NCBI RefSeq assembly: GCF_006711645.1
Contig: NZ_CP041247.1
Location: 868,001 to 932,000 of the forward strand
Direction of reading: 5' to 3'
Origin: Klebsiella electrica
Lineage (GTDB): Bacteria > Pseudomonadota > Gammaproteobacteria > Enterobacterales > Enterobacteriaceae
Length of the DNA: 64,000 bases
Shown here: positions 1-64,000 of the stretch, piece by piece
Layout of the letters: each line of letters begins with the position of its first letter
Numbering within the stretch: position 1 is the stretch's first letter
Program-made: the position numbers and the translations under genes
Notes under the pieces: generated by a model
The model's database searches: none
Seen by the model: the letters and a program-made list of their open reading frames with translations, nothing else
Told to the model about the DNA's origin: nothing

Positions 1-102
1 GGCGTGACGTTCTGGCTGATTCCGGAAACCAAAAACGTTACGCTCGAACACATCGAGCGCCGACTGATGTCCGGTGAAAAGCTGCGCAACATCGGTAATT
101 AA
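1..102 (+). CDS. araE: Arabinose:H+ symporter, C-terminal end only
   Basis: Only the last 33 codons lie in the window. They read in frame from base 1 to a TAA and contain [14 protein letters not shown], the cytoplasmic tail signature of sugar-porter MFS proteins; the tail closely resembles the end of E. coli AraE. AraE imports L-arabinose with protons across the inner membrane. Its neighbours (ygeA, lysR, lysA further on) are the E. coli araE neighbours, with sucrose and pectin genes inserted between. Its stop codon directly abuts the stop codon of the convergent cscR-like gene, with no spacer. Confidence 0.85.
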
Positions 103-1098
103 TTACAGGGATGCTCTTGGTAGCCACGGACTGGCTACGCGTATCGTTTCCCGATGGCTATCGCCGTTAATAATATGCAGGGCGCTCAGGCGCCCGATAT
201 CATAGTGCGGCAGCTGCACCGTCGACAGCGGCGGTAAAAACAGATCGCCAATGCCGACCATATTATCGTAGCCCACCACCGCAACATCCTGCGGGATCCG
301 CAATCCCTGCGCCAGCAGCGTCTGATAGACCATAAAGGCGATACGATCGTTACCGCAGATAACCGCATCGAATCGCGGCTTTCCCTCGCGGAGATGGCTC
401 TGCACCACGGCGGGGATATCATGGTAGTGCTGATCGCCGAAGGCCATATAGCTGTGCACCAACGTATCCGGGTCGATACCGGCTTCGCGGCAGGCGCGCT
501 CCAGCCCCTGGCGACGGCGCACGGTGGCGAGATGGTTAGCCGGAAGGTGTAAACAGAGCGGATTACGATAGCCTGCGGCGAGCAGGGCTTTTACCGCAAC
601 GTACTGACCCTGTTCATCATCAGGAATATAGCTGGCGATCGGGTCGTTAAGACTTTCGCAGTTGGCGAGGACGCAGGGGAGCGTCAGCAGCTTGGCCGGA
701 ACGGGCACCTGGCGCAGCCCCATGGTGGTGTAGATGATACCGTCAGGGCGGTGGGAGAGCAGCAGGTCGACGATGTTTTCCGGGCTGTCATCGGAAAACA
801 TGTTCACCACGAAGCTGTTCCAGCCGTGCGCGCGGGCGGTCTCTTCGATAGACAGCGCGATCTCAACCGAAAACGGCGTGGTGACGGTATCCAGCGCCAG
901 GACGCCAATGGTATTCGGCGTGGCGCGCGCGCCGCGAATTTTCTTGGCTGACAGGTCGGGGACGTAGTTGGTCTGCTCGATAGCAGACTGAACGCGAGCC
1001 AGCGTTTCGGGTTTCAGACGTTCCGGGTTGTTCAGCGCCCGTGAAACCGTCATCAGAGATACGTTTGCCAGTTTTGCCACATCTTTCAAGGATGCCAT
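103..1098 (-). CDS. cscR: LacI-family repressor of the sucrose locus (CscR-like)
   Basis: A 331-residue LacI/GalR-family repressor. The N-terminal helix-turn-helix reads VAKLANVSLMTVSRALN, followed by a periplasmic-binding-protein-like effector domain. It closely resembles CscR of E. coli (shared stretches include HRPDGIIYTTMGLR, ICGNDR and LFLPPL). The start was placed at the ATG giving MASLKDV because CscR/LacI proteins begin there; an upstream ATG would add 14 unconserved residues. It is divergent from the permease-hydrolase-porin operon, and two GTTAACGTTAAC-type palindromes lie in the shared promoter region. Expected role: repress the operon in the absence of sucrose or fructose. RafR is a less likely identity. 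Confidence 0.9.
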   Translation of the reverse strand: MASLKDVAKLANVSLMTVSRALNNPERLKPETLARVQSAIEQTNYVPDLSAKKIRGARATPNTIGVLALDTVTTPFSVEIALSIEETARAHGWNSFVVNMFSDDSPENIVDLLLSHRPDGIIYTTMGLRQVPVPAKLLTLPCVLANCESLNDPIASYIPDDEQGQYVAVKALLAAGYRNPLCLHLPANHLATVRRRQGLERACREAGIDPDTLVHSYMAFGDQHYHDIPAVVQSHLREGKPRFDAVICGNDRIAFMVYQTLLAQGLRIPQDVAVVGYDNMVGIGDLFLPPLSTVQLPHYDIGRLSALHIINGDSHRETIRVASPWLPRASL

Positions 1099-1236
1099 AT
1101 TTCCCACTCCACCGTTGCCGCCGTGCAACAGGCTATACAACTAAGTCGCTGATGTAAAAGGATCATACGATATTCTATCGCACGTCGTGTTCTGTCAGTG
1201 GAGCGGATTCTTTGATCGCGATCGCACCTCTGCTAT

Positions 1237-1248
1237 GTTAACGTTAAC
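1237..1248. promoter_or_regulatory. CscR operator 1 (distal)
   Basis: A perfect 12-bp palindrome, GTTAACGTTAAC, in the divergent region between cscR and cscB, with the central CG typical of LacI-family operators. A near copy lies exactly 64 bp downstream. It is assigned to CscR from position only. Confidence 0.65.
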
Positions 1249-1249
1249 T

Positions 1250-1269
1250 TTTGTGATTAACATCATGTA
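1250..1269 (+). promoter_or_regulatory. Candidate CRP site between the two csc operators
   Basis: TGTGA-TTAACA-TCATG matches the CRP consensus TGTGA-N6-TCACA in 8 of 10 core positions. If the -10 element is TATGTT at 1291-1296, the site centre falls near -43, compatible with CRP activation of cscB. That promoter is an inference with no good -35, as expected for a CRP-dependent promoter. Confidence 0.45.
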
Positions 1270-1300
1270 TCTCAGTAAAACGGCATGATTTATGTTTTTT

Positions 1301-1312
1301 GTTAACGTTACC
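1301..1312. promoter_or_regulatory. CscR operator 2 (proximal)
   Basis: GTTAACGTTACC, which differs from the perfect upstream palindrome in one base. It lies over the presumed transcription start of cscB, so repressor bound here would block initiation. The 64-bp spacing to operator 1, about six helical turns, would allow looping. Confidence 0.6.
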
Positions 1313-1343
1313 ATTGCATGCATTACCCCTACACGAGAATGTC

Positions 1344-2585
1344 ATGATGAAAGCCCATCACTCTCACAGCTATCCGTTACTCAGCGCGTTACTGTTTTTC
1401 TTTTTTGTCACCTGGTCCTCTTCCGGCTCATTGCTCTCTATCTGGTTGCACCAGGAAGTGGGGCTTAAGCCGGGGGATACTGGGATCATCTATGCCGTGC
1501 TTTCCGTATCAGCGCTGTTTGCCCAGGTGTGTTACGGCTTTATTCAGGACAAGCTCGGGCTGCGTAAAAATCTGCTCTGGTATATCACCGTGCTGCTGAT
1601 CCTCTCCGGACCGGCGTATCTGCTGTTTGGTTATCTGCTGAAAATAAACGTGCTGCTCGGCAGTATCTTTGGCGGGATCTATATCGGCTTAACCTTTAAC
1701 GGTGGTATCGGAGTCCTCGAATCCTACACCGAACGCGTGGCGCGCCAGAGCCAGTTTGAGTTTGGTCGGGCGCGTATGTGGGGCTCGCTGGGCTGGGCGG
1801 TGGCGACCTTTTTTGCCGGGCTGCTGTTTAACATCAACCCGAAACTCAACTTTGCGGTCGCCAGCGGTTCCGGCCTGGTGTTCTTTATTCTGCTGGCGCG
1901 ACTGCGGGTCTCTTCCGCGCCGCACGCCATGCAGGAAGCGGTATCCGGCGGTAAAGTGACGCTGGAAGACGCCCTGCGTCTGCTGACCCTGCCGCGTTTC
2001 TGGGCGCTGGTTTTCTTCGTGATTGGCACCTGTATCTACGGCGTTTACGACCAGCAGTTCCCGGTCTACTTCTCTTCCCAGTTTGCGACCTTGCAGGAAG
2101 GCAATGCGATGTACGGCTACCTGAACTCCTTCCAGGTGTTCCTTGAAGCCGCCGGGATGTTCTGCGCGCCGTGGCTGGTTAACCGCATCGGCGCGAAAAA
2201 CGGTCTGATCTTCGCCGGGATGGTGATGGCGATGCGCATGGTGGCCTCCGGGCTGGTGGAAGGGCCGCTGCTGATTTCCATCACCAAGCTGCTGCATGCG
2301 GTGGAACTGCCGGTACTGCTGGTCGCCATCTTTAAATACAACAGCTTAAACTTTGATAAACGCCTCTCTTCCACGCTGTATCTGGTGGGCTTCGCCTGCA
2401 CCAGCTCGGTGATTGCCACGGTGCTGTCGCCGCTGGCGGGCTACAGCTATGAGAAATACGGCTTCGCCCAGTCCTATCTGATTATGGGACTGCTGGTGTT
2501 CTGCACCACCTTTATCTCCATTTTCTTGTTGCGATCCAGTCGTTCATCTTCCGATCCGATGATGTCGCAACCCTCCGCTATCTGA
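1344..2585 (+). CDS. cscB: Sucrose:H+ symporter of the oligosaccharide MFS family (CscB-like)
   Basis: A 413-residue integral inner-membrane transporter of the LacY/RafB/CscB family. Visible family motifs are SDTGI-like PGDTGIIYA, the loop QDKLGLRKNLLW, FEFGRARMWGSLGWA, and the YDQQF and RIGAKN segments. It most resembles E. coli CscB, including VFLEA in helix VII and the ending PSAI. The start is the first ATG of an ATGATG pair behind a purine-rich ACGAGAA. The gene runs straight into the hydrolase gene, so the two are co-transcribed. Substrate could also be raffinose or short fructo-oligosaccharides, because family members are promiscuous; the CscR neighbour favours sucrose. Confidence 0.85.
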   Translation: MMKAHHSHSYPLLSALLFFFFVTWSSSGSLLSIWLHQEVGLKPGDTGIIYAVLSVSALFAQVCYGFIQDKLGLRKNLLWYITVLLILSGPAYLLFGYLLKINVLLGSIFGGIYIGLTFNGGIGVLESYTERVARQSQFEFGRARMWGSLGWAVATFFAGLLFNINPKLNFAVASGSGLVFFILLARLRVSSAPHAMQEAVSGGKVTLEDALRLLTLPRFWALVFFVIGTCIYGVYDQQFPVYFSSQFATLQEGNAMYGYLNSFQVFLEAAGMFCAPWLVNRIGAKNGLIFAGMVMAMRMVASGLVEGPLLISITKLLHAVELPVLLVAIFKYNSLNFDKRLSSTLYLVGFACTSSVIATVLSPLAGYSYEKYGFAQSYLIMGLLVFCTTFISIFLLRSSRSSSDPMMSQPSAI

Positions 2586-2603
2586 ATGAAAAGAGTGAAG
2601 AAT

Positions 2604-4037
2604 ATGATGTACACCGTTGCTAACGCTGAACAGGAACTGCAGGCGAAACGCGAGACGTTAAACCTGCGCTGGTATCCACGCTACCATCTCGCCGCCCGCG
2701 CGGGCTGGATCAACGATCCCAATGGTCTGGTCTGGTTTGACGGCTGGTATCATGCCTTTTATCAGCATCATCCTTACTCCACGCAGTGGGGGCCGATGCA
2801 CTGGGGTCATGCGCGCAGCAAGGATTTAGTCCATTGGGAACACCTGCCGGTGGCGCTGGCGCCGGAAGGGCCGGAGGATAAAGATGGCTGCTTCTCCGGC
2901 TCGGCCGTGGTGGATGGCGATACGCTGGCGCTGATCTATACCGGACATAAATTCCACGGCGATCCCAGCGACGAAGCCAACCTTTATCAGGTGCAGTGTC
3001 TGGCGACCAGCCGCGACGGCATTCATTTTGACCGTCAGGGTATGGTGCTGGATACCCCGCCGGGCCTGCACCATTTCCGCGACCCGAAAGTGTGGCGCGA
3101 AGGGGATAGCTGGTACATGATCGTCGGCGCACGCGTTGGCGATACCGGTCAGGTACGGCTGTATCGTTCCGCCGATCTGCGCCAGTGGCATGACGAAGGG
3201 ATCCTTGATGAAGCCGAAGATAAGATGGGCTTTATGTGGGAATGCCCCGACTTCTTCCCCCTCGGCGGCAAGCGCGTGCTGATGTTCTCTCCGCAGGGGC
3301 TGGCAGCACAGGGCTATCACAACCGTAACCTGTTCCAGAGCGGCTATCTGCTCGGCGACTGGCAGCCCGGGCAGCCGTTTGTCCGGGAAGGTGAATTTGT
3401 TGAGATGGACCATGGCCATGATTTTTATGCCCCGCAGAGCTTCCTCGCCCCCGACGGTCGCCGCATCGTTATCGGCTGGCTGGACATGTGGGAATCACCG
3501 CTGCCGGAACAGCAGGATGGCTGGGCAGGCATGCTCTCTCTGCCGCGTGAACTGACGTTGAGCGCCGATAACCGTCTGCAGATGCGTCCGGCGAAAGAGG
3601 TGGAGTGCCTGCGCAGGGCCTGGTTCCCGTGGCCGGTCAGCACGCTGAAAAACCAACGGTCGCTGATGGCGGAAAACGGTGAGGCGATGGAGGTGATCCT
3701 GCACTGGGACTGCGCGGGCAGTACGGCAGAACAGTATGGGCTGAGCTTCGGCGAGGGGCTGCGGGTCTACGTTGATGCGCAGATGCAGCGCCTGGTGCTG
3801 GAGCGATACTATCCGCAGCACGGTCTGTGCGGCGTACGGAGTGTCCCGCTCTCGATGACATCGCCGTTAAAACTGCGTCTGTTCTTTGATAGCTCTTCAG
3901 TCGAAGTATTTGTTAATGATGGCGAGGCCTGCCTGAGTAGCCGTATTTATCCGCAGGCGGCGCATCGGGAATTATCCTTATTTTCCTGGAGCGGTACCGC
4001 TTTATTATCGGAAGCGGGTTCCTGGCAATTAGAATAA
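2604..4037 (+). CDS. cscA: Intracellular sucrose-6-phosphate/sucrose hydrolase, GH32 (CscA-like)
   Basis: A 477-residue glycoside hydrolase family 32 enzyme that splits sucrose into glucose and fructose in the cytoplasm (no signal peptide). The three catalytic signatures are present: WINDPNG (nucleophile Asp near residue 38), FRDP (near 160) and WECP (acid/base Glu near 213), then the C-terminal beta-sandwich. It aligns over its length with E. coli CscA. The start was placed at an ATGATG preceded by AAGAGTGAAG; an ATG 18 bases upstream, directly after the cscB stop, is the alternative. No fructokinase (cscK) is in this locus, so released fructose must be phosphorylated by an enzyme encoded elsewhere. 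Confidence 0.88.
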   Translation: MMYTVANAEQELQAKRETLNLRWYPRYHLAARAGWINDPNGLVWFDGWYHAFYQHHPYSTQWGPMHWGHARSKDLVHWEHLPVALAPEGPEDKDGCFSGSAVVDGDTLALIYTGHKFHGDPSDEANLYQVQCLATSRDGIHFDRQGMVLDTPPGLHHFRDPKVWREGDSWYMIVGARVGDTGQVRLYRSADLRQWHDEGILDEAEDKMGFMWECPDFFPLGGKRVLMFSPQGLAAQGYHNRNLFQSGYLLGDWQPGQPFVREGEFVEMDHGHDFYAPQSFLAPDGRRIVIGWLDMWESPLPEQQDGWAGMLSLPRELTLSADNRLQMRPAKEVECLRRAWFPWPVSTLKNQRSLMAENGEAMEVILHWDCAGSTAEQYGLSFGEGLRVYVDAQMQRLVLERYYPQHGLCGVRSVPLSMTSPLKLRLFFDSSSVEVFVNDGEACLSSRIYPQAAHRELSLFSWSGTALLSEAGSWQLE

Positions 4038-4054
4038 ATTAAAAGAATGTTGTT

Positions 4055-4086
4055 AATAACCCGTTCGTGGCGACGGGCGGGTTATT
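4055..4086 (+). terminator. Hairpin between hydrolase and porin genes
   Basis: Inverted repeat AATAACCCG ... CGGGTTATT with a 14-base loop in the cscA-porin gap. No T-run follows, so it is more likely an mRNA-stabilising or attenuating hairpin than a full terminator. Confidence 0.4.
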
Positions 4087-4155
4087 ATTGTCGCTGTCGC
4101 CGGTTTTACCATAAATAAAAGTACCTTCCTTGAAATAATAATAAAGGGTTTGCCG

Positions 4156-5502
4156 ATGAAAAATATCTGGGTCGGATGTTTACTGACGTCTATATTGATT
4201 CCCGCGGTGAGTGCGCAGGAGTCCGTTTCGCTTGAAGAGCGGCTGGCGCAGATGGAGCAGCGCCTGAAAGCGACAGAGCAACGGGCGAGCAGCGCGGAGG
4301 CGGAGATTCGTGCGCTGAAGCAACAGCCGCCGGCCGCGGCGGTGACGGCCGCCGCCGGGGCGAAGAAGCCGACATTGCAGCTTAATGATTATGGCGAGTT
4401 AAAATTCTATGGTGACGTTGAGTTTAATATGGATGGCGCCAGTCGGACCGGCAGCCTGACGTCGGTAAAAACCTCGGCCAATAAAGACTGGGCGCCGGGA
4501 AATAAAGAACGCTGGGATATTAATGGCCGAATTTTGCTGGGTTTTGATGGCCTGCGTAAAGGGGGAGACGGAAAATATGCCGGATTCAGCGTGCAGCCGC
4601 TGGCGGATCTGCGCGGAAAAATGAATCTTGATGATGCGGTATTTTTCTTCGGTCGTGAAAATGACTGGAAAATAAAGGTCGGGCGCTTTGAAGCCTATGA
4701 TATGTTCCCGCTGAATCAGGATACCTTTATTGAATATTCCGGCAATACGGCCAACGATCTGTACAGCGACGGCTACGGCTATATCTACATGATGAAAGAG
4801 GGGCGCGGGCGTAGTAGCAGCGGCGGCAACTTCCTGCTCAGTAAAAACAGCGATAACTGGTATTTTGAGCTGAATACGCTGGTGGAGGACGGCAGTTCGC
4901 TGTTTGTGGATCAAAACTATCACGGCAACGCGCTGGATAACCGTAAAAACGTGGTGTACGTGCGTCCGGTCGCGGCCTGGCGGTCCGGGGCCTGGTCGGT
5001 GGCGGCGGCCATGGAGAGCAACCTTGTTAATAATGCTTACGGCTATCAGAACCAGAATGGCCGCTGGGTCGATCAGTCCAGCCGCACCGGCTACGGGATG
5101 ACCATGAGCTGGAACACGCTGAAAACCGATGCCGAAAATGGGGCGGTGGTGAATTTGAGCTCCGCCTATCTTGATGCGGCGGATGAGAAAGATTTCAGCG
5201 CCGGTATCAACGCATTATGGCATCGGGTAGAGCTGGGCTATATCTATGCGCATAACAAAATCGATAAGTTCAATATGTCCGGCGTGAGCGCGGAGTGCGA
5301 TGGCGACTGCGCGATTCTGACGCCGGGGCGCTATGACATCCACACCATTCATACCTCATGGCAGTTGCCGAATATCATGGATATGCCGAACTTTAATATT
5401 TATCTCGGCGCGTATGCGTCATGGCTGGATTCATCGGCGGCAAAAAGCGGCAATACCGATGAACGCTACGGTGCGCGGGTAAGATTTAAATATTTCTTCT
5501 GA
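4156..5502 (+). CDS. LamB/ScrY-type carbohydrate porin with coiled-coil N terminus
   Basis: A 448-residue outer-membrane porin precursor. It has a cleavable signal peptide (MKNIWVGCLLTSILIPAVSA, then QES), a charged heptad-rich coiled coil (LEERLAQMEQRLKATEQRA, about mature residues 5-40) as in ScrY, an Ala/Pro linker, then a beta-barrel ending in the expected C-terminal aromatic (RFKYFF). The ATG at 4156 follows AAAGGG. As the third gene of the csc locus it probably lets sucrose or larger beta-fructosides through the outer membrane. E. coli csc loci lack a porin, so this is a scr/raf-like feature. ScrY and RafY are both possible relatives. Confidence 0.8.
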   Translation: MKNIWVGCLLTSILIPAVSAQESVSLEERLAQMEQRLKATEQRASSAEAEIRALKQQPPAAAVTAAAGAKKPTLQLNDYGELKFYGDVEFNMDGASRTGSLTSVKTSANKDWAPGNKERWDINGRILLGFDGLRKGGDGKYAGFSVQPLADLRGKMNLDDAVFFFGRENDWKIKVGRFEAYDMFPLNQDTFIEYSGNTANDLYSDGYGYIYMMKEGRGRSSSGGNFLLSKNSDNWYFELNTLVEDGSSLFVDQNYHGNALDNRKNVVYVRPVAAWRSGAWSVAAAMESNLVNNAYGYQNQNGRWVDQSSRTGYGMTMSWNTLKTDAENGAVVNLSSAYLDAADEKDFSAGINALWHRVELGYIYAHNKIDKFNMSGVSAECDGDCAILTPGRYDIHTIHTSWQLPNIMDMPNFNIYLGAYASWLDSSAAKSGNTDERYGARVRFKYFF

Positions 5503-5667
5503 CAGGTTTCCCGGGTTGCGGCGTAAACACCTTACCCGGGCTACCAGGTACAAGATTGCGGCGCAATGCGCCTTAACCGTGCCAGCGGCCCGCAGACGGC
5601 GGTGAACCGGTAGCCCGGCTAAGCGCCGCGCGAGCCGGGGCCGTAGGGCAGAGAGAATGAGCCACCG
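5503..5667. repeat. REP/BIME-like intergenic repeats
   Basis: The gap between the convergent porin and togB genes holds GC-rich imperfect inverted repeats built on CCCGGGTTGCGGCGTAAA, TTACCCGGGCTACC and TAGCCCGGCTAAGCGC. The same building blocks occur at 20.6-20.95, 43.2 and 54.4 kb. This position at converging 3' ends is typical for REP elements. No gene or clear T-tailed terminator is visible. Confidence 0.7.
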
Positions 5668-6954
5668 TTAGCGCATGGCGCGTTTCAGAATACGATCGGA
5701 CTGGCGCTGGAAGTCGGCGGCCGTCTCTTCTACGCTTTTCTGCCCGTAGTCGATGTACTGCAGCGATGTGCCAAACTGGGCAACGATCTGCGGGTCATCA
5801 AAATAAGGCGATACCGGGAGTTTCGTCGGCAGCGACTGCGCCAGCTTCAGCCCGGATATGGCCGGATTGTCGGTTTTGATCGTGCCGTCTTCGGTCAGGT
5901 AGTGCACCGCCACTTTGCTTAACGGCACGCCGCGCTCAAGGCCCAGCGTATCCACGCCCTCTTTGCTGTTTAACAGGAAGTTAATCACTTTCGCCGCCGC
6001 TTGCGGGTTCTTCGTCGATTTGCCGATGGAGAGCATCTGCGCCGGTTTAAAGAACAGGCCAGCATCGGTGGCGCCCGGCAGCATCGGATAGTCGCCCAGC
6101 GCCAGCTTCGCCGGCGGCTTCAGGTTGTCGGAGTATTTGTTGATGGTGGAGTTCCACATATAGGTCCCCGCCCATTCGCCCTGAATCCACGGCTTCATTT
6201 CGTACATGTTGCTCTTGCCGAACGAGGCATAGTATTTGGTATCCGGCATCACGTGGCTGTCGATGAGCTTTTTATACATCTGGAAAAATTCGACCCACTG
6301 CTCTTTGCTGTAGGAGAATTTCTTCGTTTTCTCGTCGATGGCCGGCTGGTTGTATTTCTGAACCATGTAAGAGTTTAGCAGCGCCAGCGTATCCTGATGC
6401 TCCAGCACCACCGGGTAATACTGCTTACCCAGCTTGCTCTCAAAGGTTTTGCCCGCCGCCATCAGCTCGTCCCAGGTTTTCGGGAAGGTGACGCCGGCCT
6501 TTTTCCAGGTTTCGTCGTTAAAGTAGAACACCCTGGCGGTCACGGAAATCGGGATACCGTTGAGCTTGCCATTGACCGTGGTGGACTGCAGCTCTTTGGC
6601 ATCGAACTGGCTGAGGTCGATGATATCCTTCATTTTGTACAGATCGTAAAAACCCTCGCCATTCTTCGAGAAGATCGGCAGCCAGTTCCAGTTGGTCTGC
6701 ATCACGTCCGGCTCGGTCCCGCCGGCGATTTGGGTGGTCAGGCGCGAAAGATGGCCGTCCCAGCCGGTATATTCGGCTTTAACGTTGATGTCCGGATTCT
6801 GTTGATGAAACTCCTCCAGCGCTTTCAGGGTGACCTGATGGCGGCCGTTGCCGCCCCACCATGACATACGCAGATCGACATCTTTTGCCAGAGACGGTAA
6901 CGCGGTAAGGCCCAGAGTGGCGGAGATTGCGGCGCTTAAAAGCACTTTTTTCAT
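5668..6954 (-). CDS. togB: Periplasmic oligogalacturonide-binding protein
   Basis: A 428-residue family-1 extracellular solute-binding protein. The signal peptide is MKKVLLSAAISATLGLTALP...LAK. The mature protein matches recalled TogB sequences of Dickeya and Yersinia very closely (for example VDLRMSWWGGNGRHQVTLKA, NWNWLPIFSKNG, FGKSNMYEMKPW and the end RILKRAMR). TogB captures oligogalacturonides from pectin breakdown for the TogMN-A importer. The start at MKKVLL gives a proper signal peptide and sits 1 bp after the togA stop; upstream in-frame ATGs fall inside togA. It is the last gene of the reverse-strand togMNAB operon. Confidence 0.92.
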   Translation of the reverse strand: MKKVLLSAAISATLGLTALPSLAKDVDLRMSWWGGNGRHQVTLKALEEFHQQNPDINVKAEYTGWDGHLSRLTTQIAGGTEPDVMQTNWNWLPIFSKNGEGFYDLYKMKDIIDLSQFDAKELQSTTVNGKLNGIPISVTARVFYFNDETWKKAGVTFPKTWDELMAAGKTFESKLGKQYYPVVLEHQDTLALLNSYMVQKYNQPAIDEKTKKFSYSKEQWVEFFQMYKKLIDSHVMPDTKYYASFGKSNMYEMKPWIQGEWAGTYMWNSTINKYSDNLKPPAKLALGDYPMLPGATDAGLFFKPAQMLSIGKSTKNPQAAAKVINFLLNSKEGVDTLGLERGVPLSKVAVHYLTEDGTIKTDNPAISGLKLAQSLPTKLPVSPYFDDPQIVAQFGTSLQYIDYGQKSVEETAADFQRQSDRILKRAMR

Positions 6955-6955
6955 T

Positions 6956-8098
6956 TTAATACTCCAGTGATGACAGAGAGATGTTCTGTTCGGTAGCGGC
7001 ATCAAAGAGATGGCACTTATTCATGTCGAATTTGAACCACACTTTGCGATGCAGCCCTTTTTCAATCATCGGCTTAGCCTGGTCAGAAGGGACGCGGGCG
7101 GTCAGTTCATAGTCGGCGACTTTCAGGTAGACGAAAAACTCGTGGCCCATGTTCTCGACCCGCACCATTTCGCCCGAGCAGCCGCCTTCGGCGAACGGTT
7201 CATCGGCAATGGCGACAAACTCCGGGCGCACGCCGTAGAACAGAGGCTGGTTTGTATGGCTGCCGACTTTATCCTGCAGGGCCGCGCTTAACGGCAGCCG
7301 CTCATCGCCGATAGTCAGGTGCAGGCACCCGGCCTGTTCAACCAGCTTGCAGGGGCGGATGTTCATCTCCGGGGCGCCAATAAAGCCGGCCACGAACATG
7401 TTTTTCGGTTTGTGATACAGGTTGTCCGGGGTATCGACCTGCATGATATGCCCGAGCTTCATGACGCAGATCCGGTCACCCATGGTCATCGCTTCTGTCT
7501 GATCGTGGGTGACGTACACGGTGGTCGCCGGCTTGCCGGATTTCTTCAACTGCTTGTGCAGATCGGAAATACGGATCCGCATCGAGGCGCGCAGCTTGGC
7601 ATCAAGGTTAGAGAGCGGTTCATCAAACAGGAACACATCCGGTTTTTTGACAATCGCCCGGCCAACCGCCACGCGCTGGGCCTGGCCGCCGGAAAGCTGG
7701 CGCGGCAGACGGTCGAGCAGCGCTTCCAGCTCGAGGATTTTGGCGGCCTCGTTAACCTGGGCGTCAATCTGATCTTTCGGCAGCTTGCTCAGCTTGAGGC
7801 CAAAGGCCAGATTCTCGCGCACCGTCATATGCGGGTAGAGCGCATAGTTCTGGAACACCATCGCAATACCGCGTGATTTTGGCGCGAGGTTGTTGACTAT
7901 CTTCTCGCCGATACGCACTTCGCCGCCGCTGATGGTTTCCAGCCCCGCCAGCATGCGCAGGGTGGTGGATTTCGCGCAGCCGGATGGCCCGACGATCACC
8001 ATAAACTCGCCGTCCGCGATTTTCAGGTCGATAGCATGTACCGCTTTGAAGCCGTTGGAGTAAACTTTTTCCAGTTTGTTGAAAATAACTTCAGCCAT
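6956..8098 (-). CDS. togA: Oligogalacturonide ABC importer, ATPase subunit
   Basis: A 380-residue MalK/UgpC-type ABC ATPase. In order: Walker A GPSGCAKST (about residues 37-45), Q-loop VFQNYALYPHMTV, signature LSGGQAQRVAVGRA, Walker B VFLFDEPLSNLD, switch His in VTHDQTEAMTMG, then a C-terminal TOBE/OB domain (FYGVRPE). Walker A carries Ala just before the invariant Lys instead of the usual Gly. The protein energises uptake by TogMN. It starts 12 bp after the togN stop. The Tog assignment rests on the neighbours and on close similarity to remembered TogA proteins. Confidence 0.9.
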   Translation of the reverse strand: MAEVIFNKLEKVYSNGFKAVHAIDLKIADGEFMVIVGPSGCAKSTTLRMLAGLETISGGEVRIGEKIVNNLAPKSRGIAMVFQNYALYPHMTVRENLAFGLKLSKLPKDQIDAQVNEAAKILELEALLDRLPRQLSGGQAQRVAVGRAIVKKPDVFLFDEPLSNLDAKLRASMRIRISDLHKQLKKSGKPATTVYVTHDQTEAMTMGDRICVMKLGHIMQVDTPDNLYHKPKNMFVAGFIGAPEMNIRPCKLVEQAGCLHLTIGDERLPLSAALQDKVGSHTNQPLFYGVRPEFVAIADEPFAEGGCSGEMVRVENMGHEFFVYLKVADYELTARVPSDQAKPMIEKGLHRKVWFKFDMNKCHLFDAATEQNISLSSLEY

Positions 8099-8110
8099 GA
8101 TATTTCCCTC

Positions 8111-9013
8111 TTAACCTTTGATTCCGCTGCTGGTCACGCCCTGTACGAAGTAGCGTTGTGCCAGGAAGAACACGATGATGGATGGCAGAATGGAGATACT
8201 CGCCATTGCCAGAATTTCGTTCCACGGAGCGCCTTCCGTGACGTCGATGGACATTTTCAGCGCCAGTGCGATGGGATACTTATCGACGCTATAGACGTAA
8301 ATCAGCGGGCCGATAAAGTCGTTCATCGACCACATAAACTGGAACAGCGCCACCGAGATAATCGCCGGTTTCAGAATCGGCACCACCACGTACCACAGCA
8401 CCTGAATCGAGTTGCAGCCGTCAATCTGCGCCGCCTCTTCCATATCGCGCGGTACGCCGCGCAGGAACTGGATCAGCATGAAGACGAAGAATCCCTGGGT
8501 GGCGAAGGCCAGCGGCAGGTACAGCGGCAGATAGCTGTTCAGCATGCCCATTTCACGGAACATCAGGTATTGCGGGATCAGCAGCACGGTGCTCGGCAGC
8601 AGCATGGTGGTGATAAGCGTGGCGAACCAGAACTTCTTCCACGGGATTTCAAAGCGGGCAAAGCCGTAGGCCACGATGGTGGAGGAGATAATGGTCAGCA
8701 GAACTTTCGGGATCACATACTTAAAGGTGTTCAGCATGTAGTGACCGAAGTTGTACTCGGTGCCGGTTTTCCAGCCGTTAATAAAGCCGTCCCAGGTCGC
8801 ATGGGCCGGCCACAGGCTCAGGGTGGTGAAGATCTCATGGTTCGGTTTGAACGACGCCGAGAACATCCACACCAACGGGTAGAGCATCAGCAGGCCGACG
8901 AACAGCAGGATGACGTAACGGATTGTCCGGCTGATTTTTTCACGGCGCAGGGTGCGGGCAACTTCGCGTTCCGCAATTTCCATTGCCGGGGTGATGTGTT
9001 GAATATCAGCCAT
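8111..9013 (-). CDS. togN: Oligogalacturonide ABC importer, permease subunit 2
   Basis: A 300-residue binding-protein-dependent permease of the MalG type with about six membrane helices (IRYVILLFVGLLMLYPLVW is the first). The EAA loop that docks on the ATPase reads EEAAQIDGC...VPILKP. The start was placed at ATGGCTGAT behind GGGAGG; this ATG overlaps the togM stop by 8 bases (ATGGCTGA), indicating translational coupling. A longer reading frame upstream lies inside togM. Confidence 0.9.
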   Translation of the reverse strand: MADIQHITPAMEIAEREVARTLRREKISRTIRYVILLFVGLLMLYPLVWMFSASFKPNHEIFTTLSLWPAHATWDGFINGWKTGTEYNFGHYMLNTFKYVIPKVLLTIISSTIVAYGFARFEIPWKKFWFATLITTMLLPSTVLLIPQYLMFREMGMLNSYLPLYLPLAFATQGFFVFMLIQFLRGVPRDMEEAAQIDGCNSIQVLWYVVVPILKPAIISVALFQFMWSMNDFIGPLIYVYSVDKYPIALALKMSIDVTEGAPWNEILAMASISILPSIIVFFLAQRYFVQGVTSSGIKG

Positions 9014-9896
9014 TTTTGCCTCCCTTATCGGCGGAGTAGAACACCCAATATTTCGATGACTTAAAGGCGATGGCGGCAAAGACCGCGACCACCAGGAACA
9101 GCACCCACGCCAGCGCCGCGCCGTACCCCATATCGAAGTACTTAAAGGCGGTGTCGTAGATATAGAGCGAGAACAGATAGGTGGAGTAGGTCGGGCCGCC
9201 GCCGGTGATGACGTACGGACCGGTAAACTCCTGGAACGCCTGGGTGGTCTGCATAATAAAGTTGAAGAAGATGACCGGCGTAATCAGCGGCACGGTCACT
9301 TTCATGAACATCTGCCACTTAGACGCGCCGTCGATCATCGCCGCTTCATATTGTGACTGCGGGACGTTTTGCAGCGCGGCAAGGAAGATGACCATCGCCG
9401 AGCCAAACTGCCAGACGCGTAGCAGGGTGACGGACATCAGCGCCAGCGACGGCTCGCCGAGCCAGTTCACCGGGTCGAATCCCAGCACGCCGATAAAGCT
9501 GTTCAGCAGGCCGTCGATAGCGAACAGCGCACGCCACAGGACGGCAATCGCCACCGAACTGCCGAGAATGGACGGAATGTAATAAGCGGTACGGAAAAAG
9601 CCGATACCGCGCAGCTTAAAGTTGAGGACAAACGCAATACCCAGTGCGAAAGCCAGTTTTAACGGAATGGTTAAAAAGACGTAGGCAAAGGTCACGCCCA
9701 TGGATTTCCAGAAGAGGCCATCTTCGGTCAGCATGTAGCGATAGTTTTCAATGCCGTTAAATACCGGCGGGCTCATCAAATCGTACTCAGTGAAACTGAG
9801 GAAGAAAGATGAAACAAAGGGAAAAGCGGTAAAGACTATCAGCCCGATGATATAGGGCGATATCCATGCCAATCCCAGCATCTTGTTTTCATTCAT
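9006..9896 (-). CDS. togM: Oligogalacturonide ABC importer, permease subunit 1
   Basis: A 296-residue MalF-type permease, first gene of togMNAB. Membrane helices begin with LAWISPYIIGLIVFTAFPFV, and the EAA loop reads YEAAMIDGASKWQMFMKVTV. The ATG follows an AGGTAGG ribosome site. About 500 bp of non-coding DNA upstream carries two sequences that match the KdgR box, consistent with pectin-catabolite control. The substrate call follows from TogA/TogB and from kdgF nearby. Confidence 0.9.
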   Translation of the reverse strand: MNENKMLGLAWISPYIIGLIVFTAFPFVSSFFLSFTEYDLMSPPVFNGIENYRYMLTEDGLFWKSMGVTFAYVFLTIPLKLAFALGIAFVLNFKLRGIGFFRTAYYIPSILGSSVAIAVLWRALFAIDGLLNSFIGVLGFDPVNWLGEPSLALMSVTLLRVWQFGSAMVIFLAALQNVPQSQYEAAMIDGASKWQMFMKVTVPLITPVIFFNFIMQTTQAFQEFTGPYVITGGGPTYSTYLFSLYIYDTAFKYFDMGYGAALAWVLFLVVAVFAAIAFKSSKYWVFYSADKGGKNG

Positions 9897-10103
9897 ACAT
9901 ACCTACCTGGCTTACGAGTTTGTAAAACGGATTCGGGGTCATGGTTTTCTGTGTCCGGTCACGGCCAGAAAGTGAATCGGTGTCTGGTTCATCTGCTGGC
10001 GTTGGTTTTCTTTTTTAACATTTTGTTTATTATGTGTTTTTACGTTTAGCTTCCCTGCTGGGCCTCACTATTTCGCTTGCTGCGGGTCCGGTGATTTTAA
10101 TTT

Positions 10104-10122
10104 TATAAAACGCTGTTTTAAA
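10104..10122. promoter_or_regulatory. KdgR-box candidate 1 for togMNAB
   Basis: TATAAAACGCTGTTTTAAA fits the KdgR consensus AATRAAAYRNYRTTTYATT in its whole core (RAAAYRNYRTTTY), with deviations only at the outer A/T positions. It lies about 210 bp upstream of the togM start. Confidence 0.6.
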
Positions 10123-10180
10123 TTTATTTTATTACTATTTATTACGTAGTCATTCGATTCATAGCGGAAATGTGATCGAA

Positions 10181-10199
10181 GTCGAAACGATGTTTCAAA
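10181..10199. promoter_or_regulatory. KdgR-box candidate 2 for togMNAB
   Basis: GTCGAAACGATGTTTCAAA contains the complete core GAAACGATGTTTC of the KdgR consensus, with weaker outer arms. It overlaps the end of the CRP-like site. Confidence 0.5.
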
Positions 10200-10396
10200 A
10201 ATTGAGATGGCGAGCGTTTTCCAGAAATGATGAGTTGTCGGGGAAGATGGCGAAGCTAAGAACTTATGCCGGAGCGAGGAGGGTGAGTGGCAGGCTAATC
10301 ATTTTGTTGTTACATATTTACTAACAAATTATTCTGGCGGAAAGGAAAGAAGGGATCAACAAGGGGCACGTTGAATATGCCCCGGCAAGCGGCGTT

Positions 10397-10717
10397 TTAC
10401 AGGAAATCCTCACGCACGGGCGTAAAGGTATCCAGCAGGATGCCCGCTTTCAGGCAGAGGCAGCCGTGCATAATATGCGGCTTTTTGTAGAGCGTATCGC
10501 CGGCGCGCACCACGCGTTTCTCTTCACCGATGGTGAACTCAAATTCGCCGGATAGCACATAGGTCAACTGCTCGTGGGGGTGATTGTGCATTGGACCGAT
10601 GGCCCCGGCGTCGAAATTGACCTCCACGGCCATCATGTTGCCACCGTGCGCAAGAATGCGACGGGTCACGCCATTGCCCAGATCTTCAAGGGTGGTCTGG
10701 TTATGAAAAATAAACAT
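10397..10717 (-). CDS. kdgF: Pectin-degradation cupin KdgF
   Basis: A 106-residue single-domain cupin. The metal-site motif GPMHNHPHEQLTYVLSG(E)FEF and the second motif AGDTLYKKPHIMHGC are clear. KdgF-type proteins convert the unsaturated uronate from pectin or alginate lyases into a linear keto-sugar in the cytoplasm. The ATG follows AGGACTGCCGG. A near-perfect KdgR palindrome lies 18 bp upstream of the start. Small cupins are hard to assign on sequence alone, but the operator and the tog genes next door make KdgF the best call. Confidence 0.85.
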   Translation of the reverse strand: MFIFHNQTTLEDLGNGVTRRILAHGGNMMAVEVNFDAGAIGPMHNHPHEQLTYVLSGEFEFTIGEEKRVVRAGDTLYKKPHIMHGCLCLKAGILLDTFTPVREDFL

Positions 10718-10734
10718 CCGGCAGTCCTGTTGTT

Positions 10735-10755
10735 AAATGAAACAATGTTTCATTT
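10735..10755. promoter_or_regulatory. KdgR box upstream of kdgF
   Basis: A 21-bp palindrome with 10-bp arms AAATGAAACA / TGTTTCATTT around one central base. It satisfies every position of the KdgR consensus AATRAAAYRNYRTTTYATT. It sits just upstream of the kdgF start, where bound KdgR would block transcription. Confidence 0.8.
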
Positions 10756-10857
10756 AATTTATCGCAGAATCGTCGGCAAAGAAACGAGCGACGACAAAAG
10801 TGGAAAGTTGATCACAAGTTTGTTTCACTGGAGCAAAGCATAAATCAGGAGCGGATG

Positions 10858-11550
10858 ATGAAAACGATTGGCCTGTTGGGCGGCATGAGCTGGGAATCCA
10901 CCATTCCCTATTACCGTTTGATCAACGAAGGTATCAAAACACATTTGGGCGGCCTGCATTCGGCGAGTCTGCTGCTGCACAGCGTCGATTTCCATGAGAT
11001 AGAAGCCTGCCAGTCCGCAGGGGACTGGGATCGCGCCGGCGAGATGCTGGCGCAGGCGGCATTTGGCCTGCAGCAGGCGGGCGCGGAAGGGATTGTTCTG
11101 TGTACCAATACCATGCATAAAGTGGCGCAGGCCATCGAAACGCGCTGTGAAGTGCCGTTCCTGCATATCGCCGACGCCACCGGGCGTGCGATTACCGCCA
11201 AAGGCCAGAAGCGGGTCGCCCTGCTCGGAACGCGCTATACCATGGAGCAGGATTTTTATCGTGGACGCCTGCAGGCGCAGTTCGCTATCGAGACGCTGAT
11301 TCCGCAAGCTGACGATCGCGAACGCATCAACCGGATCATTTTTGATGAGCTGTGCCTGGGCGCGTTTAACGACGACTCCCGTGATTATTACCTGCAGGTG
11401 ATTGACGCGCTGGCGGCGCAGGGCGCGGAAGGGGTTATTTTCGGCTGTACCGAGATTGGCCTGCTGGTGCCGGTGGAGAGTAGCCCGCTGCCGGTGTTCG
11501 ATACCGCCGCGATTCACGCCGCGGACGCGGTGACATTTATGCTCTCTTAA
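10858..11550 (+). CDS. ygeA: Broad-specificity amino-acid racemase, Asp/Glu racemase family
   Basis: A 230-residue protein almost identical in pattern to E. coli YgeA ([20 protein letters not shown] at the start, DAVTFMLS at the end). It has the two catalytic-cysteine regions of the Asp/Glu racemase fold: VLCTNTMHK (Cys about residue 81) and [10 protein letters not shown] (Cys about 198). YgeA racemises several non-canonical and basic amino acids in the cytoplasm. The second ATG of ATGATG was chosen to match E. coli. Its 3' end overlaps the convergent lysR gene by 14 bp. Confidence 0.93.
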
Positions 11551-12463
11551 GCACCGCGTCCAGCGGGCCTTGAATCCGCTGCAGACTCCCTTGCAGGTGC
11601 TGAATAAATGTCTCGACCAGCGCCGATCCCGGGCGGTGTAGCGGGCGGATCAAGCTGACGGTGAACGGCACATCGACGCTAAAGCGGCGCACCGCCACGC
11701 CGCTTTCGGCATAGTCGAGGGCGGTCAGCGGGTTGACGACCGAGAGTCCGACGCCCGCCCGCACCATCGCACAAATGGAGGCCGCGCTGTGGGTCTCCAC
11801 GACCATCCGGCGCTTCACCTGGTGCTCAAGAAACAGGGCATCAAGCAGCTGGCGATAGCTGTCAGTACGCGACAGGCTGATATAGTTTTCACCGTGGAAA
11901 TCGGCCGGAGTCAGCACCGGCTTGCTGGCAAGCGGGTGGCTCCGGGGCAGTACGCACACCTCGTTGAGCGTTAACAGCGGCGTGCGTTCGGTCCCGGCGG
12001 GCGTGTGCAGGGTTTCCGTCAGACCGAGATCGTGACGTTGGGCGGAGAGCCACTCCTCCAGCAGGGGGGATTCCTGCGGCACAATCTGCAGGCTGACCTC
12101 GGGATAGCGCGCCAGAAAGGGCTGTAGCAGCAGCGGCAAAAACGACTGGGAAAACACCGGCAGGCAGGCGACAGACAGTTCGCCCTGGCGAAATTCGCGC
12201 AGGCTCTCGGCGGCGCTGACGATGCGGTCCAGTCCGTACCAGGAACGCTGAACCTCCTCAAACAGCCGCAATCCCTGCACCGTTGGCTGCAAACGCCCGC
12301 GGGTGCGCTCAAACAGTTGCAGCCCGATCACCTTTTCAAAACGTGCCAGCTCGCGGCTGACGGTCGGCTGAGAGGTGTTCAGCAGGCGAGCCGCCTCGGT
12401 CAGGTTGCCGGTGGTCATCACCGCATGGAAGATTTCGATATGGCGTAAATTGACAGCGGGCAT
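11537..12463 (-). CDS. lysR: LysR, transcriptional activator of lysA
   Basis: A 308-residue LysR-type regulator. The N-terminal winged HTH reads [20 protein letters not shown], followed by a substrate-binding-protein-like effector domain. It matches E. coli LysR throughout and is divergent from lysA, the target it activates when diaminopimelate accumulates. The start at [15 protein letters not shown] was chosen by homology; an upstream ATG would add 17 unconserved residues. The 135-bp divergent region should contain LysR's T-N11-A sites; one AT-rich candidate is TAAAACGATATTTTTTATTC near 12516-12535. Confidence 0.95.
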
Positions 12464-12598
12464 GGCGGCTCTCGGCGGATTGGCGGTATCCATATCATTT
12501 TTGCATAGAGTCACGATAAAACGATATTTTTTATTCTCTTCAGCCTATGGCGTAATCATAAAAAAACACGCACAACACAGATAACGCCGGAGTTCATT

Positions 12599-13861
12599 AT
12601 GCCACGCTCGCTTTACGCCACCGATACCGACCTGACTGCCGGGAACCTGCTCCGCCTGCCTGGCGAATTTGGCTGCCCGGTGTGGGTCTACGACGCGCAG
12701 ATTATCCGCCGCCAGATAGCCCAGCTCAGCCAGTTCGACGTGGTGCGCTTTGCCCAGAAGGCCTGCTCCAATATCCATATTTTGCGCTTGATGCGTGAAC
12801 AGGGCGTCAAGGTGGATTCCGTCTCCCTCGGGGAGATTGAACGTGCGCTGGCGGCGGGTTATGACCCGCAGCAGCATCCGGAAGATATCGTTTTTACCGC
12901 CGACCTGATCGACGAGGCGACGCTGGAACGCGTCAAGGCCCTGCAGATCCCGGTTAATGCCGGTTCAGTCGATATGCTGAGCCAACTGGGGGAAGTCTCT
13001 CCCGGTCATCGCGTCTGGCTGCGCGTCAACCCGGGCTTTGGACACGGCCACAGCCAAAAAACCAACACCGGCGGCGAAAACAGCAAACACGGGATCTGGT
13101 ACAGCTATCTGCCGGCGGCGCTGGAAATAATGCGTCGCTATCAGCTCCAGCTGGTGGGGATCCACATGCATATTGGCTCCGGGGTTGATTATGGCCATCT
13201 GGAGCAGGTTTGTGGCGCGATGGTGCGTCAGGTGGTGGAGTTTGGCCAGGATCTGCAGGCGATCTCTGCCGGCGGCGGGCTATCGATCCCTTATCGCGAA
13301 GGTGAAGAGGCGATTGATACCGATCATTACTATGGCCTGTGGAACGCCGCGCGTGAGCAGATCGCCCGACATCTCGGCCATCCGGTGAAACTGGAAATCG
13401 AGCCGGGTCGCTTCCTGGTGGCTGAATCCGGGGTGCTGGTCTCTCAGGTCCGTAGCGTCAAAGAGATGGGCAGCCGCCACTTTGTGCTGATTGATGCCGG
13501 TTTTAACGATCTGATGCGTCCGTCAATGTACGGCAGCTATCACCATATTACCGCCCTGGCGGCGGATGGCCGCAACCTGAGCGCCGCACCGCTTGTCGAC
13601 ACCGTCGTGGCCGGGCCGCTGTGCGAATCGGGCGACGTCTTTACTCAGCAGGAAGGGGGCAAGGTAGAGACGCGTTTGCTGCCTGAAGTCGCGCCGGGGG
13701 ATTATCTGGTGCTGCATGATACGGGGGCCTACGGCGCGTCAATGTCCTCAAACTACAACAGCCGCCCGCTGCTGCCGGAAGTGTTGTTCGACAACGGCAG
13801 CGCACGGCTGATCCGTCGTCGGCAGACGATTCAGGAGCTGCTGGCCTTAGAGCAGTTCTAA
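12599..13861 (+). CDS. lysA: Diaminopimelate decarboxylase
   Basis: A 420-residue PLP enzyme that catalyses the last step of lysine synthesis (meso-diaminopimelate to L-lysine). The PLP lysine is K54 in FAQKACSN. Fold type III motifs follow: GVKVDSVSLGEIERAL, HMHIGSGVDY, SAGGGLSIPY, EPGRFLVA, and the substrate Cys in GPLCESGD. Length equals E. coli LysA. The gene is divergent from lysR. Its stop codon overlaps the stop of the convergent LacI-family gene. Confidence 0.97.
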   Translation: MPRSLYATDTDLTAGNLLRLPGEFGCPVWVYDAQIIRRQIAQLSQFDVVRFAQKACSNIHILRLMREQGVKVDSVSLGEIERALAAGYDPQQHPEDIVFTADLIDEATLERVKALQIPVNAGSVDMLSQLGEVSPGHRVWLRVNPGFGHGHSQKTNTGGENSKHGIWYSYLPAALEIMRRYQLQLVGIHMHIGSGVDYGHLEQVCGAMVRQVVEFGQDLQAISAGGGLSIPYREGEEAIDTDHYYGLWNAAREQIARHLGHPVKLEIEPGRFLVAESGVLVSQVRSVKEMGSRHFVLIDAGFNDLMRPSMYGSYHHITALAADGRNLSAAPLVDTVVAGPLCESGDVFTQQEGGKVETRLLPEVAPGDYLVLHDTGAYGASMSSNYNSRPLLPEVLFDNGSARLIRRRQTIQELLALEQF

Positions 13862-14865
13862 AAATAGGGTCCCGTCGTTACCGACTCCCGCAATACCAGG
13901 GTGCCGGTAAACGGCGGGATCGTTTCGATCGGCTGGTCGTTGGCGAGCTTGATCGCCTGATCGATAGCGGTGGTTATCATATTATCGATCGGCAGATAGA
14001 CCGTCGACAGGCCGGGCTCCAGCCATTTCGCGCTCGGGGCATCGTCGAAGCCGAACAGCGAAACGTCCTGCGGGATTTGCAGCCCCGCCTGGTGCAGCGC
14101 TTTTGAGGCGCCCAGCGCCATATCATCGTTACACGAAAACAGCGCGCTGAACGTTGTGTTCTCAGCAAGCAGCTCGCGGCACAGTTCATAGCCGCGGGTC
14201 ATCGTAGAATCGCCGTATTTAACTTTCGCCGGATCCCAGGCGATACCGTGCTTTTTCAGTGCCTTGCGGTATCCTTGCAGACGGGCCTTCCCCGTCGGCG
14301 TGTGCATTGGCACGGTGATGCAGGCGATATCCCGGTGCCCTTGCGTAATCAGATAACTGACCGCCTGAAAAGCCGCATCTTCCTGCTCGAAGAACACGCA
14401 GCGTTCCCGCGCCAGGCTGACGTCGCGGTTAATCACCACCAGCGGCGTATCGATGGATTCGATAAGCGACATGATCTCCTTTTCGCTCATGTGGCGGGTA
14501 TAGAGGATGATGGCGTCGCACTGGCGGTCGGCGAGCATCTGTACCGCCTCTTCTTCGCGTTCCGGGGCATCGTGGCCGTCGGTGACGATCAGCTGTTTTC
14601 CCCAGGCTTCCGTCTGGCGTGAAGCCTGTTGCAGCAGGCGGCCAAAATAGAAACCATCGAAGGTCGAAACCACCAGTCCGATACTGTTGCTGGTGCGGTT
14701 CGCCAACGAACGGGCGAGAAAGTTTGGCCGGTATCCCAGCTCTTCCATCGCTTTGAATACCTGTTGGCGGGTGCTCTCTTTTACCTGACCTGTGCCGTTC
14801 AACACGCGGGAAACCGTCGCTTTAGAGACGCCTGCGCGAATTGAGACATCCAGCATTGTAGCCAT
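13858..14865 (-). CDS. LacI-family regulator of unknown target (AscG-like)
   Basis: A 335-residue LacI/GalR-family protein. The HTH reads SIRAGVSKATVSRVLNGTG, and the effector domain has the usual SCNDDMALGASKAL and GFDDAPSAKWL segments. It is clearly not galR (a separate gene at 15.5 kb) and it is not in this place in E. coli K-12, where galR adjoins lysA. It most resembles AscG-type regulators. Its own promoter contains a strong palindrome (14886-14907), suggesting autoregulation. No sugar operon lies beside it, so its regulon cannot be read from context. Confidence 0.85.
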   Translation of the reverse strand: MATMLDVSIRAGVSKATVSRVLNGTGQVKESTRQQVFKAMEELGYRPNFLARSLANRTSNSIGLVVSTFDGFYFGRLLQQASRQTEAWGKQLIVTDGHDAPEREEEAVQMLADRQCDAIILYTRHMSEKEIMSLIESIDTPLVVINRDVSLARERCVFFEQEDAAFQAVSYLITQGHRDIACITVPMHTPTGKARLQGYRKALKKHGIAWDPAKVKYGDSTMTRGYELCRELLAENTTFSALFSCNDDMALGASKALHQAGLQIPQDVSLFGFDDAPSAKWLEPGLSTVYLPIDNMITTAIDQAIKLANDQPIETIPPFTGTLVLRESVTTGPYF

Positions 14866-14885
14866 TCATCGATTCCTGATTTCAC

Positions 14886-14907
14886 GTGATAAACCGCAGT
14901 TTATCAC
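14886..14907. promoter_or_regulatory. Palindromic operator of the orphan LacI-family gene
   Basis: Perfect 9-bp arms GTGATAAAC / GTTTATCAC separated by CGCA, 21 bp upstream of the regulator's ATG. Symmetry, size and position fit a LacI-family autoregulatory operator. Confidence 0.7.
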
Positions 14908-15075
14908 AGACATTCAGGGGGATATGCGCCCAACCGGGGGCAAAGAACTATCGCGATCACGCTTTTTGCAGGAAATGCCCGCAAAATGGTTCTTCCACGC
15001 GCTGACTTCCTCGCCACCGACCGCTGCGGGCGCGGTATACTGGCAGCCAGAGAATTTTTCAGCAGGGGATCGGTT

Positions 15076-15555
15076 ATGCATATTCAGCCCTTATACGCCG
15101 CGCCGCAGCACGCCGAACAGGTGGCGATGTGGCTCTGGCAGGCCTTTGGCGGCGAAACGCTGCCGCTGCCTTTTTTTGCTACTCTCATTGCCCACAGCCA
15201 GACGCCGGAGGCGCTGCCGCTGACCTTTATCGCCGTCGAGGGCGAGACGCTGGCAGGGACGGTGGGGCTGTGGCGCTGCGACTTAATCAGCCGTCAGGAT
15301 CTGTTCCCGTGGATGGCGGCGCTGTACGTCGCCCCGCACGCGCGCGGACGGGGCATCGCGGGAAAGCTGCAACAGCATGCTATCGACTATGCGCGCCGGC
15401 TCGGGCACCCGCAGCTGTATCTCTACTCCGCCTGCCGCGATTTTTATGAGCGTTTTGGCTGGCAGTATATTGGTGAAGGGCTGGATTACCCGGCCACCCC
15501 CGTCAGCCTGTATCGTTACGACTTATCGCTTTCCGACGGCGCCATCACCGAGTGA
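15076..15555 (+). CDS. GNAT-family N-acetyltransferase, substrate unknown
   Basis: A 159-residue GNAT protein. The acetyl-CoA-binding motif A is visible as ALYVAPHARGRGIAGKL (about residues 83-99), and motif B as RDFYERFGW. No substrate can be inferred. The start ATG follows AGGGGAT; longer frames upstream lack family similarity. It lies between the orphan LacI gene and galR, and its last 40 bp overlap the convergent galR 3' end. It is absent from this place in E. coli K-12. Confidence 0.82.
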   Translation: MHIQPLYAAPQHAEQVAMWLWQAFGGETLPLPFFATLIAHSQTPEALPLTFIAVEGETLAGTVGLWRCDLISRQDLFPWMAALYVAPHARGRGIAGKLQQHAIDYARRLGHPQLYLYSACRDFYERFGWQYIGEGLDYPATPVSLYRYDLSLSDGAITE

Positions 15556-16532
15556 CGGCGAACCAGCGTCGGGCTGAATAAGTGGGTGATTTCAGGCGCC
15601 GGGCGCTGATCTGCCAGCGCCAGTGCCAGTTCGGCGGCCTGCGTTGCCATGGTGACGATGGGGTAACGCACCGTCGTCAGGCGCGGGCGAACATAGCGCG
15701 AGATCAGCACATCATCGAAGCCAATCAGCGAAATCTCGCGCGGGACGTCGATACCATTATCATTCAGCACCCCCATCGCGCCGGCGGCCATCGAGTCGTT
15801 ATAACAGGCGACAGCGGTAAAATTTCTGCCGCGCCCCAGCAGTTCGGTGATGGCCTGCTCGCCGCCGCTTTCATCAGGTTCGGCAAAGGTCACCAGCCGA
15901 TCGTTGCAGGGCAGGCCGCTCTCCGTTAACGCCGAGTAATAGCCTTGCAGACGATCTTCAGCATCCGAAATCGCGTGGTTGGAGCAGAGGTAGCCGATAC
16001 GGGTATGCCCCTGTTGGATCAGATGACGGGTCGCCAGCCAGGCGCCGTAGCGGTCATCCAGCGCCACGCAGCGCTGTTCAAAGCCCGCCAGAATACGGTT
16101 GATCAGCACCATGCCGGGGATCTGTTTCATCAACCCGACGAGCTCATCATCGGGGATCATTTTCGCGTGCACCACCAGCGCAGCGCAGCGATGGCGGATA
16201 AGCTGCTCAATCGCCTGACGCTCTTTTTTAATGCTGTGATACCCGTTGCCGATCAGCAAAAAGTTACCGGTGTTGTAGGCCACCTGTTCGACGGCTTTGA
16301 CCATGGCGCCGAAGAAAGGATCGGACACGTCGCCCACCACCAGCCCAACGGTCTCCGTTGACTGCTGCGCCAGCGCGCGCGCGTTCGCATTGGGATGATA
16401 ATTGAGCGTTTCCATCGCCGCAGTCACCGACTGGCGCGAGGTTTCACTGGCTTTGGGGGAGTTGTTGATTACGCGGGATACGGTAGCGACGGACACTCCA
16501 GCGAGTCGGGCTACATCCTTAATTGTCGCCAT
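15516..16532 (-). CDS. galR: Galactose repressor GalR
   Basis: A 338-residue LacI/GalR-family repressor almost identical to E. coli GalR. It starts MATIKDVARLAGVSVATVSR; the effector domain holds GLVVGDVSDPFFGAMVKAVE and GYLCSNHAISDAEDRLQGYY. It represses galactose uptake and metabolism genes and is induced by D-galactose. The C terminus is slightly shorter than in E. coli. An operator-like GTAAGCGTTTAC lies 17 bp upstream of the start. The gene position next to the Omr RNAs and aas is conserved. Confidence 0.96.
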   Translation of the reverse strand: MATIKDVARLAGVSVATVSRVINNSPKASETSRQSVTAAMETLNYHPNANARALAQQSTETVGLVVGDVSDPFFGAMVKAVEQVAYNTGNFLLIGNGYHSIKKERQAIEQLIRHRCAALVVHAKMIPDDELVGLMKQIPGMVLINRILAGFEQRCVALDDRYGAWLATRHLIQQGHTRIGYLCSNHAISDAEDRLQGYYSALTESGLPCNDRLVTFAEPDESGGEQAITELLGRGRNFTAVACYNDSMAAGAMGVLNDNGIDVPREISLIGFDDVLISRYVRPRLTTVRYPIVTMATQAAELALALADQRPAPEITHLFSPTLVRRHSVMAPSESDKS

Positions 16533-16549
16533 ACCAGACCTTTTATAGG

Positions 16550-16561
16550 GTAAGCGTTTAC
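16550..16561. promoter_or_regulatory. GalR operator, probable autoregulation
   Basis: GTAAGCGTTTAC fits the core of the GalR/GalS operator consensus (GTGNAANCGNTTNCAC) and lies immediately upstream of galR. Confidence 0.6.
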
Positions 16562-16792
16562 ATAACGGTTATGTTACGGGAAAGTGCGGCAGATTCAAGG
16601 CTGGAGGCGTCTGGCGTTACGCAAATGTGATGCAGATTGACCTTCATGGTGAAAAAGTTACACAGCGACAAGCGCAGTGGCACAGACGAATGAAACGGCG
16701 GAGGGAAGATTCACACCTTTGCTTACACTTTGCGATTAGCTGTTGCGAATGTTCGCTGGTTTATCCATTCATTGCATTGATATTCTGGCTAT

Positions 16793-16875
16793 CCCAGAGG
16801 TATTGATAGGTGGAGCTAACGTAACGTTAGCCACTCTAATTACACCAGCCTGCGCAGATGCGCAGGTTTTTTTTT
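16793..16875 (+). ncRNA. omrB: OmrB small RNA
   Basis: Starts CCCAGAGGTATTGATAGGTG, the conserved OmrA/B seed region, and ends with the OmrB-type AATTACACCAGCC followed by the terminator hairpin CCTGCGCAGATGCGCAGG and nine T. OmrB is an OmpR-induced, Hfq-dependent RNA that represses outer-membrane protein mRNAs through its 5' end. The middle (GGAGCTAACGTAACGTTAGCC) differs from E. coli but keeps a stem-loop. A TATTCT -10 element lies 7 bases before the start; no strong -35 is seen, as expected for OmpR-activated promoters. Confidence 0.93.
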
Positions 16876-17063
16876 GCCCCTCGTCTGAACATGCCGCGTC
16901 CACCCGTGACAGGCCCTCGGCACCCTCAGCGGATGGATCTCTTCCTGTCCGCCGCTCGCCGCTGTTACAGATAGCGAAAATGGCAATAACTGGTTGCACT
17001 TAGGTTTATTCCCTTGCGTTTTATCGCTGGTGCGGCAGGGGCAAAAAACCGGACAATCAGGGT

Positions 17064-17150
17064 CCCAGAGGTATTGATAGGTGAGTTTTTAAGTACGCAT
17101 TTCGTACTGATTATCTTGCACCGGCCTGCGCAGATGCGCAGGTTTTTTTT
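17064..17150 (+). ncRNA. omrA: OmrA small RNA
   Basis: The second Omr copy begins with the same CCCAGAGGTATTGATAGGTG seed, has a middle stem AAGTACGCATTTCGTACT resembling that of E. coli OmrA, then CTTGCACC and the terminator CCTGCGCAGATGCGCAGG with eight T. It lies 188 bp after OmrB, in the same direction, just ahead of aas, as in E. coli. A GACAAT -10-like box is 7 bases upstream. Confidence 0.93.
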
Positions 17151-17234
17151 CTGCCAGACATTTCTTCCGCACTGCTTTCAAACGCCTTCTCGTGTAACCT
17201 GCAATGACTTAATCACCGGTCAAATGGAGTTGTT

Positions 17235-19394
17235 ATGCTGTTGGCATTTTTCAGGCTGTTGTTCAAAGGGTTGTATCGGGTCAGATTGACCGGTGACACG
17301 CAGCCCTTGCAACAACAAAAGGTGTTGATCACCCCGAATCACGTCTCGTTCCTCGATGGGATCCTGCTCGCCTTATTCCTGCCCGTCCGACCGGTCTTTG
17401 CGGTGTACAGTTCTATCAGCCAGCGCTGGTTTATGCGCGTGCTGACGCCGCTTATCGACTTTGTCCCGCTCGACCCGACGAAACCGATGTCGATAAAACA
17501 CCTGGTGCGGCTGATTGAGCAGGGGCGTCCGGTGGTTATCTTCCCGGAAGGGCGTATCTCGGTTAGCGGTTCGCTGATGAAAATCTATGACGGGGCGGCG
17601 TTCGTGGCCGCAAAGTCGCAGGCCACCATTATCCCACTGCGTATCGAAGGCGCGGAGTTGACTCCGTTCAGCCGCCTCAAAGGGCTGGTCAAACGCCGTC
17701 TGTTCCCACGGATCCGGCTGCATTTGCTGCCGCCAACCCGCATTGAAATGCCTCAGGCGCCTCGCGCCCGCGATCGCCGCAAAATTGCCGGAGAGATGCT
17801 GCACCAGATCATGATGGAAGCGCGCATGGCGGTGCGCCCGCGAGAAACGCTGTATCAATCGCTGCTGGCGGCGCAGGATCGCTTCGGGGCGCGCAAACAT
17901 TGCGTGGAAGATATTAATTTCCAGCCAGATACCTACCGCAAGCTGCTGACTAAAACCCTCTTCGTGGCGCGCATCCTCGAAAAATACAGCACGCAGGGCG
18001 AGAAAATCGGCCTGATGTTGCCCAACGCCGGAATCAGCGCGGCGGTGATTTTTGGCGCCATTGCCCGCGGGCGGATTCCAGCGATGATGAACTACACCGC
18101 CGGGGTAAAAGGGCTGAGCAGTGCGATAACCGCCGCTGAAATTAAAACCGTATTTACCTCCCGCACTTTCCTTGATAAAGGCAAACTCTGGCACCTGCCG
18201 GAGCAGCTCACGCAGGTGCGTTGGGTCTTCCTTGAAGACCTGAAGGGCGACATCACGACCGGCGATAAGCTGTGGATCTTCGGCCACCTGCTGGCGCCGA
18301 AGCTGGCGCAGGTCAAACAGCAGCCGGAAGATGCGGCGATGATCCTGTTTACCTCCGGTTCGGAAGGCAACCCGAAAGGCGTGGTGCACAGCCACAAAAG
18401 CCTGCTGGCTAACGTCGAACAGATTAAAACGATTGCTGACTTTACCGCCAACGATCGCTTTATGTCGGCGTTGCCGCTGTTCCACTCTTTTGGCCTGACG
18501 GTGGGGCTGCTGACGCCGCTGTTTACCGGTGCAGAAGTGTTTCTCTATCCCAGCCCGCTGCACTACCGCGTGGTGCCGGAGCTGGTCTACGATCGTAACT
18601 GTACGGTGCTGTTCGGGACCTCGACCTTTCTCGCGAACTACGCGCGCTTTGCCAACCCGTATGATTTCTACCGTTTGCGCTACGTGGTGGCCGGGGCGGA
18701 AAAGCTTCAGGAGAGCACGAAGCAACTGTGGCAGGACAAATTTGGCCTGCGCATTCTCGAAGGCTATGGCGTCACCGAATGTGCGCCGGTGGTATCGATT
18801 AACGTCCCGATGGCGGCGAAGGTGGGCACCGTCGGGCGTATTCTGCCGGGGATGGATGCGCGCCTGCTGGCGATGCCGGGTATTGCAGAGGGCGGTCGCC
18901 TGCAGTTAAAAGGGCCGAACATCATGAATGGCTATCTGCGGGTGGAGAATCCGGGCGTGCTGGAAGCGCCGGCGGCGGAAAATCAGCATGGCGAAGTGGA
19001 AAGCGGCTGGTATGACACCGGGGATATCGTCACCTTTGACGAGCAGGGCTACGTGCGCATTCAGGGACGCGCTAAGCGCTTCGCGAAAATCGCCGGCGAA
19101 ATGGTGTCGCTGGAAATGGTCGAACAGGTGGCGTTGGCCGTCTCACCTGACAAGATGCATGCCACGGCGATTAAACAAGATGCCGCTAAAGGCGAGGCGC
19201 TGGTGCTTTTTACCACCGATAATGAACTGAACCGTGAAAAACTGCTGCGTTACGCCCGTGAGCATGGCGTGCCGGAGCTGGCGGTACCGCGCGACATTCG
19301 CTGGCTGAAGCAGTTGCCGGTTCTCGGCAGCGGCAAGCCGGACTTTGTCACCCTTAAAGGTATGGTTGAGCAGACGGAAGATTCTGATGAGTGA
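17235..19394 (+). CDS. aas: Lysophospholipid acyltransferase / acyl-ACP synthetase (bifunctional)
   Basis: A 719-residue inner-membrane enzyme that re-acylates lyso-phosphatidylethanolamine and ligates fatty acids to ACP. The N-terminal PlsC-like domain has the NHVSFLDG catalytic motif (about residues 36-43) and FPEGRIS. The C-terminal AMP-binding synthetase domain has [29 protein letters not shown] and YDTGDIV. Length equals E. coli Aas. The gene overlaps lplT by 8 bases, so import of lysophospholipid and its re-acylation are produced together. Confidence 0.97.
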
Positions 19395-20580
19395 GTCAGT
19401 ACACACTAACACTTCGCTGTACTCAAAAGGGATGATGGCGGTCATCTGCGCCCAGTTCCTCTCGGCATTTGGCGATAACGCGCTGCTGTTTGCCACGCTG
19501 GCGCTGATGAAACAGCAGTTCTACCCGGACTGGAGCCAGCCGGTGATGCAGATGCTGTTTGTAGGCGCTTACATACTGTTTGCGCCGTTTGTCGGCCAGT
19601 TTGCCGACAGCTTTGCCAAAGGGCGAGTGATGATGGTCGCCAACGGCATGAAGCTGGTTGGCGCAGGCTGCATCTGTTTTGGTCTGAACCCGTTTATCGG
19701 CTATACCCTGGTGGGGATCGGCGCGGCGGCCTATTCACCGGCCAAATACGGCATCCTTGGCGAGCTGACCACCGGAGATAAGTTAGTGAAAGCTAACGGC
19801 TTGATGGAGTCGTCGACCATTGCGGCGATTTTGCTGGGATCGATGGCCGGCGGTATTCTGGCCGACTGGCACGTGCTGGCCGCGCTGGCCATCTGCGCGC
19901 TGGTGTACGGTGGGGCGGTGATCGCCAACCTGTGGATCCCCAAGCTGCCGGCGGCGCGTCCCGGCCAGTCATGGCGGTTTACGCCGATGACCTACAGTTT
20001 CTTTAGCGCCTGTAAGACGCTGTGGCGTAACGGGGAAACGCGCTTTTCACTGACCGGAACCAGTCTGTTCTGGGGCGCTGGCGTGACGCTGCGTTTCCTG
20101 CTGGTGCTGTGGGTACCGGCGGCGCTTGGCATCACCAGCAACGCCATGCCGACCTATCTTAACGCGATGGTGGCGGTGGGGATTGTGCTGGGGGCTGGGG
20201 CTGCCGCGAAGCTGGTGACGTTGCAAACCGTGTCCCGCTGCATGCCTGCCGGGATTTTAATCGGCGTGGCGGTGATCTTCTTTGCCCTCCAGCAGTCGCT
20301 GCTGCCCGCATTTGCTCTGCTGTTGCTGCTCGGTATTTTTGGCGGCTTCTTTATTGTGCCGCTTAATGCGCTGCTGCAGGAACGCGGTAAGCATACCGTA
20401 GGTGCAGGTAATGCCATTGCGGTACAGAATCTCGGTGAAAACGTGGCGATGCTGCTGATGCTGGGGCTCTATTCGCTGGCGGTGAGTATCGGTATTCCGG
20501 TGGTTGGCGTCGGGATTGGCTTTGGCGCGGTGTTTGCGCTGGCGATTGCCGCGCTGTGGATTTGGGGACGGCGCCAATAA
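19387..20580 (+). CDS. lplT: Lysophospholipid transporter LplT
   Basis: A 397-residue MFS protein with about 12 membrane segments that flips lysophospholipids across the inner membrane to Aas. It is the same length as E. coli LplT. The start was chosen at ATGAGTGAG, which overlaps the aas stop (ATGAGTGA); longer in-frame extensions lie inside aas. Characteristic segments include [19 protein letters not shown] and the polar DRG-like loop [12 protein letters not shown]. Confidence 0.95.
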
Positions 20581-20958
20581 TTTCCCGGAGGCGATGCTAC
20601 GCATCTGTCCGGGCTACAAGTTCGTGCGGTTTTGTCGCCCGGATAAGGCGTTTACGCCGCGACCCGGGAATCTCCCCCGGCTCGCGCTGCGCTTAGCCGG
20701 GCTACTATACCCTGCATAGGGCGATTTTGTCGCCCGGATAAGGCGTTAGCCGCAACCCGGGAATCTCCCCGGCTTGCGCTGCGCTTAGCCGGGCTACCGT
20801 ATCCTGCATGCGGCGATTTTGTAGCCCGGGTCAGGCGTTTACGCCGCGACCCGGGAATCTCCCCGGCTCGCGCTGCGCTTAGCCGGGCTACCGTATCCTG
20901 CATGCGGCGGTTTTGTAGCCCGGGTAAGGCGTTTACGCCGCGACCCGGGGTTACGGTC
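20581..20958. repeat. REP/BIME array with ~93-bp period
   Basis: This 378-bp gap between convergent lplT and tas is mostly a repeat array, with no gene recognised. The marker GCGNTTTTGT(A/C)GCCCGG recurs near 20627, 20721, 20813 and 20906, a period of 92-94 bp. Each unit holds the inverted pair GGCGTTTACGCCGCGACCCGGG and CGCTGCGCTTAGCCGGGCTAC. About 3.5 units are present, the last truncated at the tas 3' end. Confidence 0.85.
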
Positions 20959-21999
20959 TTACGGTGCCGGGTAGGTATAGACCTGGTGCACCGCTTCAAT
21001 TTCCGCTAACACCTCTTCACTCAGCTCAAGATGCAGGCTCTCAACGTTGGTTTTAAGCTGCTCCAGCGTGGTGGCGCCCAGCAGGGTGCTGGCGACAAAC
21101 GGCTGACGACGGACAAAGGCCAGCGCCATCTGCGCCGGGTCGAGGTTATGGCGTCTGGCGATATCGACATAGGCCGCCACCGCTTTCTGCGACTGTTCGC
21201 TGCTATAGCGCGTGAAGCGGCTGAAGAGCGTATTGCGCGCGCCGGCCGGTTTTGCGCCATGAAGATACTTGCCGGTCAGGGTGCCAAATGCCAGGCAGGA
21301 GTAGGCCAGCAGCTCAACGCCTTCATACTGGCTGACTTCCGCCAGACCCACTTCGTAGCTACGGTTCAGCAGGCTGTAGGGATTCTGGATGGTGACGATG
21401 CGCGGCAGGTCGTGTTTATCCGCCAGGTGCAGGTAGCGCATCACGCCAAAGGCCGTTTCGTTGGAGACACCGATATAGCGGATTTTACCGGCGCGCTGGA
21501 ATTCGGTGAGCGCTTCCAGGGTATCCAGCAGGGTGACGACCGGCGCGGAGTCGGTCCAGGTATAGCCCAGTTTGCCGAAGCAGTTGGTCGGGCGCTGCGG
21601 CCAGTGAACCTGGTAGAGGTCGAGATAATCGGTTTGCAGACGCTTGAGGCTGTCGTGCAGCGCGTCACGGATGTTTTTACGATCCAGCGCATGGTTGGGG
21701 CGAATGCTGCTGTCGTTGTTACGCGCGGGGCCGCTGACTTTAGAGGCGATAACCAGCTTTTCGCGATTGCCGCGTTTCGCCAGCCAGTTGCCGACGTACG
21801 TTTCCGTCAGCCCCTGGGTTTCCGGGCGCGGGGGGACAGGATACATCTCAGCGACATCAATCAGGTTAATGCCCTGGCTGACTGCGTAGTCGAGCTGTTG
21901 GTGCGCGTCGGCCTCGCTATTCTGCTCACCAAAAGTCATAGTGCCCAGCCCGAGCGTGCTGATTTCAAGAGAACTGTGTGGGATACGGTGATACTGCAT
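20959..21999 (-). CDS. tas: Aldo-keto reductase Tas
   Basis: A 346-residue NADP(H)-dependent aldo-keto reductase, the same length as E. coli Tas and nearly the same sequence. The AKR catalytic Asp and Tyr are in NLIDVAEMYPV, and the C-terminal cofactor region is VASTLLGATT. The natural substrate is unknown; E. coli tas was found by suppressing tyrosine auxotrophy under starvation. It is monocistronic, with REP repeats behind its 3' end. Confidence 0.95.
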   Translation of the reverse strand: MQYHRIPHSSLEISTLGLGTMTFGEQNSEADAHQQLDYAVSQGINLIDVAEMYPVPPRPETQGLTETYVGNWLAKRGNREKLVIASKVSGPARNNDSSIRPNHALDRKNIRDALHDSLKRLQTDYLDLYQVHWPQRPTNCFGKLGYTWTDSAPVVTLLDTLEALTEFQRAGKIRYIGVSNETAFGVMRYLHLADKHDLPRIVTIQNPYSLLNRSYEVGLAEVSQYEGVELLAYSCLAFGTLTGKYLHGAKPAGARNTLFSRFTRYSSEQSQKAVAAYVDIARRHNLDPAQMALAFVRRQPFVASTLLGATTLEQLKTNVESLHLELSEEVLAEIEAVHQVYTYPAP

Positions 22000-22234
22000 A
22001 GCCGGCTTCCTTTTTTATTAACAAGGTCAGGAGTTCCCCGACAAAGGAGTATCAAAATGGCAGAGGGGGAGAAAAAGAGGAAGTAAAAAAATCAAAAAAG
22101 CCGGGGTTTCAGAATCCGAAGACGCGATGCCGCGGAGGGTTCAGAGGATCCCGACTCTTTATTAAGAGGGTCCGCTGTCGGGGAAGGCGGCCTCACCAGG
22201 CAGGTGCTGGCAGGCGGCTGGCCGACGAAAAGTC

Positions 22235-22453
22235 TTAACGTTTAATAATCTGCGAAACATCGTCGCGGTTGATCTGCATTTTATTGCCCTGCTGATCTTC
22301 GTAACTGATGAGGCCGGTATCATCATCAACGGCTGGCTTACCATCGGTCAGGATCATGCGTCCGTCTTTTGTCGCCATCACGTAATCGCTGCTGCAACCG
22401 GAAACCGAGAACGTCAGTCCTACGGCTGAAATCAATACTGCCCATTTTTTCAT
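22235..22453 (-). CDS. ygdR: Small lipoprotein YgdR (YgdI/YgdR family)
   Basis: A 72-residue lipoprotein precursor. The signal [20 protein letters not shown] has lipobox SVSGC with Cys20, then a short beta-rich domain ([20 protein letters not shown]) typical of DUF903. The start was chosen at MKKWAV because it gives a lipoprotein signal and is preceded by GAGGTAATG. It lies between tas and ygdQ as in E. coli. The function is unknown. Confidence 0.93.
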
Positions 22454-22535
22454 CGTCATTACCTCTTGAATGGTCGTACCCCGCACCAGTGTATTAATAG
22501 CCTGATTTGTGAGACATAAAAAGCAGGAAAGTCTT

Positions 22536-22566
22536 AAAAAATTTTGCAGCCCAGGGTTTGGGCTGC
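22536..22566 (-). terminator. Rho-independent terminator of ygdQ
   Basis: On the reverse strand, GCAGCCC-AAACCCT-GGGCTGC forms a 7-bp stem, followed by AAAATTTTTT. It lies 12 bp after the ygdQ stop codon. Confidence 0.8.
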
Positions 22567-22577
22567 ATTTCTGTGGG

Positions 22578-23291
22578 TTACAGAGGATTTTTTTTATTAC
22601 GCAGCAGGTTAAGGCTTTCGACGGCAATCGAAAAGAACATCGCGAAGTAGATGTAGCCTTTCGGAATATGTATTTCGAAGCTTTCCAGCATCAGGGTAAA
22701 GCCGACCAGAATCAGAAATGACAGGGCCAGCATTTTTACCGACGGATGACGGTCGACAAAGTCGCCAATCGGTCGGGCGGCGAACATCATTACGCCGACG
22801 GCAATGACCACCGCGGCCATCATGATGAACAGATGATCCGACAGCCCAACCGCGGTGATCACCGAGTCGAGGCTGAAAATGATATCCAGTACCATGATCT
22901 GCACGATGGCGCCCATAAATGAATGGACATTGGTTTTTAGCCCTTCCTCTTCGCCCTCGATCGACTCGTGGATCTCTTTACTCGCCTTCCAGATAAGGAA
23001 CAGACCGCCGAGCAGTAAGATCAAATCACGAAACGAGATCGCGTGGTCGAAAACGGTAAACAGCGGATGGGTGAGCTTAACGACCCAGGCGATAGAGGCC
23101 AGCAGCCCCAGACGCATCAGCATCGCGCCCATCAACCCGATACGTCTTGCGTGAGCACGCTGGGCGGTAGGCAGTTTGGCAACAACCAGAGAGAGAAAAA
23201 TAATATTATCGATCCCCAGCACTATCTCCAGCAGCGTCAGCGTACCGAGCGCCAGCCAGGCGTTGGGATCGGTTATCCATGCAAATAACAT
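22578..23291 (-). CDS. ygdQ: TerC-family integral membrane protein YgdQ
   Basis: A 237-residue membrane protein of the TerC family (about seven helices). Diagnostic acidic helices are [16 protein letters not shown] near residue 20 and [21 protein letters not shown] near residue 130; paired acidic residues in these helices are thought to bind metal. E. coli YgdQ has the same length. TerC proteins are linked to metal (manganese) homeostasis, but YgdQ itself has no firm role. It is followed by a strong terminator. Confidence 0.94.
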
Positions 23292-23354
23292 TGTTCAAAG
23301 TCCTGCAAAAAAGAAAGTCGCAATTATATGCAAGCTGGCAGGCAGAACAAAAAA

Positions 23355-24050
23355 TTAATCGTGGTCGAGGAGAAAATGACGGGCCAGCAGGGCGGCGGTG
23401 AAATTCTTCTTCAGGTAGAAGCCGCGTGGCAGCGTGAGAATCGGCTCACCGCGGGCGCCAATCGCCTCGGTTAACGCTTTGCTGTTGGCGGCCTTCGGGC
23501 GCAGCTGCAGCACCTCGCCATGACGAGCGGTGATGCGTTCCACCTGACCGAGCACGATCAGATCCATCAGTTCCTCCCAGTCCATTCGCAGCTGGCGATC
23601 CTCTTCTTCATTGGGGCTCCACAGCAGCGGGGCGCCGACGCGGCGTTCCGCCAGCGGAATGGCGCGATCCCCTTCCACCGGTATCCACAGGACGCGTTTA
23701 AGCTTATGGCGCACGTGGCTGCTCTCCCAGGTCACGCCGCTGTTACCGGTAAGCGGGGCGACGCAAACAAAGGTGGTTTCCAGCGGACGACCCTGGCTAT
23801 CGACAGGTATGGTCTTCAGCTCGACGCCCAGCGCGGCGAAATCCTGCTCGGGTTTACTGCCGGCGCTGGCGCCCAGCCAGATCTCCAGCAGAATACCGAT
23901 CCATCCTTTATCGCGTTTTAAATCGCGTGGAATGGCAATCCCCGCCAGCGCCGCCAGTTCGCCCAGCGAGTAGCCCGCTAACCCCTGCGCCTGGGTCAGG
24001 AGCTGCTGCTGGGTGTGCGGTGGAGATGCTAGCGGCGCGATGGCGGGCAT
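23355..24050 (-). CDS. mutH: DNA mismatch-repair endonuclease MutH
   Basis: A 231-residue type-II-like endonuclease that nicks the unmethylated strand at hemimethylated GATC sites after activation by MutS/MutL. The catalytic triad D70-E77-K79 is intact in [12 protein letters not shown]. The rest aligns with E. coli MutH (for example [18 protein letters not shown] and [11 protein letters not shown]). The first ten residues differ from E. coli, so the exact start is slightly uncertain. It is divergent from rppH. Confidence 0.96.
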
Positions 24051-24236
24051 ACGGTAAAACCTCTGGTTAAAAAGTGAACGCTAATTCAGCGCATTGTGGA
24101 TAGAGTTTACCTTTTTCTGGGTAACTATGACAATTTGATGATTCGTATGGATTTTTTTTCATTTTTTTGTCGTTGTGAAAACAGTGAAAGCGGGTTTTCC
24201 AGAACTGGTCACTGGCAATGAACAGGATCTTACACC

Positions 24237-24356
24237 ATGTTATCCACAGAAAAATGGGATAACTGGGGAAAAGTGGCACTACTGTTTCCATTTACAGCCT
24301 TGACGTGCGACGAAAATCGAATTTTTAGACAAAATGTGCCCAGTGGACTCGGATAA
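24237..24356 (+). CDS. ygdT: Conserved small protein YgdT (39 residues)
   Basis: A short reading frame in the 680-bp gap between mutH and rppH. It starts MLSTEKWDNWGKVALLFPFT and continues ALTCDENRIF before TAA, with AGGA 10 bases upstream of the ATG. It matches the start of E. coli YgdT as remembered (MLSTESWDNCEKPPLLFPFT, then ALTCDE), in the same place and direction; the C-terminal part differs and is shorter. Conservation of the protein pattern suggests a real gene, but no function is known and conserved regulatory DNA could give the same signal. Confidence 0.55.
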   Translation: MLSTEKWDNWGKVALLFPFTALTCDENRIFRQNVPSGLG

Positions 24357-24732
24357 TCTGTGGATAAAATCGTCATTGCTCGATCTTTCATCAGTTCCAG
24401 GATCACATGTGTGATGATCATCACGTTTAACTGTAATTATTGAAAGGTATATGTGCTAACATAATGAATGTAATGCCATTATTAAATGATATGATTCGTA
24501 GGCGATTCGGACTACTCCGGGTTTTCCCTGGGTAATTCCATACTTCTTCACAACTCTATCCACAGAAAAAGTGAATAAAATGGGGTCGCGATCGCTTTCG
24601 TTGTTTATAACTCTGCTGATTACTGTGAGTTATTCAAATGTTATTCGGCGGCACAGTGGCAACAGAGTGGTTTACCGTTCACAGCGAGTGTGAAACAATC
24701 GTTCACATTGAAGATTATTTTGAGGTAGTCCG
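24357..24732. promoter_or_regulatory. rppH upstream region (376 bp)
   Basis: AT-rich DNA with no recognised gene. It contains several copies of TTATCCACA-like words (CTGTGGATA at 24358, TATCCACAG at 24558), which resemble the DnaA-box core TTATCCACA. Promoters for rppH, and upstream for mutH, are expected here but no single promoter could be fixed. Confidence 0.4.
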
Positions 24733-25263
24733 GTGATTGATGACGATGGCTACCGCCCAAATGTCGGTATTGTAATCTGTAATCGCCAGGGCCAGGTGAT
24801 GTGGGCCAGGCGCTATGGTCAGCACTCGTGGCAGTTCCCGCAAGGGGGCATTAATCCAGGTGAATCAGCCGAGCAGGCCATGTATCGGGAATTGTTCGAA
24901 GAGGTGGGGTTAAGTCGTAAAGATGTGCGAATCCTGGCCTCAACCCGTAACTGGCTGCGTTACAAGTTGCCTAAACGTTTGGTGCGTTGGGACACAAAGC
25001 CGGTTTGTATCGGCCAGAAACAGAAGTGGTTTCTCCTGCAGTTGATCGGCAGCGATGCGGAAATCAATATGCAAACCAGTAGTACGCCTGAGTTTGATGG
25101 TTGGCGCTGGGTAAGTTACTGGTACCCGGTTCGTCAGGTGGTGTCGTTTAAGCGCGACGTGTACCGCCGGGTGATGAAAGAGTTTGCCAGCATGACCATG
25201 TCGCTGGCGGAAAGTGCACCTAAACCGCAAAGCGCGCCTGCTTATCGACGTAAAAGAGGTTAA
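24733..25263 (+). CDS. rppH: RNA pyrophosphohydrolase
   Basis: A 176-residue Nudix hydrolase that removes pyrophosphate from the 5' end of mRNAs, starting RNase E-dependent decay. The Nudix box [22 protein letters not shown] (residues 38-59) is complete. The start is a GTG giving [10 protein letters not shown] as in E. coli, behind GAGGTAGTCC. It is followed after 12 bp by ptsP, its usual operon partner. Confidence 0.97.
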
Positions 25264-25275
25264 GCCACGCATATT

Positions 25276-27522
25276 ATGCTCACTCGGTTACGAGAAATCG
25301 TCGAGAAGGTCGCGAGTGCGCCGCGTTTAAACGAGGCGCTGGATATCCTGGTCACCGATATCTGCATTGCGATGGAAACGGAAGTTTGTTCGGTTTACCT
25401 GGCCGATCACGATCGACGATGTTATTACCTGATGGCCACTCGCGGGCTGAAAAAACCTCGCGGGCGTACCGTTGCGCTCGCGTTTGACGAAGGCCTCGTT
25501 GGCCTGGTCGGGCGCCTTGCCGAGCCTATCAACCTTGCCGATGCGCAAAAACACCCCAGCTTTAAATACATTCCGGCCGTTAAAGAGGATCGCTTCCGCG
25601 CGTTTCTTGGCGTGCCGATTATCCAGCGGCGTCAGCTGCTTGGGGTGCTGGTGGTGCAGCAGCGTGAGCTGCGTCAGTTTGACGAAAGCGAAGAGTCGTT
25701 TCTCGTCACCCTTGCGACGCAAATGGCCGCCATTCTTTCCCAGTCTCAGCTGACCGCGCTGTTTGGCCAGTATCGACAGACGCGTATTCGCGCGCTGCCC
25801 GCCTCCTCCGGGGTGGCGATTGCCGAAGGCTGGATGGACATCAGTCTGCCGCTCATGGAGCAGGTGTACGAAGCCTCGACGCTGGATACGGCTTCCGAAC
25901 GCGAACGCCTGACCGGCGCGCTGGAAGAAGCGGCGAGCGAGTTTCGTCGCTACAGCAAGCGCTATGCCGCCGGGGCGCAAAAAGAGACGTCGGCGATCTT
26001 CGATCTCTATTCGCACCTGCTTTCCGACGCGCGTCTGCGCCGCGAGCTCTTTGCGGAGGTCGACAAAGGCGCGGTGGCAGAATGGGCGGTGAAAAAGATC
26101 ATCGAGAAATTCGCCGAACAGTTTGCCGCCCTGAGCGACGGTTATCTGAAAGAGCGGGCTGGCGATCTACGTACTCTCGGCCAGCGCCTGCTTTTCCACC
26201 TCGACGATTCCATTCAGGGCCCCAATACCTGGCCGGCGCGTATTGTGCTGGTGGCGGACGAGCTGTCGGCCACGACGCTGGCGGAAGTTCCGCAGGACAG
26301 GCTGGCGGGCGTCGTCGTCCGCGATGGCGCCGCGAACTCCCACGCCGCCATCATGGTGCGGGCGCTGGGGATCCCGACGGTTATGGGGGCGGATATCCAG
26401 CCTTCGCTACTCCACGGCCACATGCTGGTGGTGGATGGCTACCGCGGCGAACTGCTGGTCGACCCGGAACCGGCGCTGCTGCAGGAATACCAGCGCCTGG
26501 TCAGCGAAGAGAATGAACTCAGCCGGCTGGCGGAAGACGATCTGGAACACACTTCCGAGCTGAAAAGCGGCGAGCGGGTGAAGGTCATGCTGAACGCTGG
26601 CCTGAGCCTGGAACATGAAGAAAAACTGGGCAATTTTATCGACGGCATCGGTCTGTACCGTACGGAAATTCCGTTTATGCTGCAAAGCGGTTTCCCGTCG
26701 GAAGAGGAGCAGGTCGCCCAGTATCAGGGCATGCTGCAGATGTTTAATGAAAAGCCCGTGACCCTGCGTACGCTGGATATCGGCGCCGATAAGCAGCTGC
26801 CGTACATGCCGATCAGCGAAGAGAACCCGTGCCTCGGCTGGCGCGGGATCCGTATTACCCTCGATCAGCCGGAAATTTTTCTCATCCAGGTACGCGCCAT
26901 GCTGCGTGCCAATGCGGCGACCGGCAATCTGAGTATTTTGCTGCCAATGGTGACCAGCCTTGACGAAGTGGATGAAGCGCGTCGCCTGATCGATCGCGCC
27001 AGCCGTGAAGTCGAAGAGATGATTGGCTACGCCATTCCTCGCCCGCGTCTTGGCGTGATGCTGGAAGTGCCTTCGATGGTCTTTATGCTGCCGAACCTCG
27101 CCAGCCGCGTGGACTTTATTTCGGTTGGGACCAATGACCTGACTCAGTATATCCTCGCCGTCGATCGTAACAACACCCGGGTTGCCAGCATGTATGACAG
27201 CCTGCATCCCGCGGTACTGCGGGCGCTGGCGATGATTGCGCATGACGCCGAACGCTTCGGCATCGACCTGCGGCTGTGCGGTGAAATGGCGGGCGATCCG
27301 ATGTGCGTGACTATCCTGATTGGCCTTGGCTATCGCCATTTGTCGATGAACGGTCGCTCGGTGGCAAGGGTTAAATACCTGCTGCGGCGTATCGATATTG
27401 CAGAAGCTCAGGAGCTGTCGCGCCGGAGCCTTGAGGCGCAGATGGCCACGGAAGTTCGTCATCAGGTGGCGGCTTTCATGGAGCGACGCGGCCTGGGCGG
27501 CTTGATCCGCGGCGGCCGGTAG
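25276..27522 (+). CDS. ptsP: Nitrogen-PTS enzyme I (EI-Ntr)
   Basis: A 748-residue protein, the same length as E. coli PtsP. An N-terminal GAF domain (about residues 1-160) precedes the enzyme I module: the phospho-accepting H356 in GAANSHAAIMV, and the PEP-binding TIM barrel with SVGTNDLTQYILAVDRN and the active Cys in LRLCGEMAGDP. It passes phosphate from PEP to NPr and EIIA-Ntr in the cytoplasm; the GAF domain senses glutamine and 2-oxoglutarate. It is co-transcribed with rppH. Confidence 0.97.
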   Translation: MLTRLREIVEKVASAPRLNEALDILVTDICIAMETEVCSVYLADHDRRCYYLMATRGLKKPRGRTVALAFDEGLVGLVGRLAEPINLADAQKHPSFKYIPAVKEDRFRAFLGVPIIQRRQLLGVLVVQQRELRQFDESEESFLVTLATQMAAILSQSQLTALFGQYRQTRIRALPASSGVAIAEGWMDISLPLMEQVYEASTLDTASERERLTGALEEAASEFRRYSKRYAAGAQKETSAIFDLYSHLLSDARLRRELFAEVDKGAVAEWAVKKIIEKFAEQFAALSDGYLKERAGDLRTLGQRLLFHLDDSIQGPNTWPARIVLVADELSATTLAEVPQDRLAGVVVRDGAANSHAAIMVRALGIPTVMGADIQPSLLHGHMLVVDGYRGELLVDPEPALLQEYQRLVSEENELSRLAEDDLEHTSELKSGERVKVMLNAGLSLEHEEKLGNFIDGIGLYRTEIPFMLQSGFPSEEEQVAQYQGMLQMFNEKPVTLRTLDIGADKQLPYMPISEENPCLGWRGIRITLDQPEIFLIQVRAMLRANAATGNLSILLPMVTSLDEVDEARRLIDRASREVEEMIGYAIPRPRLGVMLEVPSMVFMLPNLASRVDFISVGTNDLTQYILAVDRNNTRVASMYDSLHPAVLRALAMIAHDAERFGIDLRLCGEMAGDPMCVTILIGLGYRHLSMNGRSVARVKYLLRRIDIAEAQELSRRSLEAQMATEVRHQVAAFMERRGLGGLIRGGR

Positions 27523-27539
27523 CCGTCAGAGAGCGGTAG

Positions 27540-27565
27540 GCCGGGTAAGCTTAGCGCCACCCGGC
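27540..27565. repeat. Single REP-like hairpin after ptsP
   Basis: GCCGGGT ... ACCCGGC with 7-bp arms around TAAGCTTAGCGCC, 17 bp after the ptsP stop. Single REP units at a 3' end often stabilise mRNA. Confidence 0.6.
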
Positions 27566-27786
27566 AAAAGAATGGCGCACTCAGGTAGCCCGGAGAGACG
27601 ATCGGTGCCGCCTTTGGAAAACTGCCGTGCGCTGTTAGCATTCATATACATATCTTTTACAACAACGGCACGGCCAGCGAATTAACCTTATGCTATTATT
27701 CGCCCCCTTGGAGCACCCGTATTGGTCGGGCGTGTATGATTACCGCTGTCCACTTTCGGCGGAATAACAAGTCTTTATGGTGACAG

Positions 27787-28662
27787 ATGAATAGTGGCTA
27801 CCTGCATTTCCCGGATTTTGATCCGGTGATATTTTCCGTTGGGCCGGTCTCCCTCCACTGGTACGGTTTGATGTACCTGGTCGGGTTTGTTTTTGCGATG
27901 TGGCTAGCCACCCGTCGGGCCAACCGTCCGGGCAGCGGCTGGAGCAAAAACGAAGTTGAAAATCTGCTGTATGCCGGGTTCCTTGGCGTTTTCCTCGGTG
28001 GCCGTATCGGCTACGTCCTGTTCTATAATCTGCCGGTTTTCCTGCAGGACCCGCTGTATCTGTTCCGCGTCTGGGACGGCGGCATGTCGTTCCACGGTGG
28101 TCTGATTGGCGTCATCCTCGTGATGATCATTTTTGCCAAACGCACCAAACGCACTTTCTTCCAGGTCTCCGATTTTATCGCGCCGCTGATCCCCTTTGGC
28201 CTCGGGGCGGGGCGTCTGGGCAACTTTATCAACGGTGAACTGTGGGGACGCGTCGATCCGAGCTTCCATTATTCGATGATTTTCCCCGGCTCGCGCGCAG
28301 AAGATCTGGCGTTGCTGCCGTCTCATCCGCAATGGCAATCGCTGTTCGATACCTACGGCGCACTGCCGCGTCACGCTTCGCAGCTATACGAACTGGCGCT
28401 GGAAGGGGTCGTCCTGTTCCTGATCCTGAACCTGTTTATCCGCAAACCGCGCCCGACCGGGTCGGTATCCGGTCTGTTCCTGATTGGCTACGGCCTGTTC
28501 CGCATTATCGTGGAATTCTTCCGCCAGCCAGACCAGCAGTTCACCGGCGAATGGGTACAGTACATCAGCATGGGGCAGATTCTTTCGATCCCAATGGTGC
28601 TTGCGGGTATCATTATGATGGTCTGGGCGTACCGTCGTCGTCCGCAGCAACAAACTTCTTGA
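27787..28662 (+). CDS. lgt: Prolipoprotein diacylglyceryl transferase
   Basis: A 291-residue polytopic inner-membrane enzyme that transfers diacylglycerol to the lipobox cysteine, the first step of lipoprotein maturation. The Lgt signature [14 protein letters not shown] (about residues 143-156) and the HGGLIG motif near residue 103 are present. Length equals E. coli Lgt. It ends 6 bp before thyA, its usual operon partner. Confidence 0.98.
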
Positions 28663-28668
28663 GGAACC

Positions 28669-29463
28669 ATGAAACAGTATCTTGATTTGATGCAGAAAGT
28701 GCTCGCCGAGGGCACGCAAAAAAATGACCGCACCGGTACCGGCACGATCTCCATTTTCGGCCATCAGATGCGTTTTAACCTGCAGGAAGGCTTCCCGCTG
28801 GTGACGACCAAGCGCTGTCATTTACGCTCCATCATCCATGAACTGCTGTGGTTCCTCCAGGGTGACACCAACATCGCGTATCTGCATGAAAACAATGTCA
28901 CTATCTGGGACGAGTGGGCAGATGAAAATGGCGATCTGGGGCCGGTTTACGGCAAACAGTGGCGTTCCTGGCCTGCGCCGGACGGCCGCCATATCGACCA
29001 GATCAGCACCGTGATGGAACAGCTGAAAAACGACCCGGATTCACGTCGCATCATCGTTTCTGCGTGGAACGTGGGCGAGCTGGATAAAATGGCGCTGGCG
29101 CCGTGCCATGCGTTTTTCCAGTTCTACGTCGCGGACGGTAAACTCTCCTGTCAGCTCTATCAGCGCTCCTGCGATGTGTTCCTCGGCCTGCCGTTTAACA
29201 TCGCCAGCTATGCGCTGCTGGTGCACATGGTCGCCCAGCAGTGCGATCTGGAAGTCGGTGATTTTGTCTGGACCGGTGGGGATACTCATCTCTACAGCAA
29301 CCACCTTGCACAGACGGATCTGCAGCTGAGCCGCGAACCGCGTCCGCTGCCGAAGCTGGTCATCAAACGCAAACCGGCGTCGATTTTCGATTACCGCTTT
29401 GAAGATTTCGATATCGAAGGTTACGACCCGCATCCGGGAATTAAAGCGCCGGTGGCGATTTAA
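28669..29463 (+). CDS. thyA: Thymidylate synthase
   Basis: A 264-residue enzyme that methylates dUMP to dTMP with methylene-tetrahydrofolate. The nucleophile is C146 in [11 protein letters not shown]. Other family motifs are [28 protein letters not shown] and the C-terminal [14 protein letters not shown]. It has the same length as E. coli ThyA, sits 6 bp after lgt, and is followed by a strong terminator. Confidence 0.98.
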
Positions 29464-29495
29464 TTCGTCCGGCACAGGATGCCATAGAAAGCTAA

Positions 29496-29525
29496 AAACC
29501 GGTGCCTGAGGCGCCGGTTTTTTTT
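29496..29525 (+). terminator. Rho-independent terminator after thyA
   Basis: AACCGGTGCC-TGA-GGCGCCGGTT forms a 10-bp stem with one G-T pair, followed by a run of T. It ends the lgt-thyA transcript. Confidence 0.88.
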
Positions 29526-29650
29526 ACCTGCGCAACCACGCTCCCTGATTTTCTGCAACCATCTGCAAGGCTGACGCCTGGCTTCGGCACGCCTCGCGAA
29601 ACGCTATTTTGTCCGTCGTCTTCGCGCTGCCTTTTCCCCATACTCGCGGG

Positions 29651-30118
29651 ATGAACAGACAACGCGGCTATACCCTTATTGAAACGCTGATCGCGCTGGC
29701 GCTGATATTCATCCTCAGCGCCGGCGGAGTCTACAGCTGGCAGAGCTGGCAGCAGCAACAGCGTTTATGGCAAACCGCCAACCAGGTGCGCGACTATCTG
29801 GTGCTGCTACGCGACGACGCAAACTGGCATAACCGCAACCGGCTGGTGAAGGTGGGGCAACGCGGCGGCGGCTGGTGTCTGAGCGCCGAGGAGACACTTG
29901 CGGAGTGTGCGACAGCAACGCCGTTTACGCTGCACCCACGCTGGCCGGAAGTGGCGCTCAGCCATATCACGCCGGGATTAGGTTTTTACGGGCTGCGTAA
30001 CAGCGCCTGGGCCGGCCATATCCGGCTGCAAAGTGCGGGGGGGAGCTGGAATATTATCGTGTCGGACTGGGGACGAATTCGCCTGTGTCGTAATGAGGAG
30101 ACCGCATCGTGCCTTTAA
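29651..30118 (+). CDS. ppdA: Minor pseudopilin-like protein PpdA
   Basis: A 155-residue type IV pilin-like prepilin. It has a short basic leader, then G-YTLIETLIALALIFILSA, the class III prepilin signal cut before Tyr/Phe-type residue 7 with Glu at mature +5. The rest is a globular pilin head that matches E. coli PpdA (HPRWPEVALSHITPGLGFYG). It is the first gene of ppdA-ppdB-ygdB-ppdC; such four-gene sets encode minor pilins that prime assembly of type IV pili or type II secretion pseudopili. The start ATG was chosen to give a normal short leader. Confidence 0.93.
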   Translation: MNRQRGYTLIETLIALALIFILSAGGVYSWQSWQQQQRLWQTANQVRDYLVLLRDDANWHNRNRLVKVGQRGGGWCLSAEETLAECATATPFTLHPRWPEVALSHITPGLGFYGLRNSAWAGHIRLQSAGGSWNIIVSDWGRIRLCRNEETASCL

Positions 30119-30672
30119 TTCCCCGAGGTTTTTCGCTGGCCGAGACGCTTATCTCGATGGCCATCAGCGCTATCTTACTGATGGGCGCAGCGCGTTTTTT
30201 GCCTGCTTTGCAGCGACAGGCGCTGCGGCAGACTCAGCAACAGTCGCTGGATAACGAACTCTGGCAGCGCGTATATACGGTAGCGAAACATCTGCAGCGT
30301 GCGGGCTATTGCGCCGGGGAGTGCGTGGGACAACCGTTGCTCATCGCCAGTGGGGGGCACTGTGCGATCGTCCGTTGGGACAGTAATAGCAACGGCGCGT
30401 GGGATGCCACGCCGGAAGCAATGTCTGAGGCGACAGGATTTCGTTTGAACAACGGGGCGCTGGAAACGCGACGCGGCGCCACCAGTTGCAGCGATGGCGG
30501 ATGGGAAAAAATGACAAATCCCGGTGCGCTCAACGTGACCCATTTTCAGATTACCCGCCAGGATATCGCCGGATTTGCTCCCGAGCTCATCGTCATGCTG
30601 GCGGCGCACGCGGTGGCGGATCCCCGGATTTCGGCTCAGGCGGAATATCGCGTGACCGGGTATAACTTATGA
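30109..30672 (+). CDS. ppdB: Minor pseudopilin-like protein PpdB
   Basis: A 187-residue prepilin-like protein with signal RGFSLAETLISMAISAILLM and conserved body (WDSNSNGAWD, RGATSCSDGGWEKMTNP). Length equals E. coli PpdB. It starts at a GTG that overlaps the last 10 bases of ppdA and ends overlapping ygdB, so the four genes are translationally coupled. Confidence 0.92.
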   Translation: MPLIPRGFSLAETLISMAISAILLMGAARFLPALQRQALRQTQQQSLDNELWQRVYTVAKHLQRAGYCAGECVGQPLLIASGGHCAIVRWDSNSNGAWDATPEAMSEATGFRLNNGALETRRGATSCSDGGWEKMTNPGALNVTHFQITRQDIAGFAPELIVMLAAHAVADPRISAQAEYRVTGYNL

Positions 30673-31076
30673 GCCGTCAGCGTGGGGGCTCCTCGTTGCT
30701 GATGGTGCTTTTGCTGCTGGCGCTTGGCAGCATGTTATTACAAGGGCTGAACCAGCAGCAGCGCTCTCTGCTGGCGCAAACCGCGGGGGAAACTCAGGCG
30801 ATCCGCGAAACGGCTGGCGCGCACTCCGCGCTACAGTGGGGAAAAGCTCTGGCGTGGACGATACAGGATGCCAACGCCTGCCGTTACTCTGCTGCCGAGG
30901 GCTGGCGCGCCTGCCTGCGCATTTTTGACGATGCATCGGTCCTGTTAATCGCCAGCGGCGGTCGCATTTTGCTGTGGCAATCCGGCCGGGTTGAAGAGGG
31001 CGTCGTGCTCTTTTCTCCCCATGGCTGGAGCGACTTTTGTCCACTAACGGAGGCGAATCTGTGTCGGATGCCGTGA
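30669..31076 (+). CDS. ygdB: Minor pseudopilin operon protein YgdB (PilX/GspK-like position)
   Basis: A 135-residue protein with an N-terminal hydrophobic helix (GGSSLLMVLLLLALGSMLLQ) and C-terminal FSPHGWSDFCPLTEANLC, matching E. coli YgdB in length and ending. It overlaps ppdB by four bases (ATGA). It probably acts as one of the minor pilins. The leader lacks the usual Glu at +5, as in other members at this operon position. Confidence 0.9.
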   Translation: MSRQRGGSSLLMVLLLLALGSMLLQGLNQQQRSLLAQTAGETQAIRETAGAHSALQWGKALAWTIQDANACRYSAAEGWRACLRIFDDASVLLIASGGRILLWQSGRVEEGVVLFSPHGWSDFCPLTEANLCRMP

Positions 31077-31384
31077 ACAATGAGCAGGGTTTTAGCCTGC
31101 CGGAAACGCTGCTGGCGATGACCTTACTGGTTATGGTGGTCACCGCGCTTGGCGGCTACCAGCGTGGGCTGGCCACGGGTTTTATTCAGTTGAATCAATA
31201 TCGCCAGCTGTGGCGAGACGCATGGCGCTATGGCCAGATGAACCCACCGCAGATTCCCCCCGGCGGGTCCGTTACCCGCTTGCAGACATCGGCGGCCAGA
31301 TGTGTCAGCATCACGGTAACGATCACCATGCCCGTTGATAAACGGGTGCAGATGACCCGGCTGCATTGCCCGGTCAGTCAGTAG
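31061..31384 (+). CDS. ppdC: Minor pseudopilin-like protein PpdC
   Basis: A 107-residue prepilin-like protein, signal EQGFSLPETLLAMTLLVMVV. The GTG start (GTGTCGGATGCCGTG) was chosen because it gives the E. coli length; it overlaps the ygdB 3' end by 16 bases. A conserved cysteine pair lies near the C terminus (AARCVSITVTITM, RLHCPVSQ). It is followed 12 bp later by recC. Confidence 0.88.
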   Translation: MSDAVNNEQGFSLPETLLAMTLLVMVVTALGGYQRGLATGFIQLNQYRQLWRDAWRYGQMNPPQIPPGGSVTRLQTSAARCVSITVTITMPVDKRVQMTRLHCPVSQ

Positions 31385-31396
31385 TCAGGAGCGAAT

Positions 31397-34300
31397 ATGT
31401 TAAGGGTGTACCACTCAAACCGTCTGGATGTTCTTGAAGCGTTGATGGAGTTTATCGTCGAGCGCCAGCGGCTGGACGACCCTTTCAAACCGGAAATGGT
31501 GCTGGTGCAAAGTACCGGGATGGCGCAGTGGCTACAGATGACGCTGGCAAAACGGTTTGGCATTGCCGCCAACATCGACTTCCCGCTCCCGGCGAGCTTT
31601 ATCTGGGACATGTTTGTCCGCGTATTGTCGGATATCCCCGGAGAAAGCGCCTTCAGTAAGCAAAGCATGAGCTGGAAACTGATGACCCTGCTGCCGCAAC
31701 GTCTTGACGATGAGGCTTTTACGCTGCTACGCCACTATCTCTGCGACGACAGCGACAAGCGCAAACTGTTTCAACTGGCAGCCCGGGTCGCCGACCTCTA
31801 TGACCAGTATCTGGTCTATCGCCCGGAATGGCTGATGCGCTGGGAGGCCGATGAACGCGTCGATGGCCTCGGCGACGCCCAGCAGTGGCAGGCGCCGCTA
31901 TGGAAGGCGCTGGTCGAACATACCGCCGCGCTGGGGCAGCCGCTCTGGCACCGCGCCAATCTGTACCAGCGTTTTATCAACACGCTGGAGGCGGCGGATG
32001 AGCCTCCGGCCGGGCTGCCTTCACGCGTCTTTATTTGCGGGATTTCGGCGCTGCCGCCGGTTTATCTACAGGCGCTGCAGGCGTTGGGCAAGCACGTCGA
32101 TGTGTATGTGCTGTTCACCAACCCCTGTCGGTACTACTGGGGCGATATTAAAGATCCGGCCTTTCTGGCGAAACTGATGTCGCGCCAGCGCCGCCATCAT
32201 CGTGAACCGCGCGAACTCCCGCTGTTTCGCGATAGCGGGCAGGCGCCAGGGTTGTTTAACGATGCAGGGGAACAGGACGTCGGTAACCCGCTGCTCGCCT
32301 CATGGGGGAAGCTGGGTCGCGACTATATCTATCTGCTGGCCGGGCTGGAACGTTATGAAGAGCTGGATGCTTTTGTCGATATTACGCCCGATAATCTGCT
32401 GCACAATTTACAGGCGGATATTCTCGATCTGCGTAATGCCGCAGTGGCCGGGCGAAGCGCGGAAGAGTTCGCCCACAGCCACAGTAAACGCTCGCTTGCT
32501 CTGGACGATCGTAGCCTGACTCTTCATGTCTGCCATAGCCCGCAGCGTGAGGTCGAGGTGCTGCATGACCGGCTGCTGGCGATGCTGGAAGAGAACCCTG
32601 AACTGACGCCGCGCGACATTATCGTGATGGTGGCGGATATCGACAGCTACAGCCCTTACATTCAGGCGGTATTCGGCAGCGCCAGCGGCGAGCGCTGGCT
32701 ACCGTGGGCGATTTCCGACCGGCGCGCCACCGAATCGCATCCGGCTCTGCAGGCGTTTATTACGCTGCTTTCTCTGCCCGACAGCCGCTTTGCCAGCGAA
32801 GATGTGCTGGCCCTGCTGGATGTCCCGGTGCTCGCCGCGCGCTTTAACATTGATGAAGAGGGGCTGCGCTATCTGCGTCAGTGGGTTAATGAATCCGGCG
32901 TGCGCTGGGGAATGGATGACGATAATGTGCGCGAACTGGATCTGCCCGCCACCGGGCAACATACCTGGCGCTTTGGCCTGACGCGCATGCTGCTGGGCTA
33001 TGCGATGGACAGCAGCCAGGGCGAATGGCGGTCGGTCCTGCCGTACGATGAGTCCAGCGGGCTGATCGCTGAGCTGGTGGGTAATCTGGCTTCGTTGCTG
33101 ATGCAGCTCAACCTGTGGCGGCGGAAGCTGGCGCAGGAACGACCGCTGGCGGAATGGCTGCCGCTTTGTCGCGAACTGCTCAACGACTTTTTCCTGCCTG
33201 ACGGCGATACCGAAGCGGCGCTGGCGCTGATTGAACAGCAGTGGCAGGCGATGATTGGTGAAGGCGCCCAGGCACAATATGAGCAGACCGTCCCTCTGTC
33301 TTTATTACGCGATGAACTGGCGCAGCGGTTGGACCAGCAGCGTATCAGCCAGCGTTTCCTCGCCGGGCCGATCAATATCTGCACCCTGATGCCGATGCGC
33401 TCCATACCGTTCAAAGTGGTGTGTCTGCTGGGGATGAACGACGGCGTTTATCCGCGGACGCTGGCGCCGCTGGGCTTCGATTTAATGAGCCAGAAACCGC
33501 AGCGCGGCGATCGCAGCCGTCGCGATGATGACCGCTATCTGTTCCTGGAAGCGCTGATGTCCGCCGAACAGACATTATATATCAGCTACATTGGCCGCTC
33601 GATTCAGGACAATAGCGAACGCTACCCTTCGGTGCTGGTGCAAGAACTGGCGGACTATATTGGCCAGAGCCACTGCCTGGCCGGGGATGAGGCGCTGGAT
33701 TGTGACGCCAGCGAGCGACGCGTCAAAGCCCATATCACCCATCTGCACACGCGAATGCCTTTTGATGCGGCCAATTTCCGCGATGATGAATATCAGAGCT
33801 ACGCCCGGGAGTGGCTGGCGGCCGCCAGCCAGCAGGGCGAGGCGCATAGCGACTTTATCCAGCCGCTGCCGGCGCAGGCTATCGAAACGCTACCGTTTGA
33901 ACAGCTGCTGCGATTCTGGCAGCACCCGGTGCGCGCCTTTTTCCAGCAGCGCCTGCGGGTTAACTTCCGCTCTGAAGAGAGTGAGATTCCGGATGATGAG
34001 CCGTTCACCCTCGAAGGACTTAGCCGTTATCACCTGAACCAGCAGCTGCTGAATACGCTGATTGAACAACAGGATGCGTCGACGATGTATCGCCGCTTTC
34101 GCGCCGCGGGAGAGCTGCCCTTTGGCGCTTTTGGCGAGCTGGCCTGGGAGGCGCAGCGTCAGGAGATGCAAAACCTTGCGGAGCGGGTCATTGCCAGCCG
34201 ACTGCCGGGGCAAAGCATGGAAATCGATCTGCAATGCAACGGAGTCAACATTACGGGGTGGCTACAGCAGGTACAATCTGACGGCCTGTTGCGCTGGCGG

Positions 34301-34768
34301 CCGTCGCTGCTGAGCGTCGCACAGGGGATGCAACTTTGGCTGGAACACCTTGTCTACTGTGCTAGCGGCGGAACCGGTGAAAGCCGGCTGCTGGTGCGCA
34401 AAGAGGGCGAATGGCGTTTCCCGCCGCTGGCGCAGGAACAGGCCAAAGCCTATCTTGATCAGCTGGTAGAGGGTTACCTGCAAGGCATGTCCAGACCGCT
34501 GCTGTTACTGCCAGAAAGCGGCGGTGCATGGCTAAAAGTCTGTTATGACGCTGAAAAGGATGTCATGTTAACGGACGAAGAGACGCAACAAAAAGCGCGT
34601 AGCAAATTTCTTCAGGTCTATGAAGGCAATATGGTGGTCAGCGGCGAAGGGACGGATGTCTGGTATCAGCGCCTCTGGCGCACGCTTGAACCGGCCTGCT
34701 ATGAAGAAATTATTACGCAAACACAGCGCTACCTGTTGCCGATATTTCGTTTCCATCAGCCCGAATAA
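31397..34768 (+). CDS. recC: Exonuclease V subunit RecC
   Basis: A 1123-residue subunit of the RecBCD helicase-nuclease (E. coli: 1122). RecC is a catalytically dead helicase-nuclease fold that splits the DNA strands and reads Chi sites. The N-terminal MLRVYHSNRLDVLEALM, QSTGMAQWLQM and central GRSIQDNSERYPSVL segments are conserved. It is 12 bp behind ppdC and may share read-through from it. ptrA and recB/recD follow in the usual order. Confidence 0.97.
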   Translation: MLRVYHSNRLDVLEALMEFIVERQRLDDPFKPEMVLVQSTGMAQWLQMTLAKRFGIAANIDFPLPASFIWDMFVRVLSDIPGESAFSKQSMSWKLMTLLPQRLDDEAFTLLRHYLCDDSDKRKLFQLAARVADLYDQYLVYRPEWLMRWEADERVDGLGDAQQWQAPLWKALVEHTAALGQPLWHRANLYQRFINTLEAADEPPAGLPSRVFICGISALPPVYLQALQALGKHVDVYVLFTNPCRYYWGDIKDPAFLAKLMSRQRRHHREPRELPLFRDSGQAPGLFNDAGEQDVGNPLLASWGKLGRDYIYLLAGLERYEELDAFVDITPDNLLHNLQADILDLRNAAVAGRSAEEFAHSHSKRSLALDDRSLTLHVCHSPQREVEVLHDRLLAMLEENPELTPRDIIVMVADIDSYSPYIQAVFGSASGERWLPWAISDRRATESHPALQAFITLLSLPDSRFASEDVLALLDVPVLAARFNIDEEGLRYLRQWVNESGVRWGMDDDNVRELDLPATGQHTWRFGLTRMLLGYAMDSSQGEWRSVLPYDESSGLIAELVGNLASLLMQLNLWRRKLAQERPLAEWLPLCRELLNDFFLPDGDTEAALALIEQQWQAMIGEGAQAQYEQTVPLSLLRDELAQRLDQQRISQRFLAGPINICTLMPMRSIPFKVVCLLGMNDGVYPRTLAPLGFDLMSQKPQRGDRSRRDDDRYLFLEALMSAEQTLYISYIGRSIQDNSERYPSVLVQELADYIGQSHCLAGDEALDCDASERRVKAHITHLHTRMPFDAANFRDDEYQSYAREWLAAASQQGEAHSDFIQPLPAQAIETLPFEQLLRFWQHPVRAFFQQRLRVNFRSEESEIPDDEPFTLEGLSRYHLNQQLLNTLIEQQDASTMYRRFRAAGELPFGAFGELAWEAQRQEMQNLAERVIASRLPGQSMEIDLQCNGVNITGWLQQVQSDGLLRWRPSLLSVAQGMQLWLEHLVYCASGGTGESRLLVRKEGEWRFPPLAQEQAKAYLDQLVEGYLQGMSRPLLLLPESGGAWLKVCYDAEKDVMLTDEETQQKARSKFLQVYEGNMVVSGEGTDVWYQRLWRTLEPACYEEIITQTQRYLLPIFRFHQPE

Positions 34769-34787
34769 ATTGGTAATAGTATAAAAA

Positions 34788-34822
34788 TTGCGCAAAATAA
34801 GGTGTTCAATTATTATGCGCAA
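34788..34822. repeat. Near-perfect inverted repeat in the recC-ptrA gap
   Basis: Arms TTGCGCAAAATAA and TTATTATGCGCAA (12 of 13 pairs) around the 9-base loop GGTGTTCAA, in the 123-bp gap between recC and ptrA. There is no T-run, so a classical terminator is unlikely; it could be a protein-binding palindrome or an RNA hairpin controlling ptrA. Confidence 0.6.
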
Positions 34823-34891
34823 CCTATCACGGACTGATGTGCATAACGCTGATGCTGTCAGCGCAAAGTTTGTTAATGATGAGGTTCGTGA

Positions 34892-37777
34892 ATGCCCCGC
34901 AGTGTATGGTTCAAGGTTATTTTAGTGCTGGCGGCCCTCTGGGCGCCGTTAAGTCAGGCAGATACCGGATGGCAACCGATTCAGGAAACCATTCGTAAAA
35001 GCGAAAAAGATCCCCGACAGTATCAGGCCATTCGTCTGGATAATGGCATGGTGGTCCTGCTGGTTTCCGATGCGCAGGCGGTGAAATCGCTGTCAGCGCT
35101 GGTGGTGCCCGTGGGGTCGCTGCAGGATCCCGTCGCTCATCAGGGGCTGGCGCATTTTCTCGAGCACATGACGCTGATGGGCTCGCAAAATTATCCGCAG
35201 CCGGACAGCCTCGCCGAATTTCTGAAAATGCACGGCGGCAGCCATAATGCCAGTACTGCGCCTTATCGCACCGCGTTCTATCTTGAAGTCGAAAACGATG
35301 CTCTTGACGGCGCGGTCGATCGTCTGGCGGATGCCATTGCCGCTCCGCTGCTGGATAAAAAATATGCCGATCGCGAGCGCAACGCGGTCAACGCCGAGTT
35401 GACCATGGCGCGCACCCGTGACGGGATGCGCATGGCGCAGGTGAGTGCCGAGACCATTAACCCGGCGCACCCGGCTGCGCATTTTTCCGGCGGTAACCTC
35501 GAGACGCTTAGCGACAAGCCCGGTAAACCGGTGCTCGACGCCCTGCATGCTTTCCGCGACAGCTGGTACTCGGCGAACCTGATGAAGGCGGTTATTTACA
35601 GCAACAAACCGCTGCCGGAACTGGCGAGCATCGCGGCGAAAACCTATGGTCGGGTGCCAAACCACAATATCAGTAAACCGGAAATTACCGTCCCGGTGGT
35701 GACCGATGCGCAAAAGGGCATCATCATTCACTACGTCCCGGCAATGCCGCGCAAAGTGCTGCGCGTTGAATTCCGTATTGATAACAACAGCGAGCAATTC
35801 CGCAGCAAAACCGACGAGCTGGTGACCTACATGATCGGCAACCGCAGCCCGGGAACCTTATCTGACTGGCTGCAGCAACAAGGCCTGGTCGAGGGGATTC
35901 GCGCGGATTCCGATCCGGCGGTTAACGGCAACAGCGGCGTACTGGCGATTTCGGCGACCCTGACCGACAAAGGGCTGGCGCACCGTGATGAAGTGGCGGC
36001 GGCGATCTTCAGCTACCTTAACTTATTGCGTAGCCAGGGCATCGACAAACGCTATTTCGATGGGCTATCTCATGTTCTGGCGCTTGATTTCCGCTATCCG
36101 TCGATCAACCGCGATATGGACTATGTGGAATGGCTGGCAGATACCATGATCCGCGTCCCGGTAGAGCATACGCTGGACGTGGTCAACATTGCCGATCGCT
36201 ACGATCCGCAGGCGATTAAAGACCGGCTGGCGATGATGACGCCGCAAAATGCGCGCGTCTGGTATATCAGCCCGCAAGAGCCGCATAACAAGAGCGCTTA
36301 CTTTGTGAATGCGCCGTATCAGGTCGACAAGATTAGCACGCAAACCTTTAACGACTGGCAGCAGAAGGCGAGCGCTATCGACCTCAAGCTGCCGGTGTTG
36401 AACCCTTATATCCCTGACGATTTTACGCTGATTAAAAGCGATAAAGCCTACCCGCATCCGCAGCTGATCGTGGATGAGCCGATGCTGCGGGTGGTCTATG
36501 CGCCCAGTCAGTACTTCGCCAGCGAGCCAAAGGCTGACGTTTCGCTGGTGCTGCGTAACCCGCAGGCCATGGACAGCGCCCGTAGCCAGGTCATGTTTGC
36601 GCTGAACGACTATCTGGCGGGTATTGCTCTCGATCAGCTCAGCAACCAGGCGGCGGTGGGCGGCATCTCCTTCTCAACCGGCGCCAATAACGGCCTGATG
36701 GTCAATGCCAATGGCTACACCCAGCGGCTGCCGCAGCTGTTTACCGCGTTACTGGACGGCTATTTCAGCTATACGCCGACCGAAGAGCAGCTGGAGCAGG
36801 CCAAATCCTGGTATGCGCAGATGATGGATTCTGCGGATAAAGGCAAAGCCTACGACCAGGCAATCATGCCGGTTCAGATGTTGTCCCAGGTACCCTATTT
36901 CCAGCGCGAGGAACGCCGGGCGCTGCTGCCGTCAATTAGCCTGAAAGAGGTACTGGCCTATCGCGACAACCTGAAAGCGAAAGGGCGCCCGGAACTGCTG
37001 GTGATTGGCAACCTCACCGCCGAACAGTCCACCGCCATGGCGCGTCAGATTCAGCAGCAGCTGGGATCTGATGGCAATGAGTGGTGTCGCAACAAAGACG
37101 TGCTGATCAACAGTCAGCAGCTGGCGATTTTTGAAAAGCCCGGCAACAGCACCGATTCGGCGCTGGCCGCCGTCTTCGCCCCGCCGAACGTGGATGAATA
37201 CAGCAGCTCCGCCGCCAGCTCCCTGCTCGGGCAGATTATTCAGCCGTGGTTCTATAACCAGCTGCGTACCGAAGAGCAGCTTGGCTACGCGGTCTTTGCT
37301 TTCCCGATGAACGTCGGGCGCCAGTGGGGGATGGGCTTCCTGTTGCAAAGCAGCGATAAACAGCCCGCTTTCCTCTGGCAGCGCTTCCAGGCATTCTTCC
37401 CGACTGCGGAAGCTAAGCTGCGGGCGATGAGCCCGGCAGCGTTTGCGCAAATCCAGCAGGCGGTGATAAGCCAGATGACTCAGGCGCCGCAAACGCTGGG
37501 CGGCGAAGCCTCGCAGCTGAGCAAAGATTTCGATCGCGGTAATATGCGCTTCGATTCACGTGATAAAGTAGTGGCTCAGATAAAACTGCTGACGCCGCAA
37601 AAACTTGCCGACTTCTTCCATCAGACGGTGGTAGTTCCGCAAGGCATGGCGATCCTGTCCCAGATTTCCGGCAGCCAGAATGGCAAGACCGATTACGTCC
37701 ACCCTGAAGGTGGCAAAGTCTGGGAAAGCGTCAGCGCGTTGCAGAAATCCTTACCCCTGATGCGAGAGAACGAATGA
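34892..37777 (+). CDS. ptrA: Periplasmic protease III (pitrilysin)
   Basis: A 961-residue M16 zinc metalloprotease that degrades small polypeptides such as insulin fragments in the periplasm. A signal peptide covers about residues 1-23 (ending LSQA-DTG). The inverted zinc motif H88-F-L-E91-H92 is present, with the downstream Glu in NAVNAELTMAR. Length is one residue less than in E. coli. Its stop overlaps the recB start (ATGA), the conserved and curious placement of a protease gene inside the recBCD cluster. Confidence 0.97.
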   Translation: MPRSVWFKVILVLAALWAPLSQADTGWQPIQETIRKSEKDPRQYQAIRLDNGMVVLLVSDAQAVKSLSALVVPVGSLQDPVAHQGLAHFLEHMTLMGSQNYPQPDSLAEFLKMHGGSHNASTAPYRTAFYLEVENDALDGAVDRLADAIAAPLLDKKYADRERNAVNAELTMARTRDGMRMAQVSAETINPAHPAAHFSGGNLETLSDKPGKPVLDALHAFRDSWYSANLMKAVIYSNKPLPELASIAAKTYGRVPNHNISKPEITVPVVTDAQKGIIIHYVPAMPRKVLRVEFRIDNNSEQFRSKTDELVTYMIGNRSPGTLSDWLQQQGLVEGIRADSDPAVNGNSGVLAISATLTDKGLAHRDEVAAAIFSYLNLLRSQGIDKRYFDGLSHVLALDFRYPSINRDMDYVEWLADTMIRVPVEHTLDVVNIADRYDPQAIKDRLAMMTPQNARVWYISPQEPHNKSAYFVNAPYQVDKISTQTFNDWQQKASAIDLKLPVLNPYIPDDFTLIKSDKAYPHPQLIVDEPMLRVVYAPSQYFASEPKADVSLVLRNPQAMDSARSQVMFALNDYLAGIALDQLSNQAAVGGISFSTGANNGLMVNANGYTQRLPQLFTALLDGYFSYTPTEEQLEQAKSWYAQMMDSADKGKAYDQAIMPVQMLSQVPYFQREERRALLPSISLKEVLAYRDNLKAKGRPELLVIGNLTAEQSTAMARQIQQQLGSDGNEWCRNKDVLINSQQLAIFEKPGNSTDSALAAVFAPPNVDEYSSSAASSLLGQIIQPWFYNQLRTEEQLGYAVFAFPMNVGRQWGMGFLLQSSDKQPAFLWQRFQAFFPTAEAKLRAMSPAAFAQIQQAVISQMTQAPQTLGGEASQLSKDFDRGNMRFDSRDKVVAQIKLLTPQKLADFFHQTVVVPQGMAILSQISGSQNGKTDYVHPEGGKVWESVSALQKSLPLMRENE

Positions 37778-40700
37778 CCGAAACCGCCGAGCCTTTGGAT
37801 CCCCTGCGCTTGCCCTTGACGGGCGAGCGCCTGATAGAAGCCTCTGCGGGCACCGGAAAAACATTTACCATCGCCGCACTGTACCTGCGGCTGCTGCTGG
37901 GGCTAGGCGGGGAATCCGCCTTTCCTCGTGCGGTCAGCGTGGAAGAGCTGCTGGTGGTGACCTTCACCGAAGCGGCCACCGAAGAACTGCGTGGCCGTAT
38001 TCGCAGCAATATTCACGAGCTGCGCATTGCCTGCCTGCGCGACAGCGCGACCGATCCCCTCTATAGCACTTTACTGACTGAAATTCCGGATAAGAGCCAG
38101 GCGGCGAAGACGCTGCTGCTGGCGGAACGCCAGATGGACGAGGCGGCGGTATTTACCATCCACGGTTTTTGTCAGCGGATGCTGAGCCTCAATGCCTTTG
38201 AGTCCGGGATGCTCTTTGAGCAGCAGCTTATTGAAGATGAATCGCGGCTGCGCTATCAGGCCTGCGCCGACTTCTGGCGTCGACATTGCTATCCGCTGCC
38301 GCGGGAGATTGCCGCCGTCATTCATGAGGCGTGGAAAGGACCGCGCGATCTGTTGAAATCCCTCGATCGCTGGTTGCAGGGCGAAGCCCCGCAGCTCAAA
38401 TCCCCACCGGCGGCGGAAGAGACGCTGGCCGAACGCCATCAGCAAATCATTGTGCGCATTAACGCCCTGAAAACACAGTGGCGGGAACAGGTCGCTGAGA
38501 TTGAAGGTGTGCTGGAGAACTCTGGCCTCGACCGCCGTAAGTTCAATCGCGGTAACCAGGGAAAGTGGATAGAGAAAATCAATGCCTGGGCGCAGGAAGA
38601 GACGCTCGGCTATCAGCTTCCTGATGCGCTGGAGAAATTCTCGCAGCCCTTCTTACATGAACGAACCAAAGCGGGCGCTGAGCCGCCGCTGCATCCGCTG
38701 TTCAGCGCGGTTGAACAGCTGCTGGCTTCTCCGCTGACGCTGACGGATCTGGTTATCGCCAGGGCGATGGTGGAGATCCGCGAAGCGGTCGCGAAGGAGA
38801 AGCGTCGGCGCGGCGAGCTGGGTTTTGATGACATGCTCAGTCGCCTCGACGACGCGCTGCGCGGCGACAGCGGAGAAGCGCTGGCCAGCGCCATTCGTCA
38901 GCGTTTCCCGGTAGCGATGATCGATGAATTTCAGGATACCGACCCGCAGCAGTACCGAATCTTCCGCCGTATCTGGCGTCAGCAGCCGGAGACGGCGTTG
39001 CTGCTTATCGGCGACCCCAAACAGGCCATCTATGCCTTCCGCGGCGCGGATATTTTCACCTATATGAAAGCGCGTGGCGATGTGGCGGCCCACTATACGC
39101 TGGATACCAACTGGCGTTCTGCTCCTGGGGTGGTTGAAAGCGTTAATCGCCTGTTCAGCCTGAGCGATAACCCCTTTATGTTCCGGGAGATCCCTTTCTT
39201 GCCGGTTAAAGCGGCCGGGAAAAACCACGGGCTGCGTTTTACCGTGGATAACGACGCGGTTCCGGCAATGAACATCTGGCTGATGCCGGGCGAGGCCGTG
39301 GGCTCCGGTGATTATCAGACGTATATGGCGCAGCTGTGCGCGGCGCAAATTCGCGACTGGCTAAGCGCCGGTCAACAGGGGCGCGCGCTGCTGTGGCGGG
39401 GGGAGAAAGCCCGCTCGGTTCAGGCCTCCGATATCACGGTTCTGGTACGTAACCGCCAGGAAGCCTCGCTGATCCGCGATGCCTTACGGGGGCTGGCGAT
39501 TCCGTCGGTGTATCTCTCTAACCGCGATAGCGTTTTTGACACGCCGGAAGCGCAGGAGATTTTATGGCTACTGCAGGCGGTACTGGCCCCCGAACGAGAA
39601 AATACGCTACGCAGCGCGCTGGCAACATCGATATTCGGCTTGAATGCGCTGGATATTGAAAACCTCAACCAGGACGAGCGCGCGTGGGATGCGCTGGTGG
39701 AAGAGTTCAGCGGCTACCGGCAAATCTGGCGCCAGCGCGGGGTGATGCCGATGCTGCGGGCGCTAATGAGCGCGCGGCAGATGGCGGAAAACCTGCTGGT
39801 GACGGTCGGCGGTGAACGCCGTTTAACCGACATCCTGCATATCAGCGAACTGCTGCAGGAGGCGGCCAGCCAGCTGGAAAGCGAACATGCGCTGGTGCGC
39901 TGGCTGACGCAGCATATCGCCGAACCGGACAGCAATGCGTCCAGTCAGCAGATGCGCCTGGAAAGCGATAAGCATCTGGTGCAAATCGTCACCGTGCACA
40001 AATCAAAGGGGCTGGAATACCCGTTGGTCTGGCTGCCGTTTATTGCTCGTTTCCGCAAACAGGATCAGGCGTTTTATCACGATCGCGACTCGTTTGCCGC
40101 GGTGCTCGATCTTGCTCAGGACGAGGGCAGCCTGGAGCTGGCGGAAGCGGAGCGCCTGGCGGAAGATTTACGTCTGCTGTACGTCGCGCTGACCCGCGCG
40201 GTCTGGCACTGTAGTCTCGGCGTGGCTCCGTTGAGCAGCCGACGCAGCGACAAACCCGGCGCCAGCGATTTTCATCACAGCGCGCTCGGGCGCCTGCTAC
40301 AAGGCGGCGAAGCCATGGATGCCGCCGGGCTGGCTGCGTGTTTGCAAACCTTCTGCAGCGGGGATATCGCGCTGCAAATGCCCGCCGCCCCGGATGCTAC
40401 GCCCTGGCAGGCGCCGCAGGAGACGCTGCCGCCGCTGTCCGCCAGGAGCCTTGGACGTCAGGTTAGCGATGACTGGCGGGTGACCAGCTATTCCGGATTA
40501 CAGCAGCATGGTCAGAGCGCGGCTCAGGATCTGTTGCCGCGCCTTGACGTTGATGCCGCTGGCGTCGGTGACGTCGCCGCAGAACCGCAGCTCACGTCGC
40601 ATCAGTTTCCGCGCGGCGCATCGCCGGGGACATTCCTGCACAGCCTGTTTGAAGATCTCGATTTTACCCAACCGGTCCCCGCTGACTGGATGGCGGAAAA

Positions 40701-41319
40701 GCTGCAGTCCGGCGGCTTAGGCGAGCAATGGACGCCGGTGCTGACGCAATGGCTGGATGACGTGCTCCGGACTCCGTTGCCGGGCGCCGGGATTGCGCTG
40801 AACCAGCTTTCCACCAATGATAAGCAGGTCGAAATGGCCTTCTATTTGCCGATCGAACGGCCGCTGGAACCGCAGCGGCTGGATGCGCTGATTCGCCGCT
40901 TCGATCCGCTCTCCGTCGATTGCCCGCCTCTCGACTTCCGTCAGGTCCGCGGAATGTTGAAAGGCTTTATCGACCTCGTTTTCCGTCATAACGGCCGATA
41001 TTACCTGCTGGATTATAAATCGAACTGGCTGGGGGAAGACCGCGAGGCCTATACCCGCCAGGCGATGGAGCAGGCGATGCGGACTCACCGCTACGATCTG
41101 CAGTACCAGCTTTATAGTCTGGCGCTGCACCGCTACCTGCGCCACCGCATTGCGGATTACGACTACGAACGCCATTTCGGCGGCGTGATTTATCTCTTTT
41201 TACGCGGCATGGACGGGCAGGGCGGCGAGCAGGGCATTTTCACCACTCGCCCCGTGCAACCGCTGGTTGACGGTCTCGATGCGCTGTTTGCCGGAGACCT
41301 ACAGGAGGTTCTGTCATGA
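37774..41319 (+). CDS. recB: Exonuclease V subunit RecB (helicase-nuclease)
   Basis: A 1181-residue protein. An N-terminal UvrD-type 3'-5' helicase carries Walker [12 protein letters not shown] (about residues 21-31), [10 protein letters not shown] and the C-terminal motif [15 protein letters not shown]. The C-terminal nuclease domain has D1080 and K1082 in [10 protein letters not shown]. It unwinds and degrades DNA ends with RecC and RecD. It overlaps both ptrA and recD by four bases. Confidence 0.97.
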
Positions 41320-43154
41320 CAATGGATGAACTGTTGCTGGAAGCGGCCAGTCAGCGCCTGCTGCGCCCGTTAGATGTGCAGTTTGCCCTGATGGTGGCGC
41401 AAGAGGCGCATCCGGCGGTGAAACTGGCGGCGGCGGTACTCAGCCGCGATGCCGGCGAAGGGCACGTTTGCCTGCCGGTATCGCGTCTGCAAACGGACGA
41501 GTTCCTGAGCGGTAAAACCAGCGAACTGCGAGAACAGCTGCTGGCGCAGGCGGGCTTCCCCGATGACTGGCCTGCGCTTCTGCTTGCCTCAGAGGCGGTC
41601 AGCGGCGGCGAACGTCCGACGCCGATCGTCCTGTGCGGCGACCGGCTCTACCTCAACCGGATGTGGCGTAATGAGCTGACCGTCGCCCGCTTCTTCAACG
41701 ACGCTAACCAGGTGGTGGACGTTGACGAGGCCCTGCTGGCCCAAACGCTGGATGCGCTGTTCCCCGCCAGCGATGAAACAGACTGGCAAAAGGTCGCCGC
41801 CGCGGTGGCGTTGACCCGCCGTATTTCGGTGATTTCCGGCGGTCCCGGCACCGGAAAAACCACCACCGTCGCCAGGCTGCTGGCGGCGTTGATTCAGACC
41901 ACCCGGCAACCGCGCTGCCGCATCCGACTGGCGGCGCCGACCGGGAAAGCGGCGGCGCGATTGACGGAATCGTTGGGGGAGGCGCTGAGTCGCCTGCCGC
42001 TAACCGATGAGCAGAAGGCGCTGTTGCCTACCGAAGCCAGCACGTTGCATCGTCTGCTGGGCGCTCAGCCCGGTAGCCAACGGATGCGCTACCACGCCGG
42101 TAATCCGCTGCACCTCGATGTGCTGGTGGTGGATGAAGCTTCAATGATTGACCTGCCGATGATGGCGCGGCTGATTGATGCCCTGCCGGAACACGGGCGG
42201 GTTATTTTCCTCGGCGACCGCGATCAGCTGGCGTCGGTGGAGGCCGGAGCGGTGCTCGGGGATATTTGCGCCTGGGTCAATGCCGGCTATACCTCCGGAC
42301 GTGCGGCGCAGCTGGAGAGGCTGACCGGCCACCCGGTGCCGGCGGGTGAAAGTGAGGTTGCCGGCGCGCTGCGCGACAGCCTGTGCCTGCTGCAAAAAAG
42401 CTATCGTTTTGGCAGTCATTCCGGCATCGGTAGCCTCGCCCGCGCCGTGAACAATGGCGATCGCCACGGCGTCAGAGTGACGCTACGCCAGGCCTACGAG
42501 GATATTGCGCTGCATCCGCTGAGTACGACTGAAGAGTATGAAGCCATGTTAATGCAGTCGCAGGCGGGATACGGTCGCTATTTGCAGCTGCTGCGCGAGC
42601 GGGCCGAGCCGGAGGCGCTGATTGCCGCCTTTGGTGAATTCCAGCTACTGTGCGCCCTGCGCGACGGCCCTTACGGCGTCAGCGGGGTGAATGAACAGCT
42701 GGAGCAGATGCTTAACCGTCGGCGGGCGATAACGCTGCCGAGGCATTCACGCTGGTATGAAGGGCGTCCGGTGATGATTTCGCGCAACGACAGCGCGCTG
42801 GGGCTGTTTAACGGCGATATCGGTATTGCGCTGGAGCGGGGAGAGGGGCTGCGCGTCTGGTTCCCGATGCCGGATGGCAGCATTAAGTCGGTGCAGCCAA
42901 GTCGTTTGCCGGAGCACGACACCGCGTGGGCGATGACGGTGCATAAATCGCAGGGGTCGGAGTTCGACCATGCGGCGTTGATTCTGCCCGCCAAAATCGT
43001 CCCGCTGGTCACCCGCGAGCTGGTATACACCGCAATCACGCGGGCAAAACAGCGGCTCTCGATTTATGCCGATGAGCAGGTGCTTACCCAGTCCATCGTC
43101 GCCCGTACCGAGCGGCGCAGCGGGCTGGCAGAGATTTTCGCCAACCGCACATAG
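41316..43154 (+). CDS. recD: Exonuclease V subunit RecD (5'-3' helicase)
   Basis: A 612-residue SF1B helicase (E. coli: 608). Walker [11 protein letters not shown] (Lys near 181), motif [15 protein letters not shown], and C-terminal [14 protein letters not shown] and YTAITRAKQ are all present. It drives the 5'-3' motor and controls nuclease activity. It is translationally coupled to recB (ATGA). REP repeats separate it from the convergent argA. Confidence 0.97.
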
Positions 43155-43180
43155 TCTTCTTCGGTCTCCCTCCATGGCTT

Positions 43181-43350
43181 GCGCTACGCTTACCGGGGCT
43201 ACGTGGGAATGGTAGCCCGGATAAGGCGTTTACGCCGCCATCCGGGGAGGGACCTGCCGCGGCCCGGGAATGGCTCCCCGGTGGCGCTACGCTTACCGGG
43301 GCTACATGAGACCGGTAGCCCGGATAAGGCGTTTACGCCGCCATCCGGGG
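43181..43350. repeat. Two 67-bp REP-type direct repeats between recD and argA
   Basis: Two copies of a 67-bp unit (43181-43247 and 43284-43350). Each starts GCGCTACGCTTACCGGGGCT and ends with TAAGGCGTTTACGCCGCCAT then CCGGGG, so each contains inverted-repeat halves able to pair. They occupy the gap between convergent recD and argA. Confidence 0.85.
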
Positions 43351-43402
43351 CTAAGCAGGCTTAGCTTTCAGCCGCTTGCGTGGCTTCGGGGCGGAGGTGA
43401 CA

Positions 43403-44734
43403 TCAGCCGAGGTCGGCCATCATGACTTTGGAGCGGCGCTGGTAGTTGTACATCTCTTTCTTACTTTCCGGCAGCAGATCGATATCGACCGGCGTGAAGC
43501 CGCGCTCCTGGAACCAGTGAATACTGCGAGTGGTAAGGACAAACAATTTGCTCAATCCCATCTGCTTCGCCTGGGTGGCAATGCGGTTCAGCAGCACTTC
43601 CCCGCGCGATGAGCTACGATAGTCCGGATGCACCGCGACGCAGGCCATTTCGCCGATTTTCTCTTCCGGGAACGGATAGAGCGCGGCGCAGGCAATCGTG
43701 GTGTTATCGCGCTGAATAATCGTGAATTTATCGATTTCCATCTCCAGCTGCTCGCGGGAGCGGCGCACCAGAATGCCCTGTTGCTCCAGCGGGCTAATCA
43801 GCTCAAGAATACCGCCGATATCGTTAATGGTAGCGCGACGAATCTGCTCGGCGCTTTCCATGACGATCTGGGTGCCGATACCGTCGCGTGAGAACAGCTC
43901 CTGCAGCAGCGCCCCGTCTTCCTGATAGCTGATCAGGTGACAACGCCGCACGCCGCTGCGACAGGCCTTCACGGCACCGCGCAGAAAACGCACCGTGCCG
44001 GAGTTGTAATCCTCTTCCGCCTCCAGCTCTTCCACGCGCGCCTGAGCTTCGTTGGGGAACAGTTCGGAAACAATCACCCCATCCTGGTTGTAAACCCCCT
44101 GCGAAGAGCAGAAACCGATCATCTTTTCGGCCTTCAGCTTAACGGCCAACTGAGTGGCAATCTCTTCCGAGGTCAGATTGAAGCTTTCGCCGGTGACCGA
44201 AACGGCAACCGGGCCCATCAGCACGATAGCGCCGTTATCCAGCTGGCGATGGATCGCCTCTTCATCAATACGGCGGATGCGCCCGCTATGGCAATAATCC
44301 ACGCCGTCGTCGACGCCCAGCGGCTGAGCGATAATAAAGTTGCCGCTCACCACGTTGATATGGGCGCCCTGCAGCGGGGTGTTATTCAGGCTCATCGACA
44401 GACGCGCGGTAATTTCCAGCTGCAGCATGCCCGCAGCCTGCTTGACCAGTTCAAGGGTTTTGGCATCGGTGACGCGGGTCTGTTTATGGTAGACCGGCTC
44501 GTGGTGATGCTCTGCCAGATTGGCGTCAATCTGCGGGCGCGCGCCATAGACCACCACCAGGCGGATGCCCAGGCTATGCAAAAGGCCAATGTCATTGACA
44601 ATACTGGAGAAATTCTCATGCTCGATTGCTTCTCCGCCGAGCATGATGACAAACGTTTTTCCCCGATGAGCGTTAATATAGGGGACAGAATGGCGGAATC
44701 CTTCTACCAGTTCGGTGCGACGCTCCTTCACCAT
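43403..44734 (-). CDS. argA: N-acetylglutamate synthase
   Basis: A 443-residue enzyme for the first step of arginine synthesis (glutamate + acetyl-CoA), feedback-inhibited by arginine. The N-terminal amino-acid-kinase-like domain ([26 protein letters not shown]) binds arginine; the C-terminal GNAT domain holds [19 protein letters not shown]. Length equals E. coli ArgA. Two tandem ARG boxes lie directly upstream of its start, so it should be repressed by ArgR. Confidence 0.98.
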
Positions 44735-44746
44735 GACTCAACCCTC

Positions 44747-44764
44747 AATGCATGATTATTCGTA
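44747..44764. promoter_or_regulatory. ARG box 1 of argA
   Basis: AATGCATGATTATTCGTA fits the ArgR half-operator pattern TGNAT-N4-ATTCN, with four A/T-rich spacer bases. It is paired with a second box 3 bp away, the normal arrangement for hexameric ArgR. Confidence 0.75.
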
Positions 44765-44767
44765 ATT

Positions 44768-44785
44768 AGTGTATTTTTATTCTGT
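44768..44785. promoter_or_regulatory. ARG box 2 of argA
   Basis: AGTGTATTTTTATTCTGT matches the ARG-box pattern TGNAT-WWWW-ATTC and is exactly 3 bp from box 1. Confidence 0.75.
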
Positions 44786-44961
44786 TTCGTAGCTAAACGC
44801 AAGTCTAAATTTGCGACGAAACTGAGAAAAATCTGTGATCAAATGCGTATTGCCTGAGATTGTTTACCCTTTTATTGATGACAGGTTATGCAGCTTTCGT
44901 TAAAGTTTCCGGTCAATCTGTCTGTTTTGAGTTCGAATACGTTTTTTTGCTTGGGAGTGGC

Positions 44962-46215
44962 ATGCCGGGATACAAGTCAGGATTAAGCCGTCGTCGTTTT
45001 TTACAGGGGGCAGGCGCAATGTGGTTAATGAGCGTCAGCCCGCTGGGTTTAGCGGCTGCCGCGCAGGTCGTCGCCGTGCGCGTCTGGCCGTCGTCGACCT
45101 ATACGCGTGTAACGGTAGAATCCAGTCATGTGCTGAAATATCGGCAGTTTGCGTTGAGCAATCCGGAACGGCTGGTGGTGGATCTCGAAGGCGTCAATCT
45201 TAACTCCGTGTTAAAGGGGATGGGGGCGAGTATTCGCGATGATGACCCTTATATTAAGTCCGCGCGCGTCGGCCAGTTTGATCCGCAAACCGTGCGCATG
45301 GTCTTTGAACTCAAGCAGAACATCAAACCGCAGCTCTTTGCCCTGGCGCCGGTGGCCGGCTTTAAAGAACGTCTGGTGATGGATCTCTATCCTGCGAACG
45401 CCACCGATGTTCAGGATCCGCTACTGGCGTTACTGGAAGATTACAACAAGGGCGATCTTGAACGTCAGGTTCCTCCGGCAGAAAGCGGGCCGAAGCCGGG
45501 TAAAGCCGGGCGCGATCGGCCTATCGTTATCATGCTTGACCCAGGCCACGGCGGCGAAGACTCCGGCGCGATCGGCAAATACCATACCCGTGAGAAAGAT
45601 GTGGTGCTGCAGATTGCCCGTCGGCTACGGGCGCTGATCGAAAAAGAGGGCAACATGCGCGCCTACATGACCCGCAATGAAGATGTCTTCATTCCGCTGA
45701 AGGTTCGCGTGGCCAAAGCGCAAAAGCAGCGCGCTGACCTGTTTGTGTCGATTCACGCCGATGCCTTTACCAGCCGACAGCCGCGAGGCTCCTCGGTATT
45801 TGCCCTGTCAACCAAAGGCGCCACCAGTACCGCCGCGAAATTCCTCGCGCAGACCCAGAATGCCTCTGACCTGATCGGGGGCGTCAGCAAGAGCGGCGAT
45901 CGCTATGTCGACCATACGATGTTCGATATGGTGCAGTCGCTGACCATCGCCGATAGCCTGAAGTTTGGTAAAGCGGTTCTGCAAAAAATGGGCGGAATCA
46001 ATAAGTTGCATAAAAATCAGGTCGAGCAGGCGGGCTTTGCGGTGCTGAAAGCGCCGGATATTCCGTCGATCCTGGTGGAGACGGCGTTTATCAGTAACGT
46101 CGAAGAAGAGCGGAAGCTGAAAACGGCAACCTTCCAGCAGCAGGTGGCGGAGTCGATTCTGGCGGGGATTAAAGCCTACTTCGCCGACGGCGCCACGCTG
46201 GCAAGGCGCGGATAA
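44962..46215 (+). CDS. amiC: N-acetylmuramoyl-L-alanine amidase AmiC
   Basis: A 417-residue Tat-exported cell-division amidase that cleaves septal peptidoglycan. The twin-arginine signal SRRRFLQG lies at residues 9-16, followed by an AMIN domain (about residues 35-140) for septal targeting. The zinc amidase domain has [25 protein letters not shown], and the Glu of [10 protein letters not shown]. The start was chosen at MPGYKSG behind GGGAGTGG, giving the E. coli length; upstream in-frame starts would bury the Tat motif. cobD follows only 14 bp later. Confidence 0.96.
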
Positions 46216-46229
46216 TACGGGAGCGGAAG

Positions 46230-47315
46230 ATGGCGCTACTGAAGAGCGTGCACGGCGGTAATACCCGGGAAGCCGCTGCGCTGCTGGGCATTGAGGCGCA
46301 GCAGCTGCGGGATTTCAGCGCCAATATTAATCCTCTTGGCATGCCGGAAAGCGTCAGACGTGCGCTTATCGATAATCTTGCCCTGGCGGAGCGCTACCCT
46401 GACGTTGAATACCAGCAGCTGCACCTTGCGCTGGCGGAACACCACCGTATTCCCGCATCGTGGGTGCTGGCTGGCAATGGCGAAACCGAATCCATTTTTA
46501 CGCTCGTGCACGGGCTGAAGCCGCGCACGGCGATGGTGGTGAAGCCCGGTTTTGCGGAATATCGCCGCGCGCTGCAGACGGTGGATTGCACTCTCCTCGA
46601 GTTCGCGCTGCGTGAAGGGGATGGCTGGCAGTTGACCGACGCGATTCTCGATGTGCTGACGCCAGAGCTGGACTGTTTGTTCCTCTGTACGCCCAATAAT
46701 CCGACCGGCCTGCTGCCGGCACGCCCGCTGCTTGACGCGATTGCCGCCCGCTGCCGGGACGCCGGCATCGCGCTTATTCTTGATGAAGCGTTTATCGATT
46801 TCATTCCCGAGCAGCCGGGATTTATCCCCTTTCTACAGCATAATCCGCATATCTGGGTGCTCCGCTCGCTCACCAAATTTTACGCCATTCCCGGCCTGCG
46901 TCTGGGCTATCTGGTTAACAGCGACGAGCGGGCGGTGGCCCGACTGCGTGAGAAACAAATGCCGTGGTCGATCAATGCGTTTGCCGCTCTGGCGGGGGCA
47001 ATAGCGCTTAAGGATCGCGCCTATCAGCAGGCCACCTGGCGATGGCTGGCGCAGGAGGGAAGCCGCTTTTATCAGACCCTCCGCCAGCTTCCCGGCCTGA
47101 CCGTGTATCCCGGGCGGGCGAACTATCTTTTTTTACGTTGCCACCTCCCGGGGCTCGATCTGCAACAGGCGTTGCTGCAACAGCATATTCTGGTTCGCAG
47201 CTGCGCTAACTATCCGGGACTGGAAAACGGCTATTATCGCGTGGCGATTCGCAGCCCTGAGGAGAATCAGCAGCTGCTTACGGCACTCAGCGCCATCCTC
47301 GCCGCCGCCGTCTGA
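46230..47315 (+). CDS. cobD: L-threonine-O-3-phosphate decarboxylase CobD
   Basis: A 361-residue aminotransferase-fold PLP enzyme that makes (R)-1-amino-2-propanol phosphate, the linker between corrin ring and nucleotide loop of B12. It is very close to Salmonella CobD: HGGN-REAA at the start, [22 protein letters not shown], and the PLP lysine in [20 protein letters not shown]. It starts 14 bp after amiC with GGGAGCGGAAG upstream, so it appears to ride on amiC transcription. The cobalamin riboswitch lies downstream and would not control it. Confidence 0.93.
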
Positions 47316-47335
47316 CGGCAAGCGACCGGCTCCGG

Positions 47336-47530
47336 CGTATGGCATAATAGGCCGCCTGCTGTTTCAGACTCCCCGGCTGACGAGAGCCCGCATGCAGCGG
47401 CAGGAGACCAACAGGTGCCAGGTCGCAGCCCCGCGGCTGTCATGCTGACAACCCCGTAAATCCCACCGGCCGCTGATCCGGAAAGGGCGAGGAAGACGCT
47501 AAGCCAGCAAACCTGTCTGTCGGTCATGAC
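47336..47530 (+). ncRNA. Cobalamin riboswitch upstream of cbiB
   Basis: The 5' leader of cbiB carries the conserved B12-element blocks in order: AACAGGTGCCAGG, then GCAGCCCCGCGGCTGTCATG (the CCCGC-CTGT core), then GGAAGACGCTAAGCCAGCAA followed by ACCTGTC (the AAGACG/AGCCAG-A-ACCTG block). In families with this element, adenosylcobalamin binding lowers expression of downstream synthesis genes. The 5' GGGAA block is degenerate here (GGAGA), and boundaries are approximate. Confidence 0.85.
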
Positions 47531-47627
47531 CAACAACTTCGGTGGGAAGTGGGGCTCAGATGCGTGCCGTCGCCAAACGGCGTCAGGCGCACTGTGACAC
47601 CCCGACCACCCTGAACAGGAACAGGGT

Positions 47628-47693
47628 ATGGCGGTACGACTGCATTCATCCATTGGCGCCCGTATGCTGGCGGCTACGAGGCCCGGGCGATGA
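47628..47693 (+). CDS. 21-residue ORF coupled to cbiB (leader peptide or cbiA vestige)
   Basis: A short frame reading MAVRLHSSIGARMLAATRPG-R, stop TGA overlapping the cbiB ATG (ATGA). A good ribosome site, AGGAACAGGG, precedes it. Its first residues faintly resemble the start of CbiA (MAARHHAF in Salmonella, as recalled), and cbiA normally occupies this place. It may be the scar of an in-frame cbiA deletion that keeps cbiB translation coupled. This is inference from very little sequence. Confidence 0.35.
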   Translation: MAVRLHSSIGARMLAATRPGR

Positions 47694-48649
47694 CGCTACT
47701 TGCCTGGTGCGTGGCCTGGATTCTCGATTTTATCATCGGCGACCCGCCGCGCTGGCCGCATCCGGTACGCTGGATAGGCAATCTCATCACCTTGACTCAA
47801 CGTATCGTGCGCTGGTATTGCCATAGCGACCGCGCGCTGCGCGTCGGCGGCGCGCTGATGTGGCTGACGGTGGTCGGCCTGACCTGGCTCCTCGCCTGGA
47901 GCGTACTGAAACTGGCGGCAAGCCTCCATCCCTGGCTGGGCTGGGGCGTTGAAGTGTGGATGATCTTTACGGTCCTGGCCGGACGTTGCCTTGCGGATTC
48001 CGCACGGGAAGTCGAACGCCCGCTGCGCGCGGGCGATGTGGCGCTAAGCCGGGAAAAGCTCTCATGGATTGTCGGGCGCGAGACCGCGCGGCTACAACCG
48101 GAACAGATAAATCGCGCGGTGGTGGAGACGGTTGCAGAAAACACCGTCGATGGCATTATTGCGCCGCTGTTCTTCCTGCTGCTGGGCGGCGCGCCGCTGG
48201 CGATGGCCTATAAAGCGGTCAACACCCTCGACTCCATGGTGGGGTATAAACATGAAAAATATCGCGCCATTGGTATGGTCAGCGCCCGGCTTGACGATGT
48301 GGCGAACTGTCTTCCCGCGCGTCTGAGCTGGCTGCTGTTGAGCCTCGCGGCGTGGCTATGTCGCTACGACGGCGCGGGCGCTCTGCGTATTGGCTGGCGC
48401 GATCGCTATCAACACAGCAGCCCCAACTGCGCATGGTCGGAAGCCAGCGTCGCCGGCGCGTTAGGTATCCGACTCGGCGGCCCGAATGACTATTTTGGCC
48501 AGCGGGTGGACAAACCCTGGATTGGCGACGCCGTACGCGATATTTCGGTCGAGGATATTCCTCGCGCCCTGCGCCTGATGTGGGTCGCCTCGACGCTGGC
48601 GCTGGCGATGTTTATGGCCGTGCGGTATCTATGGACAGGGATGGCCTGA
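47690..48649 (+). CDS. cbiB: Adenosylcobinamide-phosphate synthase CbiB
   Basis: A 319-residue polytopic membrane protein that joins the aminopropanol-phosphate made by CobD to adenosylcobyric acid. Family motifs: DFIIGDPPRWPHPVRWIG at the start, VVETVAENTVDGIIAPLFF, MAYKAVNTLDSMVGYK, and CAWSEASVAGALGIRLGG near the C terminus. It is the first full gene after the riboswitch, coupled to a 21-residue ORF through ATGA. It should be B12-repressed. Confidence 0.93.
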   Translation: MTLLAWCVAWILDFIIGDPPRWPHPVRWIGNLITLTQRIVRWYCHSDRALRVGGALMWLTVVGLTWLLAWSVLKLAASLHPWLGWGVEVWMIFTVLAGRCLADSAREVERPLRAGDVALSREKLSWIVGRETARLQPEQINRAVVETVAENTVDGIIAPLFFLLLGGAPLAMAYKAVNTLDSMVGYKHEKYRAIGMVSARLDDVANCLPARLSWLLLSLAAWLCRYDGAGALRIGWRDRYQHSSPNCAWSEASVAGALGIRLGGPNDYFGQRVDKPWIGDAVRDISVEDIPRALRLMWVASTLALAMFMAVRYLWTGMA

Positions 48650-48746
48650 GAAGAGATCCGCATGGCCTTCTGGCAGCGGGGCGGTAGCAGCATAAAACAG
48701 AGCAGGATGGGAGAATAATGCGAGAAAACACGAGCGAGGAGGGCTC
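48650..48746 (+). other. Intercistronic remnant between cbiB and cbiP
   Basis: A 97-bp gap inside an otherwise tightly packed operon. In the frame whose TGA overlaps the cbiP ATG, the last codons before it read [20 protein letters not shown] after an earlier stop. In complete operons cbiC through cbiO lie here, so this may be the fused ends of a large deletion. Nothing else is recognisable. Confidence 0.3.
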
Positions 48747-50270
48747 ATGACGCAGGCAATCATGTTGCAGGGAACGGCGTCCGATGTCGGTAAAAGCGTG
48801 CTGGTGGCCGGTTTATGCCGCATTTTTTATCAGGATGGCCGGCGTACGGCGCCGTTTAAATCGCAGAATATGGCGCTTAATTCGGGGATCACGGCGGACG
48901 GTAAAGAGATGGGCCGGGCGCAGATCTTTCAGGCCGAAGCCGCCGGTATCGAACCCGACGTGCGGATGAACCCTGTCTTGCTGAAACCCATCAGCGACCT
49001 GAAAGCTCAGGTGGTGCTGATGGGCAAAGTGGCGACCGATATGGATGCGGTGAGCTACCACGAGTATAAACCGCGCCTGCGCGAACAGATCCTCTCGGTC
49101 TATCGCAGCCTGGCGCAGGAGTATGAGGTGCTGGTTCTGGAAGGGGCCGGTAGCCCGGCGGAGATCAACCTGCGCGATCGCGATATCGTCAATATGGGGA
49201 TGGCGGAGATGGCGCAGTGCCCGGTTATCCTTGTTGCCGACATCGACAGAGGGGGCGTCTTTGCTGCGATCTACGGGACGCTGGCGCTACTTGAGGAACG
49301 GGAGCGCGCGAGGGTGAAAGGGGTCATTATCAATAAATTTCGCGGTGATATCGCGCTGCTCTATTCTGGAATCGAACAGATCGAAGCATTAACTGGCGTC
49401 CCCGTGCTGGGAGTGCTGCCGTGGCTGGAGGTCGATCTGGAGGATGAAGACAGCGTGGCGCTGCAGAAAGGCAAGTATCTGCGTACCGCGCAGCGCGAAA
49501 TCGACATCGCGGTCGTGCAGCTTCCCCATACCTCAAACTTCACCGATTTCAATGCGCTGGCGGCGCAACCGGATGTTCGCGTGCGCTATGTACGGCACCC
49601 GCAGGATCTGACGCAGGCCGATCTGGTTATCCTGCCCGGCAGTAAAAATACGCTGGGCGATCTGCTGTGGCTGCGCGACAGCGGAATGGAGACGGGCATC
49701 TTGCAGGCGCATCAGCAGGGGATTCCGCTGCTGGGGATTTGTGGCGGCTATCAAATGCTGGGTGAGGCGATTGTCGATGAAGTGGAGTCCGGTCTGGGAG
49801 CGCTGCCCGGACTCGGCCTGCTCGACACAGTGACGCAATTTGCCCGACATAAAACCACCACTCGGGTCGAGGCGACAATGGCAAGCGCGCTGCCGGACTG
49901 GCTGGCGGGAGCGTCTGCCCTGCGGGTGCGCGGTTACGAAATTCATATGGGGGAAACGACCCTTAACGGGCGCTGCCGTCCGGTGATGCAACGGGAGAAA
50001 GACGGCGAGCAGACGGCGGACGGCGCGATGACGGACGACGGGCTGGTGTTCGGAACTTACCTGCACGGCCTGTTCGACAGCGATGATTTCACCCGCGCAC
50101 TGGTCAACGGCCTGCGTCGGCGCAAAGGGCTGGAGGCGCTGGATACCACGCTTCACTATGCGCAATATAAAGCGCAGCAGTTCGATATCCTGGCCGCCGC
50201 CATGCGCCAGCATATTGATATTGAAAAGATTTACCGCATTATGCAGCAGCATCAGGAGCCATCATGCTGA
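48747..50270 (+). CDS. cbiP: Adenosylcobyric acid synthase (glutamine-hydrolysing)
   Basis: A 507-residue enzyme (CobQ/CbiP) that amidates four carboxyls of the corrin ring using glutamine and ATP. The N-terminal P-loop-like domain reads [20 protein letters not shown], followed by [12 protein letters not shown]; the C-terminal glutamine amidotransferase has the nucleophile Cys in [11 protein letters not shown] and the catalytic His in [11 protein letters not shown]. It is almost identical in pattern to Salmonella CbiP. It overlaps cobU by 7 bases. Confidence 0.94.
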
Positions 50271-50809
50271 TTCTGGTTACCGGCGGCGCCCGCAGCGGGA
50301 AAAGCCGCCACGCCGAGGCGCTGATCGCCGATTCAGCGCAGGTTTTGTACCTCGCGACCTCGCAGATCGTGGATGACGAAATGGCCCAGCGGGTCCAGCA
50401 CCACCGCGATAGCCGCCCGGCGCACTGGTGCACCGTCGAGCGCTGGCGCCATCTCGATGAGGTCATTACGCCGCATAACGATCCGCAAGAAGCCGTGCTG
50501 CTGGAGTGTATGACGACCATGGTGACCAACATGCTGTTTGCCGAGGGGGGCGAGCGCTCCCCGGACGACTGGGATTATGCGGCAATGGAGCGGGTGATAG
50601 ACGATGAGATTCACTCGCTGATTGCCGCGTGCCAGCGCTGCCCGGCAAAAGTGGTGCTGGTGACCAATGAAGTGGGGATGGGGATTGTCCCGGAAAACCG
50701 CCTTGCGCGGCATTTTCGCGATATTGCCGGCCGGGTTAACCAGCGCCTGGCGGCGGCAGCGGATGAGGTCTGGCTGGTGGTATCAGGTATTGGAGTCAAA
50801 ATTAAATGA
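50264..50809 (+). CDS. cobU: Adenosylcobinamide kinase / guanylyltransferase CobU
   Basis: A 181-residue bifunctional enzyme that phosphorylates adenosylcobinamide and transfers GMP to give AdoCbi-GDP. The P-loop is [12 protein letters not shown] (residues 6-17); the conserved [21 protein letters not shown] segment is near the C terminus. It overlaps cbiP and cobS, so cbiP-cobU-cobS form one coupled unit. Confidence 0.95.
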
Positions 50810-51549
50810 TCAAATTATTCTGGGCAACGCTCTCTTTTCTCAGCCGCTTACCGGTGCCGGATCGCTGGTCGCAGGGGCTTGAGATCGATCGGTATGTCCG
50901 GGGGATCGTCACTTTCCCGTTGGTCGGGGCGTTGCTGGGAGGGTTAAGCGGGCTGGTGTTTCTTGCCGTTCAATCCTGGTGCGGTCTGCCGCTTGCCGCG
51001 CTGTTTAGCATTTTAGCGCTGGCGCTGTTGACCGGTGGTTTTCACCTCGATGGTCTCGCCGATACCTGCGATGGCGTCTTTTCCGCACGCCGTCGGGAAC
51101 GGATGCTGGAGATTATGCGCGACAGCCGACTGGGAACCCACGGCGGACTGGCGCTTATTTTTGTTTTACTGGCAAAAGTGCTGGTGGTCAGCGAGCTGGC
51201 GCTGCGTGGAACGTCGGTGCTGGCCGCACTGGCGGCCGCCTGCGCCGCCGGGCGTGGCGTCTGTGTGCTGCTGATGTACCGCCATCGTTACGCCCGCGAA
51301 GAAGGGCTGGGTAACATCTTTATCGGCAAGGTTAACGGGCGGCAAACCTGCGTCACGTTGGGCTTAGCGGCAATTCTCGCCGCCATATTGTTGCCCGGCA
51401 TGCACGGCGTGGTGGCGTTGGGGATCGCCATAGTGGCCATTTTTATCCTCGGCCAGCTGCTGAAACGTACGCTGGGCGGGCAAACCGGTGACACGCTGGG
51501 GGCGGCGATTGAGCTGGGCGAGCTGATTTTCCTGCTGGCTCTGCTGTGA
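50806..51549 (+). CDS. cobS: Cobalamin synthase CobS (adenosylcobinamide-GDP ribazoletransferase)
   Basis: A 247-residue polytopic inner-membrane enzyme that joins AdoCbi-GDP and alpha-ribazole. The conserved acidic motif [17 protein letters not shown] lies near residues 77-93, followed by [13 protein letters not shown]. It overlaps cobU by four bases. cobT, which usually follows and supplies alpha-ribazole phosphate, is not present; 242 bp of non-coding DNA follow instead. Confidence 0.94.
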
Positions 51550-51760
51550 GTCTGGCAACACGATAAGCCGCATCGGGGCTATTCGTCAGCGCGCCATGTC
51601 CGCTGCGCAACGGAAGGCGATGGCGCGTCTGGCATTATGCGGGCAAGAACAGGCGAGCCTTGACGCGGACAGAGAACGCGCGGTTGACTAACGCCAGTAA
51701 GTCGGTCTGTTGTGAGAACGGGAGAGGACGCTGGTGCAACCGTGAGCGGTACGCAGAAAC
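51550..51760. other. Unassigned gap between cobS and the tRNA terminator
   Basis: No gene is recognised. A 31-codon frame (51598-51693) lacks a good ribosome site and similarity to anything recalled. In other cob operons cobT would lie here, so the DNA may be remnant sequence, but no CobT motif is visible. Confidence 0.4.
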
Positions 51761-51783
51761 AAAAAAACACCCGTCAGGGTGTT
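51761..51783 (-). terminator. Terminator of the metZWV tRNA operon
   Basis: On the reverse strand AACACCC-TGAC-GGGTGTT forms a 7-bp stem followed by a run of T (the A-run at 51761-51767 on the given strand). It lies 9 bp after the last tRNA gene. Confidence 0.85.
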
Positions 51784-51791
51784 CATTGTGT

Positions 51792-51868
<77 letters not shown>

Positions 51869-51914
51869 TCCGTTTTTACTCTTCATCGAGTAAATTGCGC
51901 ATCAGATTTTAAAT

Positions 51915-51991
<77 letters not shown>

Positions 51992-52041
51992 TCCGTCTTT
52001 ACTCTTCCATCGAGTAAAGCTTACTGCTATCTGATTTTAAT

Positions 52042-52118
<77 letters not shown>

Positions 52119-52131
52119 TCCGTGGAAGCGC

Positions 52132-52159
52132 ACTATACTCCGCTCGCGTTTTGATGCAA
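52132..52159 (-). promoter_or_regulatory. Promoter of the metZWV operon
   Basis: Reading the reverse strand: -35 TTGCAT (52154-52159), 16-bp spacer, -10 TATAGT (52132-52137), then a GC-rich GCGCTTCC discriminator as in stringently controlled stable-RNA promoters. The predicted start is about 7 bases upstream of the first tRNA. Confidence 0.8.
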
Positions 52160-52333
52160 CCCTTTTTCAGTAAAATCATCAAATTTGTAATAAATGCTGT
52201 ATAAAGAACCACTTTCGGCTGGTTTTTTGCGCAATGTTGTATTTGTGGTGCTTTCGCGCATTTCAATAGCCCTGGGGGTTTGTTATCTTCCCTCATCACG
52301 AACCGCGGCTAAGCAGCATAAAGAAGAGATACC

Positions 52334-53431
52334 ATGAAAGGATGTTGGGCAAAGTATATAGCGACAGGAGCAATGCTGGCGATGCTCGCCGCCTGTTCCT
52401 CAAAACCGACCGATCGCGGCCAGCAGTATAGTGAAGGGAAGTTTACCCAGCCGTTCTCTTTGGTTAACCAGCCTGATGCGGTCGGTTCGCCAATTAACGC
52501 CGGGGACTTCTCCGAGCAGGTCCGTCAGATCCGCAGCGCGTCTCCGCGCCTTTATAATAGCCAGAGCAACGTCTATAACGCGCTGCAGGAGTGGCTGCGT
52601 GCCGGTGGTGATACCCGCACCCTGAGCCAGTTCGGCATTGATGCCTGGCAGATGCAGGGCGCCGATAGCTACGGTAACGTTCAGTTCACCGGTTACTACA
52701 CCCCGGTGGTGCAGGCGCGCCATACCCGTCAGGGTGAATTTCAGTACCCGATTTATCGCATGCCGCCGAAGCGCGGTAAGCTGCCGTCCCGCGCCAGCAT
52801 TTACGCTGGCGGCCTGAGCGACGCCTATGTTCTGGCCTACAGCAACTCGCTGATGGACAACTTTATTATGGACGTTCAGGGCAGCGGCTATATTGATTTT
52901 GGCGACGGCTCGCCGCTGAACTTCTTTAGCTATGCCGGGAAAAATGGCTGGTCATATCGCAGCATTGGTAAAGTCCTGATCGATCGCGGTGAAGTGAAGA
53001 AAGAAGACATGTCGATGCAGGCAATCCGGGAATGGGGCGAGAAACACAGTGAAGCCGAAGTTCGCGAGCTGCTTGAACAGAACCCGTCGTTCGTCTTCTT
53101 TAAACCGCAGTCCTTTGCTCCGGTAAAAGGCGCCAGCGCGGTGCCGCTGATTGGTCGCGCCTCGGTGGCTTCCGATCGCAGCATTATTCCGCCGGGAACG
53201 ACCTTGCTGGCGGAAGTGCCTCTGCTGGATAATAAAGGCAAGTTTAACGGCCAGTACGAGCTGCGTCTGATGGTTGCGCTGGATGTGGGTGGGGCGATTA
53301 AAGGCCAGCACTTCGATATCTACCAGGGGATCGGCGCAGATGCCGGCCACCGCGCCGGTTGGTATAACCACTATGGTCGCGTCTGGGTGCTGAAAAATGC
53401 CCCGGGCGCCGGCAACGTCTTTAGCGGTTAA
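52334..53431 (+). CDS. mltA: Membrane-bound lytic murein transglycosylase A
   Basis: A 365-residue outer-membrane lipoprotein that cleaves peptidoglycan glycan chains to form anhydromuropeptides. The lipoprotein signal ends in LAACSS (Cys20 or 21). The MltA domain shows FTGYYTPVVQARHTRQGEF, and the C-terminal 3D domain has the catalytic Asp region VALDVGGAIKGQHFDIYQG and GADAGHRAG. Length equals E. coli MltA. It lies next to metZWV as in E. coli. Confidence 0.96.
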   Translation: MKGCWAKYIATGAMLAMLAACSSKPTDRGQQYSEGKFTQPFSLVNQPDAVGSPINAGDFSEQVRQIRSASPRLYNSQSNVYNALQEWLRAGGDTRTLSQFGIDAWQMQGADSYGNVQFTGYYTPVVQARHTRQGEFQYPIYRMPPKRGKLPSRASIYAGGLSDAYVLAYSNSLMDNFIMDVQGSGYIDFGDGSPLNFFSYAGKNGWSYRSIGKVLIDRGEVKKEDMSMQAIREWGEKHSEAEVRELLEQNPSFVFFKPQSFAPVKGASAVPLIGRASVASDRSIIPPGTTLLAEVPLLDNKGKFNGQYELRLMVALDVGGAIKGQHFDIYQGIGADAGHRAGWYNHYGRVWVLKNAPGAGNVFSG

Positions 53432-53444
53432 CGCGCTACCGTCC

Positions 53445-53500
53445 ATTTTTTGTCGCCCGGACTGGCGCAACGCGCCGCCTCCGGGGTTACCTGGCGGTCG
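53445..53500. repeat. REP-like element after mltA
   Basis: GTCGCCCGGACTGGCGCAAC followed by GCGCCGCCTCCGGGG can form an imperfect hairpin. It is similar in composition to the other REP elements in the window and lies just after mltA. Confidence 0.5.
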
Positions 53501-53563
53501 CATCTATTTTTTATTCGCACGACGGGGCTTGCGCTGGCAGGCCCTGATGCATTCTGAGGTTTT

Positions 53564-54382
53564 ATGTCTGTTGTAATCAGCGATGCCTGGCGTCAACGCT
53601 TTGGCGGCACGGCGCGTTTATATGGTGAAAAAGCGCTGCAATGTTTTGCCGGTGCGCATGTTTGCGTGGTCGGTATCGGCGGCGTGGGCTCCTGGGCGGC
53701 GGAAGCGCTGGCAAGAACCGGGATTGGCGCGATTACCCTGATTGATATGGATGATGTCTGCGTCACTAACACTAACCGACAGGTTCATGCCCTGGGGGGC
53801 AACGTCGGCCTGGCGAAAGCCGAGGTGATGGCCGAGCGTATTCGCCTGATTAACCCCGAGTGTCGGGTGACGGTCGTGGACGATTTTGTCACGCCGGAAA
53901 ACGTCGCGGAGTATCTCGGCGTCGGCTTCAGCTATGTGATTGATGCGATTGACAGCGTACGGCCCAAGGCGGCGTTAATCGCGTACTGTCGCCGTTATAA
54001 GGTGCCGCTGGTGACCACCGGCGGCGCGGGCGGGCAAATCGACCCGACGCAGATTCAGGTAGCCGATCTGGCGAAAACCATCCAGGATCCGCTGGCGGCA
54101 AAGCTGCGCGAGCGGTTAAAAAGTCAGTTCGGGGTAGTGAAGAACAGCAAAGGTAAGCTGGGAGTGGATTGCGTCTTCTCGACCGAAGCGCTGGTCTATC
54201 CGCAGGCCGACGGCAGCGTTTGCGCCATGAAGAGCACCGCCGATGGCCCGAAACGGATGGATTGCGCCTCCGGATTTGGCGCAGCGACGATGGTCACCGC
54301 GACCTTCGGTTTTGTCGCCGTGTCCCATGCGCTGAAGAAAATGCTGGCGAAGGCGGAGCGAGAAGCGGATTCAGCCGGGTAA
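53564..54382 (+). CDS. tcdA: tRNA t6A cyclisation enzyme TcdA (CsdL)
   Basis: A 272-residue E1/ThiF-fold enzyme that, with ATP, cyclises t6A37 of tRNAs to the ct6A form. The nucleotide-binding motif GIGGVGSWAAEALARTGIG (about residues 35-53) and CVTNTNRQVHAL are conserved, with CRRYKVPLVTTGGAGGQ further on. It is slightly longer than in E. coli at the C terminus. The partner genes csdE and csdA are next, on the opposite strand. Confidence 0.95.
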   Translation: MSVVISDAWRQRFGGTARLYGEKALQCFAGAHVCVVGIGGVGSWAAEALARTGIGAITLIDMDDVCVTNTNRQVHALGGNVGLAKAEVMAERIRLINPECRVTVVDDFVTPENVAEYLGVGFSYVIDAIDSVRPKAALIAYCRRYKVPLVTTGGAGGQIDPTQIQVADLAKTIQDPLAAKLRERLKSQFGVVKNSKGKLGVDCVFSTEALVYPQADGSVCAMKSTADGPKRMDCASGFGAATMVTATFGFVAVSHALKKMLAKAEREADSAG

Positions 54383-54390
54383 TTCCCCAG

Positions 54391-54665
54391 ACGATGATAC
54401 GGCGCAGACCGTCGCCCCGGTAAGCGCAGCTCCACCGGGGAATGTACCCGCTCGGCGGAGTAGGAAGATGTACCCGGGCTGCGGGTAACCCCTTGCCCGG
54501 GCTACGATATAGCGCAGACCGTAGCCCCGGTAAGCGCAGCGCCACCGGGGGAATGACCCGCTCGGCGGCGTAGGAAGGTGTACCCGGGCGGCGGGTAACC
54601 CCTTGCCCGGGCGACGATATAGCGCCGATTGTAGCCCCGGTAAGCGTAGCGCCACCGGGGGAGGT
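54391..54665. repeat. 110-bp tandem repeat array between tcdA and csdE
   Basis: A 110-bp unit recurs, with markers GCGCAGACCGT(C/A)GCCCCGG near 54403 and 54513 and GCGCCGATTGTAGCCCCGG near 54623, giving about 2.4 copies. Each copy has inverted parts TACCCGGGCTGCGGGTAACC and GCCCCGGTAAGCGCAGCNCC, so the array is BIME-like. It fills the gap between convergent tcdA and csdE; no gene is seen. Confidence 0.88.
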
Positions 54666-54675
54666 TTAAGAGAAA

Positions 54676-55107
54676 TTAAGCCTCGCGGGCGGCGGCGAGA
54701 ACTGCTTCGCTCAGCGCGCTCAGCCCCTGACTGCGCGAGGCGCTCAGCTGACCGCGCAGCCCCAGCTCATCAAACAGCATCAGCGGATCCTGAGCCAGCA
54801 GCTCGGCGGCGCTTTTCCCCTCTACCGCAGTGAGTAGCACCGCCAGCATACCGCGCACAATCCGGCCTTCGCTATCGCCGAAGAAGTGCAGCTTACCCTC
54901 AGCATCAACGGTATGGCCCAGCCAGACGCGGTTTTCACAGCCGGCAATCTCCTTCGCCCGTTCTTTCAGGTCATCCGACAGCGCAGGCAGCCGCTTACCC
55001 AATAAAATCAGCTGGCGATACTTATCTTCCCACTGGCTGAGCGGGATAAACGTCTGGCGTAAGGTCTCTGCGGTGATGCCGGTAGCAAAAGGGTGAGAAG
55101 TTGTCAT
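54676..55107 (-). CDS. csdE: Sulfur acceptor protein CsdE
   Basis: A 143-residue SufE-family protein that takes persulfide sulfur from CsdA. The acceptor is Cys57 in [10 protein letters not shown]. The N terminus is a little shorter than in E. coli (147 residues). It starts one base inside the csdA stop codon (TAATG), so the pair is translationally coupled. The products act with TcdA in the CsdA-CsdE sulfur relay. Confidence 0.95.
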
Positions 55108-56312
55108 TAATCCACCAGTATTTCCAGAGCGCGGTCAACGGCATGCACCAACGCGTAAACATCATCCTGTGTATTATAGGGGGCAAACGAGGCGCGCAAG
55201 GTACCGCTGACGCCCAGCGCCGCCAGCAGCGGTTGGGCGCAGTGCTGTCCGGCTCGCAGCGCAATCCCTGACTCCGCCAGCAGAGTCACCATATCGCTGT
55301 GATGCACTCCGGCGAAATCAAATGCCAGCAGGCTGGCCTCCTGACAGCGGAAGGAACGAAAGCCTGGCCGCTTCGCCAGCTCATCTTCCGCCAGCGTCGC
55401 CAGGCTACGGCTCCAGTTTTCAGCCTGGGCGATATCGGTCTCTTCCAGCCACTCCAGCGCCGCGCTCAGGCCAATGACGCCGGCAATATTTGGCGTCCCG
55501 GCCTCCAGACGATAGGGGACCGGCTGAGTGGCAAACCCGGCGAAGGTGACCTCGGTAATCATTTTGCCGCCGCCGAGCCAGGGAGACATGGCATCCAGCA
55601 GCGCGCTTTTGCCATACAGCGCGCCAATCCCCGTCGGTCCGTACAGTTTATGGCCGGAAAACGCATAAAAATCGATATCCAGCTGCTGAACGTCGGCGGG
55701 AAAATGCACCGCCCCCTGGGCGCCGTCAACCATCACCACCATACCGGCGTCATGCGCATGGCGGATTGCCGTTGCCAGGTCCGGACAGCCGCCGGTGACG
55801 TTGGACATCTGGCCGATGGCCAGCAGCCGACTGCGCGGCGTACTAAGAGAAGGCAGGAGGGCGACGTCGGGCAGGCGATCGGCTCCGATGGGCAGCTTCA
55901 CTACCCGGGCGCCGGTTTGCTCTGCGACCATCAGCCAGGGAACCAGGTTGGCATGGTGCTCCGCTTCGCTGACGATGATTTCATCGCCGGGTTGCAGGCG
56001 CGGGCGAAGATAGCTCTGCGCCACCATATTGATGGCTTCGGTGGTGCCGCACGTCCAGACGATATCTTTCGCGTACGGAGCGTTCAGCAGCGCCGCCACG
56101 CGCTCGCGGGCATTTTCATAGCGTTCAGTCAGACGCTGTGCGGCGGCAAACTGGCTACGGTGAACGTTGCCCGCGCTGAGGCGGTAAAACTGGTCGCTGG
56201 CGTCAATCGTGGCGAGCGGCTTCAGCGTCGTCGCCGCGCTGTCAAGGTACACGCCGGCATCGGCCAGCGCTGGAAACTGGGCGCGAAAGTGAGCAGGATT
56301 GAATGCGTTCAT
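55107..56312 (-). CDS. csdA: Cysteine desulfurase CsdA
   Basis: A 401-residue class II PLP cysteine desulfurase (SufS-like). The PLP lysine is in [14 protein letters not shown] and the persulfide Cys in [11 protein letters not shown]. The start [16 protein letters not shown] behind AGGAACTCC gives the E. coli length; an upstream ATG adds 15 unconserved residues. It mobilises sulfur from cysteine and passes it to CsdE. GcvB lies just upstream on the same strand. Confidence 0.95.
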
Positions 56313-56420
56313 GGAGTTCCTCGTTGCAATACGCCGATCGTCGCGCAATTTAGTCATCAGGGCAAGGCTGGCGATAAGGAAGAGAGGAGGAGATTCTGGT
56401 CAGTGCGGCGGCAGACAGGC

Positions 56421-56627
56421 AAAAAAAAGCACCGCTTGTTGCGGTGCTACATTAAATCACTATGGACAGACAGGGTAAATGTACAGGAAGTGAAAAGGGT
56501 AGCTTAACTACCATGGTCTGCAAACACAGACCAATTGCAAACACAACAACACAACATCACAACCGTAAGCCAAAAGCTTGTTGGAACACGCATTCCAAAA
56601 AAAGCTCTTCGTTCCGGCTCAGGAAGT
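56421..56627 (-). ncRNA. gcvB: GcvB small RNA
   Basis: About 205 nt on the reverse strand, starting ACTTCCTGAGCCGGAACGAA as in E. coli. The G/U-rich target-binding region R1 (GTTGTGATGTTGTGTTGTTG) is intact, as are CACTTCCTGTACATTTACCC (R2-type) and the terminator AGCACCGC-AACAA-GCGGTGCT plus eight T. GcvB is an Hfq-dependent repressor of many amino-acid and peptide transporter mRNAs, activated by GcvA and divergent from gcvA. The first stem-loop differs in sequence from E. coli but still pairs (TGGAATGCG / CGTGTTCCA). Confidence 0.96.
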
Positions 56628-56633
56628 GCCGCC

Positions 56634-56662
56634 ACTATAGGTATTTGCTGGTAGAACCTCAA
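56634..56662 (-). promoter_or_regulatory. Promoter of gcvB
   Basis: Reverse strand: -35 TTGAGG, 17-bp spacer, -10 TATAGT, then 6 bases to the GcvB start. A CTAAT motif (56694-56698), the core of GcvA sites, lies about 35 bp further upstream toward gcvA. Confidence 0.75.
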
Positions 56663-56756
56663 CGGACAAATTATAATGGCTCAGATAAAAAAAACTAATA
56701 GGTTAACTGTTGTTTCCTGTTTGTTAAAACGCCTTAACATCTAAGCCAGAATAACC

Positions 56757-57674
56757 ATGTCAAAGCGATTACCGCCCCTGAATGCATTACGTGTTTTTGA
56801 TGCCGCCGCACGTCATCTAAGCTTCACTCGCGCAGCAGATGAGCTTTTTGTGACGCAGGCCGCAGTAAGTCACCAAATCAAGTCACTAGAGGATTTTCTA
56901 GGGCTGAAGCTGTTTCGCCGCCGCAATCGATCGCTGCTGCTGACGGAGGAAGGCCAGAGCTATTTTCAGGATATTAAAGAGATTTTTTCGCAGCTGACCG
57001 AGGCAACGCGTAAACTGCAGGCGCGAAGCGCGAAAGGGGCCTTAACGGTGAGTTTACTGCCCAGTTTTGCTATCCAGTGGCTGGTGCCGCGACTCTCAAG
57101 CTTTAACTCAGCTTATCCGGGGATTGATGTCAGAATCCAGGCCGTGGACCGTCAGGAAGACAAACTGGCGGATGACGTCGACGTGGCGATTTTCTACGGT
57201 CGCGGCAACTGGCCGGGTCTGCGCGTCGAAAAATTGTACGCCGAATATCTGCTGCCTGTCTGTTCGCCGGCGCTGCTTACCGGAGACAAAGCATTGAAAA
57301 CCCCTGCGGATCTGGCGCAACATACGCTGTTGCACGACGCTTCCCGCCGCGACTGGCAAACTTATACCCGTCAGCTGGGTCTAAGCCATATTAATGTGCA
57401 GCAGGGGCCTATTTTCAGCCACAGCGCGATGGTGCTGCAGGCGGCTATTCACGGGCAAGGGGTCGCGCTGGCCAATAATGTGATGTCCCAGTCCGAAATC
57501 GAGGCCGGCCGGTTGGTCTACCCGTTTAATGATGTTCTGGTCAGTAAGAATGCGTTTTATCTCGTTTGTCATGACAGTCAGGCTGAACTGGGTAAAATAG
57601 CCGCTTTCCGACAATGGATACTGGCGAAAGCGGCGAGCGAACAAGAAAAATTTCGTTTTCGTTACGAACAATAA
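56757..57674 (+). CDS. gcvA: Glycine-cleavage regulator GcvA
   Basis: A 305-residue LysR-type regulator that activates gcvTHP with glycine and represses it with purines, and activates gcvB. The N-terminal HTH is RHLSFTRAADELFVTQAAVS, preceded by KRLPPLNALRVFDAAA. Length and sequence match E. coli GcvA. It is divergent from gcvB. Confidence 0.97.
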   Translation: MSKRLPPLNALRVFDAAARHLSFTRAADELFVTQAAVSHQIKSLEDFLGLKLFRRRNRSLLLTEEGQSYFQDIKEIFSQLTEATRKLQARSAKGALTVSLLPSFAIQWLVPRLSSFNSAYPGIDVRIQAVDRQEDKLADDVDVAIFYGRGNWPGLRVEKLYAEYLLPVCSPALLTGDKALKTPADLAQHTLLHDASRRDWQTYTRQLGLSHINVQQGPIFSHSAMVLQAAIHGQGVALANNVMSQSEIEAGRLVYPFNDVLVSKNAFYLVCHDSQAELGKIAAFRQWILAKAASEQEKFRFRYEQ

Positions 57675-57693
57675 ATGATTGTAGGGTAAAAAC

Positions 57694-58089
57694 ATGACCA
57701 GCCGTTTTATGCTGATATTCACCGCGATAAGCGGTTTTATCTTTGTTGCTCTGGGCGCCTTTGGCGCGCACGTGTTAAGCCGGTCGTTAGGCGCGGCGGA
57801 AATGGCCTGGATTCATACCGGGCTTGAGTACCAGGCCTTCCATACCCTGGCTATTTTGGGTCTGGCGGTGGCGATGCAGCGCCGTATCAGTATCTGGTTT
57901 TACTGGAGCAGCGTCTTTATGGCGCTCGGTACCGTTTTGTTCAGCGGCAGTCTCTATTGCCTGGCGCTGTCGCATTTACGCCTGTGGGCGTTCGTAACGC
58001 CGGTCGGAGGCGTGAGCTTCCTCGCCGGTTGGGTTTTAATGTTAATTGGTGCAATTCGTCTGAAACGTAAGGGCGTTGTTCATGAATAA
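57694..58089 (+). CDS. ygdD: DUF423 family inner-membrane protein YgdD
   Basis: A 131-residue protein with four predicted membrane helices (for example [20 protein letters not shown]). [22 protein letters not shown] belongs to the DUF423/TMEM256 family. It resembles E. coli YgdD; the function is unknown. Its 3' end overlaps the rlmM start by 8 bases (ATGAATAA), so they are co-translated. Confidence 0.93.
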
Positions 58090-59182
58090 GGTTGTCCTCT
58101 ATTGTCGCCCCGGGTTTGAGAAGGAGTGCGCAGCAGAAATTACCGATAAGGCCTCCCGCCTTGAGGTGTTTGGTTTTGCCCGGGTGAAAGAAGACTCCGG
58201 CTATGTCATTTTTGAGTGCTATCAGATGGAAGATGGCGACAAACTGGTGCGTGAACTGCCGTTCAGCTCGCTGGTTTTCGCCCGTCAGATGTTTGTAGCC
58301 GGCGAACTGCTGCGCGACCTGCCGCCGGAAGATCGCATCACGCCGATCGTCGGGATGCTGCAGGGCGTGGTCGAGAAGGGCGGCGATCTGCGGGTGGAAG
58401 TGGCCGATACCAATGAAAGCAAAGAGCTGATGAGGTTCTGCCGTAAGCTGACGGTACCGCTGCGCGCGGCGCTGCGTGACGCGGGCGTGCTCACTAACTA
58501 TGAAACGCCGAAGCGCCCGGTGGTGCATGTGTTCTTTATTGCCCCCGGCTGCTGCTATACCGGCTACTCGTACACCACCAACAACTCGCCGTTCTATATG
58601 GGGATCCCGCGTCTGAAGTTCCCGTCCGATGCGCCGAGCCGTTCTACGCTGAAGCTGGAAGAGGCGTTTCACGTCTTTATCCCGCAAGATGAGTGGGACG
58701 AGCGTCTGGGCAACGGGATGTATGCGGTGGATCTGGGGGCTTGTCCCGGCGGCTGGACCTATCAGCTGGTGAAACGCAACATGTGGGTCTCTTCCGTGGA
58801 TAACGGCCCGATGGCGCAGAGTCTGATGGATACCGGACAGGTGACCTGGCTGCGTGAAGATGGCTTCAAGTATCGTCCAACGCGCAACAACATCTCATGG
58901 ATGGTGTGCGATATGGTGGAGAAACCGGCGAAAGTGGCGGCGCTGATGGCGCAGTGGCTGGTGAACGGCTGGTGCCGGGAAACCATCTTTAACCTGAAGC
59001 TGCCGATGAAAAAGCGCTATGAAGAGCTGTCGCGTAACCTCGCCTATATCCAGGAACAGCTGGATGAACACGGGGTTAATGCCCAGATCCAGGCGCGCCA
59101 GCTGTATCACGACCGTGAAGAAGTGACCGTTCACGTCCGTCGCCTGTGGGCGGCCGTTGGCGGTCGTCGCGACGAACGCTAA
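58082..59182 (+). CDS. rlmM: 23S rRNA 2'-O-ribose C2498 methyltransferase RlmM
   Basis: A 366-residue SAM-dependent methyltransferase with an N-terminal THUMP-like domain. The SAM motif is [14 protein letters not shown] (about residues 219-232), with catalytic-tetrad regions VCDMVEKP and [13 protein letters not shown]. It is the same length as the E. coli enzyme. The [11 protein letters not shown] start was chosen by homology, two codons after another in-frame start. Confidence 0.96.
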
Positions 59183-59195
59183 GCCCGCGTCGCGT

Positions 59196-59221
59196 CCCGG
59201 ATAACGGCTTCGTTATCCGGG
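59196..59221 (+). terminator. Hairpin after rlmM
   Basis: A perfect 11-bp stem CCCGGATAACG / CGTTATCCGGG with loop GCTT, 13 bp after the rlmM stop. Only a weak T-run follows; it may act as a terminator or a REP-like stabiliser between convergent rlmM and xni. Confidence 0.6.
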
Positions 59222-59327
59222 TTCTGCCACCATCTGCGCATCCGAAACAATGTGCGTCACATCACAGATGGTCAATCCTGGCCTGTACGATTGCAGGCTA
59301 CATCACCGGGCGGCTTCGCCCTGTCTG

Positions 59328-60089
59328 TTACGCCTGGGGGGCCAGCCGCAGCTGCTGTAAATTGCCGTCGAGCTGTAAATCGGTCTGCAGGCGGGCTATC
59401 TCGCGGCAGGTAAAGGCCATCTCTTTATGCTCTTCCAGTTTTTTACGCCATTTTTCAGGCACTTCTGCCAGCTGAGCATAGATGCCCTCCAGATCCTGAT
59501 ACTCCGTTAACAGTTGCGCCGCGCTCTTCGGTCCGATTCCGGCGACCCCCGGGACTTTTGAACTGCTTATTCCCGCCAGTCCCCAGTAATCAGGCAACTG
59601 CTCCGGCGTGACGCCGAACTCGTTGGCGATGAAAGGGGCGTCCAGCCAGCGTTTCTGAAAGTAGTCGCGGATCAGAATCGTCGGCGACAGCAGCTGGCAA
59701 TAGCCTTTATCGGTCGAGACGATCGTCGCCTGATGTCCGGCATGGGCGACTTTGCATGCCAGCGTGGCGGCGAGGTCGTCCGCCTCGTTGCCTGCTAAAG
59801 CCCAGCAGCGGATCCCGCGCTGCTCAAAGGCCGCGCGCAGGGCGGGCATTTCGGCGTCGAGGGTTTCCGGCATGGGCGCGCGTCCGGCTTTGTATTCCGG
59901 CAGGCGCTGGTGTCGCCAGCCCTGCGCGCGATCTTCGTCATCAAAAACCGCCACGGCATGGGTGGGCTGGCTATGAATGATGAGCTGCTCCAGCGCGTGC
60001 AGGCAGGTGTCAACGCAGGGGGACCCCTGCACCGCATGAATGCGGCGGATCAGATTGAGTGCGTCGACAATTAACAGATGAACGGCCAC
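59328..60089 (-). CDS. xni: Flap endonuclease Xni (ExoIX)
   Basis: A 253-residue 5'-nuclease-family protein related to the Pol I 5' nuclease domain, acting on flap DNA. Metal-binding regions are [33 protein letters not shown] and [12 protein letters not shown]; the helix-hairpin-helix is [20 protein letters not shown]. The start is a GTG behind a strong AGGAGG, giving [12 protein letters not shown] as in E. coli; upstream in-frame ATG would add 14 residues. Confidence 0.93.
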
Positions 60090-60209
60090 AGATACCTCCT
60101 GGCGAGCCTGTCGAAACCGGCCCTTATTCACAGAACCTTAAGGGTATCATTGCCGTGGCGGAGAGGCTATCGGCACGGGGTCATTCGGGAAGAGGCGCCG
60201 CAAAGAGGC

Positions 60210-62153
60210 TTACTCGGCGTGCAGCAGCAGGCCCGCTTCGCTGTTGGTGGCCTCGCCGTACCAGACCGCTTCGCGGACTGATACCGGCTTGCCAATCAGA
60301 CCCAGCGCATAAAAACGGTCGGCAATAGTTTGCTGCGCGCGGATCACTTTGAGGTCCATCATCCGCGGGCGATGGCTGCGGCGGGCCAACGCCAGCGAGA
60401 GCGATGCGACGTTAATCCCCAGCTCCGCCGCCAGCAGCCCGGCGGCTTCATCCCGCCGACGATCGATAAACTGCCCGGTTTGCGTCAGCTCGTGCAGCAG
60501 GCGCTGCATGATATCGCCGTGGCGCGTCACGTAGTCGCGGCGCGACAGGTAGAACTGATGGTTTTGCACCCGACCTTCGCCGTTGGCCACCACCCGTAGC
60601 TCCCCGGTGTGTTCGGCGTCGCTTAACAGCGGATCCCACATCATCCAGGCATCCACCGCCAGATAGTCGCTGGCGGTCAGCGGGTATTTGGGCGGGGTGT
60701 AGACAATCCTGACGTCATTTAAGCCCAGCCCCGCCTCCTCGAGAATCTGCAACAGCAGCCAGTGTACGTTTGACCCTTTATTCAGCGCAATACGTTTCCC
60801 GCGCAAATCGGCAATTGTGCGGATCGCGCTATGCTGCGGGACAACCATCGCGACGCTTTGCGGCGCGGGCGGTTCCCACGCCACGTACACCAGCTCGCTG
60901 TTGCTGGACTGGGCAAAGACCGGCGGCGCTTCGCCGGTGGTGCCAAAATCGATTTCGTGACAGGCGAGGGCGTGCAGCAGCTGCGGTCCGGCGGGAAATT
61001 CGCTCCACAACACGCTGACGCCAAGATGGGCGAAGGCGCTCTCCAGACTCTGCCGGGCCTTTAAAATGCCCAGATTGCCAAAGCGCTGATAGCCAATTCG
61101 TAACTCGCGGTCGGCGGAAACGGCGCCGGACAGCGGGCGCGGCGGGATTTCTGGTCGCCGACGGCTTTTAATCAGTCCAATGTTGGCCAGCTGCGTGCGT
61201 AAGGTATGGCGACTGATGCCCAGCAGCGCCGCCGCCTGACTTTGGTTGTCATCGCAGCGGGCCATCGCCCCGCGGATCAGCGCCCCGGTCATGCGCTCCC
61301 ACAGCGCCTCGCCGGGTTGGTTAAGCTGCTGATAGATAAAACTATCCAGTTCGTTGTCCGTGGCGGTCGCCGGCGTATCGTGCAACGTGCTCAGCCGCAG
61401 CTGCGCGGGCGTGATCTCCTCCTCTTTGCTGAGCAGAACCGCGTTATGCAATGTATTTTCCAGTTCGCGGATATTGCCGGGCCACGGATAGTCCATCAGT
61501 CTCGCCAGCGTTTCCGGCGCCAGGCGGCGGGTCGGGCGGCCCAGGCGGCGGGCATATAGCGTTAAAAAGTGATTGGCCAGCTGAGGAATATCCTGGCGGC
61601 GCTGGCGCAGCGGCGGCAGCGGCACAATGGCGATATTCAAACGGTAGTAGAGGTCTTCGCGAAAGCGGCGTTCGCGGATCGCCTGGGCTAAATCGACATG
61701 GGTGGCGGCGATGACCCGCACATTCACTTTGATGGCCTTGCGCGAACCGACGCGGGTAATTTCCCGCTCCTGCAGCACGCGCAGCAGCTTAACCTGCAGC
61801 GGCAGGCTGAGTTCGCCGATCTCATCGAGCAGCAGGGTCCCGCCCTCGGCGGCTTCAAACCAGCCGGGGTGGCTCTGCACCGCGCCGGTAAAGGCGCCTT
61901 TTTCATGGCCGAAGAGTTCAGCTTCCGCCAGGCTTTCGGTCAGCGCGCCGCAGTTAACGGCAAGAAACGGCTGGTGGCGACGCGTGCTGTGATGATGAAG
62001 ATAGCGGGCGACCACCTCTTTACCGGTGCCGGTTTCGCCGACGATCAGCACGGTGGCTTCCGTGGGCGCCAGTTTATCCAGCAGGCTCTGAAACGCTTTC
62101 GACGCCGGGTCGATGAGCACGGGCGTATCGGACAGGGATTCAGGATTGAGCAT
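60210..62153 (-). CDS. Sigma-54 enhancer-binding protein fused to a C-terminal SsuA-like sulfonate-binding domain
   Basis: A 647-residue protein with an unusual domain order. Residues ~10-240 are a sigma-54-interacting AAA+ ATPase: Walker A GETGTGKE (39-46), GAFTGA loop (86-91), Walker B TLLLDEIGE (106-114), WPGNIREL (224-231). A Fis-type HTH follows (SQAAALLGISRHTLRTQLAN, 305-324). Residues ~348-620 match SsuA-type periplasmic sulfonate-binding proteins (SEFPAGPQLLHALACHEIDF, GTTGEAPPVFAQ, GKRIALNKGSN, VDAWMMWDPL) but without a signal peptide. No N-terminal receiver or GAF domain is present. A GGAGGT ribosome site precedes the ATG. Inferred role: a cytoplasmic sulfonate sensor that activates the divergent ssuD-type gene. 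Confidence 0.88.
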   Translation of the reverse strand: MLNPESLSDTPVLIDPASKAFQSLLDKLAPTEATVLIVGETGTGKEVVARYLHHHSTRRHQPFLAVNCGALTESLAEAELFGHEKGAFTGAVQSHPGWFEAAEGGTLLLDEIGELSLPLQVKLLRVLQEREITRVGSRKAIKVNVRVIAATHVDLAQAIRERRFREDLYYRLNIAIVPLPPLRQRRQDIPQLANHFLTLYARRLGRPTRRLAPETLARLMDYPWPGNIRELENTLHNAVLLSKEEEITPAQLRLSTLHDTPATATDNELDSFIYQQLNQPGEALWERMTGALIRGAMARCDDNQSQAAALLGISRHTLRTQLANIGLIKSRRRPEIPPRPLSGAVSADRELRIGYQRFGNLGILKARQSLESAFAHLGVSVLWSEFPAGPQLLHALACHEIDFGTTGEAPPVFAQSSNSELVYVAWEPPAPQSVAMVVPQHSAIRTIADLRGKRIALNKGSNVHWLLLQILEEAGLGLNDVRIVYTPPKYPLTASDYLAVDAWMMWDPLLSDAEHTGELRVVANGEGRVQNHQFYLSRRDYVTRHGDIMQRLLHELTQTGQFIDRRRDEAAGLLAAELGINVASLSLALARRSHRPRMMDLKVIRAQQTIADRFYALGLIGKPVSVREAVWYGEATNSEAGLLLHAE

Positions 62154-62424
62154 GGCGGACCTCCGTTAAATGACGCTTTGAACTTATCCTTTGCCGGCGG
62201 CAGACACCAGAGGGGGACGCCGCCGGTTTGCTGCAAAACCGACAGCGCCCACGCAGGCGCTGACGCATTTGCAACAGCTGAGACGCCGGACGTGTTTTTT
62301 AATACATTGATTTTGTTTTATTTATTTTCATCTCGTCGTTGGCACGATAATCGCTAACAGTCATATAACCAAATTAAAACATCTCTTCGATAAATATCGA
62401 ATATGGTTATATAGGAAATGGATA
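62154..62424. promoter_or_regulatory. Divergent control region of the sulfonate locus (271 bp)
   Basis: Non-coding DNA between the sigma-54 activator and the ssuD-type gene. It holds a -24/-12 promoter near 62339-62355 and, about 100 bp upstream of that, an odd palindrome TTTGCTGCAAA (62227-62237) and a related TTTGCAA at 62268-62274 that could be activator-binding sites. The activator's own promoter was not identified. Confidence 0.5.
62339..62355 (+). promoter_or_regulatory. Sigma-54 (-24/-12) promoter of the ssuD-type gene
   Basis: TTGGCACGATAATCGCT matches the sigma-54 consensus TGGCACG-N4-TTGCW with one mismatch (TCGC for TTGC) and exactly 10 bases between the invariant GG and GC. It faces the ssuD-type gene, about 70 bp upstream of its start. 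Confidence 0.75.
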
Positions 62425-63597
62425 ATGACGCAGAAAGCGAACGATAAGATCAATGTGTTCTGGTTTTTGCCCACCCACGGCGATGGCCGTTATCTGGGCA
62501 CCACTGAAGGCGGCCGCCCGGTGGATCTACCTTATCTCCAGCAGGTCGCGCTGGCCGCCGATAGCCTTGGCTATTACGGCGTCCTGATTCCGACCGGAAA
62601 AAGCTGCGAGGACTCCTGGCTGGTGGCGTCGGCGCTGGCGCCGTTGACCCGTCGCCTGCGTTATCTGGTGGCGGTGCGCCCTGGGCTACAGCCGCCGACG
62701 CTGGCGGCGCGAATGGCGGCTACCCTCGATCGTTTGTCGGAGGGGCGGCTGCTGATCAACGTGGTGACCGGCGGCGATCCGGTGGAGAACAAAGGCGATG
62801 GGATCTTCCTCAATCACAGTGAACGCTACCAGGTGACCCGCGAATTTCTCGACGTGTACTCCCGTTTGCTGAAAGGCGAAAAGGTGGACTATCGCGGCAA
62901 GCATATTCATGTCGAAGGGGCGGAGGTGCTGTTTCCGCCGGTGCAGGAAGATGGCCCGCCGCTCTATTTTGGCGGCTCGTCAGACGACGCCATCGACGTC
63001 GCCGCTGAGCATATCGACAGCTACTTAACCTGGGGCGAGCCGCCGGAAAAAGTGGCGGAAAAGCTGGCTATCGTCAGTGAACGCGCCGCCGCCCGTGGAC
63101 GCACCCTGCAATACGGTATTCGCCTGCACGTGATTGTCCGTGAAACGGAAGAGGAGGCCTGGGCCGCCGCCGACCGGCTGATTGCCCACCTGGATGATGA
63201 CACCATTGCCCAGGCGCAGAAGATTTTTGCGCGCATGGATTCCGCGGGCCAGGCGCGGATGAGCGCCCTGCACAACGGTTCCCGCGACAATCTGCGTATC
63301 GCGCCAAATCTGTGGGCCGGCGTTGGGCTGGTGCGCGGCGGGGCGGGGACGGCGCTGGTGGGCAATCCGCAGCAGGTGGCGGAGCGCATCCGTGAATATC
63401 AGGCGCTGGGGATCACTAACTTTATCTTCTCCGGCTACCCGCATCTGGAAGAGGCGCACCGCTTTGCCGAGCTGGTGATGCCGCTGCTGCCGCTGGCCAG
63501 CAACGCGCAGCCAAAGGCGCGCGGTGTCAATACCGGGCCGTTCGGTGAAACCATCGGCGGCGATAAGCGCCCGGTAAAACAGGTCAGCGCCAGCTGA
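62425..63597 (+). CDS. ssuD: FMNH2-dependent alkanesulfonate monooxygenase, SsuD family
   Basis: A 390-residue bacterial-luciferase-fold monooxygenase that releases sulfite from organosulfonates using reduced flavin. Conserved SsuD landmarks: [17 protein letters not shown], the active-site Cys in [20 protein letters not shown], the His in [14 protein letters not shown], and [11 protein letters not shown] with the mobile-loop region [14 protein letters not shown]. It is clearly related to but distinct from E. coli SsuD; the exact sulfonate, such as a larger or methyl-type one, is not readable. No flavin reductase (SsuE) lies within the window. It is probably transcribed from the sigma-54 promoter upstream. 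Confidence 0.88.
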
Positions 63598-63643
63598 GCG
63601 GGGGTCGCTATGTTTCGCTTCTTCTTTTATAAGGCGGTGGCCT

Positions 63644-64000
63644 ATGCCCGCTGAACCTCACATCGTTATTGTCGGCGGCGGCTTTAGCGGCGCGGCGGTG
63701 GCGATTCATCTGCTTGGCCTGATGCCGCAAGGGCTACGGGTGACGCTGCTGGAGCCGCGTAGCGTTGTTGGCGCAGGCGTCGCCTATTCCACCGCGGAAC
63801 CCAGCCACCGCATCAACGTGCCCGCCTCGCGGATGCAGTTGGCCGGTGAGGAAGAGGGCGCTTTTGACCGCTGGTACCGTAGTCAGCCTGCTTTTGCTGA
63901 CGACCCGCAGGCGCGGCGTGAAGACGGCGCGCTGTACCCCCAGCGCGGCCAGTTTGGGCGCTATGTCAGCCAGCGTTTCGCCGCGGCGGTACAGGCGAGC
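63644..64000 (+). CDS. FAD/NAD(P)-binding protein, N-terminal part (cut by window end)
   Basis: The first 119 codons of an FAD/NAD(P)-binding protein. The dinucleotide-binding motif IVIVGGGFSGAAVAIHLL starts at residue 7, followed by GAGVAYSTAEPSHRINVPAS, the signature of the NAD_binding_9-type family. It lies 46 bp after the ssuD-type gene in the same direction and may act with it, for example in redox supply; that is inference. The ATG is preceded by AAGGCGG. A 14-codon frame (63610-63654) overlaps its start. Confidence 0.8.
   Translation, partial: MPAEPHIVIVGGGFSGAAVAIHLLGLMPQGLRVTLLEPRSVVGAGVAYSTAEPSHRINVPASRMQLAGEEEGAFDRWYRSQPAFADDPQARREDGALYPQRGQFGRYVSQRFAAAVQAS

Follow-up and report, generated by a model that had tools for sequence, protein, structure and literature searches.

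Toward its end, the window (the whole 64,000-nucleotide stretch of Klebsiella electrica DNA analysed here) carries a minus-strand gene for a sigma-54 activator that continues, in the same chain, into a domain of the SsuA type. Facing it on the plus strand is a paralog of ssuD followed by a gene for an FAD/NAD(P)-binding protein, and between the two divergent genes lie two palindromes and a putative -24/-12 promoter (Table 1).

Table 1 Features of the fused-regulator locus (positions in the window)
Feature	Positions	Strand	Basis
Gene of the fused regulator (647 aa), a sigma-54 activator with C-terminal SsuA-type domain	60210..62153	-	Profile matches
SsuA-type substrate-binding domain, residues 348-633	60255..61112	-	Profile, alignment and fold match
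Variable linker, residues 329-347	61113..61169	-	23.4% mean identity to orthologs; pLDDT <50
Fis-type HTH, model helices 284-299, 304-311 and 315-325	61179..61304	-	HTH_8 (292-319) and structure model
AAA+ domain for sigma-54 activation, with its lid (residues 17-265); Walker A and GAFTGA present	61359..62105	-	Profile match
Upstream palindrome 1 (weak, 10/14 consensus positions)	62229..62244		Intergenic alignment
Upstream palindrome 2 (12/14 positions of TGTTGCA-N2-TGCAACA)	62261..62276		Intergenic alignment
Putative -24/-12 sigma-54-type promoter aimed at ssuD, ~70 bp before the ATG	62340..62355	+	Pattern match
ssuD paralog, encoding an FMNH2-dependent alkanesulfonate monooxygenase; heads the divergent cluster	62425..63597	+	TIGR03565
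FAD/NAD(P)-binding protein (NAD_binding_9), second gene, running past the window end	63644..64000	+	ORFs read

The domain search agreed with the initial annotation, which had read an AAA+ domain with GAFTGA followed by a Fis-type HTH (HTH_8, 26.4 bits against a cut-off of 22). Walker A, Walker B and GAFTGA patterns were found in all 17 aligned rows, our own protein counted, and cruder patterns for the HTH and the arginine finger in 14/17 and 12/17 of these rows, respectively. An AAA+ domain with Walker A and GAFTGA, a Fis-type HTH and, as judged by sequence, a -24/-12 promoter with upstream sites are features of a bacterial enhancer-binding protein. The usual order in such activators is an N-terminal regulatory domain, the AAA+ domain and a C-terminal DNA-binding domain, some members lacking a domain, as outlined in a passage of PMC7175178, but the fused regulator does not follow it. 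Only about 16 residues, with no N-terminal sensor domain, precede its AAA+ domain, and the sensor-like domain comes after the HTH, a reversal that had been recognized from the start. Because an N-terminal regulatory domain is absent, the C-terminal domain is the sole candidate sensor within the chain.

This C-terminal domain scored 189.6 with TIGR01728, above the curated cut-off of 163.5, and 247.8 with the narrower PRK11553, under its cut-off of 299. Its predicted model matched the fold of ligand-bound SsuA in the structural comparison that the initial annotation had proposed; in the whole-protein model (pTM 0.50) the domain arrangement is unreliable. The resemblance to SsuA and, with it, the proposed recruitment of a transport-type domain are thus borne out by homology and by fold. 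SsuA itself is exported and works with an ABC permease, whereas the domain described here is internal, behind the AAA+ domain and the HTH, so that it would have no export signal, and neither ssuB nor ssuC was found among the ORFs read beside the regulator gene.

Full-length fused orthologs were detected in 17 of the 149 genomes sampled from the Enterobacteriaceae (148 genera). At E 1e-100, 18 of these genomes matched, the remaining one, a Shimwellia (G109), having a protein that stops after the HTH. Within the same genus, 16 of 20 genomes had the fused form. Among the best 80 of 566 relatives in a scan of named genomes, 28 were fused by a motif test and a 29th, from Acidisoma silvae (L080), was fused with a degraded GAFTGA; these loci comprise 24 from enterobacteria, one each from Methylocystis, a Methylocystaceae bacterium and Acidisoma, and two from Azospirillum. 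Plasmid records add fused genes of Azospirillum sp. B510 and Methylocystis iwaonis. Since the family sample and the named-genome scan share some genomes, their counts are not additive. At E 1e-85, the fused protein was found only in our own genome in a class sample of 369 genomes, and only in three genomes of the same family in a phylum sample of 398. On the question of prevalence raised by the initial annotation, these samples indicate that the architecture recurs in the family and the genus and is rare elsewhere, the fused genes of some alphaproteobacteria included. A search of the open-licence literature (titles and abstract openings of the best matches in longer lists) returned no description of this fusion.

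The same recurrence bears on a trivial explanation that the initial annotation had itself named, the joining of two separate genes by a sequencing error or a faulty gene model. Databases do name the relatives either as activators or as sulfonate-binding proteins, as if there were two genes, but the single open frame is repeated across the family and genus genomes counted above and in several alphaproteobacteria; we therefore rejected this explanation, whose probability we consider close to nil.

Several database and plasmid copies depart from the full-length form. Among the 120 matches listed, 17 are 579 aa long (P0007-P0016, P0020, P0022 and P0025-P0029); in one of them, P0013 (K. pneumoniae, 1000 contigs), comparison by eye showed that 68 AAA+ residues are missing in frame, and this protein is probably inactive as an activator. 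The 647-aa cluster P0024 has 2847 member sequences. The Acidisoma silvae protein (L080 5924-8041) may no longer work with sigma-54 because of its degraded GAFTGA. A second fused copy, on another plasmid of Methylocystis iwaonis (L075 5001-7850), is broken by an IS5-family transposase gene, and an enterobacteria-like copy on plasmid p1 of Pseudomonas silvicola (L071 8001-10000; 74.7% in the activator half) is matched in several separate pieces and seems to be broken as well.

The divergent gene, already taken for ssuD-type in the initial annotation, matched TIGR03565 at 617.4 bits, above the cut-off of 518.2. Downstream of the FAD/NAD(P)-binding protein gene follow genes for an NtaA/DmoA-type monooxygenase, a MetNIQ-like transporter, an MFS transporter and an SfnB-like oxidoreductase. 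The end of the cluster is taken by a free-standing SsuA on the opposite strand (positions 17972-18907 of the 20-kb stretch L009); no ssuB or ssuC was seen among the ORFs read near it, and its partner may be the permease of the ordinary ssu operon. This ordinary ssuEADCB operon is located elsewhere in the genome, with an ssuD 65% identical to the paralog, so the proposed switch would serve a second, ssuD-containing organosulfur cluster.

At E 1e-120, the ssuD matches in the 149 genomes separated into a group of 78-100% identity to the paralog, present in 18 genomes, and the ordinary type of 62-68%. The former was found in all 17 genomes with the fused gene and in one of the 132 others (G011), a co-occurrence for which Fisher's p = 1.9e-21 is not a true probability because the genomes share ancestry. 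In each of the four genomes of the genus that lack the fused gene, there was a single ssuD match, of 65-66%. Among the best 80 of 566 relatives, the paralog lies divergently beside the fused gene in 23 of the 24 enterobacterial loci; at the other locus, L107, no ssuD was seen. The smallest cluster observed (L030) consists of the fused gene, SsuA and ssuD. Of the alphaproteobacterial fused loci, L077 and L079 have an ssuD of 56-62% nearby, the stretches read of L076, L078 and L080 show none above 50%, and both ssuD and sfnG are near the fused gene on the plasmids of Methylocystis iwaonis and Azospirillum B510. In G011 (L156 9493-11342), the ssuD-paralog cluster is headed by an ssuE-like gene; the fused regulator and the palindrome sites are absent from the 19 kb read, so this cluster is probably controlled otherwise.

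The region between the divergent genes is conserved in its layout. At the K. electrica locus, palindrome 2 lies 32 bp past palindrome 1 and 79 bp ahead of the -24 element. We aligned 18 intergenic regions, those of the 17 fused genomes and of G109, and found the -24/-12 pattern in 17 of them, while in 200 rounds of shuffling it turned up on average in 0.065 of 18 and never in more than 1. The 18th region (L026) had been shortened by the choice of start codon, and the match is present in the longer stretch L031. The two palindromes are spaced by 31-32 bp in 18/18 regions, and the second is 78-81 bp from the -24 element in 17. Their presence in 18/18 regions against a shuffle mean of 0.015 is partly circular, because the consensus was derived from the same regions. 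Throughout L009 the ssuD promoter is the only match of the -24/-12 pattern, the free-standing ssuA having none of its own, and rpoN is present in the genome. The sigma-54 control of the divergent gene suggested by the initial annotation therefore has its expected sequence signs, a conserved -24/-12 element and paired upstream sites.

Comparable sites were seen outside the enterobacteria. In three of the fused alphaproteobacterial loci (L072, L074 and L079), a palindrome lies ~87-88 bp from a -24/-12 match and in L077 at a greater distance, and the scan of L076 gave none. Among six unfused loci scanned, palindromes of the TGTTGCA-N2-TGCAACA kind were present in L065 and L070 and absent from L059, L060, L061 and L063. 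We also considered a wide regulon defined by the palindrome and discarded it: with up to 3 mismatches, the genome contains 288 matches per strand compared with 248 for a control pattern, so the 16-bp palindrome cannot name further targets.

For the ligand site we relied on SsuA of X. citri, in which the sulfonate is held by Gln36, Gly68, Gly86 and Ser141 and Trp185 faces the pocket, as described in part of PMC3839906. The equivalents by alignment are Gln356, Gly389, Gly407, Asn462 and Trp506 of the fused regulator, and all five are identical in 45/45 fused rows (41 different sequences; L077 and L078, for which the motif cut failed, were left out of this set). Among the free-standing SsuAs sampled, the Gln, the two Gly and the Trp are identical in 77/77, and the Ser/Asn position is Asn in 75/77; these 77 proteins were picked by similarity, which limits the counts to this sample. 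By alignment, therefore, the sulfonate site is retained in the fused regulators, which share with SsuA (PDB 2x26, 3e4r, 3ksj and 3ksx) whole-domain homology, the fold and the headgroup residues.

Two positions differ from SsuA. Position 492, Arg in 77/77 sampled SsuAs, is Leu or Ala in 45/45 fused rows, and position 434, Glu in 77/77, is Val or Ala in 43/45. The 41 enterobacterial rows have Val (40) or Ala (1) at position 434, and the four others have Val in two and Glu in two. Position 434 aligns with Glu106 of TauA, a hinge residue in whose absence, according to PMC6906117, no taurine binding could be measured. The position of TauA Asp205 proved uninformative for specificity, being Gln in 71/77 SsuAs as in most fused rows. 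Because of the changes at positions 492 and 434, the ligand may differ from that of ordinary SsuA, or the site may have drifted. These changes could also mean that the domain reads another small sulfur anion, such as a sulfinate, sulfite or a product of the neighbouring monooxygenases, or that it works as a brake under plentiful sulfur, in place of a switch induced by sulfonate, and such a role would fit with the several other sulfur genes in the cluster and with sfnG near two alphaproteobacterial fused genes. We regard it as unlikely, though worth keeping in view, because the sulfonate-headgroup residues are retained in every fused row and ssuD is the usual neighbour, also in the smallest cluster, L030.

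A natural contrast to the fused form is provided by Shimwellia. In the part compared, the G109 regulator and P0145 of Shimwellia pseudoproteus are identical, and a second database protein ending after the HTH (P0148) groups with it. The palindromes, the promoter and the later genes of the cluster are all retained around the G109 gene. Neither the SsuA half nor the ssuD paralog could be traced at a significant level within the surrounding 20 kb, and no ssuD was found genome-wide at E 1e-60. If the domain senses the SsuD substrate, this joint absence of the SsuA half and ssuD, seen in one lineage, is to be expected. The same protein, with its sites retained in the absence of an SsuA domain, can be read differently, as can the P. 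aeruginosa relatives, which consist of AAA+ and HTH only: the SsuA-type domain may be a passenger, and the activator may be controlled only by its amount, as expected of a sensorless SfnR-like protein. However, a passenger domain should decay across this many genera, and the SsuA-type domain, with its binding residues kept, is more conserved (66.7% mean identity to orthologs) than the HTH region (49.2%), the AAA+ domain having 79.3% and the linker the lowest value (Table 1). This conservation weakens the passenger explanation, and we consider it improbable, more so than the sensing of another anion. As a separate case, the 348-aa database activator P0146 groups with the fused protein of L025 and has a different C-terminal part with no SsuA half.

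The nearest unfused proteins are of the Shimwellia type (63-66% identity), followed by other database proteins at ~58-60%. Among 11 further unfused loci, an ssuD of at least 64% is near in 4 (L060, L061, L063 and L065) and not in the other 7, and a Burkholderia relative sits among tricarballylate genes; since only some unfused relatives are near ssuD or msuE, the label SfnR-like rests on part of them. In a tree of the SsuA half, all 45 fused rows fall on one side of a branch (99/96) separating them from the 77 free-standing SsuAs, with long branches flagged. The activator-half tree requires 7 label changes, the alphaproteobacterial fused rows being intermixed with unfused ones. A single fused clade was not rejected (p-AU 0.185) with a reduced row set in which the Shimwellia-type rows were counted as fused; this second activator tree left out our own paralogs and 12 named rows, including the fused L080 and the unfused P0146. 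Judging from these trees, one fusion with some losses and repeated fusion of related halves are both possible origins.

The closest described system is SfnR. Over the AAA+ domain and HTH, the P. aeruginosa relative shares 52% identity with the fused regulator; it likewise has no N-terminal sensor, and its gene comes after those for MsuE, SsuD and an acyl-CoA dehydrogenase-like protein, the place at which sfnR is described in Pseudomonas in an excerpt of PMC8234197. A similar palindrome precedes P. aeruginosa msuE; the -24/-12 pattern had no match in that stretch. The relative differs in ending after the HTH at 376 aa, with no ligand domain, whereas an SfnR consisting of AAA+ and HTH only, beside sfn/msu genes, does not describe the fused regulator, which has the extra domain and the adjacent ssuD paralog; two of the alphaproteobacterial fused genes do stand near sfnG. 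SfnR, which functions in the use of dimethyl sulfone or methanesulfonate and has been studied best among the relatives, is called CysB-regulated in a title in the reference list of PMC8234197, and CysB could therefore sit above the fused-regulator switch, which may thus not be separate from Cbl/CysB control as the initial annotation had proposed.

In E. coli, the ssu and tau genes are regulated by Cbl and CysB, which are of the LysR type, and no sigma-54 activator is known to take part; the system described here likewise concerns sulfonate genes and differs in just this respect. The C-terminal domains of the cyanobacterial transporter proteins NrtC and CmpC have the same broad fold (matches to 9uak and 8wm7), and PMC6603209 presents them as a substrate-binding-type domain added as a cytoplasmic regulatory domain. 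By analogy, they offer a precedent for a binding-protein-like domain as a cytoplasmic regulator, although they act on a transporter and not on transcription, and with nitrate or bicarbonate and not sulfonates.

Taken together, we propose, with a probability of roughly 0.6, that we are dealing with an SfnR-related one-component sigma-54 activator whose SsuA-type domain, behind the HTH, is a cytoplasmic organosulfonate sensor that makes the ssuD promoter dependent on ligand. The fused regulator would bind the two palindromes between the divergent genes and assemble there. On binding a cytoplasmic organosulfonate, the SsuA-type domain would close and thereby alter the assembly or the ATPase state of the AAA+ ring. 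With the C-terminal domain in the right ligand state, the ring would drive ATP-dependent opening of sigma-54 RNA polymerase at the ssuD promoter and so activate ssuD together with the genes downstream. Of the possible signs, the likeliest is restraint of the AAA+ ring by the ligand-free domain, with release on closure around the ligand. That the palindromes are bound, that a sulfonate is the ligand, and that its binding is coupled to activity with this sign is what we infer from the sequences, and gating from behind the HTH is the most economical reading of them. The chances seem about even that the fused proteins form a distinct class of sigma-54 activators, of SfnR-like and SsuA-type origin, possibly arisen once and present today in enterobacteria and several alphaproteobacteria, that senses cytoplasmic organosulfonate and whose conversion from a transporter part into a switch is marked by loss of the Arg (in all) and the Glu (in most members).

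The gating of sigma-54 activators usually acts from the N-terminal side. If our proposal is true, the C-terminal side can also gate an AAA+ ring, with the HTH in between, and a family controlled in this manner would add a new layout of regulation to a textbook machine and provide a ready-made sulfonate biosensor. The proposal makes testable which losses and gains turn a transporter binding protein into a transcriptional switch. It would also explain how the second sulfonate cluster, whose regulator is now annotated under two conflicting names, is activated in Klebsiella, Pantoea, Serratia and Erwinia-type bacteria.
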